Source: Leptospirales bacterium (GTDB lineage Bacteria; Spirochaetota; Leptospiria; Leptospirales; Leptonemataceae). From it: a stretch of 64,000 bases of DNA. The stretch lies in assembly GCA_019694655.1 (NCBI GenBank), contig JAIBBN010000001.1, positions 502,501 to 566,500 of the forward strand, written 5' to 3'. The notes beneath the pieces are model-generated. The model made no database searches and was not told the origin of the DNA. It saw only the letters and a program-made list of their open reading frames with translations. Made by a program: the position numbers and the translations under genes. Below, piece by piece: positions 1 to 64,000 of this stretch (positions are counted from its first letter, which is position 1; every line of letters begins with the position of its first letter).

Positions 1-2351
<2,351 letters not shown>

Positions 2352-2352
2352 T

Positions 2353-2473
2353 ATTACATCACGCCGGAGCTCAAAAGGTTCCGGCGCGGTTCAAGAGTTT
2401 GAGCCAGATGATGCGGAGCGACCCTTGCCGGGTTCTGCGCTCCAAAATTGCGACCGCGAGAGCGGCCGCCCTG
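2353..2473 (+). other. Spacer after 23S rRNA with two hairpins
   Basis: No gene is seen here. Two inverted repeats can form in the transcript: 2362-2368 with 2380-2386 (CGCCGGA/TCCGGCG), and 2415-2420 with 2438-2443 (GGAGCG/CGCTCC) enclosing 2421-2424 with 2430-2433. They may be 3' processing stems of the 23S precursor. Open frames across this stretch have no recognisable protein features. Confidence 0.45.
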
Positions 2474-2509
2474 AAACCCCCGTCGCGGTTTTCGCGCCGG
2501 GGGTTTTTT
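2474..2509 (+). terminator. Rho-independent terminator of the rRNA transcript
   Basis: CCCCCG (2477-2482) pairs with CGGGGG (2498-2503). An inner CGCG/CGCG extension surrounds a TTTT-containing loop, and a T6 tract (2504-2509) follows directly. AAA before the stem can pair with the T tract. This closes the 23S transcription unit. Confidence 0.88.
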
Positions 2510-2585
2510 GTTTGGTTTCTGGAGCGGCGTCTATCCGCTCCGATTAACTTTACAGAGAATTTGATAGGCAGCGACTGCGTCGCGC

Positions 2586-3257
2586 TCAATGGCTCAGGGC
2601 AAGATCAACCAGGCGGGGCAGTTCCTCTGGCGAGGAAGCCGCCGTGCTGCCCGCAGGCGGCGTCGCCGTATAACCCCAGGCGCACCAGAGAAAGGCGGCG
2701 CCAAAATTGTGTGCGGCCTCTTGATCCGCGCCGCTGTCGCCGATCATGACGGCCTTTCCCGCAGCATGCAGACGAGCGGCAATCATGCGCATAGGCGCCG
2801 GCGAGGGTTTGGATTCGGCAAAGCTGTCGCCGCCTATCACTGCTGCAAAGAGATCGCCTACATTGAGTCGCTGCAAGAGCAGCGTGGCCAGCGCCTCTGG
2901 TTTGTTGGTGTAGCAAACCAGAGAGCCCCGACTGGAAAGGGAACGCAGCGCGCTCGCCATACCAGCGTACAGTTGAGTAGTATCTACAATGTGCTGCGCG
3001 TAATCCGTCTCGTAAGCGATGCGCAGGGCTTCCATTCGCGCCTGGCGATCCACGCCGGCGGAGATTGTGAGATAGTCGTCAAAGCAGCTTTCGTAGAGTC
3101 GCTGCATCCCCTGATTGACCAGCGAATGCAATTGTCTGGCATCGCGTTGCCCGAGTCCAAAGCCCAGGCGCACACGATTTGCCGCAGCGGCCATGTCCGC
3201 ACGGCTGTCCTCGATCGTACCATCGAGGTCCAGGAAAATCAGCGACCTGCCGCTCAC
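2586..3257 (-). CDS. HAD-superfamily phosphatase, phosphoglycolate phosphatase-like
   Basis: A 223-residue soluble haloacid-dehalogenase hydrolase. Motif I is FLDLDGTIEDS with nucleophile Asp10 and acid/base Asp12. Motif II is the Thr of CYTNKPEAL, motif III the Lys of ESKPSP, and motif IV GDSGADQEAA. A helical cap lies between motifs I and II (about residues 17-95), as in the Gph/PGMB subfamily. The start is GTG and overlaps the stop of the upstream cupin gene by four bases (GTGA), so the two are probably translationally coupled. The substrate cannot be told from sequence. Gph-like 2-phosphoglycolate repair or a nucleotide/sugar phosphate are the usual options. Confidence 0.88.
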   Translation of the reverse strand: MSGRSLIFLDLDGTIEDSRADMAAAANRVRLGFGLGQRDARQLHSLVNQGMQRLYESCFDDYLTISAGVDRQARMEALRIAYETDYAQHIVDTTQLYAGMASALRSLSSRGSLVCYTNKPEALATLLLQRLNVGDLFAAVIGGDSFAESKPSPAPMRMIAARLHAAGKAVMIGDSGADQEAAHNFGAAFLWCAWGYTATPPAGSTAASSPEELPRLVDLALSH

Positions 3258-3646
3258 CCTTGTTTCTGGCGGGATTGAAGTTCTTCCACGCTGCCGCGAC
3301 CGTCGCCAAGTTCTGTGACCGAACGCTGACCGCTGATCGAGCCCTTAAATGCGCTGAACTCTGCTGCGTTGTGACTGCGTACTTCGTGCGGGATGCCGGC
3401 TGGTATGAAGAGGATATCGCCGGCCTCTATTGTCACCGGGCCGTCATCAAAATGGAAGGTGGTGACGCCGCGCACCGCGCCGCGGATCTCATCATGATCG
3501 TGAGCGTGCCGACTGCGTTCAAACCATCCGGGAATGGTCTGCAGATCGTAGGTCTGGTAGCCAAAACGGTGCATCTCCTCGCGAACGGATTCTTCGCTGG
3601 GGACTTCCTTATGCGGCCACTTGATGACACGAACACCTGCTGCCAT
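3254..3646 (-). CDS. Small single-domain cupin protein
   Basis: A 130-residue cupin with both metal-binding motifs. Motif 1 has His47, His49 and Glu53 ending in Gly60 (HAHDHDEIRG). Motif 2 has GDILFIPAGIPHE with His87. It therefore probably binds Fe, Ni or Mn. ATG is preceded by GAGG at proper spacing. The pattern slightly resembles acireductone dioxygenase, and a HAD phosphatase lies directly downstream, so a methionine-salvage-type role is conceivable. However, it is shorter than usual MtnD (about 180 residues), and I do not assign that function. Confidence 0.82.
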   Translation of the reverse strand: MAAGVRVIKWPHKEVPSEESVREEMHRFGYQTYDLQTIPGWFERSRHAHDHDEIRGAVRGVTTFHFDDGPVTIEAGDILFIPAGIPHEVRSHNAAEFSAFKGSISGQRSVTELGDGRGSVEELQSRQKQG

Positions 3647-3658
3647 TTTACCTCGAAG

Positions 3659-3686
3659 ACGGCGGGCCCGGAGACGAACCCGCCGT
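3659..3686 (-). repeat. Inverted repeat between histone and cupin genes
   Basis: ACGGCGGG (3659-3666) and CCCGCCGT (3679-3686) form a perfect 8-bp stem with a 12-nt loop, about 10 nt after the histone stop codon. There is no T tract, so it could be a weak or Rho-assisted terminator, or an mRNA 3'-end stabiliser that gives the histone more message than the cupin/HAD genes. Confidence 0.45.
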
Positions 3687-3696
3687 GATGCAAGAA

Positions 3697-3891
3697 TTAG
3701 AAATCGTGGCCGCGCAGCGTGGTGCGCTTATTTTCCTTCGTTCTTTTCACTGCATTGTTGATCAGCTCGTAGACCTTGCGGTTCAACTCGTCCAATGCAT
3801 CACCGGCTACCATGCAGCCCTGATCCTTGATATAAGCCTTGGTCTTGCTGGCTATCAGCAGTGTTTCTTTGCCTTCTTCTTCCGACGACAT
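3697..3891 (-). CDS. Bacterial histone-fold protein (DUF1931/HLp type)
   Basis: A 64-residue basic protein with a single histone fold: helix 1 LLIASKTKAYIKDQG, a short loop, a long middle helix DALDELNRKVYELINNAVKRT, and a C-terminal strand-loop-helix starting ENKRTTLRGHDF. The conserved K-[RST]-T-L-R-x-x-D end matches histones described in Bdellovibrio (Bd0055) and Leptospira, which bind and compact DNA as dimers. The frame is open upstream to 4023, but that extension has no histone similarity and would overlap the galE promoter area. ATG at 3891 has GGGGGAG just upstream and gives the family's usual length. It is probably abundant and nucleoid-associated. Confidence 0.86.
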   Translation of the reverse strand: MSSEEEGKETLLIASKTKAYIKDQGCMVAGDALDELNRKVYELINNAVKRTKENKRTTLRGHDF

Positions 3892-3904
3892 ATCTCCCCC
3901 GTAG

Positions 3905-3932
3905 GTTATCCAGGCCTGCCAGGCGATGCCAA
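3905..3932 (-). promoter_or_regulatory. Candidate promoter of the histone gene
   Basis: On the minus strand TTGGCA (3932-3927) is followed after 16 bp by GATAAC (3910-3905). Transcription would begin just before the GGGGGAG ribosome-binding site, giving a very short leader. The match to the housekeeping consensus is fair, not strong. Confidence 0.4.
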
Positions 3933-4025
3933 AAATGGCCTGCAGTCGCAGAGAAATATCGTCGGGGGTCCTTTCAACCGAAAATCCGGCTTCCAGGACA
4001 GCGCCATCCCCGGTAGCCGTCATCC

Positions 4026-5000
4026 ATGCGCATTGGGGTGACCGGCGGCGCCGGCTATATCGGCTCGCACGTTGTCCTGGATCTGCTGGCTGCCGGACAC
4101 CAGGTGCTGGTCATCGACAACCTGTCTACGGGCGACGCCAGGAACATCTTCTCGGCAGAGCCATGCTACTCCTTCCTGGAGGGCGATCTGGGTCGCGAAG
4201 AGGATCTCCATCGTTTCTTGCAGAGCAATCTGGAGGCTGTCTTCCATTTTGCGGCTTCCAAAGCGGCCGGCGACTCGATGCGCGTTCCAGAATTGTACTC
4301 CGCGAACAATGTGCGCTCCTGCTTTCGCCTGATCGAGGCGATGCTGGAGCACGATTGTCGCCGCCTCGTCTTCAGTTCCACGGCTGCAGTCTACGGCGAG
4401 CCGCAATACCTGCCAGTGGACGAGCAGCATCCGCTGGCGCCGATCAATTACTATGGATTTACCAAATTAGTCATTGAACAGAACCTGCAATGGTTTTCAA
4501 AGCTGAAAGGGCTGCGCTTTGCCGCGCTGCGTTATTTCAACGCCGCCGGCTACGATCTAAAGAATCGCGTCCGTGGACTGGAGCAGGGGCCGAACAACCT
4601 CTTTCCAATACTGATGGAAGTCGCCTGCGGAATGCGTCCGCAGCTCGACATCTATGGACGGGACTATGCCACGCCAGACGGTTCCTGCATCCGCGACTAC
4701 ATTCACGTGAATGATTTGAGCCGGGCGCATTTGATGGCGCTCGAATTCATCTGTGCCAGAGATCGCGACCTCATTGTAAATCTGGGATCTGGAAAAGGCC
4801 TGAGCGTCCTGGAGTGTCTGGAGGCGGCGCGACGAATCACCGGCCAACCTATTCCACATTGCGATGTTGGTCGACGCCCAGGCGATCCGCCGGAACTCAT
4901 TGCCAGCGCTGCGCTTGCCGCACAGCAGATGAACTGGCAAACACAGTGCTCCGACCTTGACAGCATTGTGAGCAGCATGTGGCAGGTTTATAATCCATGA
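4026..5000 (+). CDS. galE: UDP-glucose 4-epimerase
   Basis: A 324-residue extended short-chain dehydrogenase that interconverts UDP-glucose and UDP-galactose using tightly bound NAD. The Rossmann motif is GGAGYIG (residues 7-13). The catalytic residues are Ser118/Thr119 in FSSTAAVYG and Tyr143-xxx-Lys147 (YYGFTK). The GalE signature DGSCIRDYIHVNDLSRAH is intact and the length is normal. It diverges from the histone gene and overlaps the next gene by four bases (ATGA). The product would feed envelope polysaccharide or lipopolysaccharide synthesis. Confidence 0.95.
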   Translation: MRIGVTGGAGYIGSHVVLDLLAAGHQVLVIDNLSTGDARNIFSAEPCYSFLEGDLGREEDLHRFLQSNLEAVFHFAASKAAGDSMRVPELYSANNVRSCFRLIEAMLEHDCRRLVFSSTAAVYGEPQYLPVDEQHPLAPINYYGFTKLVIEQNLQWFSKLKGLRFAALRYFNAAGYDLKNRVRGLEQGPNNLFPILMEVACGMRPQLDIYGRDYATPDGSCIRDYIHVNDLSRAHLMALEFICARDRDLIVNLGSGKGLSVLECLEAARRITGQPIPHCDVGRRPGDPPELIASAALAAQQMNWQTQCSDLDSIVSSMWQVYNP

Positions 5001-5887
5001 ATCCGCTGCGCACTTTTCAGGCGCTGGCGGCGCTCTTCTTTTTGGCCCTGTTGCTATCCTGCGATGAAAGCCGCGCACTGGCGGATGCGGGCCGCGAACG
5101 CCTGATGCGCGGCGACTATGATACCGCTCTCGAAATCTACGAAGAGGCCTATCGAGCCCGACCCAACAATCCGCGCGCACTTGCTGGCCTGGGCGAGCTC
5201 TTGAGTTTGCGCCGTATTTCGCTTTTTTCCGGGCTGGAGTTGATGCAGGAATCGCTGTCCATTGAACCGGATGCGGCGCTGCGCGAACGCCTTGCGCTGA
5301 TTTATGCCGCCATGGAACGTTTCGATCTGGCGCGCGCTCTGGTTGATCCTTCAAAGATGAGCGTCCAGGAGGTCTATAGCGAACCGGTACAACTTCTACA
5401 CGCCGGCCTGGACTGCCTGAAATCGCCTGGCCCCATTGCGCTGCGTCGCCTTCAGGCGCGGCCGCGTTCGCCGCGCCGCGATTACTTCCTGGCCCTCTGC
5501 CAGCTGAAATTGGCCACGCCGCAGAACAAGGACGAGGCAATGAAGGCCCTGCTCTCGATCGGCGATGCCGAGATTGCATGCGAAACAGCGGCGCTGTGGA
5601 ACGTAGAGTATGAGCCTGAACCAGGCTGGTTGCGGCGCGCCAACTCGGAATGCCAACGTCGCTTCAAAGGAAATCTGGCGCTCTTTCGCGAGCGACCGCC
5701 CATTGTTCCGCCGCAGCCGGCTACCAGCGGCCGCACCCTTTACGGCCGCAGCGTCTTTGAGACTCAGGACCCCGGCGCGGAACGCGACACTCCAGATTAT
5801 CGCTTCGGGAATCGGCCGACACCCTATGAACCTCCCCCGGACACGCCAGATCAGTGGGGTCGGCCGCCAGCGGCGTCGCCCCCTTGA
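4997..5887 (+). CDS. TPR-containing putative lipoprotein
   Basis: A 296-residue protein with an N-terminal hydrophobic signal ending in LALLLSC, a plausible spirochaetal lipobox with Cys at about residue 22. TPR-like helix pairs follow ([20 protein letters not shown] and [20 protein letters not shown]). The C-terminal 60 residues are proline-rich and look disordered. Its start overlaps the galE stop (ATGA). Repeat and lipobox point to a periplasm- or surface-facing scaffold; no specific function is recognised. Confidence 0.72.
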
Positions 5888-5959
5888 GTTTTGTCAGTCC
5901 GCAGGCCTCGAAAAAGACTTGGCCGCGTCTGCGGAACACTGACACACTGTCGAGGACGC

Positions 5960-5989
5960 TTGCACCCGGCTCCGTCGGGCATACATATT
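5960..5989 (+). promoter_or_regulatory. Candidate promoter of the SGNH hydrolase gene
   Basis: TTGCAC (5960-5965) and CATATT (5984-5989) are 18 bp apart, about 30 bp before the ribosome-binding site GGAGGG. It lies in the 131-bp gap after the TPR lipoprotein gene. Confidence 0.4.
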
Positions 5990-6018
5990 CGCGAGCGTTG
6001 CGAAATTTGGAGGGTTCT

Positions 6019-7299
6019 ATGCGGACTACGGCAGTAAGCGCCGTTGCCGGCGCGGCTATGCTCGCGCTATCGGGCGCGTTTCATTCCATCGCAGCGGAGA
6101 CGCTCGGTCAGCTTTTTGCGCGACCGGGGGCCATTGGCGATTCGCTTTCCCAGGGATTTTATGGCGCCACCGTCGAGCGCAAAACGCAAGACTGGGCCTA
6201 TCCCGTACTGATCAGCAAGCAGGCCGGCGCTGCGCTCAGCTATAACTACTTGAAGGGACCCTATCTAAACCTTGAGGATGTACTCAAGGGCGACTGTGGC
6301 GTCTTCTGCATTGCCGGCGCACTGATTGGCGGAAATGACGCCACAGTCGGAACGCCAACGCATGCCGGCATCACTGGCGCGGACTATACCAATGCGCTCT
6401 ACACCAGCGGGGCCTGTCAGGATATCACCGCCGCAAAGTGGGTCAAGGAGTGGTACTGGAAGACCTGGTACTGGTTCACCTATCGTTGGGTGCAGGCGCC
6501 GGATTGTCAGGAACCGGACAAGTACCATCGTTTTGGTTTGCGCAGCAGCGGGACGCAGCTGCAGATCATGGAAAAGGTTCAACCGAGCTTTGTGTTTGCG
6601 TCGGTCGGCGCCAATCATGTGCTCTGTACTGCGCTGGCCACCTCGCTGGCCTGCCTGGATGAAGCGCGCTTCCGCCGCGATATCCCGGAAGCCTTTCGCC
6701 GCTTGAAGGCAATTGCCAGCGTTCGCGGCGGCGTCGTCTTTACCGTACCCAATGTAACTTCCATTGCCTATCTGGAAGAGTATCGCGATCCGCAGGGACG
6801 CGCTAACTATAGCGGACTGCGCGCCTTCTACCGGACTTCGGTGTCCAGCCCCGATCATGTGCTGGATGACAGCGAAGTGGCGACGATCACGACCTTTTTG
6901 ACCAAGCTCAATCAGGAGATTTACAATCAGGCGGCGGCCAATGGCTACGCGATCACCGATGCGCGCGTGGTCTTCGATGATATCAAGCGAAACGGTAGAG
7001 TCATTCGCTCTTCCAGCGGCTGGAGCCCTGGATTGGCGCAGGCTAACTGGCCGTTGCCAGGCAAACCCGGCATCTTTGGACTCGACGGCGTACATCCCAA
7101 TCGCTATGGACATGCCGTGCTCGCAAATGAATTGATTCGATCGATCAACGCCAAATATGGCGTATCGATTCCGGCAATCGATGAGTATGCGGCCTGGTAC
7201 TATGATTCCTTAAATCGCAATCCCATCGATCTGAAGGGCTTTTTGACTAATTCCTTTGTGGGACAATTGATCAGTTGGTTGATCAATATCTTTGTCTGA
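6019..7299 (+). CDS. Secreted SGNH/GDSL-family hydrolase
   Basis: A 426-residue exported esterase/lipase-type hydrolase. The signal peptide is about residues 1-26 (ending HSIAA-ET). Catalytic blocks are IGDSLSQG with nucleophile Ser42, GANHV with Asn199 (block III), and [10 protein letters not shown] with Asp356 and His359 (block V). The frame is open further upstream, but ATG at 6019 has GGAGGG five bases before it and places the signal peptide at the N-terminus. Large inserts between the blocks are typical of the lecithinase-like branch. Substrate is likely an ester of a lipid or polysaccharide, acting outside the inner membrane. Confidence 0.85.
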
Positions 7300-7394
7300 T
7301 TGAGACCGTTCGAGCAATCTGGAACATGCCAGGCCACAGCAGCAGGGATGTTTGCCGCGGCTTGTTCCAGGCTGTTCAACTGCGGAAGTGAGTT

Positions 7395-8054
7395 ATGGAT
7401 CGCAGGCGTTTGCTCATTCTGGTCGGAGTTGTAGCCGCGACCGCACTGGTCGTGGCGCTGGTCTATCTGCTGCGCAACAGCAAGCCGGGCGAGCCGTGGA
7501 TTGTCGGCGATCCGCCCAATCCCGGCGAGGACGGACCGCAGCAGTGGCTGTCGGCGCCGGACCCTGCTGAGGATATCGAAAAGCTTGATGAGATACGACG
7601 GCTCTGGCCGGACATTGACCGTCCGCGACCAGATCGCGCCGCAGTACGACGGGAATTTCAGGAATTCGCGGCGCGCTATCCGGAAAACATCTATATTCCC
7701 GCCCAGTTCCTGCCAGAGCAGAGTCAGGAGCAAAAGGATGAATCGCGCCGTACGATAGACGTTGTCGGCAGCGTCGAGTCGCGCCTGGCGGCGCAGCGCG
7801 CGCAGGCCCGTGGCGCCGCTCCTGGCCAGGAGGGCGCTGAAGCGCCGCTACAGCCGACGCTGGCGCCAGAAGAACAACAGCGTTACTTTTCCTTCAAAGT
7901 GCGCGAACTGGAATCGCGCATTCAGCTGGTTGAGTACGCCATGGAAAAAGGTCGCCTGCCGGAGGACCAGCAGCAGACAGCAGAGTCGGACCTTGCGCGC
8001 TGGAAGAAGGAACTGGAAGAGATCCGCGCAGTCCAGGCTCAAATTCCGCCATGA
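7395..8054 (+). CDS. Membrane-anchored hypothetical protein with coiled-coil C-terminus
   Basis: A 219-residue protein. One N-terminal membrane anchor (about residues 5-26, rich in Leu/Val/Ala) follows a basic start. A proline-rich segment comes next, then charged helices with coiled-coil character (residues 150-215). I do not recognise a family. It overlaps the following HEAT-repeat gene by four bases (ATGA), so the two products are probably made together and may interact in the periplasm. Confidence 0.7.
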   Translation: MDRRRLLILVGVVAATALVVALVYLLRNSKPGEPWIVGDPPNPGEDGPQQWLSAPDPAEDIEKLDEIRRLWPDIDRPRPDRAAVRREFQEFAARYPENIYIPAQFLPEQSQEQKDESRRTIDVVGSVESRLAAQRAQARGAAPGQEGAEAPLQPTLAPEEQQRYFSFKVRELESRIQLVEYAMEKGRLPEDQQQTAESDLARWKKELEEIRAVQAQIPP

Positions 8055-9646
8055 GAACCTGGGATTCGCGCAAAGGAGGCCGTTGGCTGCTTGTGGCTCT
8101 TGTTTCCTTCTCTGGCTTGTTTTCAGCCTGGTGCAAAGGCCCGCCGCTGCCGACGACGCCGCCCGGCGCCCAGCTCGATCCGCCGGCTGTGGCGCCGCTG
8201 CCGGAGTTGATGGCGCAGCTAAAGTCCGCGGAGTGGCGAGTGCGCAGCAACGCAACGCTGGAAATTCTACGCGGCGAGTATCGCGACGCTGTACCAGAAC
8301 TCCTGCTTCTGGCAGAGAAGGATCCCTCGCCGGCGGTTCGCCAAACCTGCGCTCTGGCCCTTGGCGCCTTTGGCGAGCGGAGAGCGGCGCCCATCCTGGT
8401 GCGAATGCTGCGCACTGATCGCGAAATAGGACGGGAATTCATCCTGGAGGCAATGGTTCGACTGGGCGATCGAAGCGCCGGCGCGGCGATTGCACCTTTG
8501 TTGCGCGATCCAGATCGGCAGCTGCGCCTGAAGGCGATCGACAGCCTGGTGCAGCTCCAGGCCGAGGAACAGGGCGGCGCCATCCTCGCCCTTGCGCAAC
8601 AGGATTCGGATTCAGACCACGCTGTCGACTATGCCACCGCTCTGGGTCGTCTGCATTGCCGCGCTGCCGAGGGCTATCTGCTGGCTCTGGCGCAACGCGA
8701 ACGCGGCACTCCGGCGCTGGCCTCCGCATTGCTGGCGCTGGGAGAAATTAGGAGTCGGCGCGCGACGCCAACGCTGGTTGCGGCAATCGCCGGCGATTTT
8801 GATAAGGGACGACAGAATGCGATTCTTGCCCTGATCGAGTCGCAAGATCCGGCGGCAAATGATGGACTGTTTGCTCTGCTTTCGGATGCGCGGATCGAGG
8901 TGCGCTACGGCTCTGCACGGGTGATTGGCGAGATCAAGGATCTGCGCAGCGGACCGCGCGCTCTGGCGCTGCTGAAGCAACGCGACAGCGCAACCATTGG
9001 TCCTGCAGCCTACATCCTTGGTCGGCAGAAGTACGCCGCGGCGCGCTCGAGTATCGAATCAATGCTGGCCGAGACTTCTTTGCCCGCGCGCGAAGAGTTG
9101 GCGCGCAGTCTGGGTTGGATTGGCGACCGCGCCAGCATTGCTCTGTTGATTCGCACGCTGCAGGAGAGCGAAGGCGAGGGACGCTACGGCGCCGCCTGGT
9201 CGCTGGGCGTGATGGAAGCCAGAGAAGCTTCTCCGGCGCTGCGCGTTGCAGCGGCCAGCGATGATCGACGCCTGGCGCTGCTGGCGATTGAGGCGCTGGG
9301 CGCAGTGCGCGATCCGGAGTCGCTGGAAGATCTGCAAGCGCTAATCAAGGACCGACGCGATCTTGCCTTTCAGGCGGTGGAAACCGTTGGCCTGATTCCC
9401 GGTCCGCGTTCACAAGCAATTCTACTGGAGACGCTGCAGAGCAACGATGACGAGCTGCGTATCGCAGCGGCGCGCGCCCTGGGGCGGCGAAAGGAAAACG
9501 AAGCGATCGACGCTCTGGGCGCACTGCTTGATGAAGACTCCGGCGAACTGCGCGAGGCGGCAATGGCGGCCCTGAGCGAGATCAGCGGACAGCGTTTTCG
9601 CAATGCATCGCAATGGCGCTTCTGGTTGGGACAGCGCCGACGTTGA
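8051..9646 (+). CDS. Exported HEAT-repeat protein
   Basis: A 531-residue protein with an N-terminal export signal that may be a lipoprotein signal (SGLFSAWC, Cys about 28). About 14 HEAT/PBS-lyase-type helical repeats follow; a recurrent pattern is VRQTCALALGAFGERRA or LRIAAARALGRRKENEA. Such solenoids are protein-interaction scaffolds, and no catalytic site is visible. It is co-translated with the preceding membrane protein. Its gene ends 10 bp from the end of a convergent gene. Confidence 0.8.
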   Translation: MRTWDSRKGGRWLLVALVSFSGLFSAWCKGPPLPTTPPGAQLDPPAVAPLPELMAQLKSAEWRVRSNATLEILRGEYRDAVPELLLLAEKDPSPAVRQTCALALGAFGERRAAPILVRMLRTDREIGREFILEAMVRLGDRSAGAAIAPLLRDPDRQLRLKAIDSLVQLQAEEQGGAILALAQQDSDSDHAVDYATALGRLHCRAAEGYLLALAQRERGTPALASALLALGEIRSRRATPTLVAAIAGDFDKGRQNAILALIESQDPAANDGLFALLSDARIEVRYGSARVIGEIKDLRSGPRALALLKQRDSATIGPAAYILGRQKYAAARSSIESMLAETSLPAREELARSLGWIGDRASIALLIRTLQESEGEGRYGAAWSLGVMEAREASPALRVAAASDDRRLALLAIEALGAVRDPESLEDLQALIKDRRDLAFQAVETVGLIPGPRSQAILLETLQSNDDELRIAAARALGRRKENEAIDALGALLDEDSGELREAAMAALSEISGQRFRNASQWRFWLGQRRR

Positions 9647-9656
9647 TTGCGGCCCC

Positions 9657-10100
9657 TCAGAAGGGCGCGTTTTTCTGCCACAGACCGAAGAGCAACAAAA
9701 GCAAGGCCGGCAGCATCAGCCAGCGATCAGCGACGTAGAGGCGAATGAACTCGGCAGGGATGGACAGCGCCTGCAGTCGCCGCCGGATGAGTTCGTATCC
9801 AAATATATACCAGAGGCCGACGCCCAGCGCTGTTAGCGCCAGCAGATAGGAGTTCCAGCGCCAGTTTTCGCCGCGATTCATGTAAACCAGAAGCAACGCC
9901 GCCAGCACCGCCGATACCACCAGAATGCGCGCCAATCTAAAACGATGCATTCCTTCGACCATGCGCTGACGCACAATGTCGTCCAGACGCAAGAAGGCGT
10001 CCTGAAAACGCCGCTGGACAAAGACATTTGCCAGAAGCAGCGCGATAGCGCAGTAGATGGGCCAATTACTGAGGCTTACAATATTGTTCGAGAATTCCAT
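9657..10100 (-). CDS. Small four-helix membrane protein
   Basis: A 147-residue protein with four hydrophobic segments (about residues 12-30, 58-77, 83-100 and 125-142). Positively charged loops (FVQRRFQDAF, GMHRFRLAR, ELIRRRLQ) suggest an inner-membrane protein. No family is recognised. It starts 21 bp after the upstream chemoreceptor gene and is probably in the same transcript, so it may support that receptor; this is inference from position only. Confidence 0.65.
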   Translation of the reverse strand: MEFSNNIVSLSNWPIYCAIALLLANVFVQRRFQDAFLRLDDIVRQRMVEGMHRFRLARILVVSAVLAALLLVYMNRGENWRWNSYLLALTALGVGLWYIFGYELIRRRLQALSIPAEFIRLYVADRWLMLPALLLLLFGLWQKNAPF

Positions 10101-10121
10101 TCGCTGCCATAGATCCAGAGG

Positions 10122-11747
10122 CTAGTCTGGCTGCATAGTACGGCTCGACTGGCTGAAGGCGGCGGCCCTATCATTCAGGCGACCGTTGACACGCAGCAGC
10201 GACTGTCCGGCGGCGCGCAAGATCTCGGAAGAGTGGACAATCGATTCCGACGACTTATTGAGCGAGTCGATCGCCGCCAGAATTTCGCGAACGCCATTCA
10301 TCTGTTCCTGCGTGGCGTCGCGCATTTCACGGGCCAGATTCTGGATGGCGCCGGTCTGCTGGACCGACTGATCGCTGGCCGCGCTCTGCTCGCCGACCAT
10401 TGCATGCACCTGGCGGATCAGTGCGGCGATATCCTTGATGCCGGCGATGATACCCTGGATTGCGCCCACCGTTTCGGCGATCGACTGCACGCCGCTCTCG
10501 GTAACCGCCTGCGTATCGCGGATGAGTTTTTCGATTTCACGGGCATTGCGGCTGGAGAGTTCGGCCAGCTTGCCCACCTCATCGGCGACCACCGAAAAAC
10601 CGCGGCCCTCTTCGCCGGCTCGCGCCGCCTCGATGGCGGCATTCAATGCCAGCAGGTTGGTCTTGTCGGCAATGCCATTGATGACCGTGACGATATCGGC
10701 GACTTTGTTGGAGCTGCTCTGAATACTCTGGATGATGTCGCCGGCCCGTTGCAGCTCCTTCTCGCCGCGCACTGCCGCTTCAATGGTGTTGTCTCCCTTG
10801 CGCGTCGCCTCCTGGCTGGCGGCCTGGATGCGACGGACCAGCGTATCGAGCGATTGCATGCTGGCAGCGCTGGTTTCGCAGAGTTCATCCTGAGCCTGCG
10901 CCTGGTCGGCGATCGATTTGATCGACGCGCTCATTTCTTCCATCGTGGCGGAGGTTTCCTCGATGGCCGCCATCTGATTGCGACTGCGATCTTCATTGTC
11001 GGCGGTGCTGTTGTTGATATCCTGAACGATCTGATTCAAATCCCTGGCATTGCTGCCAATCTCGTCGAGCAGCTGCGTAAGCGAACCAAGGTGGCCGCGA
11101 GCGTCCCCTTCCAGCCTGGACATCATTGCCAGCAGTCGACGGACATGACGTCCGCCGGCGAAGATCGCCACGCCAAGGCCGATCAAGAATAGTTCGACTA
11201 CCACGATAGTCGTAAGGCTTAGCGCGCGTTGCGCGGCATCGGTCGAGGAAATAACCAGCGGAACGCCGGCATAGAGCCAGATGGCAAGATCAACGCCGAG
11301 ATAGGTCAGCGCAAAAATAGCGGTGGATACCAGCGTATAGCGCGGCAAAAAACGCAGCGCTGTGTTGGCCAACAGCATGAAGAAAGCGGCATTCAATGGA
11401 ATATTGTGGTGCGAAAAGGTAGGATCGGCATCAGGGACGAAGACATACGAAGCACAGACGGTGAAGGCCGCCGCCGCTTCCGCCACAGTGAAGAAGTACT
11501 TGAGCGGCGAACGATACAGCCCGGCCAGCTGGATGATCCAGGATGTCGCAAAGAGCAGCGGAAATACTGCTACGCCGCCGGCGTAGTAGGGCAGCAGTTC
11601 GTCGCTTATGCCTCCGGTGGAATAAGACAACGCCGTGCCCAGGCCAAAGAGCGCGCCCAGGAAGAGTCGAACGTAGTTTGCCGAACGTTCGCCTCGCGTT
11701 TCCAGATCAAGGACTTGATCGACCATGGTGGCGGAAACCTGTTTCAT
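10122..11747 (-). CDS. Methyl-accepting chemotaxis protein with multi-pass membrane sensor
   Basis: A 541-residue chemoreceptor. The N-terminal half has about six transmembrane segments (residues 20-205) instead of the usual two with a periplasmic domain, so sensing is likely within or near the membrane. The C-terminal half is a long coiled-coil signalling domain with the conserved hairpin tip IADKTNLLALNAAIEAARAG and GRGFSVVADEV, which binds CheA and CheW. ATG at 11747 has GGAG upstream. A longer frame to 11894 is open, but its extra residues look unlike the family. It lies about 30 kb from the che operon and likely feeds it. Confidence 0.88.
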   Translation of the reverse strand: MKQVSATMVDQVLDLETRGERSANYVRLFLGALFGLGTALSYSTGGISDELLPYYAGGVAVFPLLFATSWIIQLAGLYRSPLKYFFTVAEAAAAFTVCASYVFVPDADPTFSHHNIPLNAAFFMLLANTALRFLPRYTLVSTAIFALTYLGVDLAIWLYAGVPLVISSTDAAQRALSLTTIVVVELFLIGLGVAIFAGGRHVRRLLAMMSRLEGDARGHLGSLTQLLDEIGSNARDLNQIVQDINNSTADNEDRSRNQMAAIEETSATMEEMSASIKSIADQAQAQDELCETSAASMQSLDTLVRRIQAASQEATRKGDNTIEAAVRGEKELQRAGDIIQSIQSSSNKVADIVTVINGIADKTNLLALNAAIEAARAGEEGRGFSVVADEVGKLAELSSRNAREIEKLIRDTQAVTESGVQSIAETVGAIQGIIAGIKDIAALIRQVHAMVGEQSAASDQSVQQTGAIQNLAREMRDATQEQMNGVREILAAIDSLNKSSESIVHSSEILRAAGQSLLRVNGRLNDRAAAFSQSSRTMQPD

Positions 11748-11947
11748 GAAATCTCCATCGCGTGCGTCGGCCTGCAACGGCAGGGCAACCTCCGCCGCTG
11801 CGAACGCCGGTGCGCGCAAGGCGGCGGAGGAAATCCGCTCGTTTCGAGGAAGCCTGGCCGAGCGCCGCCCGACGGCAAGGAAAATGTCAACCATCGCGAA
11901 GGTCGCCGAGACTTGACCGGCGCAAGCGTCGCTGGAACCCTGCCGGA

Positions 11948-13051
11948 ATGTCCGTTCGCCGCCCGATTGCTCTCTTGGTCCTGGAAAACGGCGCCGTATT
12001 TCGCGGTCGGTCCTTTGGCTACGAGACGGACGCCCTTGGCGAGGCTTGCTTCAACACAAGTATGACAGGCTACCAGGAGATCCTGACCGATCCCTCCTAC
12101 TGTCGGCAAATTGTAACTCTGACCTATCCGATGATTGGCAACTACGGCGTTTGCCAGGCGGAAATGGAATCAGCCCGCATTCAGGCCGCCGGGCTGGTGG
12201 TGAAGGAATACGTTGCACAGCCCAGCAATTTCAACGCCGAGCGCAATCTCGCCGAGTTCCTGCAGGAGTACCGCACTCCGGCCATGGACGGCATCGATAC
12301 GCGCCGTCTGACCTTGATGCTGCGCAAGGAAGGCGCCATGCGCAGCGGGCTCTTTGTAGGCCGCGACTATCATCCGGATATGCTGGAGGCGGTGCGCCAA
12401 TCGCCGGAGATGAGCGGTCAGGACCTGGCCAGCGTGGTCAGCGCCAGGGCCGCTTACAATTTTGGCGAACAGAGCGGAAAGAAATATCGCGTAGCCGTTC
12501 TTGACTTTGGCGTAAAGACCAACATCCTGCGCATGCTTGATCGCGCTGGCTTTGCGGTGCGCGTCTACCCGGCGGACATTCGCTGGCCCGAGCTGTCCGC
12601 GGAAAGCCCGGACGCCTTTTTTCTGTCCAACGGTCCCGGCGACCCCGAACCGCTGCAGTACGCTGTAGAGACGGTGCGCGCCATCATCGATTCTCGCAAG
12701 CCAGTCTTTGGCATCTGTCTGGGGCATCAATTGATTGGCCTGGCCTCCGGCCGGCATACTTTCAAATTGAAGTTTGGCCATCGCGGCGGCAATCAGCCGG
12801 TAAAAAACCAGCTGACCGGACAGGTTGAAATTACTTCGCAAAACCATGGCTTTGCGGTGGCCGCCGAGGGCGAGGGCGGCGTACGCATCACGCATACCAA
12901 TTTGAATGATCAAACGGTGGAGGGTTTTCGCGCTGAAGATCGACCGATCATGAGCGTTCAGTACCATCCCGAAGCCAGCCCCGGTCCCCATGATGCAGCC
13001 TACCTCTTTGACGAATTCTATCAGATGGTGGAACAGAACGCGGCCAGCTGA
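11948..13051 (+). CDS. carA: Carbamoyl-phosphate synthase small subunit
   Basis: A 367-residue glutaminase subunit that supplies ammonia to CarB for carbamoyl phosphate (pyrimidine and arginine synthesis). The N-terminal CPSase_sm_chain domain contains FNTSMTGYQEILTDPSY. The C-terminal class I amidotransferase has the nucleophile Cys257 in FGICLGHQL, with His340 and Glu342 in YHPEASPGPHD. ATG at 11948 fits the family N-terminus (IALLVLENGAVFRG); an open frame reaches 11762 but the added residues are low-complexity basic. carB is not in the window. The following dihydrouridine synthase gene overlaps its 3' end. Confidence 0.95.
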   Translation: MSVRRPIALLVLENGAVFRGRSFGYETDALGEACFNTSMTGYQEILTDPSYCRQIVTLTYPMIGNYGVCQAEMESARIQAAGLVVKEYVAQPSNFNAERNLAEFLQEYRTPAMDGIDTRRLTLMLRKEGAMRSGLFVGRDYHPDMLEAVRQSPEMSGQDLASVVSARAAYNFGEQSGKKYRVAVLDFGVKTNILRMLDRAGFAVRVYPADIRWPELSAESPDAFFLSNGPGDPEPLQYAVETVRAIIDSRKPVFGICLGHQLIGLASGRHTFKLKFGHRGGNQPVKNQLTGQVEITSQNHGFAVAAEGEGGVRITHTNLNDQTVEGFRAEDRPIMSVQYHPEASPGPHDAAYLFDEFYQMVEQNAAS

Positions 13052-14042
13052 TGCGCCGGCCGCTCCTGCCGCTGGCTTTCAGTATGGCAAGCTCCGCCTG
13101 CAGGGCCGGGCGACGCTGGCGCCGATGGCCGGCGTTTCCGACAGCCCCTGCCGCCGACTGGCCCGAAGACACGGCAGTGCGCTGAGCTGGACCGAATTTG
13201 TTTCTGCAGACTATCTGGTTGCCGGCGACCCGGAGGCCAGAAAGCATTTCCAGTTTGTCCGCGAAGAGCGACCGATTCTTTTTCAGATCTTTGGCGCCGA
13301 TCCGCGTCGCTTGCTGCGCGCGCTGCAGATCGCCGAGGAATTTGAGCCGGATGGCATCGATTTGAATATGGGCTGCAGCGTTGCGGCGGTGGCCGGCAAG
13401 GGCGCCGGGGCCGGAATGTTACGCAACGTGGCGCGCACAGCGGCAATCTTCGAGCGCCTGGCGCGTCGCAGCCAGCGGCCCCTGAGCGCCAAGATCCGCC
13501 TGGGCTGGGATGAATCCACGCTGGTGCATGTGGAACTGGCGCGCGCTTTAGAACAAAGCGGCGCTGCGATGATTACGGTTCACGGTCGCACAAAGGCGCA
13601 GGGTTACTCCGGGCGCGCCAACTGGCAGCGCATTGCCGAGTTGAAAGATGCCGTTTCCATTCCGGTGCTGGGCAGCGGCGATGTGCAGAGCCTGGCCGAA
13701 GCCGAACTTCGCATCCGTGAAAGCGGCGTAGACGGCGTCTTGATTGGTCGCGCCGCAATCGGAAATCCATGGATCTTTGCCGGTCCAGGCCGTCCGGACG
13801 AAGCGCAGATTCTGGCCGTGTGCCTGCAGCACTGGCGCTGGGCCAGGGAGGCGCATGGCAAGGGCGCTCTGCGGCCCTTCCGCAAGCATCTGGCCCGCTA
13901 CCTGAGTCATAGCGCGCATTTGCAGCGCTGGCGCCTGGCCTTGCTGCAGGAAGAGCAGCCCGACAGCCTGGAGCGCATACTCCTTGACCTGCTCCAGCGC
14001 TTCGCCTCCGCTGATCGCAGAGGAACTCATGACCTGGCCTGA
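12990..14042 (+). CDS. tRNA-dihydrouridine synthase
   Basis: An FMN-dependent Dus enzyme (about 320-350 residues) that reduces uridine to dihydrouridine in tRNA. Seen: the FMN-site start LAPMAGVSDSPCR, catalytic Cys129 in LNMGCS, HGRTKAQGYSGRANW, and GSGDVQS followed by GVLIGRAAIGNPWIF. The usual GCP is GCS here, with the catalytic Cys kept. No start codon lies between the carA stop and the conserved domain, so translation must begin inside carA: ATG at 12990 or 12993, or TTG at 13008. This is an overlap of 44-62 bp. Which Dus type it is cannot be fixed from sequence. Confidence 0.9.
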   Translation: MMQPTSLTNSIRWWNRTRPADAPAAPAAGFQYGKLRLQGRATLAPMAGVSDSPCRRLARRHGSALSWTEFVSADYLVAGDPEARKHFQFVREERPILFQIFGADPRRLLRALQIAEEFEPDGIDLNMGCSVAAVAGKGAGAGMLRNVARTAAIFERLARRSQRPLSAKIRLGWDESTLVHVELARALEQSGAAMITVHGRTKAQGYSGRANWQRIAELKDAVSIPVLGSGDVQSLAEAELRIRESGVDGVLIGRAAIGNPWIFAGPGRPDEAQILAVCLQHWRWAREAHGKGALRPFRKHLARYLSHSAHLQRWRLALLQEEQPDSLERILLDLLQRFASADRRGTHDLA

Positions 14043-15096
14043 TGCATTCGCTCCGCGCCTATCGCTGCGCCTTGCGCTGCTGCTGCTCTTGCCGGCGATG
14101 CTGCTTGCCGGCGGATGTCGCTCCACATCCAATCGCGCTAGCGGCGATCCCGGCGATGAAGATGATGAGCCTGGCGTCGGGGCCTCTGGCGAGTTGAGCC
14201 CGCCGCCAGGCAGCGCCATCGTCAATCGTGTGCGCATCGTCGTTGGCCAGGAAGCCATTACCGATCTGGATCTGCGCGTGGCCGCAGACAAGCTGCGTCG
14301 CGCCAATCGTTTGCGCGGCAGAAGCCCGGAGGCAGCCGCAGCGGACTTTCTGATCGAACGGGCCATTGTGGAAATCGAGGCCCGGCAGGAATCGATCCTG
14401 GTATCCGAAGAACGCATGCAAACCGAGGTGCGCCGGCGCATGCAATTTGCAGGCGTCCTGAACGAAGAGGACTTCCACAAGCGCGTGGAGCGCGAGTCAG
14501 GTTTGCCCTGGGATGTTTGGTACGACGACTTGCGCTTTGAAATCATCAAACGTCAATTGATACAGGTGAAGATCACCGTCCCACAGGCAACGGACAGCGA
14601 GATCGAACAGTTCTACCGTCGCAATCGCGAGCGCGTTGGTTTTGAGGTCCGCTACCGTGAAATGATCTTCGCACCTCGCGACGGCAGCATCGCGGAAGAA
14701 AGTCGCATTGCACAATTGGCCGGCGACGCTTACAATCGCGCTGCGGGCGCTCCGGCCAACTTTGGAACTCTGGCGCAATCGATCGAGGGCAATGTATCGC
14801 CGCTGCGCGCCATTGGCGGCCTGCACGATTTTGCCGGGATCCAGGAAATTGCCGAAAGCGATCAGAATGTGGCCGGCATTTTGTTCAATACGCCGGTTGG
14901 CTCCGTGTCCCGTCCCTTTCGCGACGCGCGCGGACGCTACACGATTGTCAAAGTTGAGGCGCGTCGTCCCATTCCGCTGGATAAGATTCGCGATCTGATT
15001 CGCGATCGGCTCTACTTTGAAAAGGAAGGCGAAGCATTTGAGGAATGGATCGCCCGCCGCAAACGCGAGGTTGCGGTGCAACGTCCTGGCGGCTGA
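14029..15096 (+). CDS. SurA-like peptidyl-prolyl isomerase lipoprotein
   Basis: A 355-residue exported protein. The signal (LALLLLLPAMLLAGGC) ends in a clear lipobox with Cys about 30. An acidic linker follows. A SurA_N-type chaperone domain (about 65-185, containing VNRVRIVVGQEAIT) precedes a PPIC/parvulin domain (about 190-340). It probably helps outer-membrane proteins fold in the periplasm. ATG at 14029 has GAGGA upstream and overlaps the preceding gene by 14 bp. Its stop shares a base with the next start (TGATG). The order SurA-like then spiro-SPASM is what I recall from Leptospira genomes. Confidence 0.85.
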   Translation: MTWPDAFAPRLSLRLALLLLLPAMLLAGGCRSTSNRASGDPGDEDDEPGVGASGELSPPPGSAIVNRVRIVVGQEAITDLDLRVAADKLRRANRLRGRSPEAAAADFLIERAIVEIEARQESILVSEERMQTEVRRRMQFAGVLNEEDFHKRVERESGLPWDVWYDDLRFEIIKRQLIQVKITVPQATDSEIEQFYRRNRERVGFEVRYREMIFAPRDGSIAEESRIAQLAGDAYNRAAGAPANFGTLAQSIEGNVSPLRAIGGLHDFAGIQEIAESDQNVAGILFNTPVGSVSRPFRDARGRYTIVKVEARRPIPLDKIRDLIRDRLYFEKEGEAFEEWIARRKREVAVQRPGG

Positions 15097-16556
15097 TGGC
15101 TGAACTGCGCGCCCTTCTTTTCTGGGTCAGCGAGGAAGGCGATCGCGATGCAAGCGATCTGCGCTCTGCTGCGCTGCTGGCGGCGGCGCGCGCCTATCCA
15201 GGCGTTGCGATCTTCTGCAATCGGCCAGGCGCCGGCGTTGAAAGCTGTTCCTCGTCCTTGCTGGAGGCGTTGCAGGCTTTGCTCCCGCCGGGGATGGACG
15301 ATCCACAGGATAGCATCGCTCTGTTTTACGATTGGACGCCGATGCTGATCGACGCGCTGTGCGCCGAAGCGCTCAGCCGACACATGCGCTACTTCGCCCA
15401 CTTTACGCGCAGCGACAATGCGCCAGGCGGCGTTGTGCCGGATCTGGTCTCGCGCGAGTGCGTGGCGGAAATCGGCGCTCCAATTGCATCGCTCCGCGAA
15501 TATGTGGAAAGAAACATTGAAAAATTGGATGTCGAGTTCTTGTTTCAACAGCCAGATTTGCGTCAGTATCGACTGGACTTCAGCAGCGCCAGCGCTCGCT
15601 CAAGATTGCTGGCGCGACAGGCGCTGGCGGCATCGTGGAAGGATCTGCCGCAACTGCATGAGTGGCTGAGAGCCCATCCCGAGTTATTGCGACCGGCGCC
15701 GGCCTTTCTGGAAGTCGAACTGTGCAGCGCCAGTCGACGCGGCCTGCGCGCCAGCTACCTCCCGCCGCCGCCCGCTGAATATGCACCGCAGATGAACGAC
15801 CGGTTGATCGATCGGCTGCTGGCTGCCTTCACAGCCGCGCCGCTGGCCGAAGATTTGAGCGTATCCCTGACCGGCGCCGGCGAGCCGCTGGATCATCCGC
15901 GTCTGCTTGAGGTGCTGCGCGCGGCGCTGGCCTCCTCGGCCGTAGTTCAGGTGTTTCTGGAAAGTTTTGGCGCCGACCTCGACCTGTCCAGATTTCAGGA
16001 ACTCTGTGCCCTGCCTGGCGCACAGAAACTGCGTTTGATTGTTCGTCTGTCGACGCTGCGCGGCGAGCGTTACGCTCGCTTCTACGGCGTCGATGCCCTG
16101 AGTATGACGCTGCAGAATCTGGATGCAATTGCCGCCGCGTCCGGCACAGCGCGCCCCTTTCCGGTCTATGTGGAGATGCTACGTCTCAAGGAAACGGAAG
16201 ACGAGGTCCAGGCCTTCTTTGATCGCTTCGAGGGCGGCCCGCTGATTCCGCTCTTAAACAAGTACAACAGTTACGCCGGCCGGCTTGCCGACCGCAAGGC
16301 AGCCGATCTTTCGCCAATCGAGCGCTCCTTTTGCTGGCATCTGGCGCGGGACATCTATCTTAACGTGGAAGGCCGGATGCCGCTCTGCAAGCAGGATCTC
16401 TATGCCGAGGGCGCCTCGCAATCGCTACTGGATGCCGATATTTTTGCGGCCTTTGCGGCGCATGCTGCGGCGCACGCCGCAAGCTTTGGCGGGCAGCATG
16501 AACAGGTCGGCGCGCCGTGCTTGCAGTGCGACGAATGGTTCACCTTCAATGCTTAG
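15096..16556 (+). CDS. Spiro-SPASM protein (degenerate radical-SAM-like)
   Basis: A 486-residue protein matching my memory of the spirochaete-restricted spiro-SPASM family. The N-terminal region (1-200) is nucleotidyltransferase-like, with a segment FTRSDNAPGGVVPDLVSREC. The middle (about 203-430) looks like a radical-SAM barrel (LEVELCSAS, SLTGAGEPLDHP). The C-terminus has SPASM-type cysteines (MPLCKQD and PCLQCDEW). Only the first cysteine (Cys210) of CxxxCxxC remains; positions 214 and 217 are Arg and Leu, so a SAM-cleaving iron-sulfur cluster is unlikely. It is translationally coupled to the SurA-like gene. Function is unknown. Confidence 0.78.
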   Translation: MAELRALLFWVSEEGDRDASDLRSAALLAAARAYPGVAIFCNRPGAGVESCSSSLLEALQALLPPGMDDPQDSIALFYDWTPMLIDALCAEALSRHMRYFAHFTRSDNAPGGVVPDLVSRECVAEIGAPIASLREYVERNIEKLDVEFLFQQPDLRQYRLDFSSASARSRLLARQALAASWKDLPQLHEWLRAHPELLRPAPAFLEVELCSASRRGLRASYLPPPPAEYAPQMNDRLIDRLLAAFTAAPLAEDLSVSLTGAGEPLDHPRLLEVLRAALASSAVVQVFLESFGADLDLSRFQELCALPGAQKLRLIVRLSTLRGERYARFYGVDALSMTLQNLDAIAAASGTARPFPVYVEMLRLKETEDEVQAFFDRFEGGPLIPLLNKYNSYAGRLADRKAADLSPIERSFCWHLARDIYLNVEGRMPLCKQDLYAEGASQSLLDADIFAAFAAHAAAHAASFGGQHEQVGAPCLQCDEWFTFNA

Positions 16557-16568
16557 TTGCGGCGCATC

Positions 16569-17555
16569 CTAAGGCAAGAAACGCGCTCGTTCCGAGGCCG
16601 TAGGCATCCGACAACGATCGTGTTTTCCAAACCACTGGTAGCGACGACTGGCCAGGGCATCGTAAGCGGCGTCGCGCAGCTGGCGCGGGATCAGGCGAAG
16701 CAAAAAGGCCAGGCCCCAGATTCCGCCAAGGTATTCGGCGGCGCGAATCGCGGCGCTGCTGCGCAGATGAAGACCGGCGCCGTCTTCCAGAGCAAAGCTT
16801 TGCAGCTCGCTGCGCAGGGCCTCCGGCAGGCGCTTGCTTGCATAGTTTCCCTGCAGGGGCGTAAAGCGCAGCTTCTGTGCAAAATCCTCGGCCAGAAAGA
16901 AGTCGACTGCGGCATTGCATAGCCCGCAGACGCCATCAAAGAAGACGACCGGCGGGGAATCGCTGCTGGCGCGACGACCGGGGAGCAGCCGTCGATCCAG
17001 GAGCAAGGGAAGAAAGACCAGCACCCACGGCAGCAGGTTGAAGAAATAGAGCGGCAACAATGCCAGCGCCGTCGCCGAAAATAGGGCAATCAAAACCATC
17101 CGGCGCTGTTGCCCCCGAGTCATAATCCAGGACTGGCCGCTGGAAAAGGGCGACCAGCAGTCGCCGGCAGGCGCCAGCAGGAGCGCCAGACCGGGAGCGC
17201 TCTGCAGCACAAAGAACAGGGCCACGGAAGGCGAGAGGCTGAGCGCCGGCGGACCATTCGACCACGCGGCATGATGCAGCACAAATTGGCCATGGAGGAC
17301 GGCCAACCACGGACCAAGCGCCAGCAGCGCGCCGCCCGCTCGCCTGGCCCATCCAGCCAGGGCCAGGAGCGCGCCAAGGGCCGCGCAGCCGTAGGCAATG
17401 CTGTGCGCCACGGCGGCGGCCATTCCGCCGGGGTGTTTCAGAATGACAGCCTCCAGCGCGCCGTAGAGATTCGGTAAATAGAGCTGCAGCGCAAGCAGGC
17501 CGCAGAGCAGGCGAAAGATTGCAAACTGACGGATGCTGATTGTGCCTGGGTACAT
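16569..17555 (-). CDS. Membrane protein fused to a DCC1-type (DUF393) thiol-redox domain
   Basis: A 328-residue protein. Residues 1-190 hold about five or six transmembrane segments, with an opening (ISIRQFAIFRLLCGLLALQL) like HTTM membrane domains. Residues 200-325 are a DUF393/DCC1 domain with the namesake VVFFDGVCGLCN, whose Cys210 and Cys213 form a CxxC. It ends with the family's typical RYQWFGKHDRCRMP. A thiol-disulfide or electron-transfer role tied to the membrane is likely, but not shown. It ends 12 bp from the convergent spiro-SPASM gene and is divergent from the cytidylyltransferase. Confidence 0.8.
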   Translation of the reverse strand: MYPGTISIRQFAIFRLLCGLLALQLYLPNLYGALEAVILKHPGGMAAAVAHSIAYGCAALGALLALAGWARRAGGALLALGPWLAVLHGQFVLHHAAWSNGPPALSLSPSVALFFVLQSAPGLALLLAPAGDCWSPFSSGQSWIMTRGQQRRMVLIALFSATALALLPLYFFNLLPWVLVFLPLLLDRRLLPGRRASSDSPPVVFFDGVCGLCNAAVDFFLAEDFAQKLRFTPLQGNYASKRLPEALRSELQSFALEDGAGLHLRSSAAIRAAEYLGGIWGLAFLLRLIPRQLRDAAYDALASRRYQWFGKHDRCRMPTASERARFLP

Positions 17556-17644
17556 AGCTCGTGGAATGCGCAGCAGGCGAGCAATCGTCTGGAGCGCCCT
17601 GTGAGCAATGTCCAGTTCCTCGCCCGGTCAGACGATACAAAACT

Positions 17645-18391
17645 GTGAGCCGTCCCGACGCCGCCATCCTGATTCAGGCCCGCAGCGGCTCACAGCGCCT
17701 GCCAGGCAAGATCTTTGCGCCGCTGCCCGCTCCCGATGGACTGCCGCTGATCGAACACGTTTACCGCCGCATGCAACAAGTCGAAGCTGGCCTGCCGGTT
17801 CTCTTGCTTTTACCGGAGGGCGATGAAGCCGGCCAGAGATTTGCCAGGGAGCGCGAACTGCAAAGCATGATCGGTCCAGAGGACGACGTGCGCCAGCGTT
17901 ACCGCATCGCGGCGCAAGAGCTGGGCGTAGAATACATCGTGCGCGCCACCGGCGACAATCCGGCGGTCGATGTCGAGGCGGCGCGCGACGCCCTGCAATA
18001 CATTCGCCAGCATGAACTCGACCTCTTTGCCTGGACTGGCCTGCCGCTGGGATGTGGCGTTGAGATTTTTCGAAGCGCGGCGCTGATGCAGGATGGTCAG
18101 ACGCTTCGGCCCGAACATCTGGAGCATGTTAGCGTGCATATTAAGGAGGATCGTCGACGTTTTCGCGTGCAGCACATCGACCATCCGCGGCTTTCCAGCG
18201 CAGAGGCGCAGCGTCTGCGCGTCACTGTAGATGAGGCCGCCGATCTATCGGTAGTAAACGCGATCTTTCAGCAACTTGGCCTGAACTTTGGAACGCTGGA
18301 GCTGCTGGACCTGGCGCAGCGTCAGCCGGAACTATTTGCGGCCAACTCCGAGGTCTTACAACGCAAGGTTGCTTACGGCGGAAGCGATTGA
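17645..18391 (+). CDS. SpsF/NeuA-type cytidylyltransferase
   Basis: A 248-residue nucleotidyltransferase of the CMP-sugar-activating, spore-coat SpsF family. The signature AAILIQARSGSQRLPGK begins near residue 5, and the metal-binding segment RATGDNPAVD is present. The likely start is GTG at 17645; the frame is open to GTG 17561, but that extension is not like the family. It probably activates a sialic-acid-like or other sugar with CTP for surface or flagellar glycans. Its stop overlaps the TTG start of the PseG-like gene, giving a two-gene unit. Confidence 0.82.
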   Translation: MSRPDAAILIQARSGSQRLPGKIFAPLPAPDGLPLIEHVYRRMQQVEAGLPVLLLLPEGDEAGQRFARERELQSMIGPEDDVRQRYRIAAQELGVEYIVRATGDNPAVDVEAARDALQYIRQHELDLFAWTGLPLGCGVEIFRSAALMQDGQTLRPEHLEHVSVHIKEDRRRFRVQHIDHPRLSSAEAQRLRVTVDEAADLSVVNAIFQQLGLNFGTLELLDLAQRQPELFAANSEVLQRKVAYGGSD

Positions 18392-19287
18392 AGCGCAATG
18401 CAAACCTGGCCATTGTTGCCGGCTGTGGAGCGACCTTTGGCAGCGGTCACGAAACGCGCATGTCGCTCTTCTGCGATTATGCAAAGAGCAAACAACAAAC
18501 TGCCGCGCTCTACCAGAGCGAGTCGCCATTGCAGTTGCTGCCGCTCTTGTCTTCTGCTGAAAAATCGCCGGATTTGATCATACTCGACGCTCGCGATGTC
18601 GATCCGCAGCCCTTTGCCAGAATCGCGCCCTGCATCGCCCTGGACAACCGGCATGCCTGTCGCGATGCAAGCAGCCGGCCGGAGCCGCAAGAATTTGCCC
18701 TGATCTTTCACGATACCCTGCCGCATCCGGCAGTGGATCTGGGGCTTGCTCTCAAGAATGCGTTGCTGGCCGATGATCTCTTGCAATGCCGCTACCGGGG
18801 CGCAAGCTCGCAGCTGCTGATCGTTGGCGGACAGTTGCGCTGGCCGATCTACGGCTGGAACTGGCTGCAACATTTGCGGGCCGCAAATCCGGAACTTGAG
18901 TTCTGCTATCTGGGCGCTTCGCCGCCGGCGCCATTGCCCGGCGATTTGCCGCTGCGTGTTCTGCCGCGTATGCCGCGGCGCGAATTTCTGGATTTGCTCT
19001 GCAATGCCCGTGCGGCGCTCGTCTATCCCGGCATGGCGATGCTGGAGGCGTGGCGACTGCAGCTTCCCTTCGCGCTTTATGACGGCGGCAGCGCGGTGCA
19101 CGCCACTTTAGTCGAGGATCTTCGCCAACGTGCAAAGCTGCCGGCGCTCAAGGCCTCCCTGGCTGACAATCCGGCGGTGCTGGACCTTGCCGCTATGGAT
19201 GCCTGTTGCCGCCGCGTTTTTGAGCGCTTTCGTCCTGGAGACCGCGGATTGAGCCGCCTGCTCCAGACGGCGCAAGATCTGCTCTAA
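18388..19287 (+). CDS. PseG/SpsG-like glycosyltransferase-fold protein
   Basis: A 299-residue protein with a GT-B-like layout: N-terminal GCGATFGSGHETRMSLF resembles the G-x-G-H-x-x-R loop of PseG/SpsG nucleotide-sugar hydrolases, and the C-terminal half has YPGMAMLEAWRLQLPFALYD, like the UDP-binding half of that family. The start is probably TTG at 18388, overlapping the cytidylyltransferase stop (TTGA). SpsF-SpsG pairs act in the same nonulosonate-type pathway, which supports the call. Identity to true PseG looks low, so substrate is uncertain. Confidence 0.7.
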   Translation: MKRNANLAIVAGCGATFGSGHETRMSLFCDYAKSKQQTAALYQSESPLQLLPLLSSAEKSPDLIILDARDVDPQPFARIAPCIALDNRHACRDASSRPEPQEFALIFHDTLPHPAVDLGLALKNALLADDLLQCRYRGASSQLLIVGGQLRWPIYGWNWLQHLRAANPELEFCYLGASPPAPLPGDLPLRVLPRMPRREFLDLLCNARAALVYPGMAMLEAWRLQLPFALYDGGSAVHATLVEDLRQRAKLPALKASLADNPAVLDLAAMDACCRRVFERFRPGDRGLSRLLQTAQDLL

Positions 19288-19312
19288 TCGATCCTCTCTT
19301 GAATCTTTTGGC

Positions 19313-19341
19313 TTGACATTGGTGCAATGCGCTAAAATATG
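19313..19341 (+). promoter_or_regulatory. Promoter of the lytic transglycosylase gene
   Basis: A perfect -35 TTGACA (19313-19318) is followed after 16-17 bp by an AT-rich -10 (AAATAT/AATATG, 19335-19341) in the 110-bp gap after the PseG-like gene. The site lies about 50 bp before the GGGAGGG ribosome-binding site. Confidence 0.6.
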
Positions 19342-19396
19342 GCCAGATTATTGTGCGTCGCACCACGTCTTGGCCTGGGGGCGCAGGGGAGGGCCC

Positions 19397-20071
19397 ATGA
19401 ATCTGCGCCAGAGCCTTCGTTTTGCCTGGGATCGTCTGCAAATCGGTATGGAGCGACAGCTGCCCGTCGTAATGCGCAAACGCATCCTGCTGCCGCTCTT
19501 GATTCTGCTGGGAGCATCGCTGGTGCAGTTTCGACTGCTGGATCACGACGACGCCGGTCGTGAGCGCGCCCGTATTGGCGCCTTTATTGATGCGACCCAT
19601 CCGCGCGGCATTTCCGCGGGCGATCGCAGTCGACTGATCGACGCCATCCTGCGCGAAAGCCGGCAGCTTCAAACGCCGCCGTACATGCGCATTGACGGCC
19701 GCCAGGTCAACGCGGCTTACTTGCTGACCGCATTCATTCGCGTAGAATCGGTCTTTGATCCAAAGGCTCGTTCCAGCTCCAACGCCCTGGGCTACATGCA
19801 ACTGAAGGCGACAACGGCGGCCTGGGTCAAAGGCGCTCCGGTAAGCGAGGCAGAGCTGCTGCGCGGCGAACACAACATCGCTCTTGGCGTACGTTACCTG
19901 AATATACTATTGCCGGAAATGGGCGATCTGCGATTGGCCACGCTGGCCTACAACGCCGGCCCCAATGCTGTGCGCCGCGGCGTCTACGAAGAAAGCTACT
20001 GGATCAAGGTGCTGTCGATTTACCGTCAGCTACAGAGCGGCGCCTTTGAAGACGGCTCTCGCGAACTTTGA
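19397..20071 (+). CDS. Lytic murein transglycosylase (SLT domain)
   Basis: A 224-residue membrane-anchored peptidoglycan lyase. One hydrophobic segment (about 30-45) follows a basic N-terminus. The SLT domain has catalytic Glu117 in IRVESVFDPKA, then GYMQLKATTA, and the signature LAYNAGPNAVRRG. It cleaves the MurNAc-GlcNAc bond with 1,6-anhydro formation, acting in wall remodelling. ATG at 19397 follows GGGAGGG. Its last 68 bp overlap the end of the convergent phosphatase gene. Confidence 0.88.
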   Translation: MNLRQSLRFAWDRLQIGMERQLPVVMRKRILLPLLILLGASLVQFRLLDHDDAGRERARIGAFIDATHPRGISAGDRSRLIDAILRESRQLQTPPYMRIDGRQVNAAYLLTAFIRVESVFDPKARSSSNALGYMQLKATTAAWVKGAPVSEAELLRGEHNIALGVRYLNILLPEMGDLRLATLAYNAGPNAVRRGVYEESYWIKVLSIYRQLQSGAFEDGSREL

Positions 20072-20684
20072 GCGCCAGACCTTCCTCGCCAGCGCGCGGC
20101 CTGAATTCGGCCTGCTCCAGGTAACGATAGCGACCGCGCTTTGGCGAATCCCAGCCGCGACGACGCAGCTCCGCGCCAAGCAGCCACAGAAAAAAACCAT
20201 GAGAGTAAACGGCCACTTCGCCCTGCTCGATGACGCGCGCCACCACCAGATCCGCTGCATGGCGGGCGCGCAGCAGCGTCTGGCGACGCGTTTCAGTGCA
20301 GCGCAGCCAGCCGCTGTACCATCCAAAGCGAGAGACGGCAAGCATCGCCGCCAGCGGACCGCGCCAGCGCATTGGCAGTCTGGCCAGCGGAGCCTCGCGC
20401 AATAGAGCGCTGCTCTCGATGCCATCGGCATTCACGCCGCTGTAAAGCTCGGCGGTTTGCATTGCGCGCGGCAAATCGGAGGAGAGGGCGTAAGCGCTGA
20501 TTTTTCCAGGCAGGCGCCTTCGGTTCCAGTCCGCTTCCAGACCGGCCCGGTCGTAGGCATCAAAGAGCGCATTCAATTCGGCGGCGGCTGTCCATTGCCA
20601 GAGAGAGCGGCCGTAGCGCACCGTCGGTTTTCCGTGTCGTACGCAGATGATTCGAGGATTCTGGTCCTTAGCCGTCAAATTCAT
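20004..20684 (-). CDS. Histidine phosphatase family protein (phosphoglycerate mutase-like)
   Basis: A 226-residue histidine phosphatase. The RHG motif is IICVRHGKP with the phosphorylated His near residue 16. The second Arg is in SSDLPRAMQTAEL and the second catalytic His in VAVYSHGFF. Chain length fits the broad CobC/SixA/PGM group; the substrate is unknown. It is the last gene of a minus-strand unit and overlaps the preceding secreted-protein gene by 17 bp. It also overlaps the opposite-strand transglycosylase by 68 bp. Confidence 0.85.
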   Translation of the reverse strand: MNLTAKDQNPRIICVRHGKPTVRYGRSLWQWTAAAELNALFDAYDRAGLEADWNRRRLPGKISAYALSSDLPRAMQTAELYSGVNADGIESSALLREAPLARLPMRWRGPLAAMLAVSRFGWYSGWLRCTETRRQTLLRARHAADLVVARVIEQGEVAVYSHGFFLWLLGAELRRRGWDSPKRGRYRYLEQAEFRPRAGEEGLALKVRESRLQRRRSVADGKSTAP

Positions 20685-21570
20685 GTTCGAAGACGATTCG
20701 TTTGATTACATCCGGGTGGCACATGGTGCGCTCGCCGCTGGTCGGGCCGCTGATTCCCGTATACCAGCTGCCATCCGCCTTGAGCAGATCCATCCAGAAT
20801 GTAAAAAAACGCACCGCCCCGTGCTGATTGGCCAGTGGAAAATCGCTTAGAAAAGGAAGAATCGGACCTTCGACCAGCAGACGAGAACCGTCGGCCAGGA
20901 TATAGAGCGTGCGATCCGGCTCGAATCGATATACCTGACCATCGCGCAGTTCGCGACCAGGACGTCCGCGCCAGCGCTTCACTTCGACGGTACGCAGCTC
21001 TGCCAGGCTTACCGGGCGTTCATAGGCCACGCCGTCGGCAATGTGGCGCAGTACAAAGCGTTCTGGCGTGCGAAAACTGATGCGTCCGCTGATCAAGCGA
21101 CCATCGCCCAGATAGATGCGCGCCGCCGCCGAATGCAGGGGCGCCTCAGCGCCGCGGCTCGATGAATTCTGTGTTTCGCTGCCAGGACCTGGATTAACGC
21201 CAGCCGGATCAGGCGCTGGCGCCTCGGTTGCGCGACGCGGCATATCTTGCTGGGGTTCATCCTCCTGTAGCGCGCGATGTTGAGCTGCTTCCGTCGGCAG
21301 GCGATTGCCTTCATTGGCCATACGCAGCGACGAATTCAGGCCTTCCACAGGCGCTTCGCCGCGTGCGCTGCGGCCGGCGCCGCTATTTGTGGGGCGCGGC
21401 GCAGTCTGGCCGGAGGCCGGCTGCTGGTTTTGCGAGCGTCCGGTAATGGCGCGATAGAACATCTCCAGGGTAGCGCCAAAGTCCTGGTTGAGCGCCTGGG
21501 CCTGCAGGGGCTGAATCGTTGCCGGCGCTGCCAGCAAACAAACCGTTCCTATGGCCAGCAGGCGTTTCAT
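20668..21570 (-). CDS. Secreted hypothetical protein
   Basis: A 300-residue protein with a clear signal peptide (MKRLLAIGTVCLLAAP, cleavage near QAQA). A long Gln/Pro/Ala/Glu-rich linker (about 45-150) leads to a conserved-looking C-terminal domain (150-300: IYLGDGRLISGRISF, RTLYILADGSRLLVEGP). The repeated GDGRLISG/ADGSRLLVEG pattern suggests a small beta-rich domain. No family is recognised. It starts 9 bp after the DegT-like gene and overlaps the phosphatase, so all three form an operon. Confidence 0.68.
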   Translation of the reverse strand: MKRLLAIGTVCLLAAPATIQPLQAQALNQDFGATLEMFYRAITGRSQNQQPASGQTAPRPTNSGAGRSARGEAPVEGLNSSLRMANEGNRLPTEAAQHRALQEDEPQQDMPRRATEAPAPDPAGVNPGPGSETQNSSSRGAEAPLHSAAARIYLGDGRLISGRISFRTPERFVLRHIADGVAYERPVSLAELRTVEVKRWRGRPGRELRDGQVYRFEPDRTLYILADGSRLLVEGPILPFLSDFPLANQHGAVRFFTFWMDLLKADGSWYTGISGPTSGERTMCHPDVIKRIVFEHEFDG

Positions 21571-21579
21571 GGTCGCAAA

Positions 21580-22698
21580 TTAGATCAAGCCGCGCAAACT
21601 GGCGGCGATACGCTCCACATTATTTGCGGTCAATGCCGGGTAGACCGGTACACAGATCGACTTCTGGTAGATTCGTTCGGCATTGGGATATTCCAGCCGC
21701 GCCAGTCCAAGCAAATGATGCAGCGGCGGCTCAGCGGCGCGCAACACGCCGATTTGCAATGAGTTGAAGTAACGCATTATTTCGTCGTGGCTCTTGTTAA
21801 CGACAACCGGAAAGCGAAGGTAGGCGTCGATGCCTGGATTGCGAAAGTAGGTCTCATGCGATGTGCTGCGCATAGAATCCAGATATTTCTGGCCGATCTT
21901 CTTGCGGCGTGCGAGCGTTACGCCCAGGCGGGAAAGTTGATCGAGACCCATCGCCGCCTGAAAATCGCCGAGGCGATAATCAAAGGCCAGCTCGCCGCTT
22001 TCGCGTTTGGCGCCGTAGCGCAGAGCGTGCATACGCTTGTAGAGACGAGAATCTTGAGTAACGATCATGGCGCCATTGCCGGTGGTCAACAGGTCGTTCT
22101 CGCTCAGTCCGCAAACGGCTATCTGCGCACTTTTTCCAAAGTATTCGCCCTCGCGTTCTGAGCCGGCCAGTCCGGTGATGTCTTCAATCAACAGCACTCC
22201 GTTTTGATTGAGCTGCGCCACATCAGGCGAGAAGGGGGCGCCAAAGCTATGATCGAGCACAGCTGCGACGCGTCGCGGCGTCTCCGCGGCGCCGCGCAGT
22301 TCCACGGCGCGCTGGACAAATGCCTCCCCGTCCGGGTGAAAGCTGCTGCGCGCCAGGTCGATCAAGACCGGCGTGGCGCGACAGTAGCGCGCTGCATCGC
22401 AGGCCGGCGCGGGCGCCAGTGCGCTCATCAATACTGCATCCTCTTGATCCAGTTCCAGAGCGAGAAAAGCAAGATGGTAGGCGGCGGCCAGCGAGTTGAC
22501 GGCCAGGGCGTGCTTGAAGGCAAAGCTGCTGGCAAAGCTGCGTTCGAAGCGGCGGGTGATATCGGCCTGATCCAATCGGTCCTCGATCAGACAGTTGAGA
22601 ACCGACTCCAGCTCCTGCTTGCTCAAGCTCGGGCGCGCCGCTTCGATCGGTCGGGCTTTTTTTTCATTTAGATTCAGATACAATCCTGGACTGGCCAC
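21580..22698 (-). CDS. DegT/DnrJ/EryC1-family protein lacking the usual PLP lysine
   Basis: A 372-residue fold-type I aminotransferase relative of the sugar-aminotransferase DegT group. Seen: GALAVNSLAAAYHLAFLAL-like cofactor loop, LIEDITGLAG (the D-x-[AS] region), and RYGAKRESGELAFDYRLGDFQAAMGLDQL, the family's substrate-loop pattern. In the segment normally reading S-x-x-x-[ST]-K-x-[LI]-x-x-G-[ED]-G-G, this protein has LSENDLLTTGNGAM, with no lysine. It may be non-aminating or structural. GTG start with GAGG six bases upstream. It heads a three-gene unit behind an operator-like repeat cluster. Confidence 0.78.
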   Translation of the reverse strand: MASPGLYLNLNEKKARPIEAARPSLSKQELESVLNCLIEDRLDQADITRRFERSFASSFAFKHALAVNSLAAAYHLAFLALELDQEDAVLMSALAPAPACDAARYCRATPVLIDLARSSFHPDGEAFVQRAVELRGAAETPRRVAAVLDHSFGAPFSPDVAQLNQNGVLLIEDITGLAGSEREGEYFGKSAQIAVCGLSENDLLTTGNGAMIVTQDSRLYKRMHALRYGAKRESGELAFDYRLGDFQAAMGLDQLSRLGVTLARRKKIGQKYLDSMRSTSHETYFRNPGIDAYLRFPVVVNKSHDEIMRYFNSLQIGVLRAAEPPLHHLLGLARLEYPNAERIYQKSICVPVYPALTANNVERIAASLRGLI

Positions 22699-22736
22699 CA
22701 GCTACCTCGACGAAGGATCTCCTGGACGTTCCGTTC

Positions 22737-22784
22737 TATGCGACAAATGCCTTGATTATGTCGCATAAACTTATGTCACATTAA
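22737..22784 (-). promoter_or_regulatory. Operator-like repeat cluster upstream of the DegT-like operon
   Basis: Three related sites lie in the 172-bp gap: TATGCGACAAA (22737-22747, inverted orientation), the palindrome TTATGTCGCATAA (22756-22768), and TTATGTCACATTAA (22771-22784). The last two are direct repeats with a 15-bp period. They sit 40-90 bp upstream of the GTG start and would suit a dimeric regulator. The rest of the gap shows nothing else. Confidence 0.5.
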
Positions 22785-22870
22785 TGAGCAGCAAGGCGCC
22801 GCTGCAGAGTCGAAGTCAATCGATTTTCCAGGCCGCAATGGCGGTCTCCATCTCGGCGATATGCGTCATT

Positions 22871-24127
22871 TCAGGCCGATGCAGGCCGTCTCAAACTGGG
22901 CGGGGCAAAAAGCATCCAGGCGGCCAGAGCAACGCCGGCAAGGGCCGCCATCATCGAGATTGGCGCTGGCAGACCAATGCTGCTGAGCCATAAAGCGCCG
23001 CCGCCGCCCAGTGCGCCAAGGCGCAGGCCTTCCAGCAGCGAGCCCCAGCTTTGCCCCTCCATCAGGGCGCCAATGGATAGCATGCTGATCAGGGCGAAGC
23101 CGGCCAGTACAAGATGCCAGGCGTCCAGCTGCCTGGGGCCAACTTGCAGGACGGCCAGACTGATCACTATCGTTAAAGCAAACTGCAACAGGGCATAGAT
23201 GGCCAGACCTCGACCCATTGGCGGATTGTAACGTCGTTGGTCGCGCCGCGAAACCTCTGGAATATGCTCGGGGGCCTGCGGGTTGAGCGGATCCCATCCC
23301 GGTCCCTTTAGCCAGACCAGCATCTTCTTCCACAGACCTGGCGCGTGCGCCGACTTGCGGGCAAGTTCCGTCCAGTAGCGCAGCTGGCCCCAAAGCGGAT
23401 TCCAGCTGTTGAGCGGCTTTACCGTACCGTAGGCTGGCTCCTCTTCTTCGGCCTGGAAGGTGCCAAAGAGTTTGTCCCAGATGATCAGCGTTCCGGCGTG
23501 ATTGCGGTCGATGTACTTTGGATTCACTCCGTGGTGCACCCGGTGGTGGGATGGCGTATTCAAGAATGCTTCCAGGAAGCCCATGCGACCGATGGCGCGG
23601 GTGTGAATCCAGAACTGGTAGATGGTATTGAACTGGCTGTGCGTAAAAAAGATGATTGGATGAATTCCAAGCAAGGCAATCGGCAGATAAAAGGGCCAGG
23701 AGAATAGGCCCTGGAAGGCGCCCTGACGCAGGGCGACGGAAAGGTTGTATTCCTGACTCTGGTGGTGCGGTTCATGCGAACCCCAGATGATTGCAACCTC
23801 GTGGCTCTTGCGATGAAACCAGTAGTAGGCAAAATCGACCAGAAAAAAGCCCAGAATCCAACCGGCTACGCTGTCTGCTTCGAACGTAAGGAGGCGATAG
23901 CGGGTCCAGATAAGATCATAGAGCAGAAAGTAGCTGAGAAAGATGGTGCTACGCAGCAAGACGCCAAGCAGCTGCTGGTAGCTGCCCATGCTCAAATCGT
24001 TGATCGAATCATTGAGCTGGTAGTAGTCGCGTTTGGCCAGCCGACCGAGGAGCGCCTCCAGGCCAATCAGCAGGAAGAAAAACGGAATCGCATAAACAAT
24101 GTAGTTTGGAACTTCGAATTCGGTCAT
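22871..24127 (-). CDS. Fatty acid hydroxylase/sterol desaturase family membrane enzyme
   Basis: A 418-residue integral membrane di-iron oxygenase. The histidine clusters are all present: HRKSH, HEPHH, THSQFN, HRVHHG and NHAG. At least four N-terminal and three C-terminal hydrophobic segments flank them, with an extra C-terminal membrane module (about residues 325-410) beyond the core domain. The architecture resembles alkylglycerol monooxygenase-like and bacterial sterol-desaturase-like proteins. ATG at 24127 starts the natural N-terminus (TEFEVPNYIVYAIPFFF). It likely hydroxylates or desaturates a lipid; substrate not known. Confidence 0.85.
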   Translation of the reverse strand: MTEFEVPNYIVYAIPFFFLLIGLEALLGRLAKRDYYQLNDSINDLSMGSYQQLLGVLLRSTIFLSYFLLYDLIWTRYRLLTFEADSVAGWILGFFLVDFAYYWFHRKSHEVAIIWGSHEPHHQSQEYNLSVALRQGAFQGLFSWPFYLPIALLGIHPIIFFTHSQFNTIYQFWIHTRAIGRMGFLEAFLNTPSHHRVHHGVNPKYIDRNHAGTLIIWDKLFGTFQAEEEEPAYGTVKPLNSWNPLWGQLRYWTELARKSAHAPGLWKKMLVWLKGPGWDPLNPQAPEHIPEVSRRDQRRYNPPMGRGLAIYALLQFALTIVISLAVLQVGPRQLDAWHLVLAGFALISMLSIGALMEGQSWGSLLEGLRLGALGGGGALWLSSIGLPAPISMMAALAGVALAAWMLFAPPSLRRPASA

Positions 24128-24177
24128 TGGCGACACCCCGGCGCTGCAGGGCGTCCCGAACAGCGCCGTCTTTTCTT

Positions 24178-24194
24178 GCTGACACGGTGTCAGC
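24178..24194. promoter_or_regulatory. Palindromic operator-like site before the desaturase gene
   Basis: GCTGACAC-G-GTGTCAGC is a perfect 17-bp palindrome (8-bp arms, one central base), located 51 bp upstream of the desaturase start and just after the manA stop. No T tract follows on either strand, so an operator for a dimeric repressor is more likely than a terminator. Confidence 0.45.
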
Positions 24195-24200
24195 GGGCAA

Positions 24201-25499
24201 TCAAAAATCGGGGCCGACCGTCGCCATATGTACCTGGGTCGCTGCCGGCGCACTGAGCCGCGCCTCGAGGCCCCTGGTTGCCAGATCCCCGGGCAAGAAT
24301 AAGGCGGCGCCGGCCGCAACCTCTGTGGCATCGACCAGCTCCAGCGATTGCTGTCGAAACACTTCGACGCGAAAGGGCGATGCAAGCGAAAGCAAGATGG
24401 CCGGTCGGTCGGCCGCGCTATGGCTGAGCGGAGCGCGCTCCAGTTCCAGAATCTCCAGTTGAAAATCGCTGGCGGGCGCAGCAAAGCTACTGCGGCGCTC
24501 GCCGCTGGCAGTTGGCCGCAACACCTGTGGCGGGCCGCCGCGGAAATGCAGCATTTCCAGCAGCGTTTCAATATCGCAGAATTTTGAGGTCAGTCCGGCG
24601 CGAACGACGTTGTCCGAGGCCGCCATAATCTCCAGCATTGCCCCGCCAAGATAGGTGTGCGGTTCGTCCGGTCCCAGGTAGAGCGCCTCGCCAGGTTCCA
24701 GCTGCACCAGATTCAAAAAGTATACGGAAAAAACGCCGGCATCTTCATCGCCAAACTGTGTGGTCAGTTGCAAGAAGAGCCCGTCGACATCCAGCAGGCC
24801 GCCAGAATCGGAGAGGGCATCCAGTCGCAAGCGCAGCGATCGAACCGCTTCGCTGATCTCATGTTTGCTGGATCGCATCAAATGGCTGTAACAATTGCGA
24901 ATCCATTGGCGCGCGCCGGCCTCATCGCCAGGCGGCGGGGCCGGCGGAGCTTCACTGAATAGCTGACCCTCGCTGCTGCAAAGGGCCGCAAATTCCGGGG
25001 CGTGATTGCAAAAGGTCGCGATCTCCTGCGGCGTGCGAAAGCCAACCAGCGCCCGCATTCCTTCGATGCAGACCGCCAGCTCCGGTTTGTGATTGGTGTC
25101 CGGATAATTGTGAGGATCGCGGGCGTGCAGTTCGCGGGCGCGTTCGCGATCCGGATGGGCCTGAATCGAAAGCGGACGTGCAGCATCGAGTACCTTGAAT
25201 AAGAACGGAAGCGAGCGGAAGCCGCGCGCCGCAAGCGTCGGCCCCAGAAAGTGTTCGCTGTGTTCGGCGATGGCGCGATCCAGCGGCGCGCCGTTCGGAT
25301 TGCCCAGACGCGATGGCGCTCGGGGATGGTCGCCCATCCACAGTTCGGCCGCAGGTTCGCTGGCCTCAATCGCCGCGCCAAGGCTGCGACGCAGGCGATG
25401 GATCACAGCGCCGTCGCCCCGACGCCCCCAGTCGTAGGCCATTACTGTGCAATCCAGCTCGTAAAAGCAGGGTCGACCTTCGCCGCCTGGTCCGATCAC
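24201..25499 (-). CDS. manA: Mannose-6-phosphate isomerase, type I
   Basis: A 432-residue zinc enzyme linking fructose-6-phosphate and mannose-6-phosphate for GDP-mannose-based glycans. Zinc and active-site motifs are clear: PLSIQAHPD, the signature PDTNHKPELAV, and GPDEPHTYLGGAMLEIMAAS followed by DNVVRAGLT. The C-terminal cupin-like part is present and the length is slightly above E. coli ManA. The start is GTG at 25499, overlapping the stop of the small upstream membrane-protein gene (GTGA). Confidence 0.93.
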   Translation of the reverse strand: MIGPGGEGRPCFYELDCTVMAYDWGRRGDGAVIHRLRRSLGAAIEASEPAAELWMGDHPRAPSRLGNPNGAPLDRAIAEHSEHFLGPTLAARGFRSLPFLFKVLDAARPLSIQAHPDRERARELHARDPHNYPDTNHKPELAVCIEGMRALVGFRTPQEIATFCNHAPEFAALCSSEGQLFSEAPPAPPPGDEAGARQWIRNCYSHLMRSSKHEISEAVRSLRLRLDALSDSGGLLDVDGLFLQLTTQFGDEDAGVFSVYFLNLVQLEPGEALYLGPDEPHTYLGGAMLEIMAASDNVVRAGLTSKFCDIETLLEMLHFRGGPPQVLRPTASGERRSSFAAPASDFQLEILELERAPLSHSAADRPAILLSLASPFRVEVFRQQSLELVDATEVAAGAALFLPGDLATRGLEARLSAPAATQVHMATVGPDF

Positions 25500-25789
25500 G
25501 CGCGCTCCAATACGAGGAGTTGCATCCGGCGCCGGTGCAGCGGACTGGTGGGAGCAGCGTCGAGTTGGATCAGGCGACCGGGCGGCGACGCTTCGGGGTG
25601 CGGCTCGCGAGTCTGTCCCGGCGCGCTATCGCCCAGAAGCGGCCAGGCCAGACGCAACAGCAGCGTAATCAAGGCAAGATAGAGCAGCAAGCGCAGCAGC
25701 GATTCGCGGTTCAAAGGTCTGCCGCTGCCTGGAATGAGCGCGCTGAGATCCTCCCGGACCATTGCGCCCAGCCTCCACAAGATGGCCAT
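25496..25789 (-). CDS. Small single-pass membrane protein
   Basis: A 97-residue protein with one strongly hydrophobic segment (LLRLLLYLALITLLLRLAW, about residues 31-49) and a Pro/Arg-rich tail. No family is recognised. It overlaps manA by four bases and is probably co-translated with it. The protein-coding call rests on the transmembrane pattern and the overlap. Confidence 0.55.
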   Translation of the reverse strand: MAILWRLGAMVREDLSALIPGSGRPLNRESLLRLLLYLALITLLLRLAWPLLGDSAPGQTREPHPEASPPGRLIQLDAAPTSPLHRRRMQLLVLERA

Positions 25790-25834
25790 GATCCATCTGT
25801 CTGCGAGCCCACAGTGCGAAAAGGAAAAATCCGG

Positions 25835-26293
25835 TCAGTTGCCGTTGCCGGGCGCTTCAATCGTATCGGCTTGTAAGTCGTAAAATCCGTATTCTTCAAA
25901 GACTCGCAGCCGCCAGCCGGCGCCATCGGCAAAGAAGCGCACGGCATACCAGCGTGCACGCAGTCGCGAATACAGTTCGCCCAGCCAGGCGCCGCTTGCT
26001 GGTCGCAGGTTGCGCAGCAGCGGGCCGCCGCCGCTGCACGGTCGGGCTGCCCACTGCTCGTCTGCGAATTGAAAGCACAGCTCTACGTTTTCATTGAAAT
26101 GGCGACGATCGCTGACAAGGCGTATTGCTGCGGGCAAAGCGGGCGCAGGCGGCGAGGCCTGAAGCATCGACCAGGGGCAAGACAGGAGTGTAAAAAAAAA
26201 CAGGCGTCCGATGACGCCTGTTTCGTAGCGCCGCCGCTTGCGAATGAGTTCACAAGGGCGAGGCAGCTTGCCGCGCAATGCGGCTGAATCCAT
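25835..26293 (-). CDS. Hypothetical exported protein whose 5' end overlaps a terminator
   Basis: A frame of 152 residues. A strongly basic segment (RKRRR) precedes a hydrophobic run (RLFFFTLLSCPWSMLQA), reading like a signal peptide, then a folded-looking Trp/Tyr/Arg-rich domain (VELCFQFADEQWAA, LRARWYAVRFFADG). ATG at 26293 overlaps the DUF2147 stop (ATGA). A perfect intrinsic terminator lies inside the signal-peptide codons; its T9 tract encodes Phe-Phe-Phe. Either the gene is expressed by read-through, or translation starts at ATG 26167 without the signal. No family recognised. Confidence 0.5.
   Translation of the reverse strand: MDSAALRGKLPRPCELIRKRRRYETGVIGRLFFFTLLSCPWSMLQASPPAPALPAAIRLVSDRRHFNENVELCFQFADEQWAARPCSGGGPLLRNLRPASGAWLGELYSRLRARWYAVRFFADGAGWRLRVFEEYGFYDLQADTIEAPGNGN
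26192..26223 (-). terminator. Strong Rho-independent terminator after the DUF2147 gene
   Basis: On the minus strand AAACAGGCGTC, a 4-nt loop and GACGCCTGTTT form a perfect 11-bp hairpin (26223-26213 with 26208-26198), followed by a run of nine T (26200-26192). It lies about 70 nt downstream of the DUF2147 stop codon. Confidence 0.9.
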
Positions 26294-26742
26294 CAGCGAG
26301 TCCAGTACTGGGTCTTTCCAATCAGCGATACGCCAATGTAGCCGCGCACCTTCAGTCTGTTCGGGCTTTCCAGGGTCAGCGTGCAGCTATAGGTCTTGCC
26401 TTCTTCAGGGTTGTAAATTCTGCCGCCAGACCATTCGCCATCATCGTAGGAAAATCCCCAGACCAGATTCAAACCCATAATGGGCCGAGTACGTTTGCTT
26501 TGATCCGGATTTTCGCGGTCTACTTTAGGTTGGCCGGCCATCGCGTCTCCAGCCGGATAATTTGGCTCTCTGAGCCATACGATCTTGCCACAGTAGTTCG
26601 AGCCGCACTTGTAGATCTGTACTCGTGCATTACCGCTCTGGGTAGTCCACGTGCCCAGAACTGCGTCTGCATTTTGTGCGTAGGCTGGCGCCAGCGCGGC
26701 AAAACCAAGAAACAGTGCTGAGAGAATGAAAAGCTTCCGCAT
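26293..26742 (-). CDS. DUF2147 family exported protein
   Basis: A 149-residue protein with a clean signal peptide (MRKLFILSALFLGFAALAPA, cleavage after AYA). The DUF2147 beta-sandwich is complete: LGTWTTQSGNARVQIYKCG, YCGKIVWLREP, DRENPDQSKRTRPIMG, WSGGRIYNPEEGKTY and the ending KVRGYIGVSLIGKTQYWTR. Members are periplasmic and mostly uncharacterised. ATG at 26742 is chosen for its AAAGGAGAT site and because the signal peptide then starts the protein; the frame is open to 26877. It is divergent from tilS. Confidence 0.9.
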   Translation of the reverse strand: MRKLFILSALFLGFAALAPAYAQNADAVLGTWTTQSGNARVQIYKCGSNYCGKIVWLREPNYPAGDAMAGQPKVDRENPDQSKRTRPIMGLNLVWGFSYDDGEWSGGRIYNPEEGKTYSCTLTLESPNRLKVRGYIGVSLIGKTQYWTR

Positions 26743-26879
26743 AGGTATCTCCTTTGTTGCCAGGGATGCGATTGGCGTTGTAAGGCTTAGACTGTCCGGC
26801 CGGCAAGTCTTGTTTGCAATTTTCCGGGTCCTTTTGTATTCTTGGTGCGACGCAAAGCGCTTTGTGCAGAGCAACAAAC

Positions 26880-28184
26880 ATGAAATCTAGTGCGCCTCGG
26901 GAATTTGGAAGTCTGTTGTTGCAGCGCTGGCCGCAGCTCGATTGGCCGCGCCAATTGCCGCCGCTTGTTCTTTTTTCTGGCGGCGCCGATTCAAGCTTTC
27001 TGCTGCTGGCTATGCTTGGCCTTGCGCAGCTTGGACGCCTCCAACAACCGATTGTTTTGCATATCGATCACGGCCTGCGCAAAGAATCGGAAGAGGATGC
27101 TCGAGCGGCGCTGGCCCTCTGTCGGCAGCTGGATCTGAGCGTCTTTCTGGAGCGCCGCCGCGTCGACCTTTTTGCGCGCCGCGCCGCAATGAATCTGGAG
27201 GAGGCGGGCCGCGAACTGCGCTACCGAATCGCAAGTCGCCTGGCGCAAAAATTGGGCGGCGCTTTTCTGTGTACCGGCCACCACGCCGACGACTACGTGG
27301 AAAGCGTATTGCTGCACTGGCTGCGCGGCGGCGGGCCTGGCGCGCTGGCAACTTTGCCCTTGTGGTCGATGCGCGGCGAGGTGCGGCTCTGTCGCCCCTT
27401 GTTGTGTCTGAGCGCAGCCGAAATTCGGGAAGCGCTGCGCCTGGCCGGAGTTCCGTGGCGCGAAGATGCTAGCAACCAGTCCGATCAATATCGGCGCAAT
27501 CGCTTACGACATAGCATTCTACCCGCCTTGCAGGCGGAAGGCCTGGATGCGCCGCGGCTGTGGCGCCTGTCCCACGCCTTGCCTGAATGGCAGCCGGCCG
27601 GGGCAATTGTCGATCACCTCTGGATCGATCGCCGACTGCTGACTGGCGCATCGCCAGCGGCGTGCAAATCGGCCTTCGATCCGGCTTTGCGTCGCTTGCA
27701 ACTTGCGCCGCTGAGTGCCAGCGCCGCACTCGAGCTATCGCGCCTGCTGGCCAGCGGCGAGCGACCGCGTCTGCGCTATCGCTGCAGCCAATGGCTGCTG
27801 TGGTCCGATGAGCGCTCGCCCTTCTGGCTGTTGCGCGCCGACTGCGCGCTGCTTCAACCGGCTTGCTGGTCGCCTGGCAGCAACGAGCAAACGCTGCTGC
27901 GCTACAATGGCCAGCAGCGCAACCTGCGCCTGGCAGCAGGTCAGGAGTTGCGTCTTTTTGAACCGGGCATGCGCCTTCAAACGGCCGGCGGTACTCGAAA
28001 GCTCAAGCAATGGTTTCAAGAACAGAGCGTGCCGGCGCCTTTTCGCTCCTGTCTGCCTTTGGTCTACAACCCTGCAAGTGCGCTGGTCGAACAGGTTTTG
28101 CTTTCTTTTGTTCCAGGCCTGCGCGACGGGCGCTTCTCCGGAAAGGCGCCGCCCGCTGCCGAAGCGGGCTTGACAGGCCAGTGA
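26880..28184 (+). CDS. tilS: tRNA(Ile)-lysidine synthase
   Basis: A 434-residue PP-loop ATPase that converts the CAU anticodon wobble cytidine of a minor tRNA-Ile to lysidine. The PP-loop is LFSGGADSSF. LHIDHGLRKES and CTGHHADDYVES match the N-type PP-ATPase core, and NRLRHSILP the conserved region after it. A C-terminal TilS domain is present (TRKLKQWFQEQSVPAPFR then LPLVYN). ATG at 26880 is nearest to the domain. This essential decoding enzyme heads the tilS-plsC-CBS-HNH run. Confidence 0.93.
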   Translation: MKSSAPREFGSLLLQRWPQLDWPRQLPPLVLFSGGADSSFLLLAMLGLAQLGRLQQPIVLHIDHGLRKESEEDARAALALCRQLDLSVFLERRRVDLFARRAAMNLEEAGRELRYRIASRLAQKLGGAFLCTGHHADDYVESVLLHWLRGGGPGALATLPLWSMRGEVRLCRPLLCLSAAEIREALRLAGVPWREDASNQSDQYRRNRLRHSILPALQAEGLDAPRLWRLSHALPEWQPAGAIVDHLWIDRRLLTGASPAACKSAFDPALRRLQLAPLSASAALELSRLLASGERPRLRYRCSQWLLWSDERSPFWLLRADCALLQPACWSPGSNEQTLLRYNGQQRNLRLAAGQELRLFEPGMRLQTAGGTRKLKQWFQEQSVPAPFRSCLPLVYNPASALVEQVLLSFVPGLRDGRFSGKAPPAAEAGLTGQ

Positions 28185-28229
28185 AAGCCTTCCAATCTAC
28201 GCCTCCACACGCGCGGTCTGGCGACCGAC

Positions 28230-29027
28230 TTGAGGCGCACCTTGGCTCATAAGAAGTTTTTCCGCTCGCCTGAGGAATCGGAGTTTCAGGGTAAACCGCT
28301 GGACTATGTGCTCCTGCGCAAGGTCCCGCATAGTTTTCTGGATTGGCTGAGCGCTTTTACCCGACTGGAGACCGAAGGTCTGGATCATATTCCGCGGCGC
28401 GGACCGGTCGTAGTCACGCCCAATCACAGCGGCGTGCTGGGCTGGGATGCGCTGGCCGTGCAGAATGAAATCTTGAAGCGCGTGCGCCGATTTCCGCGAA
28501 CGATGTCGCACAATTTCTGGCACAGCAGCGAGGCCTTGCGGTTTCTTTCGGCGCGCCTTGGCTTCATTCCTCAGGACTTTAAGACTGCCATTCGTATCTT
28601 GCGGCGCAACAATCTGCTGTTGATCTTTCCAGAGGCCGAATCAGGGAACTTCAAGCCCAGCACGCAGATGTATCAGGTGCAGGACTTCAACCCTGGCTTT
28701 GTCTCGCTGGCCATGATGTCCAATGCTCCGATCATTCCAGCCTGCGTGCTGGGCGCCGAAGAATCGCACTTGAATCTGGGCACCATCGATTGGTTCGAAA
28801 AATCTCATGGCCTGCGCATTCCCTTGCCGCTCAATTTGTTTCCGCTGCCAAGCAAATGGAAGATCATCTTTCTGGAGCCGATATCGCTGGGCAAGTACGG
28901 TCGCAAGGATGCGCGGCATATTGAGTTTTTGACGGAAGTGGCGCAGAACGTTCGGATGCGCATCCAGCAGCGCATCAACCGCGAGCTGGTGAAACGCGGC
29001 GTACTGAAATTCCTGCTGGATGGATAG
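28230..29027 (+). CDS. PlsC-family lysophospholipid acyltransferase
   Basis: A 265-residue LPLAT enzyme that transfers an acyl chain to a glycerolipid at the membrane. The catalytic NHxxxxD motif is TPNHSGVLGWDAL, and the substrate motif is LIFPEAESGNF in place of the usual FPEG. IIPACVLGAEE fits block IV. The start is a TTG, at 28230 or 28242; no ATG lies in a suitable place. The polar, basic N-terminus without a membrane segment sets it apart from PlsC of enterobacteria. Substrate specificity is not clear. Confidence 0.85.
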   Translation: MRRTLAHKKFFRSPEESEFQGKPLDYVLLRKVPHSFLDWLSAFTRLETEGLDHIPRRGPVVVTPNHSGVLGWDALAVQNEILKRVRRFPRTMSHNFWHSSEALRFLSARLGFIPQDFKTAIRILRRNNLLLIFPEAESGNFKPSTQMYQVQDFNPGFVSLAMMSNAPIIPACVLGAEESHLNLGTIDWFEKSHGLRIPLPLNLFPLPSKWKIIFLEPISLGKYGRKDARHIEFLTEVAQNVRMRIQQRINRELVKRGVLKFLLDG

Positions 29028-29037
29028 AGAGGCGGCG

Positions 29038-29511
29038 ATGAGCGACGAACAACTGAAGCAACGCCTGCTGGAGCGCACCCAGCATATGCTGGAGGCCTCG
29101 GTCGAAGAATTGATGACGCGCGAGGTCATCACGGTCGACTACAACGATCTTTGTGCAAAGGCGGCGCGCATACTCCTCGAGCATCATTTCCTGGCGGTGC
29201 TGGTTCTCAAAGAAGGAAAGCCATTCAATATCGCTACCGCCCACGATCTTTTGCGCCTGGGTTATGAAGAAGTCTACGACGCTAATCGCGACTACTTGCG
29301 TATGAAAGTTGGCGATCTGGTCAAGGATAAGGAATTTGTCAGCGTACGGTCCGGTACGCGACTGCGCGATTTGCTGAATATCATGGTCGCCAAGAAGATT
29401 CGCACGGTGCCGGTGATTGATGAGCAATTTGTACGCGGCGTGGTCAGCCTGACCGATATGGTCCGCTGGTATCGCGACACCCATGACGAAATCAAGACCG
29501 GACGCCTCTGA
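29038..29511 (+). CDS. Tandem CBS-domain protein
   Basis: A 157-residue protein of two CBS domains. CBS1 spans about 25-80 ([27 protein letters not shown]...) and CBS2 about 95-150 ([13 protein letters not shown] then [22 protein letters not shown]). A CBS pair forms a Bateman module that binds adenine nucleotides or related ligands. No enzyme domain is attached. ATG at 29038 follows GAGAGG at good spacing. It overlaps the following HNH gene by 29 bp. Confidence 0.88.
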
Positions 29512-29854
29512 GCAGTCCGCCGATACGGACGGCCCCTTGCCTGCGCCTTTCCTGGCCGCTGACGCCTTTCCCGTAGACAGCGGCCTGCTGCGTCGCGAAA
29601 AAGATCAGGCGCGCGAGTTGCGCAGCAGCGCCTGGTGGCGTAAGAAAATCGCGGCCGGCGAATGTTACTACTGTGGCCGACATTTTGCCCCTTCCGAGCT
29701 TACCATGGATCACATTGTTCCGCTTTCACGGGGCGGGCGGAGCGTGAAAGCGAACCTTGCCGCCTGTTGTAAGGATTGCAACAATCGCAAGAAGAACCTG
29801 CTGCCAGTGGAGTGGGCTGATTACCTGCAGCGACTGCGGCGTGAATTGCTATAG
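29483..29854 (+). CDS. HNH endonuclease-domain protein
   Basis: A 123-residue protein with a compact HNH zinc module (about 58-110): CYYCG, the catalytic [26 protein letters not shown]. Two CxxC pairs hold the structural zinc. It starts inside the CBS-protein gene (ATG at 29483). Such free-standing HNH proteins are common and have varied roles, from nicking nuclease to repair. There is no mobile-element or restriction context here, so a housekeeping role is as likely as any. Confidence 0.85.
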
Positions 29855-29895
29855 CTGCCTGCGCAGAGTTGAGTTCGGCGGAGTGACGCGCGTCA

Positions 29896-29938
29896 GCGGC
29901 GGAACGGTTTGCGTTCCGCCGCCCTCGCGGCGGTCTTT
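29896..29938. terminator. Convergent terminator region with two alternative hairpins
   Basis: An 11-bp perfect stem GCGGCGGAACG (29896-29906) / CGTTCCGCCGC (29912-29922) has a 5-nt loop. An alternative stem CCGCCG (29917-29922) / CGGCGG (29928-29933) is followed by TCTTT. It lies between the convergent HNH and outer-membrane-protein genes and can serve either direction. Confidence 0.55.
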
Positions 29939-30908
29939 AGAGATTCAGATTGTAATGGAAGGCCACAAAGAAGAGGCCTTTGGTTGAGGTCTCCGTCCCT
30001 TCCCAGATAAAGCGGTCGGTGAGCGCTTCATATACAGTATCCGTGACGCTGGAGGCGACAACGCTGCCGGCGGTGTTGATCACAATCGGAAAACCGAAAT
30101 AATCCACATACTTCTGTCTTAGCTTTTCCTGGCGAACGCCTACCTCCATGCCAAAGACATCGCTGAAATCATAGCCGATGCTGGCCGAGGCGCGCTCAAA
30201 ATCGAGCTCGTAGCTTGATTCGGCGCGTTCCCAGCTGAGGCCCGTCGTGCCGATAACCGTTTTTTCCTGCGTCATCGAGCCGCCGGCAAATCCCAGACTG
30301 CGAACATAGTCGAAGTTGAAGGACCACGGACCGCTGATCTGGAATTTCAGGCCCAGACCGGCGTAGGTTCCGCCCGCGCTGGCATCAAAGGGACTGGCGC
30401 CATTGACGGCGATGGTGGTTCCAAGCGTCAGTTCCTCATAGTCGAACTCCTGCGAATGCTGACGGTAGCCAAACTTTGGCGTCAGTGTCAGGCGCCCGTC
30501 GAGTACCTTGAAGCGGTAGCCAAGATCGGCTTCCCAGTCCGTGCTCAGATAGTTCTTCAATGAAACCAGACTGACAAATGTGGCGCCAAAGCCCTGGAAT
30601 TCATACTCCGGAGCATAGCGAATGTAGTTTGCATTCAATACGAGTTCGCCGCCGGCAATGTTACTGAGCGCGGCTTCAAATCCTAGCGGATAGATGGTGT
30701 GCGTATTCGTATTTGACCAGGGAAGATCGACGCGGCCGTAGCCTGCGCCTTGCAGCAGGTCATCTTTGAAATAGCGTCCCTCCAGTTCCGGAGTGAGGTC
30801 GCCTGGCCAGTAGCCAAGGTTCAATCGGATGGTATTGGCGGCCAGCGGAGAGCTCAGGCAAAGTGCCAGAGTCATTCCTGCGGCTGCGAGGCGCAGAATT
30901 TGTTTCAT
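29937..30908 (-). CDS. Outer-membrane beta-barrel protein
   Basis: A 323-residue protein with a signal peptide (MKQILRLAAAGMTLALCLSS, cleavage LAA-NT). Alternating polar/aromatic strands recur throughout (ELVLNANYIRYAPEYEFQ, GLKFQISGPWSFNFDYV, RASASIGYDFSDVFGMEVG), and the last strand GLFFVAFHYNLNL ends in hydrophobic residues as barrel-assembly signals do. ATG at 30908 has GGAG eight bases upstream; an open frame to 31022 adds unlike residues. Probably a 12-14-strand barrel; ligand unknown. Confidence 0.78.
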   Translation of the reverse strand: MKQILRLAAAGMTLALCLSSPLAANTIRLNLGYWPGDLTPELEGRYFKDDLLQGAGYGRVDLPWSNTNTHTIYPLGFEAALSNIAGGELVLNANYIRYAPEYEFQGFGATFVSLVSLKNYLSTDWEADLGYRFKVLDGRLTLTPKFGYRQHSQEFDYEELTLGTTIAVNGASPFDASAGGTYAGLGLKFQISGPWSFNFDYVRSLGFAGGSMTQEKTVIGTTGLSWERAESSYELDFERASASIGYDFSDVFGMEVGVRQEKLRQKYVDYFGFPIVINTAGSVVASSVTDTVYEALTDRFIWEGTETSTKGLFFVAFHYNLNL

Positions 30909-31040
30909 GTGCGTTGCTCCGAAATGCGATCGCGGGCCTTGCCTGGTCGCCTTATGCAGGCGACTCGACCCCCGTGCAGAGTTGGGCAAGCTTTCGGCCC
31001 CTGGCAGCGACGTCAATGTCATCGTAGAGCGTCGGCAGCT

Positions 31041-31808
31041 CTAGATTTTTACGCCGCCGCTGATTTCCAGGACGACGCCATTGACCAGTTCATTGCAGGC
31101 AATAAAATGCGCTGCATCGGCAATCTCCTGCGGGTCGCCCAGTCGGCCGATGGGAATTCGCGACTTCCAGAGGTCCAGCGCCTGTTGATTCATATCTTTC
31201 AGAACCATCTCGGTTGCTACAAAGCCAGGCGCAATGCCGGCCACGCGAATCTTGAAGCGCGATAATTCTTGCGCCCACAGTCGCGTCAGCGCGGCCACGC
31301 CGGCTTTGGCCGCTGAATAGTTGCTCTGGCCAGCATTGCCATGCATGGCTACCGATGCGATCGGAATGATCACGCCGCCGCCCTCTTCGACCATAATCGC
31401 CGCCGCCTCCCGGCCGCTGAGAAATACGCCGGTCAAATTTACATCGATTACGCGCTGCCATTGCGCCAGCGACATGCGCGCCTTTACTTTGCCGGTCGTC
31501 CGATCGACGCGCAACAGGAGGCCATCATCCAGTATGCCGGCATTGAGCACGGCAACATCGATGCGTCCGTAGTTGGAGCGCAGCGCCTGGAAGGCCGCTG
31601 TCACGCTTTCCTCGCTGGCCACATTGCAGGTCCAGGCGCCGGCGCGCGGATGCAACTTACGCAATTCGTGCGCGGCGCGGTCGCAGCGCTCCGGCGTCAG
31701 GTCCAGAGCCGCCGGAATGGCGCCGGAGGCGGCAAAACGCTGCAGCATGGCCAGGCCGATTCCGCCCGCGCCGCCGGTGACTGCTACGATACGATCTTTC
31801 AAATCCAT
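31041..31808 (-). CDS. Short-chain dehydrogenase/reductase, FabG-like
   Basis: A 255-residue classical SDR. The NAD(P)-binding motif is TGGAGGIG, then NAGI, the catalytic Ser in [10 protein letters not shown], and Tyr-xxx-Lys in YSAAK. It ends in the [12 protein letters not shown] beta-strand, like FabG (inner-core GG). ATG at 31808 has GGAGG nine bases upstream. Possible roles are 3-oxoacyl reduction or secondary alcohol oxidation; the cofactor preference is not fixed by the sequence I can read. It lies just upstream of the barrel-protein gene. Confidence 0.86.
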
Positions 31809-31860
31809 GGACCATCGCCTCCGTCGTCTGCTGCCGGCAAAGAGCGAAAGCCATCGGCGT

Positions 31861-31889
31861 AAAAAAAAAGCCGGCCCTGCGGCCGGCTT
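31861..31889 (-). terminator. Rho-independent terminator after the PAS chemoreceptor
   Basis: On the minus strand AAGCCGGCC, a 4-nt loop and GGCCGGCTT (31889-31881 with 31876-31868) are followed by T tract 31869-31861. It lies 27 bp after the chemoreceptor stop and ends the long signalling unit. Confidence 0.9.
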
Positions 31890-31915
31890 GCCCCTGAGCA
31901 CAGGCGCAATCGTTG

Positions 31916-33496
31916 CTAGACGGCGAAGCGTTGAACCATGGCGCTCAGATTTTGCACCATGCCGTTGAGTTCGCTTACCATCGCCGTAGCCTGCTCGGCG
32001 TTGCTGGAGCTGACCTTCACGCTCTGCGAAACGCCATTGATATTGGCCGCCACGCTGCTGGAGGCCTGGGTCAGCTGACTGATGTTGGAGGCCGATTCAC
32101 GCGCTGTGGTCGATTGCTCTTCGACAGCCGATGCAATGGCCTGGCTGATTTCAGTAACCTGCTGCACATAATCTCGGATCTCATTGATGGCGCGCACGAC
32201 TTCCGCCGAACTCTGCTGGATGCCTGTAATCTCCGTCTTGATTTCCTCGGCAGACTCGAAGGACTGCCGGGCAAGCTCCTTGACCTCCGAGGCCACCACG
32301 GCGAAACCGCGGCCGGCGTCGCCGGCGTTGGCCGCTTCGATGGAAGCGTTCAGCGCCAGCAATTTTGTTTGATCAGCAATGCTGGCGATGGCATCGATCA
32401 CCTTGCCAATGTTCTGCGCTTTCTGGCTGAGCGTGCTGACAATGTCGTCCGAATTCGCGGCGCGGTTGTTGGTTTCCGCCACAAGCTGAGCGGCCTGGGC
32501 CGTCTTGCGTGCAACCTCGCCAATCGTAATCGACATTTCTTCGATGGCGCTGGACATTACCTGCAAATTCTGATTCATCTCTTCGGCGGCGGCGGCAATG
32601 GTTGAAGATTGTTCCGATGCCGCTTCGGCGCTGTTGGACAGTTCGACGCTGGCGCCGTTCAAATGCACCGCCGACTGGTTGAGGCGGAAGGTGTTTTCTT
32701 TGATCTGGCCAATAATGCCGGCGGTGTTGATCAGCATCATCAGCAGCGCGCGCTGCAGATCGCCCACCTCGTCCGGTCGGTCGTGGACGATGCGCGCCGA
32801 AAGGTCGCCCTCAGCAATGGCGCGTGCTACACGAGTTACTTCTTTGACCGGGGCCAGAATCGTACGCTGGACCCAGAGGATGCCGGCAACAGCTACGGCG
32901 CCGGTTAGAAGGCCGCCAATCAATCCCAGGCCGCGAATTCCGGTGAGGAATTCCGCCACGCTGCCGGCCAGCGCAAAAAAGGCGGCGCTCATCAGGCCAA
33001 GGATCAGGCGCAGATTCAGGGACATGCCTGTTCGCTGGCTGGAGCGCAGGCGCGACTTGCCGCGCATCACGCTGTTGTAAAGGCGATCGGCTTCATCCAC
33101 CTGTTGGCGCGTAGGTTTGCGGCGGACTGACATGTAGCCAATCTTTCGACCTTCGCGCATCACCGGCGCGACGTTGGCGTCGACCCAGTAGTAGTTCCCC
33201 GCCTTAGCGCGGTTGCGAACCATTCCATTCCAGGGGCGATCCGCCTGCAGGGTGCTCCACAGATCCTGAAAGGCGCTGCGCGGCATGTCCGGGTGGCGCA
33301 CCACATTGTGCGGCTTGCCGATCAGTTCGTCCTCTTCCAGACCGGCGATCTGCAAAAACTCGCGGTTTGCATAGGTAACGATGCCCTTTAGATCGGTGGT
33401 TGAAATCAGCGTGTCGCCATCGCGCATCACGTCTTCGGCGTCGTTGACGACGACGTTCATCTTTTTGCGTTCTTCAAGTACCTTGTTCTTTGCCAT
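31916..33496 (-). CDS. PAS-domain chemoreceptor (Aer-like MCP)
   Basis: A 526-residue receptor. An N-terminal PAS domain (about 25-120: [44 protein letters not shown]) resembles the FAD-binding PAS of Aer, with the HPDMP and YYWVDAN elements. Two adjoining membrane segments (about 160-208) lead to a HAMP (about 212-265). The MCP signalling domain carries the tip [20 protein letters not shown]. It likely senses redox state or oxygen inside the cell. ATG follows GGAGAAAGG. Own promoter elements may lie in the 112-bp gap upstream. Confidence 0.9.
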
Positions 33497-33533
33497 GGCC
33501 TTTCTCCGTTCCTGCGCGACCAGAATTGAACTC

Positions 33534-33563
33534 AGCTTAGCACACTGGCCAGTTCGTGCGCAA
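33534..33563 (-). promoter_or_regulatory. Weak candidate promoter with palindrome before the PAS chemoreceptor
   Basis: On the minus strand TTGCGC (33563-33558) and TAAGCT (33539-33534) are 18 bp apart, and the spacer holds a perfect palindrome ACTGGCCAGT (33544-33553). The -10 match is poor, so this is only a suggestion. Confidence 0.28.
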
Positions 33564-33608
33564 TGCGTGTCGCCGCCGCATGGCGCCCGCGTCAGTACGG
33601 AGAAGCGA

Positions 33609-34772
33609 TCAGCCAGCCTGGCGGAATAGCGTTACCAGGCCTGCCGGGCTTTCGCTGGCCTGTTTCGGATCTACGGCGTAAATGCGTACCGGCTTTTCCT
33701 TGCCGCGCAGCCTCTGCACCGAAAGGCTCCGGCAGCGAAAGGCTTCGCCGATTTTCTGACGCGTCGCCTCGTCGATCAGTATATCTACGCTGGCCTTCTT
33801 GGTCAGGTTTTGCAGGCGAGCGGCGGTGTTGACCACATCGCCAATCACGGTGTACTCCTTGCGGCGGAAGGAGCCTATATTGCCGGCAAAAACCTCGCCG
33901 CTGGCGATCCCGATGCCGATGCGCAAATCCTCGCGCAGGTAGCGGGGGCGGACGCGGTTGAAATGGCGCAGCGTATCGCGAATTGCCAGCGCGGCGTTCA
34001 CGGCGTTGAGCGCGTCATCCGCGACGGGGTAGGGGCAGCCGAAGGTCGCTAGAATGGCATCGCCCATGAATTTGTTGATCGATCCCTTGCGACTGAGCAT
34101 AAGATCCATCAAATCGTTGAACAGCAGGTTTAGCAATTCCGCCACCTGCGCCGGCGCCAGGCCTTCGCTGATCGTTGTGAAATTGCGAATGTCCATGAAA
34201 ACTATAGTGGCCTCTACGGTTTGGCCGGCCATATGGTCCGCAGTCGGCGCACTGGCAATTTGTCGCAAAATGTCGGGGGAGAAATAGCGCTCCAGCGATT
34301 CCTTCTGCTTTTCCAATTCGAGACGCGCCTCGCGATCATTGACGTTACGAATGACGCCCAGCGTACCGGTGAAACGGCGCTGACCCCCGCGATCTTCCCA
34401 GAGGCCAACGGAGACCGCTTCGCCAAGCATTGCTGTTTCGTGTGCGGCGCTGTTGGGCCGCACAATGCGCACCACCAGGCCGCGCGACATGCGCGTTCCC
34501 GTACGTCGTTCATCAAGAACCGCTGGCGGCGTGGCTGGATGCGGATTGCGTCGCAGCACCTCGGACAGGATCGCTTCGCTGGCATCCTCAGGGTGAATGA
34601 TTTCAGAAATATGCCGTCCGGCGAGGCTCTCCCTGCTGTAGCCCAGCTCTTCAATTACTTGATTTAGATAAACAATATGGCCGCGCGCGTCCAGGCGATA
34701 GACCAGATCGGGCAAGCTCTCAAGCAACGCCTCGGGCGCCTGCGGATTGCAGCCTGCCAGACCCGCATTCAT
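33609..34772 (-). CDS. PAS-domain class III adenylate cyclase
   Basis: A 387-residue soluble enzyme that makes cAMP. A PAS domain (about 12-150) opens with [22 protein letters not shown]. The class III catalytic domain (about 185-365) has both metal-binding Asp residues ([13 protein letters not shown] and [12 protein letters not shown]), the substrate Lys in SINKFMGD, and [13 protein letters not shown], whose Asp marks adenine specificity and whose Asn/Arg stabilise the transition state. All catalytic residues are present. It overlaps the EAL gene upstream by four bases (ATGA). Confidence 0.93.
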
Positions 34773-36439
34773 GGCGCCACCGCCGCGGCCTGTCGTTGGT
34801 TGCGAAAAAACCGCGCAAAGTCGGGGGGCGGAAGCGGCCTCGAAAAATAGAAGCCCTGTACCGAACTCACGCCCAATGCGCGAAGCTCGGACAGCTGCGC
34901 TTCCCGTTCCACTCCTTCTACGGTTACGGGCAGCTTCACGATGCGCGTCAATTCCAGAATCGAGGCCAGGATAGCCGAGGTTTGCGGATTCTGGTCGATG
35001 TCGCTTATGAAGGAGCGGTCGATTTTTACGCGGTCGACGGGCAGGGAACGCAGGGCGCCCAGCGAAGAGAATCCGGTGCCGAAATCATCCATTGCCAGTC
35101 GAAAACCACAGGCGCGCAGCCCGTGCAGGCTCTCCATGGCGGCGCCTGATACGATAGCGCTTTCTGTGACTTCGATTTCCAGGCGCCGTGCATCCACGCC
35201 GGGCAAGCTGAGCGCCTGCATCAATTCCTCAAAGAAAGCGCCCTGCTGTAGCTGCAACGGGGAAAGATTCACCGAGAGGTAGCCCTCGTAGTGCAAAGCG
35301 TCGAGTTCGCGCAGAATCTCGATAGCCGATTGCAATGCCCATCGTCCCAGCGAATGGATAGCGCCGCAGCGCTCGGCAAGGGGGATGAAAATTCCCGGAG
35401 AAATCAGGCCGAGGCGCGGATGGCGCCAGCGCATCAAACACTCAGCGCCCAGGACCTTGCCCTCTGGCGTGCAGATTGGCTGCAGGTGCAGTTCCAGTTC
35501 GTTTCGCGCCGCAGCTTTCTGGATATCGCTTTCCAGCAGACTCAAATCAAAAGGCGGAGCGTCGCTCTCCCGCGTCCACAAGGCGCAGGGTTCATCGCCT
35601 GCCATTGCCGTCTGCAGCGCCTGTTCCAGGCCGCGAACGGCATCGGATACGTCGTCAAATTGTTCCAGGTGTCGCAGCACGGCGCCGCGCACACGGACGC
35701 TCTGGTGTTTGCTACGCGCCGCCAGAAAGCGCCTGGCGTGCAGCACGGTGCGGCTGACCAGACGCAGATCGCTGGCGCTGGCCTCGCGACTGAGCAGGGC
35801 GATTACCACGCCATTGCGAGCGGCCAGCAGTTCGCCGCCGCCGGTGCGGCGCAGCAGACGGCGCAGCCACTCGCCGAGTCGCGCGAAGGTGTGCTGCCGG
35901 TCGGCCTCGTCTTCGCCCAGCGAGAAGGCAATATCGGCGTTGAGCAGCGCCAGACTTCGCCCGCGGTTGTGAGCTCGGCCAATCAGCGCGGCGATGATTT
36001 CGCGAACCGAGCCGGAGGCGTCCTTGCCTTTTGCCGGCCCGGCCAGGATTTCCCTTCGGCGCTGGATGCGCATTTGCACCGAATTCACCAGCGAGCGCGC
36101 GTCAAAGGGCTTGGTAATATAGTCATCGGCGCCCAGTTCCATGCCGCGCCGCAGTTCCGTGGCGTAGGCCGTCAGGTAGATGAATGGTATGTCTGCTGTG
36201 CGGCGGTTGCCGCGAATCGCCGCCAGCACTCGAAAGCCATCCGACTGTTTCAATCCGATATCACAGAGGATTACATCGGGCAGCGATTGCGTGGCAATGG
36301 CCACGCCCTGATCGCCATCGTCGGCCTCCAGCACCGCGAAACCCTCGAACTCCAGAATCTCACGAACCGATTGTCGCATGTCATCATGATCTTCAATGAC
36401 CAGAGCGCATGGCTTATCATTGATGGGACGCTGAGGCAT
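34769..36439 (-). CDS. Response regulator with EAL c-di-GMP phosphodiesterase domain
   Basis: A 556-residue protein. The receiver (about 10-125) has the acidic pair in VIEDHDD, phospho-Asp in VILCDIGL and Lys in DYITKPF. A linker (about 140-290) has lost any GGDEF signature. The EAL domain (about 305-550) reads GAECLMRWRH (ECL for EAL, Glu kept), VNLSP, EVTESAI, AMDDFGTGFSS, DRVKIDRSF, VEGVE and QGFYFSRP, so all metal and catalytic residues look intact. Phosphorylation probably tunes c-di-GMP breakdown. It is coupled to the adenylate cyclase downstream. Confidence 0.92.
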   Translation of the reverse strand: MPQRPINDKPCALVIEDHDDMRQSVREILEFEGFAVLEADDGDQGVAIATQSLPDVILCDIGLKQSDGFRVLAAIRGNRRTADIPFIYLTAYATELRRGMELGADDYITKPFDARSLVNSVQMRIQRRREILAGPAKGKDASGSVREIIAALIGRAHNRGRSLALLNADIAFSLGEDEADRQHTFARLGEWLRRLLRRTGGGELLAARNGVVIALLSREASASDLRLVSRTVLHARRFLAARSKHQSVRVRGAVLRHLEQFDDVSDAVRGLEQALQTAMAGDEPCALWTRESDAPPFDLSLLESDIQKAAARNELELHLQPICTPEGKVLGAECLMRWRHPRLGLISPGIFIPLAERCGAIHSLGRWALQSAIEILRELDALHYEGYLSVNLSPLQLQQGAFFEELMQALSLPGVDARRLEIEVTESAIVSGAAMESLHGLRACGFRLAMDDFGTGFSSLGALRSLPVDRVKIDRSFISDIDQNPQTSAILASILELTRIVKLPVTVEGVEREAQLSELRALGVSSVQGFYFSRPLPPPDFARFFRNQRQAAAVAP

Positions 36440-36504
36440 GGCCAACCATAACGGATCGCCGCGGAAACTGCAATGAGCGCAGCCCGCAGCTTGTCTCCGT
36501 GTCG

Positions 36505-36897
36505 CTACCGAGCTTTGCTGTTGAGCAAACGTCGCACTTCGGCAAGCAATCGTTCCGAAGAGCAAGGTTTGCTCAGGTAAACCGCTACGCCGAGGTCGCG
36601 GGCCTGGCTGCGAATCGTTTCCGAATTCATTGCCGACAAAAATACAAAGGGGATTTCGGCGAGTCGCGGCTCAAGCAGTGCGCGCTGTCGCAGCGAAAAG
36701 CCGTCGAGGTGCGGCATCAGGATGTCACAGATGATCAGGTCCAGTTGCGGTTGCTGCATTTGCTGCCAGGCCTGCGCTCCATCGCTGGCCTGAATCACGA
36801 CATAGCCTTCGAAACTCAAGAGTGCAGCATAATCTTCCAGCAGAGCCGGATTGTCATCCGCCAGCAGAATGGTCGGGTGTGGATCGGTGCGGGTCAT
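36505..36897 (-). CDS. Single-domain response regulator
   Basis: A 130-residue lone receiver. ILLADDNPALL holds the acidic pair, DLIICDILMPHLDG the phospho-Asp, FVFLSA the Ser/Thr, and AVYLSKPCS the Lys. No output domain, so it acts through a partner or as a phosphate shuttle. Its start overlaps the histidine kinase gene by 44 bp, making that kinase the natural donor. The EAL regulator follows 65 bp downstream. Confidence 0.9.
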   Translation of the reverse strand: MTRTDPHPTILLADDNPALLEDYAALLSFEGYVVIQASDGAQAWQQMQQPQLDLIICDILMPHLDGFSLRQRALLEPRLAEIPFVFLSAMNSETIRSQARDLGVAVYLSKPCSSERLLAEVRRLLNSKAR

Positions 36898-39166
36898 TCA
36901 GGCCTGCGGCGACTTTACTTGTTGCATTGCTATCAATCGCAGAACTGATTTCCAGGACAACTCGCGGCGGACCGAATTCCGCCACACGAATGGCGCCGCC
37001 ACACAGTTCCGCCGCTCGGGCAGCAATTGCAAGACCCAGCCCAGTCCCTGGCGGATGGTCGGGGGCTTTGCCGCGAACAAATGGCTCAAACACGTGATCA
37101 CGAATCGCAGGGTCAATTTCCCCATCGTTGGCAACCTGAATGGCGAGCACTCTGCTATCGCCGCCAATGCGTACTTCGATTGCCCCCGGTCCCTGGCTGT
37201 ACTTCAAGGCATTGACGATCAGATTGGCCAGAGCCCGGCGCAGCGCAATATCCAGAACTGCCGCCTCCGCCTGCGGGCGGTCCATCACAATTTTGATTTC
37301 GCGGCTGCTCTCGCTGGCCAGCTGGCAATCGCCGGCAATTTCTGAGAGGTACTCTGGCAGGCTAACGCGAGAGCTTTCCAGACGCAGGCTTTTGGCTGAG
37401 GCGCGCTCGAAGAACATCACGTCTTCCATCAGCGTCGCCATATTGTGCACTTCGCGGCGAATCTTCTCAATGCGCGATTGTCGCTGCTCCGGCGTCATGC
37501 GGTCCAGATACTGGCCCAGCAAGTCCGCAGAGGATTGGATAACGGCCAGCGGCGTGCGGAATTCATGGGATACGACCGATACGAAATTGCGCCGCATAAC
37601 ATTCAGTTCTCGCTCTTTGAGCAGCGCCATTTCCAGACTGGCATAGAGTTCCTTTTCGCGGGCCAGTGCGCTGCTCAATTGATCGGTGCGCTGCGCCACT
37701 TCCTCTTCCAGATACATCCGGTAGCGAGTAAGTTCGGTTACATCCTTCATGACCATGACTGCCGTCGCGCCGCTCCAGTTGCGCGCCCCAACGCGCGCAA
37801 TGGTCGCCTGCAACAGCAGGCTTTCGCCGTCCTTGCGCTTGCCAATCAACTCGTGGCGCTCCGGTTCGCGCCCTTCGCCGACGACGCCGGCTCTTTCGAT
37901 CATTGGCCCTGGATCGACGTTGCCCAGCAAGAGCTGCGCCGGCTGCCCGAGCAATTCATAGAGTTCGAAGCCAAAAAGTCGCTGGCATGCTTCGTTGGCG
38001 TAAACAATCTCTCCCGCTGCCGAAAGTGCAGTGACGGCATCGGTTACCGCGCCCAGGATCGCTCTGGCGCGGGCCTCGCTTTCTACTAAAGCTTCCGATG
38101 CATTGAGCAAATCGCTGATGTCCTGGTAGGTGGTCATGACATCGGACATGCCGCGATGCGGCAGCACTGCGGCGCTCATCAAACCATGAAAGCGTCTGCC
38201 GTTGGGCATTTGCATGCTGAAGCCGGCCTCGCTGCGCAATTCTCCTTCAAACAAATTGAGCAGCGCGCCCAGGCACTTGCGCAGCGTTTCCGAATCGGTT
38301 TGAAATTCGCTGAGGCCCAGCAGCGATGCCGAGGCCGTTCGCGGGCCGAAGGTGCGCTGCATTGCCCTGTTCGACGCGCGTACACGAATGCGACGGGCGA
38401 GGACGCCAATCCGTCGGGGGCGCTGGTAAAAGTAGGAGAGCAGATTTTCGACCCCGCGGCGCAGCAGTCGGAAGAAGTACTCCTCGATCTCGCTGAGATC
38501 CAGTCGTTGCATGGGCAAGGGCGAGGATTCAAACTGCGTCCGAAACTCCTGGGCGCGATCAAGTTCCAGGTTGCGGCGCTGAGAGCGTTCTCGCTGATCA
38601 ATGTAGCAAAGTGCGACGCGCGACCAATCATCTCGCAGCAGACCGGCGCGCACCTCGAAGCGCAGCTCCTGACTGGGCCCGCCGGCAATCGAAGCAAAGT
38701 GGCAAATGGTTTCGCCCTGTAGCAAGGAGAGAACCAGCGCCATCAATTCGGTAGGCGGCAAGGGCGGCGTCTGGCGCAACGGCTGGAGTCCAGACAGGGC
38801 TTTGCCATAAGCGGCATTGCTCTCCAGCTCCACTGCCAGCAACGATAGCTCCTCCAGCTGCTTGTTGTCCGCCGAGCGCAGGCTGCGCAGCGTCAATTGC
38901 CTGGCATCCAGCCGGCGTTTGATGGCCGACAGATCCACAATGCGCAGACCGACAGGAAGGCAGTCGGCAAGCCGACGATACTCAAGAGCGGAATCGTCGG
39001 CAACTGCGGAGACCGCCGCCAGGTTCAAGGGCGCGCGCCCTGCGGCGCCAGAGGCAGCGCGGCCCCGGCGACGTTGCAAGGCGCGGAGCATCGCAGCGCC
39101 GCCAGCGGCGCCCAGCAGAGCGGCCAGCAAAAGCCAGAGCGCCGAGAATGCCGGGAGAGCAGGCAT
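36854..39166 (-). CDS. Large PAS-containing histidine kinase
   Basis: A 770-residue membrane-anchored kinase with one N-terminal hydrophobic segment (about 6-27). Two or three PAS-like domains follow; the clearest is about 375-490 (ILGAVTDAVTALSAAGEIVYANEAC), and a possible one lies near 215-365. A coiled coil leads into the HisKA dimer with FVSVVSHEFRTPLAVI (phospho-His). The ATPase has NLIVNALKYSQGPG (N box) and PPGTGLGLAIAA (G2), but the G1 box is modified (VANDGEIDPAI). Its ATG overlaps the NarL-type regulator stop by one base. Confidence 0.92.
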   Translation of the reverse strand: MPALPAFSALWLLLAALLGAAGGAAMLRALQRRRGRAASGAAGRAPLNLAAVSAVADDSALEYRRLADCLPVGLRIVDLSAIKRRLDARQLTLRSLRSADNKQLEELSLLAVELESNAAYGKALSGLQPLRQTPPLPPTELMALVLSLLQGETICHFASIAGGPSQELRFEVRAGLLRDDWSRVALCYIDQRERSQRRNLELDRAQEFRTQFESSPLPMQRLDLSEIEEYFFRLLRRGVENLLSYFYQRPRRIGVLARRIRVRASNRAMQRTFGPRTASASLLGLSEFQTDSETLRKCLGALLNLFEGELRSEAGFSMQMPNGRRFHGLMSAAVLPHRGMSDVMTTYQDISDLLNASEALVESEARARAILGAVTDAVTALSAAGEIVYANEACQRLFGFELYELLGQPAQLLLGNVDPGPMIERAGVVGEGREPERHELIGKRKDGESLLLQATIARVGARNWSGATAVMVMKDVTELTRYRMYLEEEVAQRTDQLSSALAREKELYASLEMALLKERELNVMRRNFVSVVSHEFRTPLAVIQSSADLLGQYLDRMTPEQRQSRIEKIRREVHNMATLMEDVMFFERASAKSLRLESSRVSLPEYLSEIAGDCQLASESSREIKIVMDRPQAEAAVLDIALRRALANLIVNALKYSQGPGAIEVRIGGDSRVLAIQVANDGEIDPAIRDHVFEPFVRGKAPDHPPGTGLGLAIAARAAELCGGAIRVAEFGPPRVVLEISSAIDSNATSKVAAGLNDPHRSTPDHSAGG

Positions 39167-39849
39167 CAGACCAGACCATGTTCGGCGGCGAAGCGCATCA
39201 GTTCGGCCACGTTGCGAACGCGCAGCTTTTCCATGATTTTTGCGCGGTGGCTTTCTACGGTGCGCACGCTGATAAACAAGTCGTTGGCAATTTCCTTGTT
39301 CATCTTGCCGCGCAGCACCATGTCCAGGATCTCCCGTTCTCGGCGCGTAAGCGTTTCCAGCACCAGTGCGCTTTCCTGCATGCTGCGATAGTCTTCGAAG
39401 ATTAGCTCGTGAACCTGCGACGATATCATGCGATTTCCCGCAGCGACCTTGTGAACGGCGCGTTGCAATTGATCAAAGGCTTCATCTTTGAGTATGTAGC
39501 CGAAGACATTGGCAAATCCCGTAGCCTGGCGAACGTACTTGGCTTCGCGGTGCATGGTCAGTACGACGATGCGCAAGGCCGGCTGCGCCGCCGCCAGTTG
39601 TCGGATCAACTCAAAGCCGTTGATTCCCGGCATCGAAAGATCCAGAATGAGAATATCGCACGGCGACCGCTGCAACTCATTCAAAGTCGAGTCGCCATCG
39701 CTGGCTTCGCCAACAACCTCTACGGATTCGTCGCGGGCCAGCATCTGGCGCAATCCCTGCCGGACTATCTCATGATCGTCGGCCAGCAGGACTCGGATGC
39801 TCTTCCCGCTCTGGGCGAGATCGGATTGTAATTCTGAGCCCTTGGCCAT
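39166..39849 (-). CDS. NarL/FixJ-family response regulator
   Basis: A 227-residue DNA-binding regulator. Receiver residues about 18-135 have the acidic pair in VLLADDHEI, phospho-Asp in ILILDLSMPGING and Lys in GYILKDEA. The LuxR-type HTH at about 160-225 has LTRREREILDMVLRGKMNKEIAND and SVRTVESHRAKIMEKL. ATG at 39849 follows GGTGGAG. The gene begins within the end of the receiver-kinase gene (80-bp overlap), so that kinase is the likely partner. It may activate this whole operon. Confidence 0.93.
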   Translation of the reverse strand: MAKGSELQSDLAQSGKSIRVLLADDHEIVRQGLRQMLARDESVEVVGEASDGDSTLNELQRSPCDILILDLSMPGINGFELIRQLAAAQPALRIVVLTMHREAKYVRQATGFANVFGYILKDEAFDQLQRAVHKVAAGNRMISSQVHELIFEDYRSMQESALVLETLTRREREILDMVLRGKMNKEIANDLFISVRTVESHRAKIMEKLRVRNVAELMRFAAEHGLV

Positions 39850-40945
39850 GATTCTCCACCTCGAGGGCAGCGCCAATCGCCACAGCCCTCTGTTTCATAA
39901 TTCGCAGCCCCAGGCCGCCGCCGCCGTCGCGAAAAACCAGCTCCGGGGCGCCCCCGCCGTCGTCCTCAATGGCAAGCCACAGGGCGCCGTCGGCCAGCCC
40001 CCAGTGCACCTCGGTGCGCCGAGCCTGGGAATGGCGCGCCGTATTGCTCAAGGCCTCTTGTATGATTCTGAAAATATGCACCTGCTGATCTTCAGTCAAG
40101 GAGGCTTCCAGCCCTTCGATTTGCATTTCGACTTCCATTCTTTCCGAAAAGCTGCGCGCCAGATCCAGCAAAGCAGCCTCCAGACCGCGCGGGTGCAGCG
40201 GACTGGCGCCCAGATCATGAGCGAGAGCTCGCGTGCTGCGCGCCAGCGCGTCAAATCGCAACAGCGCTTCGCGCAGTCCTTCGCTGCTGGGCGCAGCCAG
40301 CTGCGCCTGGATCATCCACTTCAGCGAAACGATCTGCTGGCCAATGTTGTCGTGAATCTCTTGAGCCAATCGGCTGCGTTCTTCCTCGCGGACTTCAAGC
40401 AACTGGATGTTCAAATCGAGGATGCGCTTTTCGGAGGCTCGGCGTTTTTCCAGTTCAGCCTCAAGCTGTCGATTGCTACGCAAGATCTCAGCGCTGCGCT
40501 CAATGACGCGCTCTTCGAGGTCCTGGTTGAGCTGGCGCAGCAGGTCCTGTGCCGCGCGCAGGCGCAGCATGCTGCGTACGCGCGCCTTCAGTTCCTGCAC
40601 CTCAAAGGGTTTGCGCACAAAGTCCTCGGCAATTTCGAGGGCCGCCACAATATCCTGCTGACCGCCGCGACCGGAAAGTACGATGATCAACGTATCTCGC
40701 GTCAGCGCCCCGCGCTTCAACTCGCGGGCCACCTCCAGCCCATCGATATCGGGCAGGGTCAAATCAAGCAGCGCCACCGCCGGATGGCGTTCGCGGGCCA
40801 GACGAAGGCCATCCGCTCCCTGTCCGGCGCCAATCGCATGGTAGCCTTCCAGCTCCAGGGCCAGAAGCAAGTTCTCGCGAAGCGCAGCATCGTCTTCGAT
40901 GACCAGCAATTGCGGCGAAGCTGCATCGATCATTGTATTCAGCAT
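39770..40945 (-). CDS. Receiver-linked NarX-type (HisKA_3) sensor kinase
   Basis: A 391-residue cytosolic hybrid. An N-terminal receiver (about 12-130: VIEDDAALREN, ALLDLTLPDIDG, DFVRKPF) connects through a long coiled coil (about 130-195) to a HisKA_3 domain with EEERSRLAQEIHDNIGQQI (phospho-His in EIHD). The ATPase has QEALSNTARHSQA and GGGGLGLRIMKQR. A kinase with its own receiver at the N-terminus suggests that another kinase sets its activity. First gene of the minus-strand signalling series, starting 116 bp from the divergent chemotaxis operon. Confidence 0.92.
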   Translation of the reverse strand: MLNTMIDAASPQLLVIEDDAALRENLLLALELEGYHAIGAGQGADGLRLARERHPAVALLDLTLPDIDGLEVARELKRGALTRDTLIIVLSGRGGQQDIVAALEIAEDFVRKPFEVQELKARVRSMLRLRAAQDLLRQLNQDLEERVIERSAEILRSNRQLEAELEKRRASEKRILDLNIQLLEVREEERSRLAQEIHDNIGQQIVSLKWMIQAQLAAPSSEGLREALLRFDALARSTRALAHDLGASPLHPRGLEAALLDLARSFSERMEVEMQIEGLEASLTEDQQVHIFRIIQEALSNTARHSQARRTEVHWGLADGALWLAIEDDGGGAPELVFRDGGGGLGLRIMKQRAVAIGAALEVENHGQGLRITIRSRPEREEHPSPAGRRS

Positions 40946-41016
40946 TATTCATGCGCCCGCTGACCTTGCAATCCGTATTGCTACCGGGAAGAGATGACGG
41001 CGCCGCCGATTGATTT

Positions 41017-41036
41017 TGGGGCAAAGCTGGGGCAAA
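41017..41036 (+). promoter_or_regulatory. Direct repeat in the divergent signalling/chemotaxis intergenic region
   Basis: TGGGGCAAA occurs twice (41017-41025 and 41028-41036) with an 11-bp period, so both copies face the same side of the helix. It lies 24 bp upstream of the STAS start, between two large divergent operons, and could be an activator or repressor site. No convincing -35/-10 pair was found. Confidence 0.35.
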
Positions 41037-41060
41037 CTTCGCCCATCAGAGGGCAGGCCC

Positions 41061-41357
41061 ATGAATTTTTTTTCAGCAAAGGACCGAGTCGTTATTGCAC
41101 TCGATGAAAACGAACTGGGCGAGTCCGCCCGCTTGCAGCGCGATCTTGCCGCGCTGCCGTTACAGCCCGGCGGCAATCTGGCCATCGACATGCGGCGCGC
41201 TCGCGTACTGCCGCTGCCGGCCGCTGCTACGCTGGCGGCCTTTGCTGCGGCGCGCAGGGCGGAGGGCTCGGCGGTCTCGCTGCAGGTCAGCTCGGACGTG
41301 GCCAGCGCTCTGGAAAGTCTACAGGCCGTGAAGCTCTTCGAGGTGCGCGCCGAATGA
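41061..41357 (+). CDS. STAS-domain protein at the head of the chemotaxis operon
   Basis: A 98-residue protein with a STAS/MlaB-like pattern: VVIALDENELGES, GGNLAIDMRRARVLPLPAAATLAAF, and SLQVSSDVASALESLQAVKLFEV. STAS proteins are often anti-sigma antagonists or partners of switch components. The usual phosphorylatable Ser/Thr after the second strand is not evident here (MRRARVLPL). ATG at 41061 follows AGGGCAGG. It overlaps cheA by four bases (ATGA), implying co-translation. Confidence 0.78.
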   Translation: MNFFSAKDRVVIALDENELGESARLQRDLAALPLQPGGNLAIDMRRARVLPLPAAATLAAFAAARRAEGSAVSLQVSSDVASALESLQAVKLFEVRAE

Positions 41358-43897
41358 AGGCCGCTGTCAACATGGCGGAACTGGCCTCGACCTTCCGCCG
41401 CGAGACGCTGGAGATCCTGCAGCGCGCCGAGGAGGCGATCCTGTCGCTGGAGGGCGGCGAATCGGCGGAAAGCATTCGCGAAATCTTTCGTATTGTACAT
41501 ACGGTCAAGGGTAACGCCGGCCTCTTCGAGCTGCCGGAGCTGGTTTCTGCGGCGCATCACCTGGAAGACGCATTGGCAGCGCTGCGTAAACATCCGCAGA
41601 GTTGCACTCCAGCCTGGATCGATGCGATGCTACAAGGCGTAGATGTGCTGCGAACGCTCTTAACCGAAGCGCCGCCAGATTCAGAGAGCCGGGTTGCGGC
41701 GCTGCGCCAGACGCTACAGCATCTGCTGGCCGACGCCGGGGCTGCCGTCGAAGCCTGCGAGACGGAACCTGAAGAAAAGACTGCATCACATAAGAATCGT
41801 ACGCCTTTGCGCCTCAGCGCGCCTACAGGCGCCATGCTCCGCGCTCGCGAAGAGAACAAGTCTTTGCATCTCTTGCTGTTTGATGCCGTGCAACAACGTC
41901 TGGCCAATCTCTCTGATCTGGCAAAAATGTTTGCCGCACTGCGCGATGAGGGGACCTTGCTGGAGGGCGGCGTGTTGTGGGAGCGCGTGCCGGCGTTGAA
42001 TGGACGCGGCGCCAGCCTGCCCTGTTTCATGTTTCTGCTCAGCGAGGAGGCCCCGGCCTCCATTTGTCGACGCAGCGGCATTCGCGCGGCCCAGCTGAAG
42101 ACGCTCTTTCGCGCGCAATCCATCCTGGATACAAAGCAAGAGACGCCCGCGGCAGAGTCCAGCGCCAGCGCCGCGGTCGCCACTAAGGTCGAATCGCCAG
42201 AAGCAGCGGCTGCAGGTCGCGTTATGCCCGCAACCGAAGCGGAGGGGCAAAAAGCCGACAACCTTCGCGTTTCCCTGGGCCTGATCGATGAGATCATCAA
42301 TCTTACCGGCGAAACAGTCATTGCCCGCAATGACCTGCTGCAGCGTGTAGAAAAGCACGGAAACCAGGATCTGCTCTCAGCGGCGCGCAAAATCAGCCGC
42401 CTGATCACCAGTATGCAAGAGCGCATCATGCGCACGCGCCTGCAGCAGCTGGATCTGGCCTTTCGACGGTTGCCGCGCATTGTTCATGACGCTTGCCGCG
42501 CAACCGCCAAGAAAGCGGAACTGGTGATCGAAGGCGGCGAGACCGAGCTGGATAAGACGCTGATCGACGCTATCCTGGATCCGCTGACCCATTGCGTGCG
42601 CAATTCCGTGGATCACGGCATCGAAAGTCCGGAGGAACGCCGGCGCGCCGGCAAGCCAGAAGCTGGCCTGATTCGCGTCAGCGCCGCCATGAGCGGCGGC
42701 AGCGTGGTCATCACCGTTCGCGACGACGGTCGCGGCCTTGATCTGGAAGCGATTCGCGCTACTGCGGTTCGTCGCGGGGTGATGAGCGACGCCGAAGCCC
42801 GCGCCGCCGATGAGGAGCGCTTGCGCGAATGCCTGTTCATGCCCGGCTTCAGTACGCGCGATTCAGTTTCCGAAACCAGCGGGCGCGGCGTCGGTATGGA
42901 TGTGGTGCGCAGTCGCGTGGAGGCCGCGGGCGGAAGCGTCGAATTGAGCAGCGAGGCCGGACGCGGAATGGAGCTGGCTATCCATCTGCCGCAGACCCTG
43001 GCGATCATTACCTGTTTGCTGGTACGACAGGCTGGAACGCGCTTTGCGATTCCGGAAAAGCATATTGAAGAGATGCTTACCTTTGACGATGCGCAGGCGG
43101 CCATGGTCCGCGATCGCACTGTTTACAATCTGCGTGGTCGCATGCTGCCCTATGTCGACCTTTCTGAAATTCTCAACGGCGAGGCGGGGGCGCACAGCGG
43201 CGGCTACATGGTCGTACTCAAGACCGATCGCGTGCGCTTTGGCTTGCGCGTGGATGAGGTGATCAACCCGGAGGAATTCGTTGTACGCAGATTGTCCGAC
43301 TATTTCCAGAACATTCGGCTTTACTCCGGCGCCGGCGTGATGGGCGACGGCGAGGCGATATTGATTCTGGATACCGCCGGCATCGCCAGATCGGCGCGCC
43401 TGAAATCCAATCTGGCCGAGACCATGGATCGGCGCGAGGATGGAGCAGCAGGCGCCAGCAACCGCAGCTTCCTGCTGTTCCGCGTGGGCGATCAGCGCCT
43501 GGCGCTTGACTTTGCCGATTTCCCGCGGCTGCGTCGCCTCGCGCCAGGCGATCTCAAGGAGTTTCTGGGCCGCGAGTCCGTCCTGCAAGATGAGCGCCTG
43601 GTGCCGGCGCTGCGTCTGGAGCAGATCCGCGAACTGGGCATCCAGCGCAGCGCCGAAGCCGCCGGACGGTATGCAGTATTTCTGGGCCGCGCCGGCGAGG
43701 AGGCCGCGCTCTTGGTCGACGAAGTGATCAATGTGGCGGCGCAGGCAATTGTCTGGGAAGCGGAACGCGCCGGCGCCGGCGTGGTGCGCAATCGCGCCCT
43801 GGTGGACGGATACAGCGTGGGACTGCTGGATGCCGCGGCCTTGCTCAAGGCCAGCGTGCGCGCCGGCAAAGTTGAGCGGCAAGAGGCAATTGCATGA
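41354..43897 (+). CDS. cheA: Chemotaxis histidine kinase CheA with an extra CheW-like domain
   Basis: An 847-residue kinase (E. coli CheA is 654). The Hpt domain has phospho-His49 in IFRIVHTVKGNAGLF. A linker region is followed by P3 dimerisation (LGLIDEIINLTGETVIARND), the P4 ATPase (HCVRNSVDHGIESPEERRRAG, SVVITVRDDGRGLD, MPGFSTRDSVSETSGRGVGMD) and P5 (about 560-690). A further domain (about 700-835: FLLFRVGDQRLALDFADFP, AALLVDEVINV) resembles a second CheW-like module. It receives receptor signals and phosphorylates CheY and CheB. Confidence 0.95.
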   Translation: MKAAVNMAELASTFRRETLEILQRAEEAILSLEGGESAESIREIFRIVHTVKGNAGLFELPELVSAAHHLEDALAALRKHPQSCTPAWIDAMLQGVDVLRTLLTEAPPDSESRVAALRQTLQHLLADAGAAVEACETEPEEKTASHKNRTPLRLSAPTGAMLRAREENKSLHLLLFDAVQQRLANLSDLAKMFAALRDEGTLLEGGVLWERVPALNGRGASLPCFMFLLSEEAPASICRRSGIRAAQLKTLFRAQSILDTKQETPAAESSASAAVATKVESPEAAAAGRVMPATEAEGQKADNLRVSLGLIDEIINLTGETVIARNDLLQRVEKHGNQDLLSAARKISRLITSMQERIMRTRLQQLDLAFRRLPRIVHDACRATAKKAELVIEGGETELDKTLIDAILDPLTHCVRNSVDHGIESPEERRRAGKPEAGLIRVSAAMSGGSVVITVRDDGRGLDLEAIRATAVRRGVMSDAEARAADEERLRECLFMPGFSTRDSVSETSGRGVGMDVVRSRVEAAGGSVELSSEAGRGMELAIHLPQTLAIITCLLVRQAGTRFAIPEKHIEEMLTFDDAQAAMVRDRTVYNLRGRMLPYVDLSEILNGEAGAHSGGYMVVLKTDRVRFGLRVDEVINPEEFVVRRLSDYFQNIRLYSGAGVMGDGEAILILDTAGIARSARLKSNLAETMDRREDGAAGASNRSFLLFRVGDQRLALDFADFPRLRRLAPGDLKEFLGRESVLQDERLVPALRLEQIRELGIQRSAEAAGRYAVFLGRAGEEAALLVDEVINVAAQAIVWEAERAGAGVVRNRALVDGYSVGLLDAAALLKASVRAGKVERQEAIA

Positions 43898-44376
43898 AAC
43901 GATTGGAGGTGCTCAACTTTCGTCATTCGAATCGAATTTACGCCGTCCCGCTGTTGCAGTGTCGCGAAGTCAGCCGCGGTGTGCGCATCAATCAGGTGCC
44001 GCGCGCGCCCGGTTATGTGGCCGGCATCGCCAATATTCGCGGCGACGTGGTGACGGTCATCGATGTGACCGCTTTGCTTACGGGCAATGATGAGCGGCGT
44101 TACGAAAGCGAGGCAGATGGCCTGATCGTTCTTCGCTCCGCGGAGGCTACGGTGGCATTGCTGGCCGACGAAGCGCTGGACGTCATGTCGGTGGATGAAG
44201 CCGAACTGGATACTGCTCCTTCGCAGTTTGAAGAAACCGGCGCCGCCTATCTGGCCGCAGCCTTTCGCTGGAAAGGCGATGTCGCGCTGGTACTGCGGCC
44301 AGAAGCCTTGCTGGATGCGCGCAACGCCGTGAATGAACGGGAATCGAGACGGGCGCTGCAAGGCGGCGTCGCATGA
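43894..44376 (+). CDS. cheW: Chemotaxis coupling protein CheW
   Basis: A 160-residue CheW that couples chemoreceptors to CheA. Seen: FRHSNRIYAVPLLQCREVSRG, the receptor-binding PRAPGYVAGIANIRGDVVTVIDV, and VALLADEALDVMSV. The ATGA overlap joins it to cheA upstream and to cheB downstream. Confidence 0.94.
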   Translation: MKRLEVLNFRHSNRIYAVPLLQCREVSRGVRINQVPRAPGYVAGIANIRGDVVTVIDVTALLTGNDERRYESEADGLIVLRSAEATVALLADEALDVMSVDEAELDTAPSQFEETGAAYLAAAFRWKGDVALVLRPEALLDARNAVNERESRRALQGGVA

Positions 44377-45476
44377 TTGCGCCTACTGCCGTGCATCCGG
44401 TCGGGCAACAGCAGGGCGCCAGAAAGCGCGTGCTGATTGTAGATGATTCGACGCTCTATCGCCAGGCGTTGCGCAGCGTCATCAGCGCCGATCCCGACTA
44501 CGAAGTCGTCTCGACGGCTGGCAATGGCAAACTGGCCTTGCCGCGACTGCGCTACTATAAGCCAGATTTTGTAATACTTGATCAAGAAATGCCGGAGCTG
44601 ACTGGCCTGGAGCTGCTCGATATCATTCGCCGCGACTATCCCTCAACCCGCGTGCTGATGTTCAGCGCCCACACGATCGAGGGATCAAAGACTGCCATTG
44701 AGGCCTTGCACCGCGGCGCGCACGATTTCATTGCCAAGCCGGAGGGGCTGGTGGCCGGCGCGATTCAGGAATTCGTCGATCGAAAGATCCTGCAACGCCT
44801 GCGCGCCCTTTCGCCGACAACGCCCGCTGCTGCCAGCGGCAGGCAGCAGCGCACCTTGCGTCTGGATCACGAGGGCCCTTCGCTTGCAGGCTTTCGGGCT
44901 CGGGCTGTCTGCATCGCTGCCTCCACCGGCGGCCCCATTGCGTTGCGCGCCTTGCTGATGGCACTCGACCGGCGGCTGAACGGTCCGATCTTTCTGGTTC
45001 AGCACATGCCGCCGCTCTTCACTCGCGAACTGGCGCTGAGCCTGGCTCGCTTCAGCGGGCGTGAGATCGTCGAGGCCGAGCACGGCATGGCGGCGCAGGC
45101 GGACGTTTGCTATGTGGCTGCCGGCGGCAAACACATGGTAGTCCGCGACGGCGCCGATGGCCTGACCATAGAACTCAATATGGCGCCGCCGGAACTCAGC
45201 TGCCGTCCCTCCGCCAACATTCTGTTCCGTTCGCTGGCCGCAAGTTCGGTTGCTAAGAGTTGCCTGGCAGTTGTCCTGACCGGCATGGGCGAAGATGGCG
45301 CCGACGGCGTCGGCGCGCTGGTTGAGGTTGGCGGTCGCTGCATCACCCAGAGCGAGGAAAGTTGCACGGTGTATGGCATGCCGCAAGCGGTCGACGCCGC
45401 CGGATGGAGCAGCTTAAGCGCCAGGCCAGAGGATCTGGGAAAGAAGATTGTCGAACTGATGGGCGGCGAGCCATGA
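44373..45476 (+). CDS. cheB: Chemotaxis protein-glutamate methylesterase CheB
   Basis: A 367-residue two-domain enzyme that removes receptor methyl groups and deamidates receptors. The receiver has phospho-Asp70 in FVILDQEMPELTG. The methylesterase domain (about 175-365) has the catalytic triad Ser184 (AASTGGP), His211 (VQHMPP) and Asp308 (LTGMGEDGADG). Length and layout are normal. It starts in the cheW stop (ATGA) and ends in the cheR start (ATGA). Confidence 0.95.
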   Translation: MIAPTAVHPVGQQQGARKRVLIVDDSTLYRQALRSVISADPDYEVVSTAGNGKLALPRLRYYKPDFVILDQEMPELTGLELLDIIRRDYPSTRVLMFSAHTIEGSKTAIEALHRGAHDFIAKPEGLVAGAIQEFVDRKILQRLRALSPTTPAAASGRQQRTLRLDHEGPSLAGFRARAVCIAASTGGPIALRALLMALDRRLNGPIFLVQHMPPLFTRELALSLARFSGREIVEAEHGMAAQADVCYVAAGGKHMVVRDGADGLTIELNMAPPELSCRPSANILFRSLAASSVAKSCLAVVLTGMGEDGADGVGALVEVGGRCITQSEESCTVYGMPQAVDAAGWSSLSARPEDLGKKIVELMGGEP

Positions 45477-46300
45477 ATTCGGCGCAGGAAAAACTGGCGG
45501 CGGCCATTGCTACAGCCAGCGGGCTGCAACTGGGGCCGGACAAGACCTACCTGCTGGATGCGCGACTGGCCTCGGTGATGCGCGAGTTTTCTGTAGCCAG
45601 CTACGACCAGGCCGTGCTGGATTTTGAAGCGCGACCGGAATTTCGCGCGCGCGTCGTTGATGCCATTACCACCCATGAGACCAGTTTTTTTCGCGACGAA
45701 GCAATCTTCCGGGCGCTCCCCGAGCAAATCCTGCCCGAATTGGCCGCGCACCGTCAGACGCCGGAATCGCAGCTGGAACTTTCGATCTGGTCAGCGGCCT
45801 GTGCTACCGGCCAGGAGCCATATTCCATTTTGATGCAGCTGGAAGAGAGCGGCAAATACAACCTCACGGAAATCCAGGTTACCGCCACTGACTGTGCGCA
45901 CGATACTCTGGAGCGCGCTCGCAACGGGCGATTCACAAAGTTCCAGGTCAGTCGCGGTTTGAGCCCCGCCAGACTGGCGCGGCATTTCGATGCTGAGGGC
46001 GACGGCTATCGCATCAAAGCCGGCCTGCGCCAGGGCGTACAATTTCTGGAGCACAATCTGATCAGCGATCCGCCTCCCGGCCGCTTCGATATCGTCTTTT
46101 GCCGAAATGTCGTAATCTATTTCAGCGAGCCTTCGCGGATTCGCGCCCTCGATGCTGTGATTCGCAGCATCAAACCGGACGGCGTACTGATCATTGGCGC
46201 CTCGGAGACTCTGGCAGGCGCCTTCAAGGGCTATGTCATTCGCCATTTTGGGAAGGTATTCTACTACGAAATGAAGAGTTCAAATATAACGCTGTTTTAG
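45473..46300 (+). CDS. cheR: Chemotaxis protein methyltransferase CheR
   Basis: A 275-residue SAM-dependent receptor glutamate methyltransferase. The helical N-terminal part is followed by ITTHETSFFRDEAIF, SIWSAACATGQEPYSI (SAM-binding loop), VTATDCAHDTLERA and FDIVFCRNVVIYFS, all typical. ATG at 45473 overlaps cheB (ATGA). The usual SIG or ATG start of motif I is kept as ACATGQEPY. Confidence 0.95.
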   Translation: MNSAQEKLAAAIATASGLQLGPDKTYLLDARLASVMREFSVASYDQAVLDFEARPEFRARVVDAITTHETSFFRDEAIFRALPEQILPELAAHRQTPESQLELSIWSAACATGQEPYSILMQLEESGKYNLTEIQVTATDCAHDTLERARNGRFTKFQVSRGLSPARLARHFDAEGDGYRIKAGLRQGVQFLEHNLISDPPPGRFDIVFCRNVVIYFSEPSRIRALDAVIRSIKPDGVLIIGASETLAGAFKGYVIRHFGKVFYYEMKSSNITLF

Positions 46301-46336
46301 GTCCGCTTTGGCGCAGCGAACAGCCGGGAGATAGTT

Positions 46337-46744
46337 ATGGAAACGATGAAGCAGAGAACAAGCGTCGGGACGGTCAAAAGCAGGGGCAAAGTGCTGGCCG
46401 TTGACGATTCGGAAACGATGCGCATGATGGTTCGCCAGACTCTGGAGTATGGCGGATATCAGGCGACCGTAGCGCCGGATGGCGCACAGGCGCTGCAGAT
46501 CTTCGATCAAGATAACTTCGATCTGGTAATCACAGATATCAACATGCCCGGCATGGATGGCCTGACCCTGGTGCGCGAGTTGCGAAAGCGAAATCAGGAC
46601 GTCCCGATTCTGACTCTGACCACGGAGTCGGAGGAAGCGCTCAAACGTCAGGGCGCGGAGGCCGGCGCCAACGGCTGGATCGTCAAGCCGCTGATCCCGG
46701 CGCAGTTGCTTGATCTGCTTGGACAGATTCTGGATCGGAACTGA
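46337..46744 (+). CDS. cheY: Chemotaxis response regulator CheY
   Basis: A 135-residue receiver with a short N-terminal extension (about 15 residues). Active-site residues are the acidic pair in AVDDSETM, phospho-Asp67 in LVITDINMPGMDG, Thr in LTLTTES and Lys117 in WIVKPL. The DSETMR helix and MPGMDG loop match CheY partners of CheA in spirochaetes. GGGAGATAG precedes the ATG. It begins 36 bp after cheR and is probably in the same transcript. Confidence 0.93.
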   Translation: METMKQRTSVGTVKSRGKVLAVDDSETMRMMVRQTLEYGGYQATVAPDGAQALQIFDQDNFDLVITDINMPGMDGLTLVRELRKRNQDVPILTLTTESEEALKRQGAEAGANGWIVKPLIPAQLLDLLGQILDRN

Positions 46745-46745
46745 A

Positions 46746-48092
46746 ATGGACGCGGAGCTCCAGCCAACGGCGGTCATCTTTCATCCGGACCCCGAGCGGG
46801 CGGAGCGCTATCGCCTGCTCTTACAGGAGAATGGCTTTGTGGCGATGGCCAGCGCGTCGCGCGGCGCAACCCTCGAACGAATCGCACTTTACTCTCCTTC
46901 CATAGTCATCACGGAGATGGTAACGGAGGACATTCCGCCGCAGGAGTGGTTACGCGCCATCCGTTCGCAAAGCGATGCGGCGGTCATCATTGTGACCCGT
47001 CAGGAGGAGCGGCGCACCGGACTCGATCGACGCCTGGGAGCGATCTTCGAATACCTGGAAGACAATTGCTCAGCGGAGGCCTTGATTGGCGCCGCCAAGC
47101 GCGCGACGGAATTCTACCGCACGATGCGCAAATCCATCAACTATGCCCGCGAGAGTCGTAAGCGCATGCTGGCCCAGCTGGAATGGCTGATCTGGAAACA
47201 AAACCAGCGCGTGGCCGAAAAACGCGAGAACGGACTGCATATCATCCACAGTATCAAGCACTCGCTTACACAGGGTATTGGCCTGGGCTCGATGATTACA
47301 CAGGTGCACTTCCTGCACATGCTTGCTCGCGATAATGCCGTCATCGGCGAACAACTGGCGCCGCTGCTGGAGTCGGCATCCTTTCTTACACGCTGGCTGG
47401 AGAACCTGGATTGCGTACAGTCCTTGCTTGGCGAGCGACACCAGCCTGGCGTCATTGCGCCGGACGACTTCGAAGCATGCGTGCGGCGCAGCGTGCAGGC
47501 GATCAGCGAGTTAGCGCTGATTGGCGGCCACAGCATCGAAATGCAGGGCCTGCGACCGGCCTTTGCAGTACAGGGCGCAGAACGGGCAATCGAGGTGGCC
47601 CTCAGCGAGCTCATGCTCAATGCCATGAAATTCAGTCCGCCTGGTTCAACGATCCACATCGCCGGCCACCGCATGGGCAACTCCTTTGGCCTTCTGGTAT
47701 TGAGCGATGTGATCGACGGAACGAAGAGCGGCATTCCGCCGGATCTCGAGCAGGTAATCTTTGAACCCTTCACCAAACTGAGCAGCGTTTTTGACGAGCG
47801 CTATGCCAATCGACTGCCAGGTTTGGGACTTGGGCTTGGCCTCGGACTCAATCTGGTACAAAATGCTCTGGCCCAGGTGGGCGCGCGCGCTCAGGTCTAC
47901 CAGGTTTCCGATCACTCGCAAAGCTCTGCGCCGGTTCAGCGCGTGGTTGCCGAAATTCTGAGTCCTTTTGTCAGCCAGTCCAGCAACGGACAGCTGAATG
48001 CCGAGTATTCGGGAACATCTGCAGCCCCATCGCCTAAGGCGGCGCCGCAACATGCTCGCCTGGAACGAGCCGCGGCCCTCCGTCAGAGCTGA
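46746..48092 (+). CDS. Pseudo-receiver histidine-kinase-like ATPase ending the chemotaxis operon
   Basis: A 448-residue protein starting one base after the cheY stop. Residues about 7-120 fold like a receiver (TAVIFHPDPERAERYRLLL), but the phospho site reads VITEMV, with Glu in place of Asp. A helical, HisKA-like stretch follows (HIIHSIKHSLTQGIG). The ATPase domain has ALSELMLNAMKFSPPG and a Gly/Leu-rich lid PGLGLGLGLGLNLV. The C-terminal 60 residues are low complexity. Probably a kinase or phosphatase that acts on CheY or the series, with a constitutively on-like receiver. Confidence 0.82.
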   Translation: MDAELQPTAVIFHPDPERAERYRLLLQENGFVAMASASRGATLERIALYSPSIVITEMVTEDIPPQEWLRAIRSQSDAAVIIVTRQEERRTGLDRRLGAIFEYLEDNCSAEALIGAAKRATEFYRTMRKSINYARESRKRMLAQLEWLIWKQNQRVAEKRENGLHIIHSIKHSLTQGIGLGSMITQVHFLHMLARDNAVIGEQLAPLLESASFLTRWLENLDCVQSLLGERHQPGVIAPDDFEACVRRSVQAISELALIGGHSIEMQGLRPAFAVQGAERAIEVALSELMLNAMKFSPPGSTIHIAGHRMGNSFGLLVLSDVIDGTKSGIPPDLEQVIFEPFTKLSSVFDERYANRLPGLGLGLGLGLNLVQNALAQVGARAQVYQVSDHSQSSAPVQRVVAEILSPFVSQSSNGQLNAEYSGTSAAPSPKAAPQHARLERAAALRQS

Positions 48093-48105
48093 AATGCAGT
48101 CTGTC

Positions 48106-48129
48106 GCCGGCTATTTTTGAAGAGCCGGC
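48106..48129 (+). repeat. Inverted repeat after the chemotaxis operon
   Basis: GCCGGCT (48106-48112) and AGCCGGC (48123-48129) form a 7-bp stem with a loop holding T5. The T tract sits in the loop, not after the stem, so it is a poor intrinsic terminator on its own. Confidence 0.35.
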
Positions 48130-48159
48130 TGTTGCCGATACTGCAGCCATAGGCTGACG

Positions 48160-49140
48160 ATGCTTCGATTCCATGGCAAGGCGCAGGCTGCCGCCGTTCT
48201 ATTGCTCACTCTGGCTGCCCTCAGCGCCTGGCGTCTATCTGCACAGAGCCCGGGGCCCGCTGCGCCGGCGCCCAATGCACCGTCGGCGGATACGCTTTTC
48301 GTAGAGAGCGAGCCCGCGCCGCCGTCCGGTGGCGGCGCGCTGCCGGTGCAGGAAATGGTCGCTCGGGCCGATAGTTCGCTGAGCGCCGCACCCGGCCTCT
48401 ACAGCGGTGCGCTCAGCCTGGTCCTGAAAGATGGGCGCAGCGCCCAGTGGGATTTTGTGCTCTATCGTCGGCTGCAGGATGGCATCGCCGAGATGAGCTA
48501 TCATTTCTCCAGTCGCAGACGCGGACTGGAAGCGAAGATCCTCTACCTGGAAAACGGCGAGGAGGTCTGGCTCTGGGATGCTCGTCGACGTCTGCTGGCT
48601 CGCAAGCGCGACTTCGAAAAATATGAAAGCGTGCTTGGTTCTGGCTTTGCTTACGTTGATTTGAGCGGCTATCCGCTACAGGACAACTATAGCGGGCGTG
48701 ATGCGGTCGCCTTCCGCCCGGCCAATCCCTCCGAGTTGCGCCAGCAAATCGAGGCGGCGGATCGCGCCCGTCAGCAGGCGGGGCTCAATGAGCCGCCGCG
48801 CGCCCCGGGCGAACTCAGCCTCAGCCGCCTGACGATCACGCCCATTTTCGAAAGCCGCTACCGCCGCCTGGTATTGATTGTTGATCCAGCCCGCAATTTT
48901 CGACCGCTGCGCACCGACTACTTCAATCTCGACAATATATTGTTCAAGACGATCCAGTACTACTATGACAGCAGCATCCTCAATCGAGCCACTGCTCGAG
49001 CAGAGCTGACCGAGATGCCCTGTATGCTTGAGTCGCTGGATCTGGACCAGGGCGCCATTTCGCGCCTGGAGTTCTATACGTTCGACTCGCGTGTTTCGCC
49101 GGCCGACGCCCTCTTCGATCCAGAGTTTCTCAACCGCTAG
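48160..49140 (+). CDS. LolA-like outer-membrane lipoprotein-sorting family protein
   Basis: A 326-residue exported protein. The signal peptide ends near LSAQS. After a Pro-rich stretch, the domain (about 65-320) has SYHFSSRRRGLEAKILYLENGEEVWLWD, LLARKRDFEKYESVLGSGFAYVDL and VLIVDPARNFRPLRTDYFN, a pattern of the LolA-like group annotated as outer membrane lipoprotein-sorting proteins, larger than LolA itself. It likely binds a lipid or lipoprotein in a half-barrel. A role in envelope biogenesis is probable. Confidence 0.75.
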   Translation: MLRFHGKAQAAAVLLLTLAALSAWRLSAQSPGPAAPAPNAPSADTLFVESEPAPPSGGGALPVQEMVARADSSLSAAPGLYSGALSLVLKDGRSAQWDFVLYRRLQDGIAEMSYHFSSRRRGLEAKILYLENGEEVWLWDARRRLLARKRDFEKYESVLGSGFAYVDLSGYPLQDNYSGRDAVAFRPANPSELRQQIEAADRARQQAGLNEPPRAPGELSLSRLTITPIFESRYRRLVLIVDPARNFRPLRTDYFNLDNILFKTIQYYYDSSILNRATARAELTEMPCMLESLDLDQGAISRLEFYTFDSRVSPADALFDPEFLNR

Positions 49141-49208
49141 CCGACCGCGTCGAAAGCTCAATCGCGCTTGCCCGGTCCGCGCGTCAGCGCCTTGTGGTCG
49201 AGCCGCTT

Positions 49209-50342
49209 ATGTTGCTGGATGACGCCATCCGATTGTTTCTCGATAGCATCGGTCGAAACGAGGAATACGAGTTTTATCTGCGTAAGTTCCGCTCCGATCG
49301 CTCGGCCTGCTTTGCTTTGCTGGCGCCGGACCTGGAGACCTGTCGCGAGGACGCGCAGAATCTGGCTTTTGCAATTGAATTCCTGCTTCGTCTGGACCTG
49401 ACGCCGGCGCTGTTGCTCAGCGGACCGCGCTGCGAGGAGATGCGCGCCGCGCTGCTCGATGCTTCCCTGCCAACCATCAAGCTGAAGCCTTCAAAGCGGG
49501 CGCAGCGACTGGACGCCGGCTTTCGGCTGCGCCTGGGCGCCGTTATCGATCGCGCGCGGCAAAAGAAGCGCGCGCTGCTGATTGTCTGGCCGCAGGAGCA
49601 CCTCAGCGCCGCTCTGCAACGTTTGTCCGGCGAGCTGACGCCGCGCATTCATCTGGTGCGCATGCGCGGCGCCTTGAAGGATGAAGATGGCCGCAAGGCG
49701 CTCTATGTGCGTCCCGATTCGGTTAGCGATCTGGATCGGCTGGATCAGCCGCTCGCTGAGCTTGCCCTGCGGCTGCTGCAGGCAGCGCCAACTTTGCATC
49801 TCTCGGTCACCGCCCCCTTTAACCTGCTCAAGGAGATTTTTACGGTAAAGGGCGCAGGCACGCTGGTGCGGACCGGCAGTCGAATTCTGGAATTCACTCC
49901 GACTGGCGATCTTGATCAGCCGCGGCTGCGGGCCTTGCTGGAGCAGAGCTTTGGCCGCAATCTGGTCCGTGACGATTTTCTGGCGGCGGCCCATTGCATA
50001 TTCTTAGAAGAAAACTATCAGGGTGCGGCGGTCGTGGAACTCAGTCCCTGGGGTCCTTACCTTAGCAAATTTGCCGTTGGCGTGCAGGCTCGCGGTCTTG
50101 GCGTCGCTCAGGAACTCTGGGAGAGCCTGATTGCGCGTTTTCCAAAGCTCTTCTGGCGCTCGCGCAGCGCCAACTCGATCAATCGCTGGTATGCCCGCGT
50201 CGCCGAGGGCGCCTATCGCGCTGGCCGCTGGACCATTTTCTGGCGTGGCCTGTCACTGGATGATCTACCGCAAATCATTCGCTATTGCCTGGAACGCGAT
50301 GAGGACTTCCGGCCGGCGGCGCCCGCTGAAACGGAGCAATAA
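49209..50342 (+). CDS. N-acetylglutamate synthase-like protein with degenerate kinase half
   Basis: A 377-residue protein. The C-terminal ~150 residues match the NAT domain (DUF619) of acetylglutamate kinase/synthase: FLAAAHCIFLEENYQGAAVVE, LSKFAVGVQARGLGVAQELWE, PKLFWRSRSANSINRWYARV and RWTIFWRGL. The N-terminal half occupies the place of the amino acid kinase fold but I cannot find its nucleotide-site motifs (GGxxxx near the start, the late Asp). It would make N-acetylglutamate from acetyl-CoA for arginine synthesis. ATG at 49209 chosen; GTG at 49194 possible. Confidence 0.75.
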   Translation: MLLDDAIRLFLDSIGRNEEYEFYLRKFRSDRSACFALLAPDLETCREDAQNLAFAIEFLLRLDLTPALLLSGPRCEEMRAALLDASLPTIKLKPSKRAQRLDAGFRLRLGAVIDRARQKKRALLIVWPQEHLSAALQRLSGELTPRIHLVRMRGALKDEDGRKALYVRPDSVSDLDRLDQPLAELALRLLQAAPTLHLSVTAPFNLLKEIFTVKGAGTLVRTGSRILEFTPTGDLDQPRLRALLEQSFGRNLVRDDFLAAAHCIFLEENYQGAAVVELSPWGPYLSKFAVGVQARGLGVAQELWESLIARFPKLFWRSRSANSINRWYARVAEGAYRAGRWTIFWRGLSLDDLPQIIRYCLERDEDFRPAAPAETEQ

Positions 50343-50384
50343 ACGGTCGCCCTGGCGCCGTCGCCTGCGCACCCGGTCAATGCC

Positions 50385-52004
50385 ATGAGTCCAGCACAGC
50401 TGCCGTTTTGCCGGCGCAGATTTGTGACGGCCCTTTGCGCCGGGCTTTGCCTGCTGTCCGGCGCCAGAATCGAGGCCCAAACAATCTCCGCTCCGTCCGA
50501 CTGGATGCAGCGCGCCACGCCACTGATTCAATCGGTACTGCAGCGCCGCCATGTGGCCGGAATGCAGCTGGCCTTCTTTGACCATCGCGGAATCGTCGAT
50601 CGCTCTTTTGGCTTCAGTGATGTGGACGGCAGTCTGGCATTGAACGAGCAGATGCAATTTGCTGCCGGCGAGTTGGTCCGCCCCATTGTCGCCCTGGCGG
50701 CGCTGGAGGAACTGCAGCGTGGCGCGAAAGAGCGGCCGGCCGATCTGTTGCGCAGGCCTCTTGAAGAAATCCCGGATCTTCCGCGTTTTGTCGGCGAGGG
50801 CGCCGCCGCCGTTACCTTTGCGTCTTTGTTCAATTACAGCAGCGGTTTACCCCCCTCCAGAGCTGGCTTGATCTTTCCTGCTTCTTCCGCCGATGATCGT
50901 CGGCCGCTTGCTGAACGCCTGCAACTTGCCTCGCTGCCACAAACGCGCATCGCCTGGGGTCCCGAAGGTTTTGCCTGGCTTGGCGAATGGCTGCGGCTGC
51001 GTCAGTCGCTGCCCTCCGCTGCATTGGCCCTGCAACGCTTCGCTCGTTTGCGCCGCGGTGAGGATTTCTGTTTTGAACGAAACGGCTGCCGCCATCCGCT
51101 GGTCAGCGGACTGGAATTTGAAGGAAGACGATTTTTCCAGACGCCACAGCCCGAGTATCAGGATGGCGCAGCCTGGCAGTTTTACACCAGCGCCAGGGCG
51201 TACGCCTCCTTTCTTCAGTCTCTGTTGCTGGCGGCGCGTCGCCAGCCAGACGGTCCGGAAGCGACGCTGCTTGCTGCGCGCTTCAGTTACGATCCGCTGC
51301 TAGGCGGAGCGGCGGCTGGAATGCGCTACATGAGGCCGGCTTATGCCGTCGCCGGCGATCAGCCGGCGGATCCGCAACGTGCTGTGGCATTGCGCGCCGA
51401 GCAGGACATCGTCTATGTCGCCGAACATCGCCAGCCCGGCTACTGTGCTCTGGCTTTTGTCGACGCACAGGGTCGCGGGGCTGTAGCCCTGGCCAATGCC
51501 GATGATCCCGATGCGCTGCGCGAAGTTGTCCGCTATCTCTGGCGTCGGCTGGGCATTCTGCAGGCGCCGCCGGAGGCGGCCAGCGTGCCGGAAAGTTCGC
51601 GGGCCTTGAACGGACTCTACTGGCCTCGCGATACGCTGCCGCCGGGGCGAAAGCTATGGCGGTTCTTGAACGAGATTCGGGTGCAGCGCGACCGCCAGGG
51701 ATTGGAGTTTGCCAGCGTCTTTCAGAAGAATACGGCGGCGCATTTGCAGTGGCTTGGCCTCGGAGACCTTTATATAGCGCGCGGCGAGGCGGATATGGAG
51801 GGCTGGCGGGCCCTGGTCCGACGCGACGCCGCCGGCGATGTCATAGGCATTGATACCGACCTGGTGCGTTATGAGCGACGCTGGCCGCTGTTCTCCGCCT
51901 GGTCGATCATCATTGGCGTCGGCCTTGTGCCGGTGTTACCGATCCTATTTCTCATCGTCTACTTTGTATTCCGTAAAAAAGCGCCAGGCAAGGGAGCAGC
52001 ATAA
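50385..52004 (+). CDS. Exported beta-lactamase-fold pseudoenzyme
   Basis: A 539-residue protein with a signal peptide (cleavage near IEAQ) and a C-terminal membrane anchor (about 510-532) followed by a basic tail. The body resembles the serine beta-lactamase/esterase S12 fold: LAFFDHRGIVDRSFGFSDVDG and LFNYSSGLPPS (normally LLxHTSGLP). The nucleophile motif SxxK is Glu96-Leu-Val-Arg99 (FAAGELVRP), so serine hydrolase chemistry is unlikely. It may bind peptidoglycan or a partner. It is joined to ndh by a one-base overlap (TAATG). Confidence 0.72.
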   Translation: MSPAQLPFCRRRFVTALCAGLCLLSGARIEAQTISAPSDWMQRATPLIQSVLQRRHVAGMQLAFFDHRGIVDRSFGFSDVDGSLALNEQMQFAAGELVRPIVALAALEELQRGAKERPADLLRRPLEEIPDLPRFVGEGAAAVTFASLFNYSSGLPPSRAGLIFPASSADDRRPLAERLQLASLPQTRIAWGPEGFAWLGEWLRLRQSLPSAALALQRFARLRRGEDFCFERNGCRHPLVSGLEFEGRRFFQTPQPEYQDGAAWQFYTSARAYASFLQSLLLAARRQPDGPEATLLAARFSYDPLLGGAAAGMRYMRPAYAVAGDQPADPQRAVALRAEQDIVYVAEHRQPGYCALAFVDAQGRGAVALANADDPDALREVVRYLWRRLGILQAPPEAASVPESSRALNGLYWPRDTLPPGRKLWRFLNEIRVQRDRQGLEFASVFQKNTAAHLQWLGLGDLYIARGEADMEGWRALVRRDAAGDVIGIDTDLVRYERRWPLFSAWSIIIGVGLVPVLPILFLIVYFVFRKKAPGKGAA

Positions 52005-53365
52005 TGGATAGCAACAAACGAGTGTTGATCGTCGGCGGCGGCTTTGCCGGCATCAATGCCGCACGCAATCTGGGCAATCTGAAGGGAGTACATGTGACGA
52101 TCATTGATCGACGCAACCACCATCTCTTTCAGCCCTTGCTCTACCAGGTGGCCATGGCGGCGCTCAGTCCCGCGGACATTGCGACGCCGATACGCGCCGT
52201 GCTTTCCGGTTGCCGCAACGTCGATGTACTGCTTGGCAATGTTACCGGGATAGACTTGCAACGTCGTATTGCACGCACCAGCTTTGCGGATATCCCTTAC
52301 GACTATTTGATTCTGGCCTGCGGCGCCAACCAGAGCTATTTTGGACATTCGGAGTGGGAGGAGTCGGCGCCAGGATTGAAGTCGCTGGAAGAAGCGACGG
52401 AGATTCGTCGCCGAATGTTGATCGCCTATGAACTGGCGGAACGCGAACGAAATCCAGCCGTCCAGAAGGAGTACCTCACCTTCATCATCGTCGGCGGTGG
52501 TCCTACCGGCGTCGAGCTGGCCGGCGCCATCGGCGAGATTTCACGCTATACGATTACGCGCGATTTTCGTCACGTCGATCCGCGGCAGACGCGCGTTATC
52601 TTGATCGAAGGCGGCCCGCGCATTCTGCCCACTTTCGATCCCGAGCTGTCGGCGCGCGCCAGACGCGGTCTGGAAAAACTGGGCGTAACCGTCTGGACCG
52701 GCAGCGTGGTCAGCGATGTGCGGCCGGACGGAGTGCGCGTCGGCAAGGAGTTCGTCAATGCCCGCACCGTGCTGTGGGCGGCGGGCGTTGCGCCGGCGGA
52801 AATCAATCAAGGCCTCAAGCTCGAACTCGATCGCGCCGGTCGCATCATGGTCGAAGCGGACCTCTCAGTGAAAGGACATCCAGAGGTATTTGTGCTTGGC
52901 GATCAGTGCAATTTCAGTCACGGTCTGGAACGACCGCTGCCCGGCCTGGCGCCCGTAGCCATCCAGATGGGTCGTTTCAGCGCGCGTCAGATTGCCGCCG
53001 ATCTCAAGGGCAAACCCAGAAAGAACTTTCACTATGTGGACAAAGGAACGATGGCCACAATCGGACGCGCCGATGCCGTGGTCAGCGCCGGCCCGCTGAA
53101 GTTGAGCGGCTTTCTGGCCTGGCTTGGCTGGCTTTTTGTACACATCTTCTTTTTGATTGGCTTTCGCAATCGGGTCTCGGTTTTTTTGCAGTGGGCCTAC
53201 TCCTATCTGTCGCTTTCGCGCGGCGCCCGCCTGATAACCAGTCGCCACTGGCGTTCGGATAAGCGCTTTGATCTGGCGCAGCGCTACGCTGAAATTTTTG
53301 AAGAGAAGATGGCCGAGATCCGCGGCAGCGGAGGCTTACGCAAGAGCGGCAGCCGAAAAAAGTAA
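52004..53365 (+). CDS. ndh: Type II NADH dehydrogenase
   Basis: A 453-residue non-proton-pumping NADH:quinone oxidoreductase. The FAD-binding motif is VLIVGGGFAGINAARNL, and the NADH-binding motif is FIIVGGGPTGVELAGAIGE. RTVLWAAGV and VFVLGDQCNF form the second FAD site. AIQMGRFSARQIA and two hydrophobic C-terminal segments (about 370-400) serve for membrane contact. Length and order are normal. It likely feeds NADH electrons to the quinone pool. Confidence 0.93.
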   Translation: MDSNKRVLIVGGGFAGINAARNLGNLKGVHVTIIDRRNHHLFQPLLYQVAMAALSPADIATPIRAVLSGCRNVDVLLGNVTGIDLQRRIARTSFADIPYDYLILACGANQSYFGHSEWEESAPGLKSLEEATEIRRRMLIAYELAERERNPAVQKEYLTFIIVGGGPTGVELAGAIGEISRYTITRDFRHVDPRQTRVILIEGGPRILPTFDPELSARARRGLEKLGVTVWTGSVVSDVRPDGVRVGKEFVNARTVLWAAGVAPAEINQGLKLELDRAGRIMVEADLSVKGHPEVFVLGDQCNFSHGLERPLPGLAPVAIQMGRFSARQIAADLKGKPRKNFHYVDKGTMATIGRADAVVSAGPLKLSGFLAWLGWLFVHIFFLIGFRNRVSVFLQWAYSYLSLSRGARLITSRHWRSDKRFDLAQRYAEIFEEKMAEIRGSGGLRKSGSRKK

Positions 53366-53368
53366 GCG

Positions 53369-54517
53369 CTAACCGCCAATCTTTCGAATGGCTGGCGACA
53401 TTGTGGAGGCCGGCGCCAGCTGTCGGTCGCCTTCGCCAAACAGCGCGCCAGACAGAGGATGGAGCGAGGCCAGCCAGTTCAGCGCCAGTCCTGCACCCCA
53501 GGACAGGCCCAGTACGAGCGGAATCTGGATTTTGTATTCCAGATCCTGCAGCGCCAGAATGATGAAGGGGTGAAACAGGTAGACCAGAAAGCTGGAGCGT
53601 GACAGACGCTTGAGCAAGGGATGCGAGGCTTGCTGCGGCAGGCTGCGCATCCATTCAATCAACACCAGCGCATAAATTGCAACGCAGATGCGCCAGACGC
53701 GGCCCGCGGGATCAGGGTGTTCGCCGGCGTGAACGCCGGTGTAGAAATCAAAAAAGACAACGCAAAAGGCCGCCAACCAGAGCATGCTGCTGATTTGAAA
53801 ACGTCGGCGACGATCTTCCGAATCGCTTTGACGATTCTCTCCAGCCTGACCGGTCCAGATGCCAAATTGAAAGAAGGGCAGGGCGTAGGCAAAGTAGATC
53901 AGCCAGGTTGCAAGGGCGCCGCCGCCGCTGGCGTGCAACATGCCGCTCCATTCGCCAAAGGCGCTATGCAGCTCTTGTGGCGTCACCGAGAGCAGCGGGT
54001 GGCGGCCAAGATCGGCAAAGGCCGTAAGCGGATGAATCAACAGGATGGGCGCGGCAAAGAGCGCGGCCTTCCAGGGACGGAAGCTGATGCGCCGCAGCAG
54101 CGGATACAGCGCATACAGATAGAGCAGCAGGGCAACAAAGTAGAGATGGTACATGTTGGCCCCGTCCAGCAGTCCGCTGAAAAATCCATGGCGGGACTGC
54201 CCCAGAAAAAATCCAATCAGCGAGGCCAGCAAGTAGGGCGGGGCTATGCGCAGCGCCCTGTTCCAATAGAAGGATCGTGTTGAAAACGGCGCGGCGCTAT
54301 CGCCGCCAAACTGCGGGTGGGCGCCAAAGGCCAGACCGGAAAGAAACAGGAAAAAGAGGACCGAGGGCTTGCCCAGCTGATTGATGGCTGCCACCACCAG
54401 CGAAAAGGGGTCCTCCCAGCCGGTGCCGACGTTGGTATAGACATTCCAGGAGGCGTGGTTGTAGACGATGAAGCTGACGGCGACCACGCGCAGCAGGTCT
54501 GTGGCATATCGGCTCAT
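53369..54517 (-). CDS. Acyltransferase 3 family membrane protein
   Basis: A 382-residue integral membrane protein with about ten hydrophobic segments. It opens with [18 protein letters not shown], in which the His matches the conserved His of the acyltransferase_3 (OafA/NolL) family, and contains [18 protein letters not shown] with the R-x-x-R motif. Members O-acetylate or O-acylate surface carbohydrates. It converges with ndh with only three bases between stops, and its start faces typA across a structured 170-bp gap. Confidence 0.87.
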
Positions 54518-54551
54518 GGCGAAGGTGCGCCAGGAAGGCGCGGCGGACCAC

Positions 54552-54646
54552 TTTTTTGCGGCGCCCCAGGGAGAGCCAGCAGAATGCCTGGTCCTGGGAC
54601 GGCTTATTGTCGCCTGATTGGACTTGCTCTGAGGCGCCGCAAAAAA
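54552..54646 (+). repeat. Long-range inverted repeat in the typA upstream region
   Basis: TTTTTTGCGGCGCC (54552-54565) and GGCGCCGCAAAAAA (54633-54646) are perfect 14-bp inverted repeats, 67 bp apart. CCCAGG and CCTGGG inside can form a nested stem. The element lies wholly between the divergent acyltransferase and typA genes and ends 41 bp before the typA start. It could be a structured mRNA leader or a small mobile-like unit. Confidence 0.6.
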
Positions 54647-54687
54647 AGCATGGCCGCGCGTCGCGGTCGCCGCCTCGCAGGACCACC

Positions 54688-56517
54688 ATGCAAATCCGCA
54701 ACGTTGCCATCATTGCCCACGTCGACCACGGCAAGACCACCCTGGTCGACGGCCTGCTCTCCCAAACCGAATCGATCAAGGAAAAGGAGCGCACGGAGCG
54801 CGTCATGGATAGCATGGATCTCGAACGCGAACGCGGGATCACCATCAAGGCCAAGAACGCATCGCTCTTCTTCAAGGAAACGAAGATCAATATTATCGAT
54901 ACCCCCGGCCACGCCGACTTTGGCGGCGAGGTGGAACGCGTTCTTTCCATGGCCGATTGCTCGTTGCTGCTGGTCGACGCCTTCGATGGGCCGATGCCAC
55001 AAACGCGCTTCGTGCTGGACAAGAGCCTGCGTCTGGGGCACCGCCCGATTCTGGTGGTCAACAAAATCGATCGCGACGGCGCCAATGCGGATCTGGCCGT
55101 AGAAAAGGTCTTTGATCTGTTTGACGATCTGGGCGCCACGGCCGAGCAGCATGACTTTCCGGTGATCTATTGTTCTGCACGCCTGGGCTTTGCTTCGCGC
55201 GACCTGGCGCGCTGCGGCAAGGAAGATCGCGACCTGTCGCCGCTGCTTGATCTCATTCTTGAGCATGTTCCGCCAGTTGATCTGGATCCTGGCGAGCCCT
55301 TGCAGTTTCAGGTGATGAATCTGGACTATGACGACTACGTCGGTCGCCTGGGAATCGGCCGTATCTTCCGCGGCGCCATTCGCTCCGGCATGAACGTCAC
55401 TCGGATGAGCGGCGGCAAGAATGAGACCTTTCGTGTATCTAAACTGTACGGCTACAATGGAATTCGGCGCGCCGAGACGCAAGAGGCGATCGTCGGCGAT
55501 ATTGTCGCGGTGGCTGGCGCAGAAGATTTGAGCATCGGCGATACCATCTGTGATCCGCAGAAGCTGGAGGCGCGCGCGCCTATCGTGGTCGACGAGCCCA
55601 CTGTCTCCATGTATTTCCTGGTGAACGATTCGCCCTTTGCCGGACGCGAAGGGCAATTTGTAACCACCCGTCAGTTGCGCGATCGACTGTATCGCGAAAC
55701 GCTGACCAATGTCGCTTTGCGCGTAAAGGATGATCCGGAGCGACCCGACCGCTTTCAGGTGCAGGGCCGCGGCGATTTGCATCTGTCGGTGCTGGTGGAA
55801 ACAATGCGCCGCGAGGGCTATGAGCTGCAGGTTTCGCGCCCGGAGGTCATCCTCAAACGTCAGGATGGCAAGACCCTGGAGCCCTTCGAGATTGTGGTGA
55901 TCGACCTGCCCGAGGACTACAGCGGAATTGTGATCAATGAACTGAATCGTCGTCGCGGCGATATGCAGGGCATGGACACATCGGTGCACGGTACGGTGCG
56001 TCTTGAGTACCACGCGCCGACGCGCGCCATGATTGGCTTTCGCAACTTTCTGATCAGCGAAAGCCGAGGCACAGCGGCGATGACCTCGCGCTTCTTGAAA
56101 TACGCCGACTACGCCGGCGAGATTCCGGGGCGCAAGAATGGCGCCTTGATCTCTATGGAAAACGGATCGGCCGTCCCCTACGCACTGTGGGGCATTCAGG
56201 AGCGTGGAACGCTGTTCGTGGAGCCCGGGGAATTGATCTATCCAGGAATGGTGATCGGCGAGTGCGCACGCGACAGCGATATGGAAGTGAATCCCTGCAA
56301 AGAAAAGAAGCTGACCAATGTGCGCGCTTCGGGTTCTGATGAGGCAGTGCGCCTGACTCCGCCGCGCAAGATGGGATTGGAGAAGTCCATTGAATTCATC
56401 GACGACGATGAACTGGTGGAAGTGACGCCGCAGTCGATTCGCATCCGTAAGAAGTTCCTGGATGCCACCGAACGCAAACGACAGTCCCGTAAGAAGCTCG
56501 TCGAAAGCGTATCCTGA
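54688..56517 (+). CDS. typA: Ribosome-associated translational GTPase TypA/BipA
   Basis: A 609-residue elongation-factor-like GTPase that binds the ribosome under stress and helps 50S assembly. G1 is [15 protein letters not shown]. The switch I Thr is in [10 protein letters not shown]3 is [16 protein letters not shown], and G4 is [13 protein letters not shown]-like domains and the BipA-specific C-terminal domain ([47 protein letters not shown]) are present and the length is standard. ATG at 54688 follows AGGA. The next gene overlaps its end. Confidence 0.95.
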
Positions 56518-58321
56518 GAGCTTTCTTTTGGCCGGAGCGCCGCAGGGCGGCTTCTGGCAGCTCAGCGAGGCGCAGGCGCTGGTTCAGTGCAGCGATGCGG
56601 CCGATGTGTCGTCGGCCCTCGATCAGCTGGACGAACTCGTTGCCCGCGGTCTGCATGTCGCCGGCTACTTGAGCTATGAGGCCCTGGATGGAACAGGCAT
56701 CGGCGCTGCCAGTCTTGCCGAGGATCGCCCCGGCAATGATCCCTGGCGCTTGCGCTTTGCGGCCTTCCAGGAGCGACGCTGGCTGAGCGTCGATCAGTGG
56801 CGCCGCAGCGGGTTGCAGGAGGGCTACAGTTTACGGGCGACCGAAGACCCCGAGCGACGCCGCCGGTTTCTGGAAGGACTGCAAGGCGTGCGCAATTATC
56901 TGGCAGCCGGCGAAAGTTACCAGATCAATCTCACCGGCGCCATTGCCTTGCAGTTCTCGGGTTCGCCGCTGGCGCTTTTTGAGCGTCTCTATTGCTTACA
57001 GCCCACGGCAATGGCTGCATGCCTGCTGTGGCCGGACGAGGCGATTCTCTCGCTTTCGCCGGAGCTCTTCTTCGAAACATTTCCGGTTGCCGATGGCTGG
57101 CAGATCCAGTCCAGGCCGATGAAGGGAACCTTTGCACGAGACGCCGTCGGCGCCCGGCACGGACCCGGCGATGCCAAGTCGCTGGCCGAAAACTATATGA
57201 TCGTCGATGTATTACGCAACGATCTGGGGCGCCGAGCGCGGCGCGGCAGCGTGCGCGTACTCAAGCCCATGACGCTGGAAGAACATGGACCGCTGCTGCA
57301 GAGCGTCAGCACTGTCGAGGCTTTGCTTGCCGCAAGTGAACACCGTCAACTTTTTCGTTCGCTGATTCCGGCGCTCTTTCCCTGCGCTTCGGTAAGCGGC
57401 GCTCCGCGCCTGGCGGCCCGACAGCGGATTCGATTGCTGGAGGATCAGCCGCGCGGAGTCTACTGCGGGGCCGTCGGTCTGGCCGACAAAGATGGCGCTC
57501 GTTTCAACGTGGCCATACGAACGCTGCAAATCGATCGTAACAGCGGTCGCGCGCGCTTTGGCGTTGGCGCCGGCATCGTCTGGGACTCGCAGGCCGAGGC
57601 CGAATGGCAGGAATGCGAGCTGAAGGCGGCCTTCCTGCGTATGGCCGAGGATGATTTTGCATTGATTGAAACAATGCGCCTGGAACGTGGACGAATTGCC
57701 CTTCTGTCCGGGCATCTGCAACGCCTCCAGGATTCGGCCAGACTTTGCGCTATGGATTTTCCAGCCCGCGCCATCGAGGATGCTTTGCAGACGATGTGTT
57801 CCAGGGCTGGAAGCGAAGTCTGGCGCCTGCGTTTACTCCTGCATCGCGCCGGACAATTTGAAGTTCAGCAGCAGGCGCTGCATCCTGCGGGCGCTGCGCC
57901 TCGGCCGCCTGCGCCGCGCCGGCTGGCGCTTGCGGCGCAGCGCATCTGGTCGGCGGACCCGTTTCGACGCATCAAGTCGACGCGACGCGCGGAGTACGAC
58001 GCGGCCCGTCTGCTGGCAGCCAGGCATCAGGCGGATGACATTCTATTCTTGAATGAACGCGGCGAGGTCGTTGAAACGTCAATTGCCAACCTGCTGTTGC
58101 GCAGCCCCGATGGGAACTGGCTTACGCCAGCCGTTGAGTGTGGCGCACTGCCTGGCGTCTGGTTGCAGAACTTTGAGCTATCCCTGAGGCGACGTGGGCG
58201 AACATTAGTGCGCAGGCGTCTGAGTCTCGACGAAGCGCGAAGGGCGGGCGACTGGTACGTGTGCAATGCGCTGCGCGGACGACAGCCAGCGCTGCTGCTG
58301 GATGGCCCGGCGATTGCTTGA
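56462..58321 (+). CDS. pabB: Fused aminodeoxychorismate synthase component I and lyase (PabB-PabC)
   Basis: A 619-residue fusion for p-aminobenzoate (folate) synthesis. Residues to about 400 are PabB-type chorismate-binding: [24 protein letters not shown] (the Lys typical of PabB), [21 protein letters not shown] and [11 protein letters not shown]. Residues 400-619 are a class IV aminotransferase (PabC): PLP Lys505 in [12 protein letters not shown], and [19 protein letters not shown]. Start may be ATG 56462 (56-bp overlap with typA) or TTG 56528. A separate PabA would supply ammonia. Confidence 0.92.
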
Positions 58322-58388
58322 ATTGACGCCTGCCTTTGCGCCAGAATCCTGACCGACGTTGCCGCTGGCCGGTCGTCGGGGGACGCGA

Positions 58389-58829
58389 TTGAGCAATGAG
58401 GATAGCAAGGAACAGGGGGCGCCGCGCGATCGAGTGCGTCTGGAACTGCCTTCCCATCCGCGTTTCGTTAGCTTTGCCCGCGACCTGGTTTATCGTCTTG
58501 CCCTGCAGCAGGGATTTACTACCGCCGCGGCCTTTGATCTCAAGATCATCGCTGGCGAGGCGCTGAGCAATATCATCAAGCACGCCTACCAGGGACAAAA
58601 CAATCGCCCGATTTACTTAGAATTCTTGATGTTTGCTAATTATATTGAAATTCACTTTCGCGATCTGGGCCGGCAATCGCCGATCGCCGGCGGCGATGCT
58701 CTCGACCTTTCCGACTATCGGGAGCGCGGACTGGGAGTCTTTTTGATCGGGAAGCTTTCGGACTACCATTACTTCGATCAGTCGCATTCGGTGGGCACCG
58801 AGCTGGTGATCAAGAAAAGGCTGGCTTGA
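58389..58829 (+). CDS. RsbW/SpoIIAB-like serine kinase or anti-sigma ATPase
   Basis: A 146-residue protein with the compact HATPase_c_2 fold: LPSHPRFVSFARDLVYRLAL, the N-box AGEALSNIIKHAYQG, IYLEFLMFANYIEIHFRDLG and a lid RERGLGVFLIGKLSDYHYF. Relatives are anti-sigma factors or switch kinases that phosphorylate STAS partners. No sigma or STAS gene is next to it here. A TTG at 58389 with GGGGAC upstream is the likely start; the frame is open to TTG 58359. Its stop overlaps the lplA-like start (TGATG). Confidence 0.83.
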   Translation: MSNEDSKEQGAPRDRVRLELPSHPRFVSFARDLVYRLALQQGFTTAAAFDLKIIAGEALSNIIKHAYQGQNNRPIYLEFLMFANYIEIHFRDLGRQSPIAGGDALDLSDYRERGLGVFLIGKLSDYHYFDQSHSVGTELVIKKRLA

Positions 58830-59662
58830 TGTTTTTTGAGTTCCTCGACTTGAAACCGCGCAATCCATACCTTGGACTGGCGCTGGATGAAGCCCTGGCC
58901 AATACCATGGTCCGACAGGGTTGGTCGGGGGGATTGCGACTGTGGTCCAATCCCTTGTGCATCGTGCTGGGTCGTTCCGACCAGTTGACCGCCAATATTC
59001 CCGAAGCCCGCCGTTCCATTGAATCCTCGCAGCTGCGGCGTCGCTGGACGGCGGACGCGCCGGTATTGCGTCGCCTTTCCGGCGGCGGGGCCGTACTGCA
59101 CGGTCCGGGCAATCTGAACTACAGCCTTTTCGTTTCTCTGGAAAAGAATCCGGACTTCTACCCGCTGCGCATTTCCTACGCTTTGCTGCTGGGCATTGTG
59201 CGCAAGGCGCTTGAGGCGCAGGGGCTTGCCGCGCTGTTGCGCGGCCAGTCCGATCTGGTGGTGACGGCGGAAAATGGAACGCTGATGAAAATATCAGGAA
59301 ATGCACAGTTTCGTCGCCGCGGCGCACTGGTCCTCCATGGCACTTTGATTATGCGTCCCGAATTGATTGAACGCGTTAGCGACTACTTGCTGCACCCGCC
59401 GCGCGAACCAGACTATCGCAGCGGCCGCGACCATCGTCGCTTTCTCACACACCTGCCAGATTCCTTTGATTTCTCCGCCTTTCACGCCTGCGTTTCTGGC
59501 GAGCTGCAACAGCTCTTACGCGTCGACGCGCCGGTTCGCCTTGGGCCGGCCGAACGATTTCAAGTATACTGCAAAGCGCGTCGTCTCGTCTATGGCTGCT
59601 ACGCCCGAAAAGAGTGGATTGTAGAGGCGCGCTCGCCACAGGAGCTGGCGCTCGGCGCCTGA
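58829..59662 (+). CDS. lplA: Lipoate-protein ligase A-like protein
   Basis: A 277-residue member of the LplA/LipB/BirA fold. The lipoyl-binding motif is [21 protein letters not shown], and [20 protein letters not shown] gives the catalytic Lys and second motif. It attaches lipoate (or octanoate) to E2/GcvH Lys, using ATP if a ligase. Its C-terminal region ([11 protein letters not shown]) is short compared with the two-domain E. coli enzyme, so an octanoyltransferase-like function is possible. ATG at 58829. Confidence 0.87.
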
Positions 59663-59699
59663 GTCAGGCGCGACTGATCGGGCGGAGGTTGCATTAGAA

Positions 59700-60956
59700 A
59701 TGTTGGGACGCTATTTGCGCGATTCGGATCCAGAGGCCTTCGCCATTCTGCAGCGCGAGGATCAGCGGCAACAGCGCTGCCTGGAAATGATCGCCTCCGA
59801 GAATTTTGTCAGCCGCGCGGTGCTCGAAGCCTACACATCTACGCTGACCAACAAGTACGCCGAAGGATATCCCGGCAAACGCTACTACAACGGCTGCGAC
59901 CACGCCGATGAAATCGAGAGCCTTGCCATCGATCGTTTGAAGCGCTTATTTGGGGCCGGCTTTGCCAATGTGCAACCCCACTCCGGCGCTCAGGCCAACA
60001 TGGCCGTCTTTCTAGGTTTCCTGCAGCCCGGCGACACCTTCATGGGCATGGACCTGGCGCACGGCGGTCATCTGTCGCACGGATCGAAGGTGAACTTTTC
60101 GGGGCGCTATTTCAACGTCGTCTCCTACGGCGTGCGCCCGGACGACCATCGCATCGACTACGACCAGCTTCGCGCCCTGGCTCGCGAACATAAGCCAAAG
60201 CTGATCATTGCTGGCTTCTCAGCCTACGCGCGCACTCTGGACTTTGCAAAGTTCCGCGAGATTGCCGACGAGGTCGGGGCGATCGTGATGGCCGATATCG
60301 CCCATATCGCCGGGCTGGTCGCGGTTGGCGAACATCCTACCTCCATTGGCGTGGCGCACATCACCACCAGTACTACTCATAAGACGCTGCGCGGCCCGCG
60401 CGGCGGAATCATTCTCTCCAACACTGAAGAGCATGCCAAACTGATGAACTCGCGCGTCTTCCCGGGCGCGCAGGGCGGCCCCTTGATGCATGTGATTGCC
60501 GCCAAGGCCGTGGCCTTTGGCGAGGCGTTGCGTCCGGATTATAAAGAGTACATCCGTCAGGTAAAACGCAATGCCGCCGTTCTGGCGGAGACCTTCCAGT
60601 CGAGGGGATTCGCCGTGGTCAGCGGCGGCACTGACAACCATCTGGTATTGCTGGATGTCACTCGCAGCGGCGTAACCGGCGCCGCCGCCGCCGATCGCAT
60701 GGATGAAGCGGGCATTACGGCCAACAAGAATGCCATTCCCTTTGATCCGCATCCGCCGGCGGTTACCAGCGGCGTGCGTCTGGGATCGCCCGCCCTGACC
60801 ACCCGCGGCCTGAAGGAAGACGACTTTCGTCGACTGGGCGGCCTGATCTGCGATCTCCTGGATCACTTCAATGATCCTGCGGCGCTGGCCCGGGTGAAGG
60901 GCGGCGTCGCCGAACTCTGCAATGCCCATCCCATGGACGCCTTCCGGCTGGATTGA
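59700..60956 (+). CDS. glyA: Serine hydroxymethyltransferase
   Basis: A 418-residue PLP enzyme that interconverts serine and glycine and forms 5,10-methylene-THF. Signature regions: [47 protein letters not shown] and the PLP-lysine segment [14 protein letters not shown] with Lys228. Sequence is complete and of standard length. GGAGG lies 12 bp before ATG. It may share folate purpose with the nearby pabBC and cyclo-ligase genes. Confidence 0.97.
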
Positions 60957-61123
60957 AATGTGCTTGCTAGGCGACCAATTCTGGCAGTTCCATATAGAAA
61001 GCCGGTCCTCTGCGGAGGGCCTGCGAGCAGAAATTCAAGAGCAATAGAGGACGCGATTCCAGCAACGAGGCCGTAACCCGCGTCGCCTGCAAGGCGACGG
61101 CCAGTCTGAATCACGGAGGTTTG
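60957..61123 (+). other. Leader region before infC
   Basis: A 167-bp gap with two hairpins: 61010 region (GGTCCTC/GAGGGCC, with a G-U pair) and CGTCGCC (61081-61087) / GGCGACG (61093-61099) with loop TGCAA, which sits 14 bp before the infC GGAGG. In other bacteria the infC-rpmI-rplT leader is controlled by ribosomal protein L20 or by IF3 level; a role for these stems is inference. No promoter is convincing. Confidence 0.4.
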
Positions 61124-61792
61124 ATGTCGAAGCGCAAGATTGCACCACCGCCCCCCAAAGCAAGGGAGCCCCGCACTAATTTTCGCATTACAGCTGCAAA
61201 GGTGCGAATTGTAACCGATGGCAAAATTGAAGTCATGGAGCGCCAGGCTGCGCTGCGTCTGGCCGAGAGCCAGGGACTCGATCTAGTTGAGGTCAGTCCC
61301 GATCAGGACCCGCCGGTATGCAAGATCATTGACTACGGCAAGTGGAAGTACGAGCAACAGAAAAAGAAGAAGGAAGCTTCCAAGAATCAGCACACCGTCC
61401 AGATCAAAGAAATCAAGCTCCGTCCAAAGATCGCCGGAAATGACTACGATCTAAAAAAGCGGAACGCACGCGCCTTTCTGGAAGAGGGAAACAAGGTCAA
61501 GGTTACTCTTCGCTTCCGCGGACGAGAGATGGCTCATCCCGATCTGGGTATGAAGCTGATGTCCAAGCTCAGCGTCGAGTTAGCGGAGATCGCAGTGGTA
61601 GAGTCACAGCCGCGTATGGACGGCCGTCAGATTGTAATGGCTCTTGGTCCGAAGCCAGGTCTGCGTAAGAAGGCGCCAGAGAAACCCGCGGAGAAGCCGG
61701 CTTCTTCCAAAAAAGAAGTTGAAGGCGCGGCCTCTGAGCCAAGCATGGCTGCTTCCGCGCCGGTCGATGGCGCAGGAAATCAGGGCGAGTAG
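61124..61792 (+). CDS. infC: Translation initiation factor IF-3
   Basis: A 222-residue IF-3 that keeps the 30S subunit free and checks the start codon. N-domain: [12 protein letters not shown] and [32 protein letters not shown]. Linker and C-domain: [44 protein letters not shown] 45-residue Lys/Pro/Ala-rich tail extends beyond the usual end. The ATG at 61124 follows CACGGAGG; the preceding TTG is at 61121. Confidence 0.95.
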
Positions 61793-61797
61793 CGAAA

Positions 61798-61998
61798 ATG
61801 CCTAAATTGAAGACCAACAAAGCGGCCTCCAAACGCTTCAAGATGACGGCCAGCGGCAAGATCAAGCGCCCGAAGGCCAACAAGCGGCATAATCTCAGCA
61901 CCAAGACCAAAGACCAGAAGCGACGCCTGCGGGCGGGCGGGTTGGTCCACGAGCGCGACGAGGCGCCGGTCAAGCTGTTGCTGCCGTACGGCCGTTGA
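61798..61998 (+). CDS. rpmI: 50S ribosomal protein L35
   Basis: A 66-residue basic protein with the full L35 pattern: [40 protein letters not shown] and the ending [14 protein letters not shown]. It lies 5 bp after infC in the conserved infC-rpmI-rplT order. Confidence 0.97.
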
Positions 61999-62020
61999 GA
62001 ATCTACAGGTAGTCTGATCC

Positions 62021-62362
62021 ATGCGAGCAAAAAGCGGCACCATCCATAGCAAACGCCGGGCGCGGACCCTGAAGGACGCCAAGGGCTTCCGTGGCGCGCG
62101 CCACCGGCAGTACCGGATGGCCAAGCAGTCAGTGGTCAAAGCCGGCGTTCACGCTTACAATTCCCGTCGTCAGCTGAAGCGCCAGATGCGGGCTCTGTGG
62201 ATTGTTCGAATCAATGCGGCCGCGCGCCTCCATGGCCTGTCCTATTCGCGCCTGATCCACGGCCTCAGCGAAAAAGGCGTCGCTCTGGATCGTAAAGCCC
62301 TGGCCGACATTGCCTTTGGCGACCCCCTGGCCTTCAAGACGCTCTGCGAAAGCGCTCGCTGA
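62021..62362 (+). CDS. rplT: 50S ribosomal protein L20
   Basis: A 113-residue L20: KGFRGARHRQYRMAKQSVVK, YNSRRQLKRQMRALWIVRIN and GLSYSRLIHGLSEKGVALDR. L20 helps early 50S assembly and in other bacteria represses its own operon by binding the leader. It begins 22 bp after rpmI. Confidence 0.96.
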   Translation: MRAKSGTIHSKRRARTLKDAKGFRGARHRQYRMAKQSVVKAGVHAYNSRRQLKRQMRALWIVRINAAARLHGLSYSRLIHGLSEKGVALDRKALADIAFGDPLAFKTLCESAR

Positions 62363-62430
62363 TTGCCAGGCCCGGCGGTTCGCGGGGCTCATTTTCTGGC
62401 CGCGAAAAAATCTAGTTGAACTCCGCATTT

Positions 62431-62460
62431 TTGCGTCTGTTGCTGTCAGACATCCGATAA
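62431..62460 (+). promoter_or_regulatory. Weak candidate promoter for the zapB-zapA unit
   Basis: TTGCGT (62431-62436) and CGATAA (62455-62460) are 18 bp apart, 73 bp before the ZapB-like start. The surrounding 170-bp gap after rplT holds no other clear signal and no good terminator for rplT. Confidence 0.3.
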
Positions 62461-62532
62461 AAAAAGCAATCGAGCGGCGTTTTGTCTCCAGGGGAGGACG
62501 GCGTCGGCGTCGAGCGTCAGGGGCATCCTTAC

Positions 62533-63273
62533 ATGATTACGATAGAACAACTGGACGAGCTTGAGGGCCGAATTCTCCGGGCTCTCGATTTGATTGGCGA
62601 CCTGCGCTCCGAAAACTCGCGATTGGAAGGCGAGAACGAGCAGCTGCGCAAAGAGCACGATGAGCTGAAGCTTGCCCTGGAACAAAAAGATCGCGAGGTA
62701 GCGCCGCTGCGTTCGCAGCTGGAAACGACTTCGCGCGAACTGCAAGAATTGAAAGGACGGGAAGAAGTCCTGGAGCGCAAGATTCGCGAAATGCTCTCCC
62801 GGCTTTCCGCTGTTGGCGATGGCGCAAGCGCTGAGCGCTCCTACAGTCCGCCGCCAGCCAGCGCGCCTTCGGCGCCGATCAGCGCGCCAGCGGTAGCAGC
62901 TGTTGCGGCGCCTGCGGCAGCGCCCGCGCCCGTGCACGTTGACGACGATGAAAGCGTAGTCATCATTGAAGACGATCTGCCAGAAGCTTCGCACAGTGCG
63001 ACGCCGGTGGCGCCGCCGGCAGCGGCGGCAATGGATGATGAAATCATCATTCTTGACGACGACGAAGAGGACATCGTACTCACCGAAGAACCGGCATCTG
63101 CTCCGGCGGCCAGCGCACCGGCGCCGGCGCCCGCCACAGCTCCTGCGCCAGCCTCTGCGGCGCACAGCGCCGGCGACGACGATATTATCCTGGAAGATGA
63201 CGACGACGCTCTGGGCGTCTTCGATGTCGACGATGATGACGATTTCTTGATCGTCGAGGAAGAGGCTCGCTAA
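62533..63273 (+). CDS. ZapB-like coiled-coil protein with acidic/Pro-Ala tail
   Basis: A 246-residue protein. Residues 1-95 are an unbroken coiled coil (ITIEQLDELEGRILRALDLIGD and ENSRLEGENEQLRKEHDELK), like ZapB/DUF904 division factors. The rest is Pro/Ala linkers broken by three acidic-hydrophobic blocks: DDDESVVIIEDD, MDDEIIILDDDEEDIVL and DDDIILEDDDDALGVFDVDD. It lies 13 bp before zapA, supporting a divisome role with FtsZ. The tail is unlike E. coli ZapB (about 80 residues). ATG at 62533 is chosen. Confidence 0.72.
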   Translation: MITIEQLDELEGRILRALDLIGDLRSENSRLEGENEQLRKEHDELKLALEQKDREVAPLRSQLETTSRELQELKGREEVLERKIREMLSRLSAVGDGASAERSYSPPPASAPSAPISAPAVAAVAAPAAAPAPVHVDDDESVVIIEDDLPEASHSATPVAPPAAAAMDDEIIILDDDEEDIVLTEEPASAPAASAPAPAPATAPAPASAAHSAGDDDIILEDDDDALGVFDVDDDDDFLIVEEEAR

Positions 63274-63286
63274 GGCGTAGCACAGC

Positions 63287-63607
63287 ATGGCATCGCCGGC
63301 AACTATTCCCGAAGCGCGCGTCGCGGTAGAAATACTCGGCGAACGCTTTGTGATCCGCGGCGATGCCGAGGCCGGCTACATCGCAGAGGTGGCGCGCATT
63401 GTCGATGATCGCCTGCGGGACCTCAGCCGTTCTTCGCCGGGCGCCAGCCGCGCCCGCATTGCCACGCTGCTGGCGCTCAATCTGGCGGACGAACTGATGC
63501 AGGAAAAAAACCGCGGCGGCGATCACGAAGAGCTGCGTTTTGCTGCGGAGCGCACGCGTCAGCTGATCGACCTTCTCGATGAAGGCTTGATTGGCGAAAG
63601 CGTTTGA
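63287..63607 (+). CDS. zapA: Cell division protein ZapA
   Basis: A 106-residue ZapA: VAVEILGERFVIRGDAEAGY (beta hairpin head), IAEVARIVDDRLRDLSR and RIATLLALNLADELMQEKNR (helix), then a coiled-coil tail RFAAERTRQLIDLLDEGL. ZapA cross-links FtsZ filaments. ATG at 63287; the gene before encodes the ZapB-like partner, and the 6S RNA candidate follows. Confidence 0.9.
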   Translation: MASPATIPEARVAVEILGERFVIRGDAEAGYIAEVARIVDDRLRDLSRSSPGASRARIATLLALNLADELMQEKNRGGDHEELRFAAERTRQLIDLLDEGLIGESV

Positions 63608-63636
63608 TTGGCGCTGCCGCGACTATCGAACAAAGG

Positions 63637-63820
63637 CTCCGGAACCGCCTGCGCCGTTACTACCGAGAAATTTTGGGACCTGGTTACCAGGTGGGTTTCC
63701 TGTCCTGCCGTTCTGACTTCCCTCTGTAAGGGCCTGCCATCGCGGCGGCGAACTCCGGATTCCCGTTCTATTCAATGTTGGTCCGAAAATATGGGTTCTC
63801 GAACGCTGCAGTCCCGGAAG
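63637..63820 (+). ncRNA. ssrS: Probable 6S RNA
   Basis: The gap between zapA and the cyclo-ligase start can fold into one long interrupted rod, as 6S RNA does. Pairs found by eye: CTCCGG (63637-63642) with CCGGAAG (63814-63820); CTGCG/CGCTGCAG; CGAGAA (63664-63669) with TTCTCG (63796-63801); ATTTTGGGACC (63670-63680) with GGTCCGAAAAT (63780-63790); GGG..TCC with GGA..CCC; apical CCCT/AGGG. A bubble (about 63681-63692 and 63765-63779) sits mid-rod. Span is about 184 nt, the size of E. coli 6S, and zapA-ssrS-ygfA is the known gene order. 6S binds housekeeping RNA polymerase. Confidence 0.72.
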
Positions 63821-63885
63821 TTCTATGCTAGCACACTGTCGGCGCTGCGTCAACCGCTGCGCCGCAACCAGAGGCGCCGACGCTG

Positions 63886-64000
63886 ATGAACCTCTCAAAA
63901 AACCAGGCCCGTCAGCAGGCCAGGGCGCTGTGGCCCAGCTGGCTGCCGACTGAGGCGCCTCGCCAGGCGCTACAAATCCTGGAAACGCTGCTGGCGGCGC
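63886..64000 (+). CDS. Probable 5-formyltetrahydrofolate cyclo-ligase, N-terminal fragment
   Basis: Only the first 38 codons are in the window: ATG at 63886, then NLSKNQARQQARALW and a helix-like RQALQILETLLAA. Basic, helix-rich openings of this kind, with a K-x-x-x-R stretch, are typical of the ygfA/MTHFS family. The position after zapA and 6S RNA supports it. The ATP-binding motifs would lie beyond the window, so the call is based on the start and context only. Confidence 0.5.
   Translation, partial: MNLSKNQARQQARALWPSWLPTEAPRQALQILETLLAA

Follow-up and report, generated by a model that had tools for sequence, protein, structure and literature searches.

In Wsp-type systems, a chemosensory kinase is paired with a receiver-linked enzyme of c-di-GMP metabolism, and the second messenger is made by a receiver-GGDEF protein. 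A precedent for CheA-dependent control of a c-di-GMP phosphodiesterase comes from Pseudomonas aeruginosa, where Pch (PA5017) acts with the CheA of the chemotaxis machinery at the flagellated pole (PMC3861689). Non-chemotactic output of chemosensory kinases has precedents in Rhodospirillum centenum Che3, a che-like cluster (CheA3-CheS3-CheY3) wired to an extra receiver-kinase (PMC3868531), and in Borrelia burgdorferi CheA1, an accessory spirochaete CheA that is dispensable for chemotaxis in vitro and has a regulatory role (PMC10703414). CheAs with two CheW domains fall nearly all into class F5, and the fusion of CheA to CheC/CheX, which marks the F1 system, has been reported from Leptospirae (PMC10782961). 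Genes for STAS/CheS proteins are known from several alphaproteobacterial che clusters, and the CheS of Sinorhizobium is a STAS protein that binds CheA (described in PMC12654446).

Here we analyzed a 64,000-nucleotide stretch of a Leptospirales bacterium genome (hereafter, the window), in which a che operon lies divergently beside seven genes for two-component, second-messenger and receptor proteins. As in Wsp-type systems, a chemosensory kinase and a receiver-linked c-di-GMP enzyme are encoded in one neighborhood, but the enzymes linked here and in relatives only degrade c-di-GMP (EAL or HD-GYP), no receiver-GGDEF is involved, and the CheA is of a different class. The F5-class systems of the alphaproteobacteria Azospirillum, R. 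centenum and Caulobacter share with the window a dual-CheW CheA along with CheW, CheB, CheR and CheY (PMC10782961), and the small STAS-like gene of the window sits just before cheA, as cheS does in Sinorhizobium and Agrobacterium (PMC12654446). Unlike the F5 class, however, the window CheA has no receiver, its operon lacks CheD and CheT, an Aer-type receptor and NarL and REC-EAL partners are linked to it, the last gene encodes a probable pseudo-kinase, and the spirochaete CheAs form a clade of their own. The locus also resembles CheA-Pch, where the breakdown of c-di-GMP is under the control of a chemosensory CheA (PMC3861689), although the window enzyme is a receiver-EAL protein in an accessory CheA gene cluster. 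Che3, by contrast, relies on two hybrid kinases, CheA3 and CheS3, controls cyst formation and has no EAL/NarL set (PMC3868531), while Borrelia CheA1 works through RpoS stability (PMC10703414). Searches of a literature collection that lacks most subscription journals turned up no account of this set of genes. The reading that we prefer, with a probability of about 0.5, is that of an F5-like accessory chemosensory system served by a separate output branch, in which an Aer-type receptor, a NarL two-component system and REC-EAL would lower c-di-GMP and change transcription.

Organization of the Locus

An earlier note on this DNA described seven minus-strand signaling genes diverging from a che operon on the plus strand, and their coordinates and Pfam domains were confirmed. 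In order of transcription (40945 down to 31916), the minus-strand genes encode a receiver-HisKA_3 histidine kinase (RECHK; 39770-40945), a NarL-type response regulator (39166-39849; Response_reg and GerE domains, assignment also by phylogeny), a PAS histidine kinase with a HisKA domain (36854-39166), a single-domain receiver (36505-36897), a c-di-GMP phosphodiesterase composed of a receiver, a degenerate middle region and an EAL domain (REC-EAL; 34769-36439; Response_reg and EAL), a PAS protein with a class III adenylate cyclase domain (33609-34772; Guanylate_cyc), and an Aer-like chemoreceptor with an N-terminal PAS domain, a hydrophobic hairpin, HAMP and an MCP signaling domain (31916-33496; PAS_3, HAMP, MCPsignal). 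The start codons used are ATG at 39849 for the NarL regulator and at 36439 for REC-EAL, in open frames that reach 39876 and 36565, respectively. Most neighbors overlap or nearly abut, as had been noted. The overlaps as called on this strand are 80 bp (RECHK/NarL), 1 bp (NarL/PAS kinase), 44 bp (PAS kinase/receiver) and 4 bp (REC-EAL/cyclase), and the chemoreceptor gene is the loosest member, set off by a gap of 112 bp. Just 3' of its stop codon, a consensus scan placed an intrinsic-terminator-like hairpin on the minus strand (31889-31868) with a 9-pair stem and a T run, which is likely the end of the minus-strand operon.

The divergent region between the RECHK and STAS-like genes measures 115 bp (40946-41060), not 116 bp as first stated; on its minus strand, one sequence weakly resembles a promoter. 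A 9-bp direct repeat, TGGGGCAAA, with a spacing of 11 occurs within it at 41017-41036 and is possibly a regulator site.

The plus-strand operon (41061-48092) is tightly coupled, in the order stas-cheA-cheW-cheB-cheR-cheY-pseudokinase. Its first gene, small and STAS-like, occupies the place of cheS (41061-41357) and had been left unnamed in the earlier note; it is followed by cheA (41354-43897), cheW (43894-44376), cheB (44373-45476), cheR (45473-46300; ATG at 45473 in a frame open from 45362) and cheY (46337-46744), whose product shares ~60% identity with the CheY proteins encoded at most F5-like loci of relatives. Overlaps of 4 bp each join STAS/CheA, CheA/CheW, CheW/CheB and CheB/CheR; the remaining genes nearly abut except for a 36-bp gap between cheR and cheY. 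The operon had been called complete; it does hold CheA, CheW, CheB, CheR and CheY, but no CheD, CheC/CheX or CheZ. The STAS_2 match of the opening protein is weak (E 0.18); homologs in the same position match at E 0.001-0.01 and share with it an MNF/MNY start and the length.

The conserved last gene (46746-48092) combines a pseudo-receiver with a GHKL ATPase domain (Pfam HATPase_c; alignment). Because eight homologs carry either H or N at the would-be phospho-acceptor position, with no invariant His, its product is more probably a pseudo-kinase or a regulator than a kinase. A single-sequence AlphaFold model of it was poor (pLDDT 46), and no conclusion rests on that model.

By Pfam, the window CheA comprises Hpt, dimerization and HATPase domains and two CheW domains (the pair also occurs in most homologs), with no P2 and no CheC/CheX. 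In the CheA tree, in which basal order is weakly supported and the references carry no class labels, the dual-CheW CheAs of spirochaetes group together (100/100) in a clade that is not nested in the alphaproteobacterial dual-CheW clade. For this reason, "F5-like" is the safe label.

Linkage in Related Genomes

We ran one query set on 14 F5-like loci, 12 F1 loci and 28 arbitrary 20-kb stretches. The latter were taken at round coordinates in seven genomes and were not randomly drawn; the genomes are partly fragmented, and G004 and some loci are contig-limited. NarL-type regulators were found at 5/14 F5-like loci, 0/12 F1 loci and 0/28 arbitrary stretches. The same frequencies were obtained for receiver-linked c-di-GMP phosphodiesterases, which are REC-EAL in the window, G003:C77 and G018, and REC-HD-GYP in G003:C34 and G015:C98. 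Each of the two partners is thus missing from nine of the 14 F5-like loci. One-sided Fisher values (~6e-4 against all 40 controls, 0.03 against the F1 loci alone) overstate the evidence because the loci are phylogenetically related. Counted by clade, two groups show NarL linkage and three show phosphodiesterase linkage, the latter involving two catalytic domains that are unrelated to each other.

Gene order of the che half is conserved across relatives. At four loci (G003:C77, G015:C83, G018:C96, and G001:C8), stas-cheA-W-(mcp)-B-R-Y is preceded by a co-directional gene for a NarL regulator from the subfamily of the window NarL. These four regulators form one clade (100/99), and their branching order is the same as that of their CheAs. 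RECHK is encoded at the linked loci of G003 and G015, REC-EAL at those of G003 and G018, and a lone receiver at that of G015. In G003:C34 (L033:16978-17994) and G015:C98 (L031), the gene next after cheY in an F5-like che operon encodes REC-HD-GYP. An Aer-type MCP with 52% identity to that of the window is encoded within the F5-like che operon of G018. A homolog of the PAS kinase lies beside RECHK/NarL in G004, with a HisKA kinase at the same place in G011. Among the 80 loci listed from phyla outside the order, we found no such linkage. Within the linked che operon of G003:C77, an alpha-type carbonic anhydrase gene (L034:9913-10725) is located between the MCP and STAS genes.

Such an arrangement could also be a loose signaling island, in which the che operon and the two-component/second-messenger operon are functionally separate and have in common only a divergent promoter region. 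The halves are indeed separable: seven genomes carry the che half alone (G006, G002, G017, G020, G026, G027, and G029), and the signaling module occurs on stretches that lack an F5-like CheA in G004:C105 (contig-limited) and G011:C9. The window halves are moreover divergent rather than co-directional, and cyclase linkage is at background. However, NarL and REC-phosphodiesterase linkage at 5/14 F5-like loci each, compared with 0/40 control stretches, the co-directional operons of four relatives, and the congruence of the NarL and CheA trees all speak against independence of the halves, and we regard the loose island as possible but doubtful. The earlier note had proposed a synteny check, with halves that in relatives are unlinked, separately regulated and without a shared phenotype counting against its view; several relatives carry one half alone and others have the two joined. 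Its claim of a single unit is plausible in the functional sense: four other genomes have a NarL of this subfamily next to the corresponding che operon, and none of the control loci does. Because the pairing of chemosensory genes with two-component and phosphodiesterase genes recurs in several related genomes, it is probably a working unit rather than coincidence.

The window CheA is sister to the CheAs of G003:C34 and G015:C98. The window NarL falls in a sister group with those of G004, where RECHK, NarL, REC-EAL, and a PAS kinase occur together before the contig ends, and of G005, where the gene is unlinked. A single ancestral linkage of the whole cluster was considered and appears less likely, given this grouping of the window NarL with contig-limited or unlinked genes and the CheA clade test (p-AU 0.055), under which two separate joinings appear favored over one. 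Since the linkage in the window may be a separate joining event, we do not claim orthology of the whole cluster.

Class of the CheA and the Flagellar Kinase

Four CheA loci are present in the genome from which the window derives. One encodes an F1-type CheA of 1039 residues with P2, CheC, and CheX (G000:C1:567575-570694; L049:5576-8695), just past the end of the window, and its gene begins ~17 kb downstream of the che operon studied here. The C-terminal part of the F1 CheA was recovered in 27/30 genomes of the order. FliM was likewise found in 27/30, including the genome of the window. The dual-CheW CheA clade comprises 14 loci in 12/30 genomes. This near order-wide occurrence of the F1 CheA, compared with 12/30 for the dual-CheW CheA, makes the former more likely to be the flagellar kinase and the latter accessory. 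Thus, the F1 CheA-CheC/CheX is the probable kinase of flagellar chemotaxis, the che operon of the window is probably an accessory, non-flagellar chemosensory system, and the statement in the earlier note that this locus runs the flagellar switch kinase is not supported.

If the locus were instead a second flagellar chemotaxis system, CheY would act on the flagellar switch and REC-EAL would merely adjust motility. Its full CheA/W/B/R/Y set, the presence of FliM in the same genome, and the experimental work on F5 CheAs of Azospirillum, R. centenum, and Caulobacter (PMC10782961) are in keeping with such a role. Yet the order-wide CheA is of the F1 CheA-CheC/CheX type, and over half of the related genomes of the order do without an F5-like CheA, and most of these encode FliM. 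We consider a second flagellar system unlikely and set it aside as the best explanation.

The fourth che locus of this genome (L052:5675-15332; G000:C3) encodes two CheW-like proteins, CheR, an MCP, a CheA-receiver, CheB, and kinases, and resembles the Wsp-type order.

Catalytic Motifs and the Adenylate Cyclase

The EAL motifs E(C/A)L, NLS/NVS, TE, DDFGTG, KID, EGVE, and QGF align with 5m3c and with che-linked homologs. In RECHK, receiver Asp61, His198, and Asn301 are invariant in five homologs. Judged by sequence, the catalytic motifs of both proteins are apparently intact. No protein of the cluster matched the GGDEF family in Pfam.

The best PDB match of the cyclase is 6fht, a bacteriophytochrome-adenylate cyclase fusion, followed by 2w01. 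Its motifs VFMDIRNF (D), INKFMGD, and VVNTAARL (N and R) align with the 6fht cyclase, and both the metal-binding Asp pair and the substrate-specificity residues are present. We take the enzyme to be an adenylate rather than a guanylate cyclase (subclass IIIb). Elsewhere in the same genome, a receiver-adenylate cyclase gene (L050:14153-15349; G000:C13), whose product is 45% identical to the window cyclase, is convergent with the third che operon, which includes CheD.

It is highly improbable that the unit is centered on cAMP, with the PAS cyclase as the main output and cAMP driving the response: the cyclase gene does overlap that of REC-EAL by 4 bp, and a REC-cyclase adjoins another che operon of the genome (L050), but cyclases occur near 2/14 F5-like loci compared with 4/28 arbitrary stretches and 0/12 F1 loci, and none is encoded in the co-directional clusters of relatives. 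Since the adenylate cyclase occurs only at background frequency, the cAMP link drawn by the earlier note is not supported as a conserved trait, and we reject cAMP as a conserved part. The cyclase, like the PAS kinase/receiver pair, was added in the genome of the window or a few relatives and does not belong to the conserved core.

Proposed Mechanism and Implications

In the accessory system with its own output branch that we favor, the Aer-type PAS receptor would feed an array of CheW and dual-CheW CheA, tuned by CheB, CheR, and the CheS-like STAS protein. Phosphorylated CheA would charge CheY and also, either directly or with RECHK and the linked PAS kinase as intermediates, the receiver domains of REC-EAL and NarL. 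The predicted net effect is a lowering of c-di-GMP together with altered transcription, in concert with the F1 flagellar system and not replacing it. We infer co-transcription, all of the phosphotransfer, the ligand, and the direction of the c-di-GMP effect. Linkage suggests the step from CheA to the phosphodiesterase, most strongly at the loci with a REC-HD-GYP gene right behind cheY; for REC-EAL, the only kinases at work may be RECHK or the PAS kinase.

A bolder and more tentative proposal is that of a lineage-specific chemosensory class in which CheA would directly phosphorylate receiver-linked c-di-GMP phosphodiesterases, recruited more than once (EAL and HD-GYP). A redox receptor would then lower c-di-GMP and reset transcription through NarL, leaving the flagellar switch unaddressed.

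Accessory chemosensory systems are common, and their outputs are mostly not known. Here, one CheA type is repeatedly linked to receiver-linked c-di-GMP phosphodiesterases, and these are of two unrelated folds; such a pattern points to a specific output that can be tested for an accessory CheA of spirochaetes, and would be a case of chemosensory control over the breakdown of c-di-GMP instead of its synthesis.
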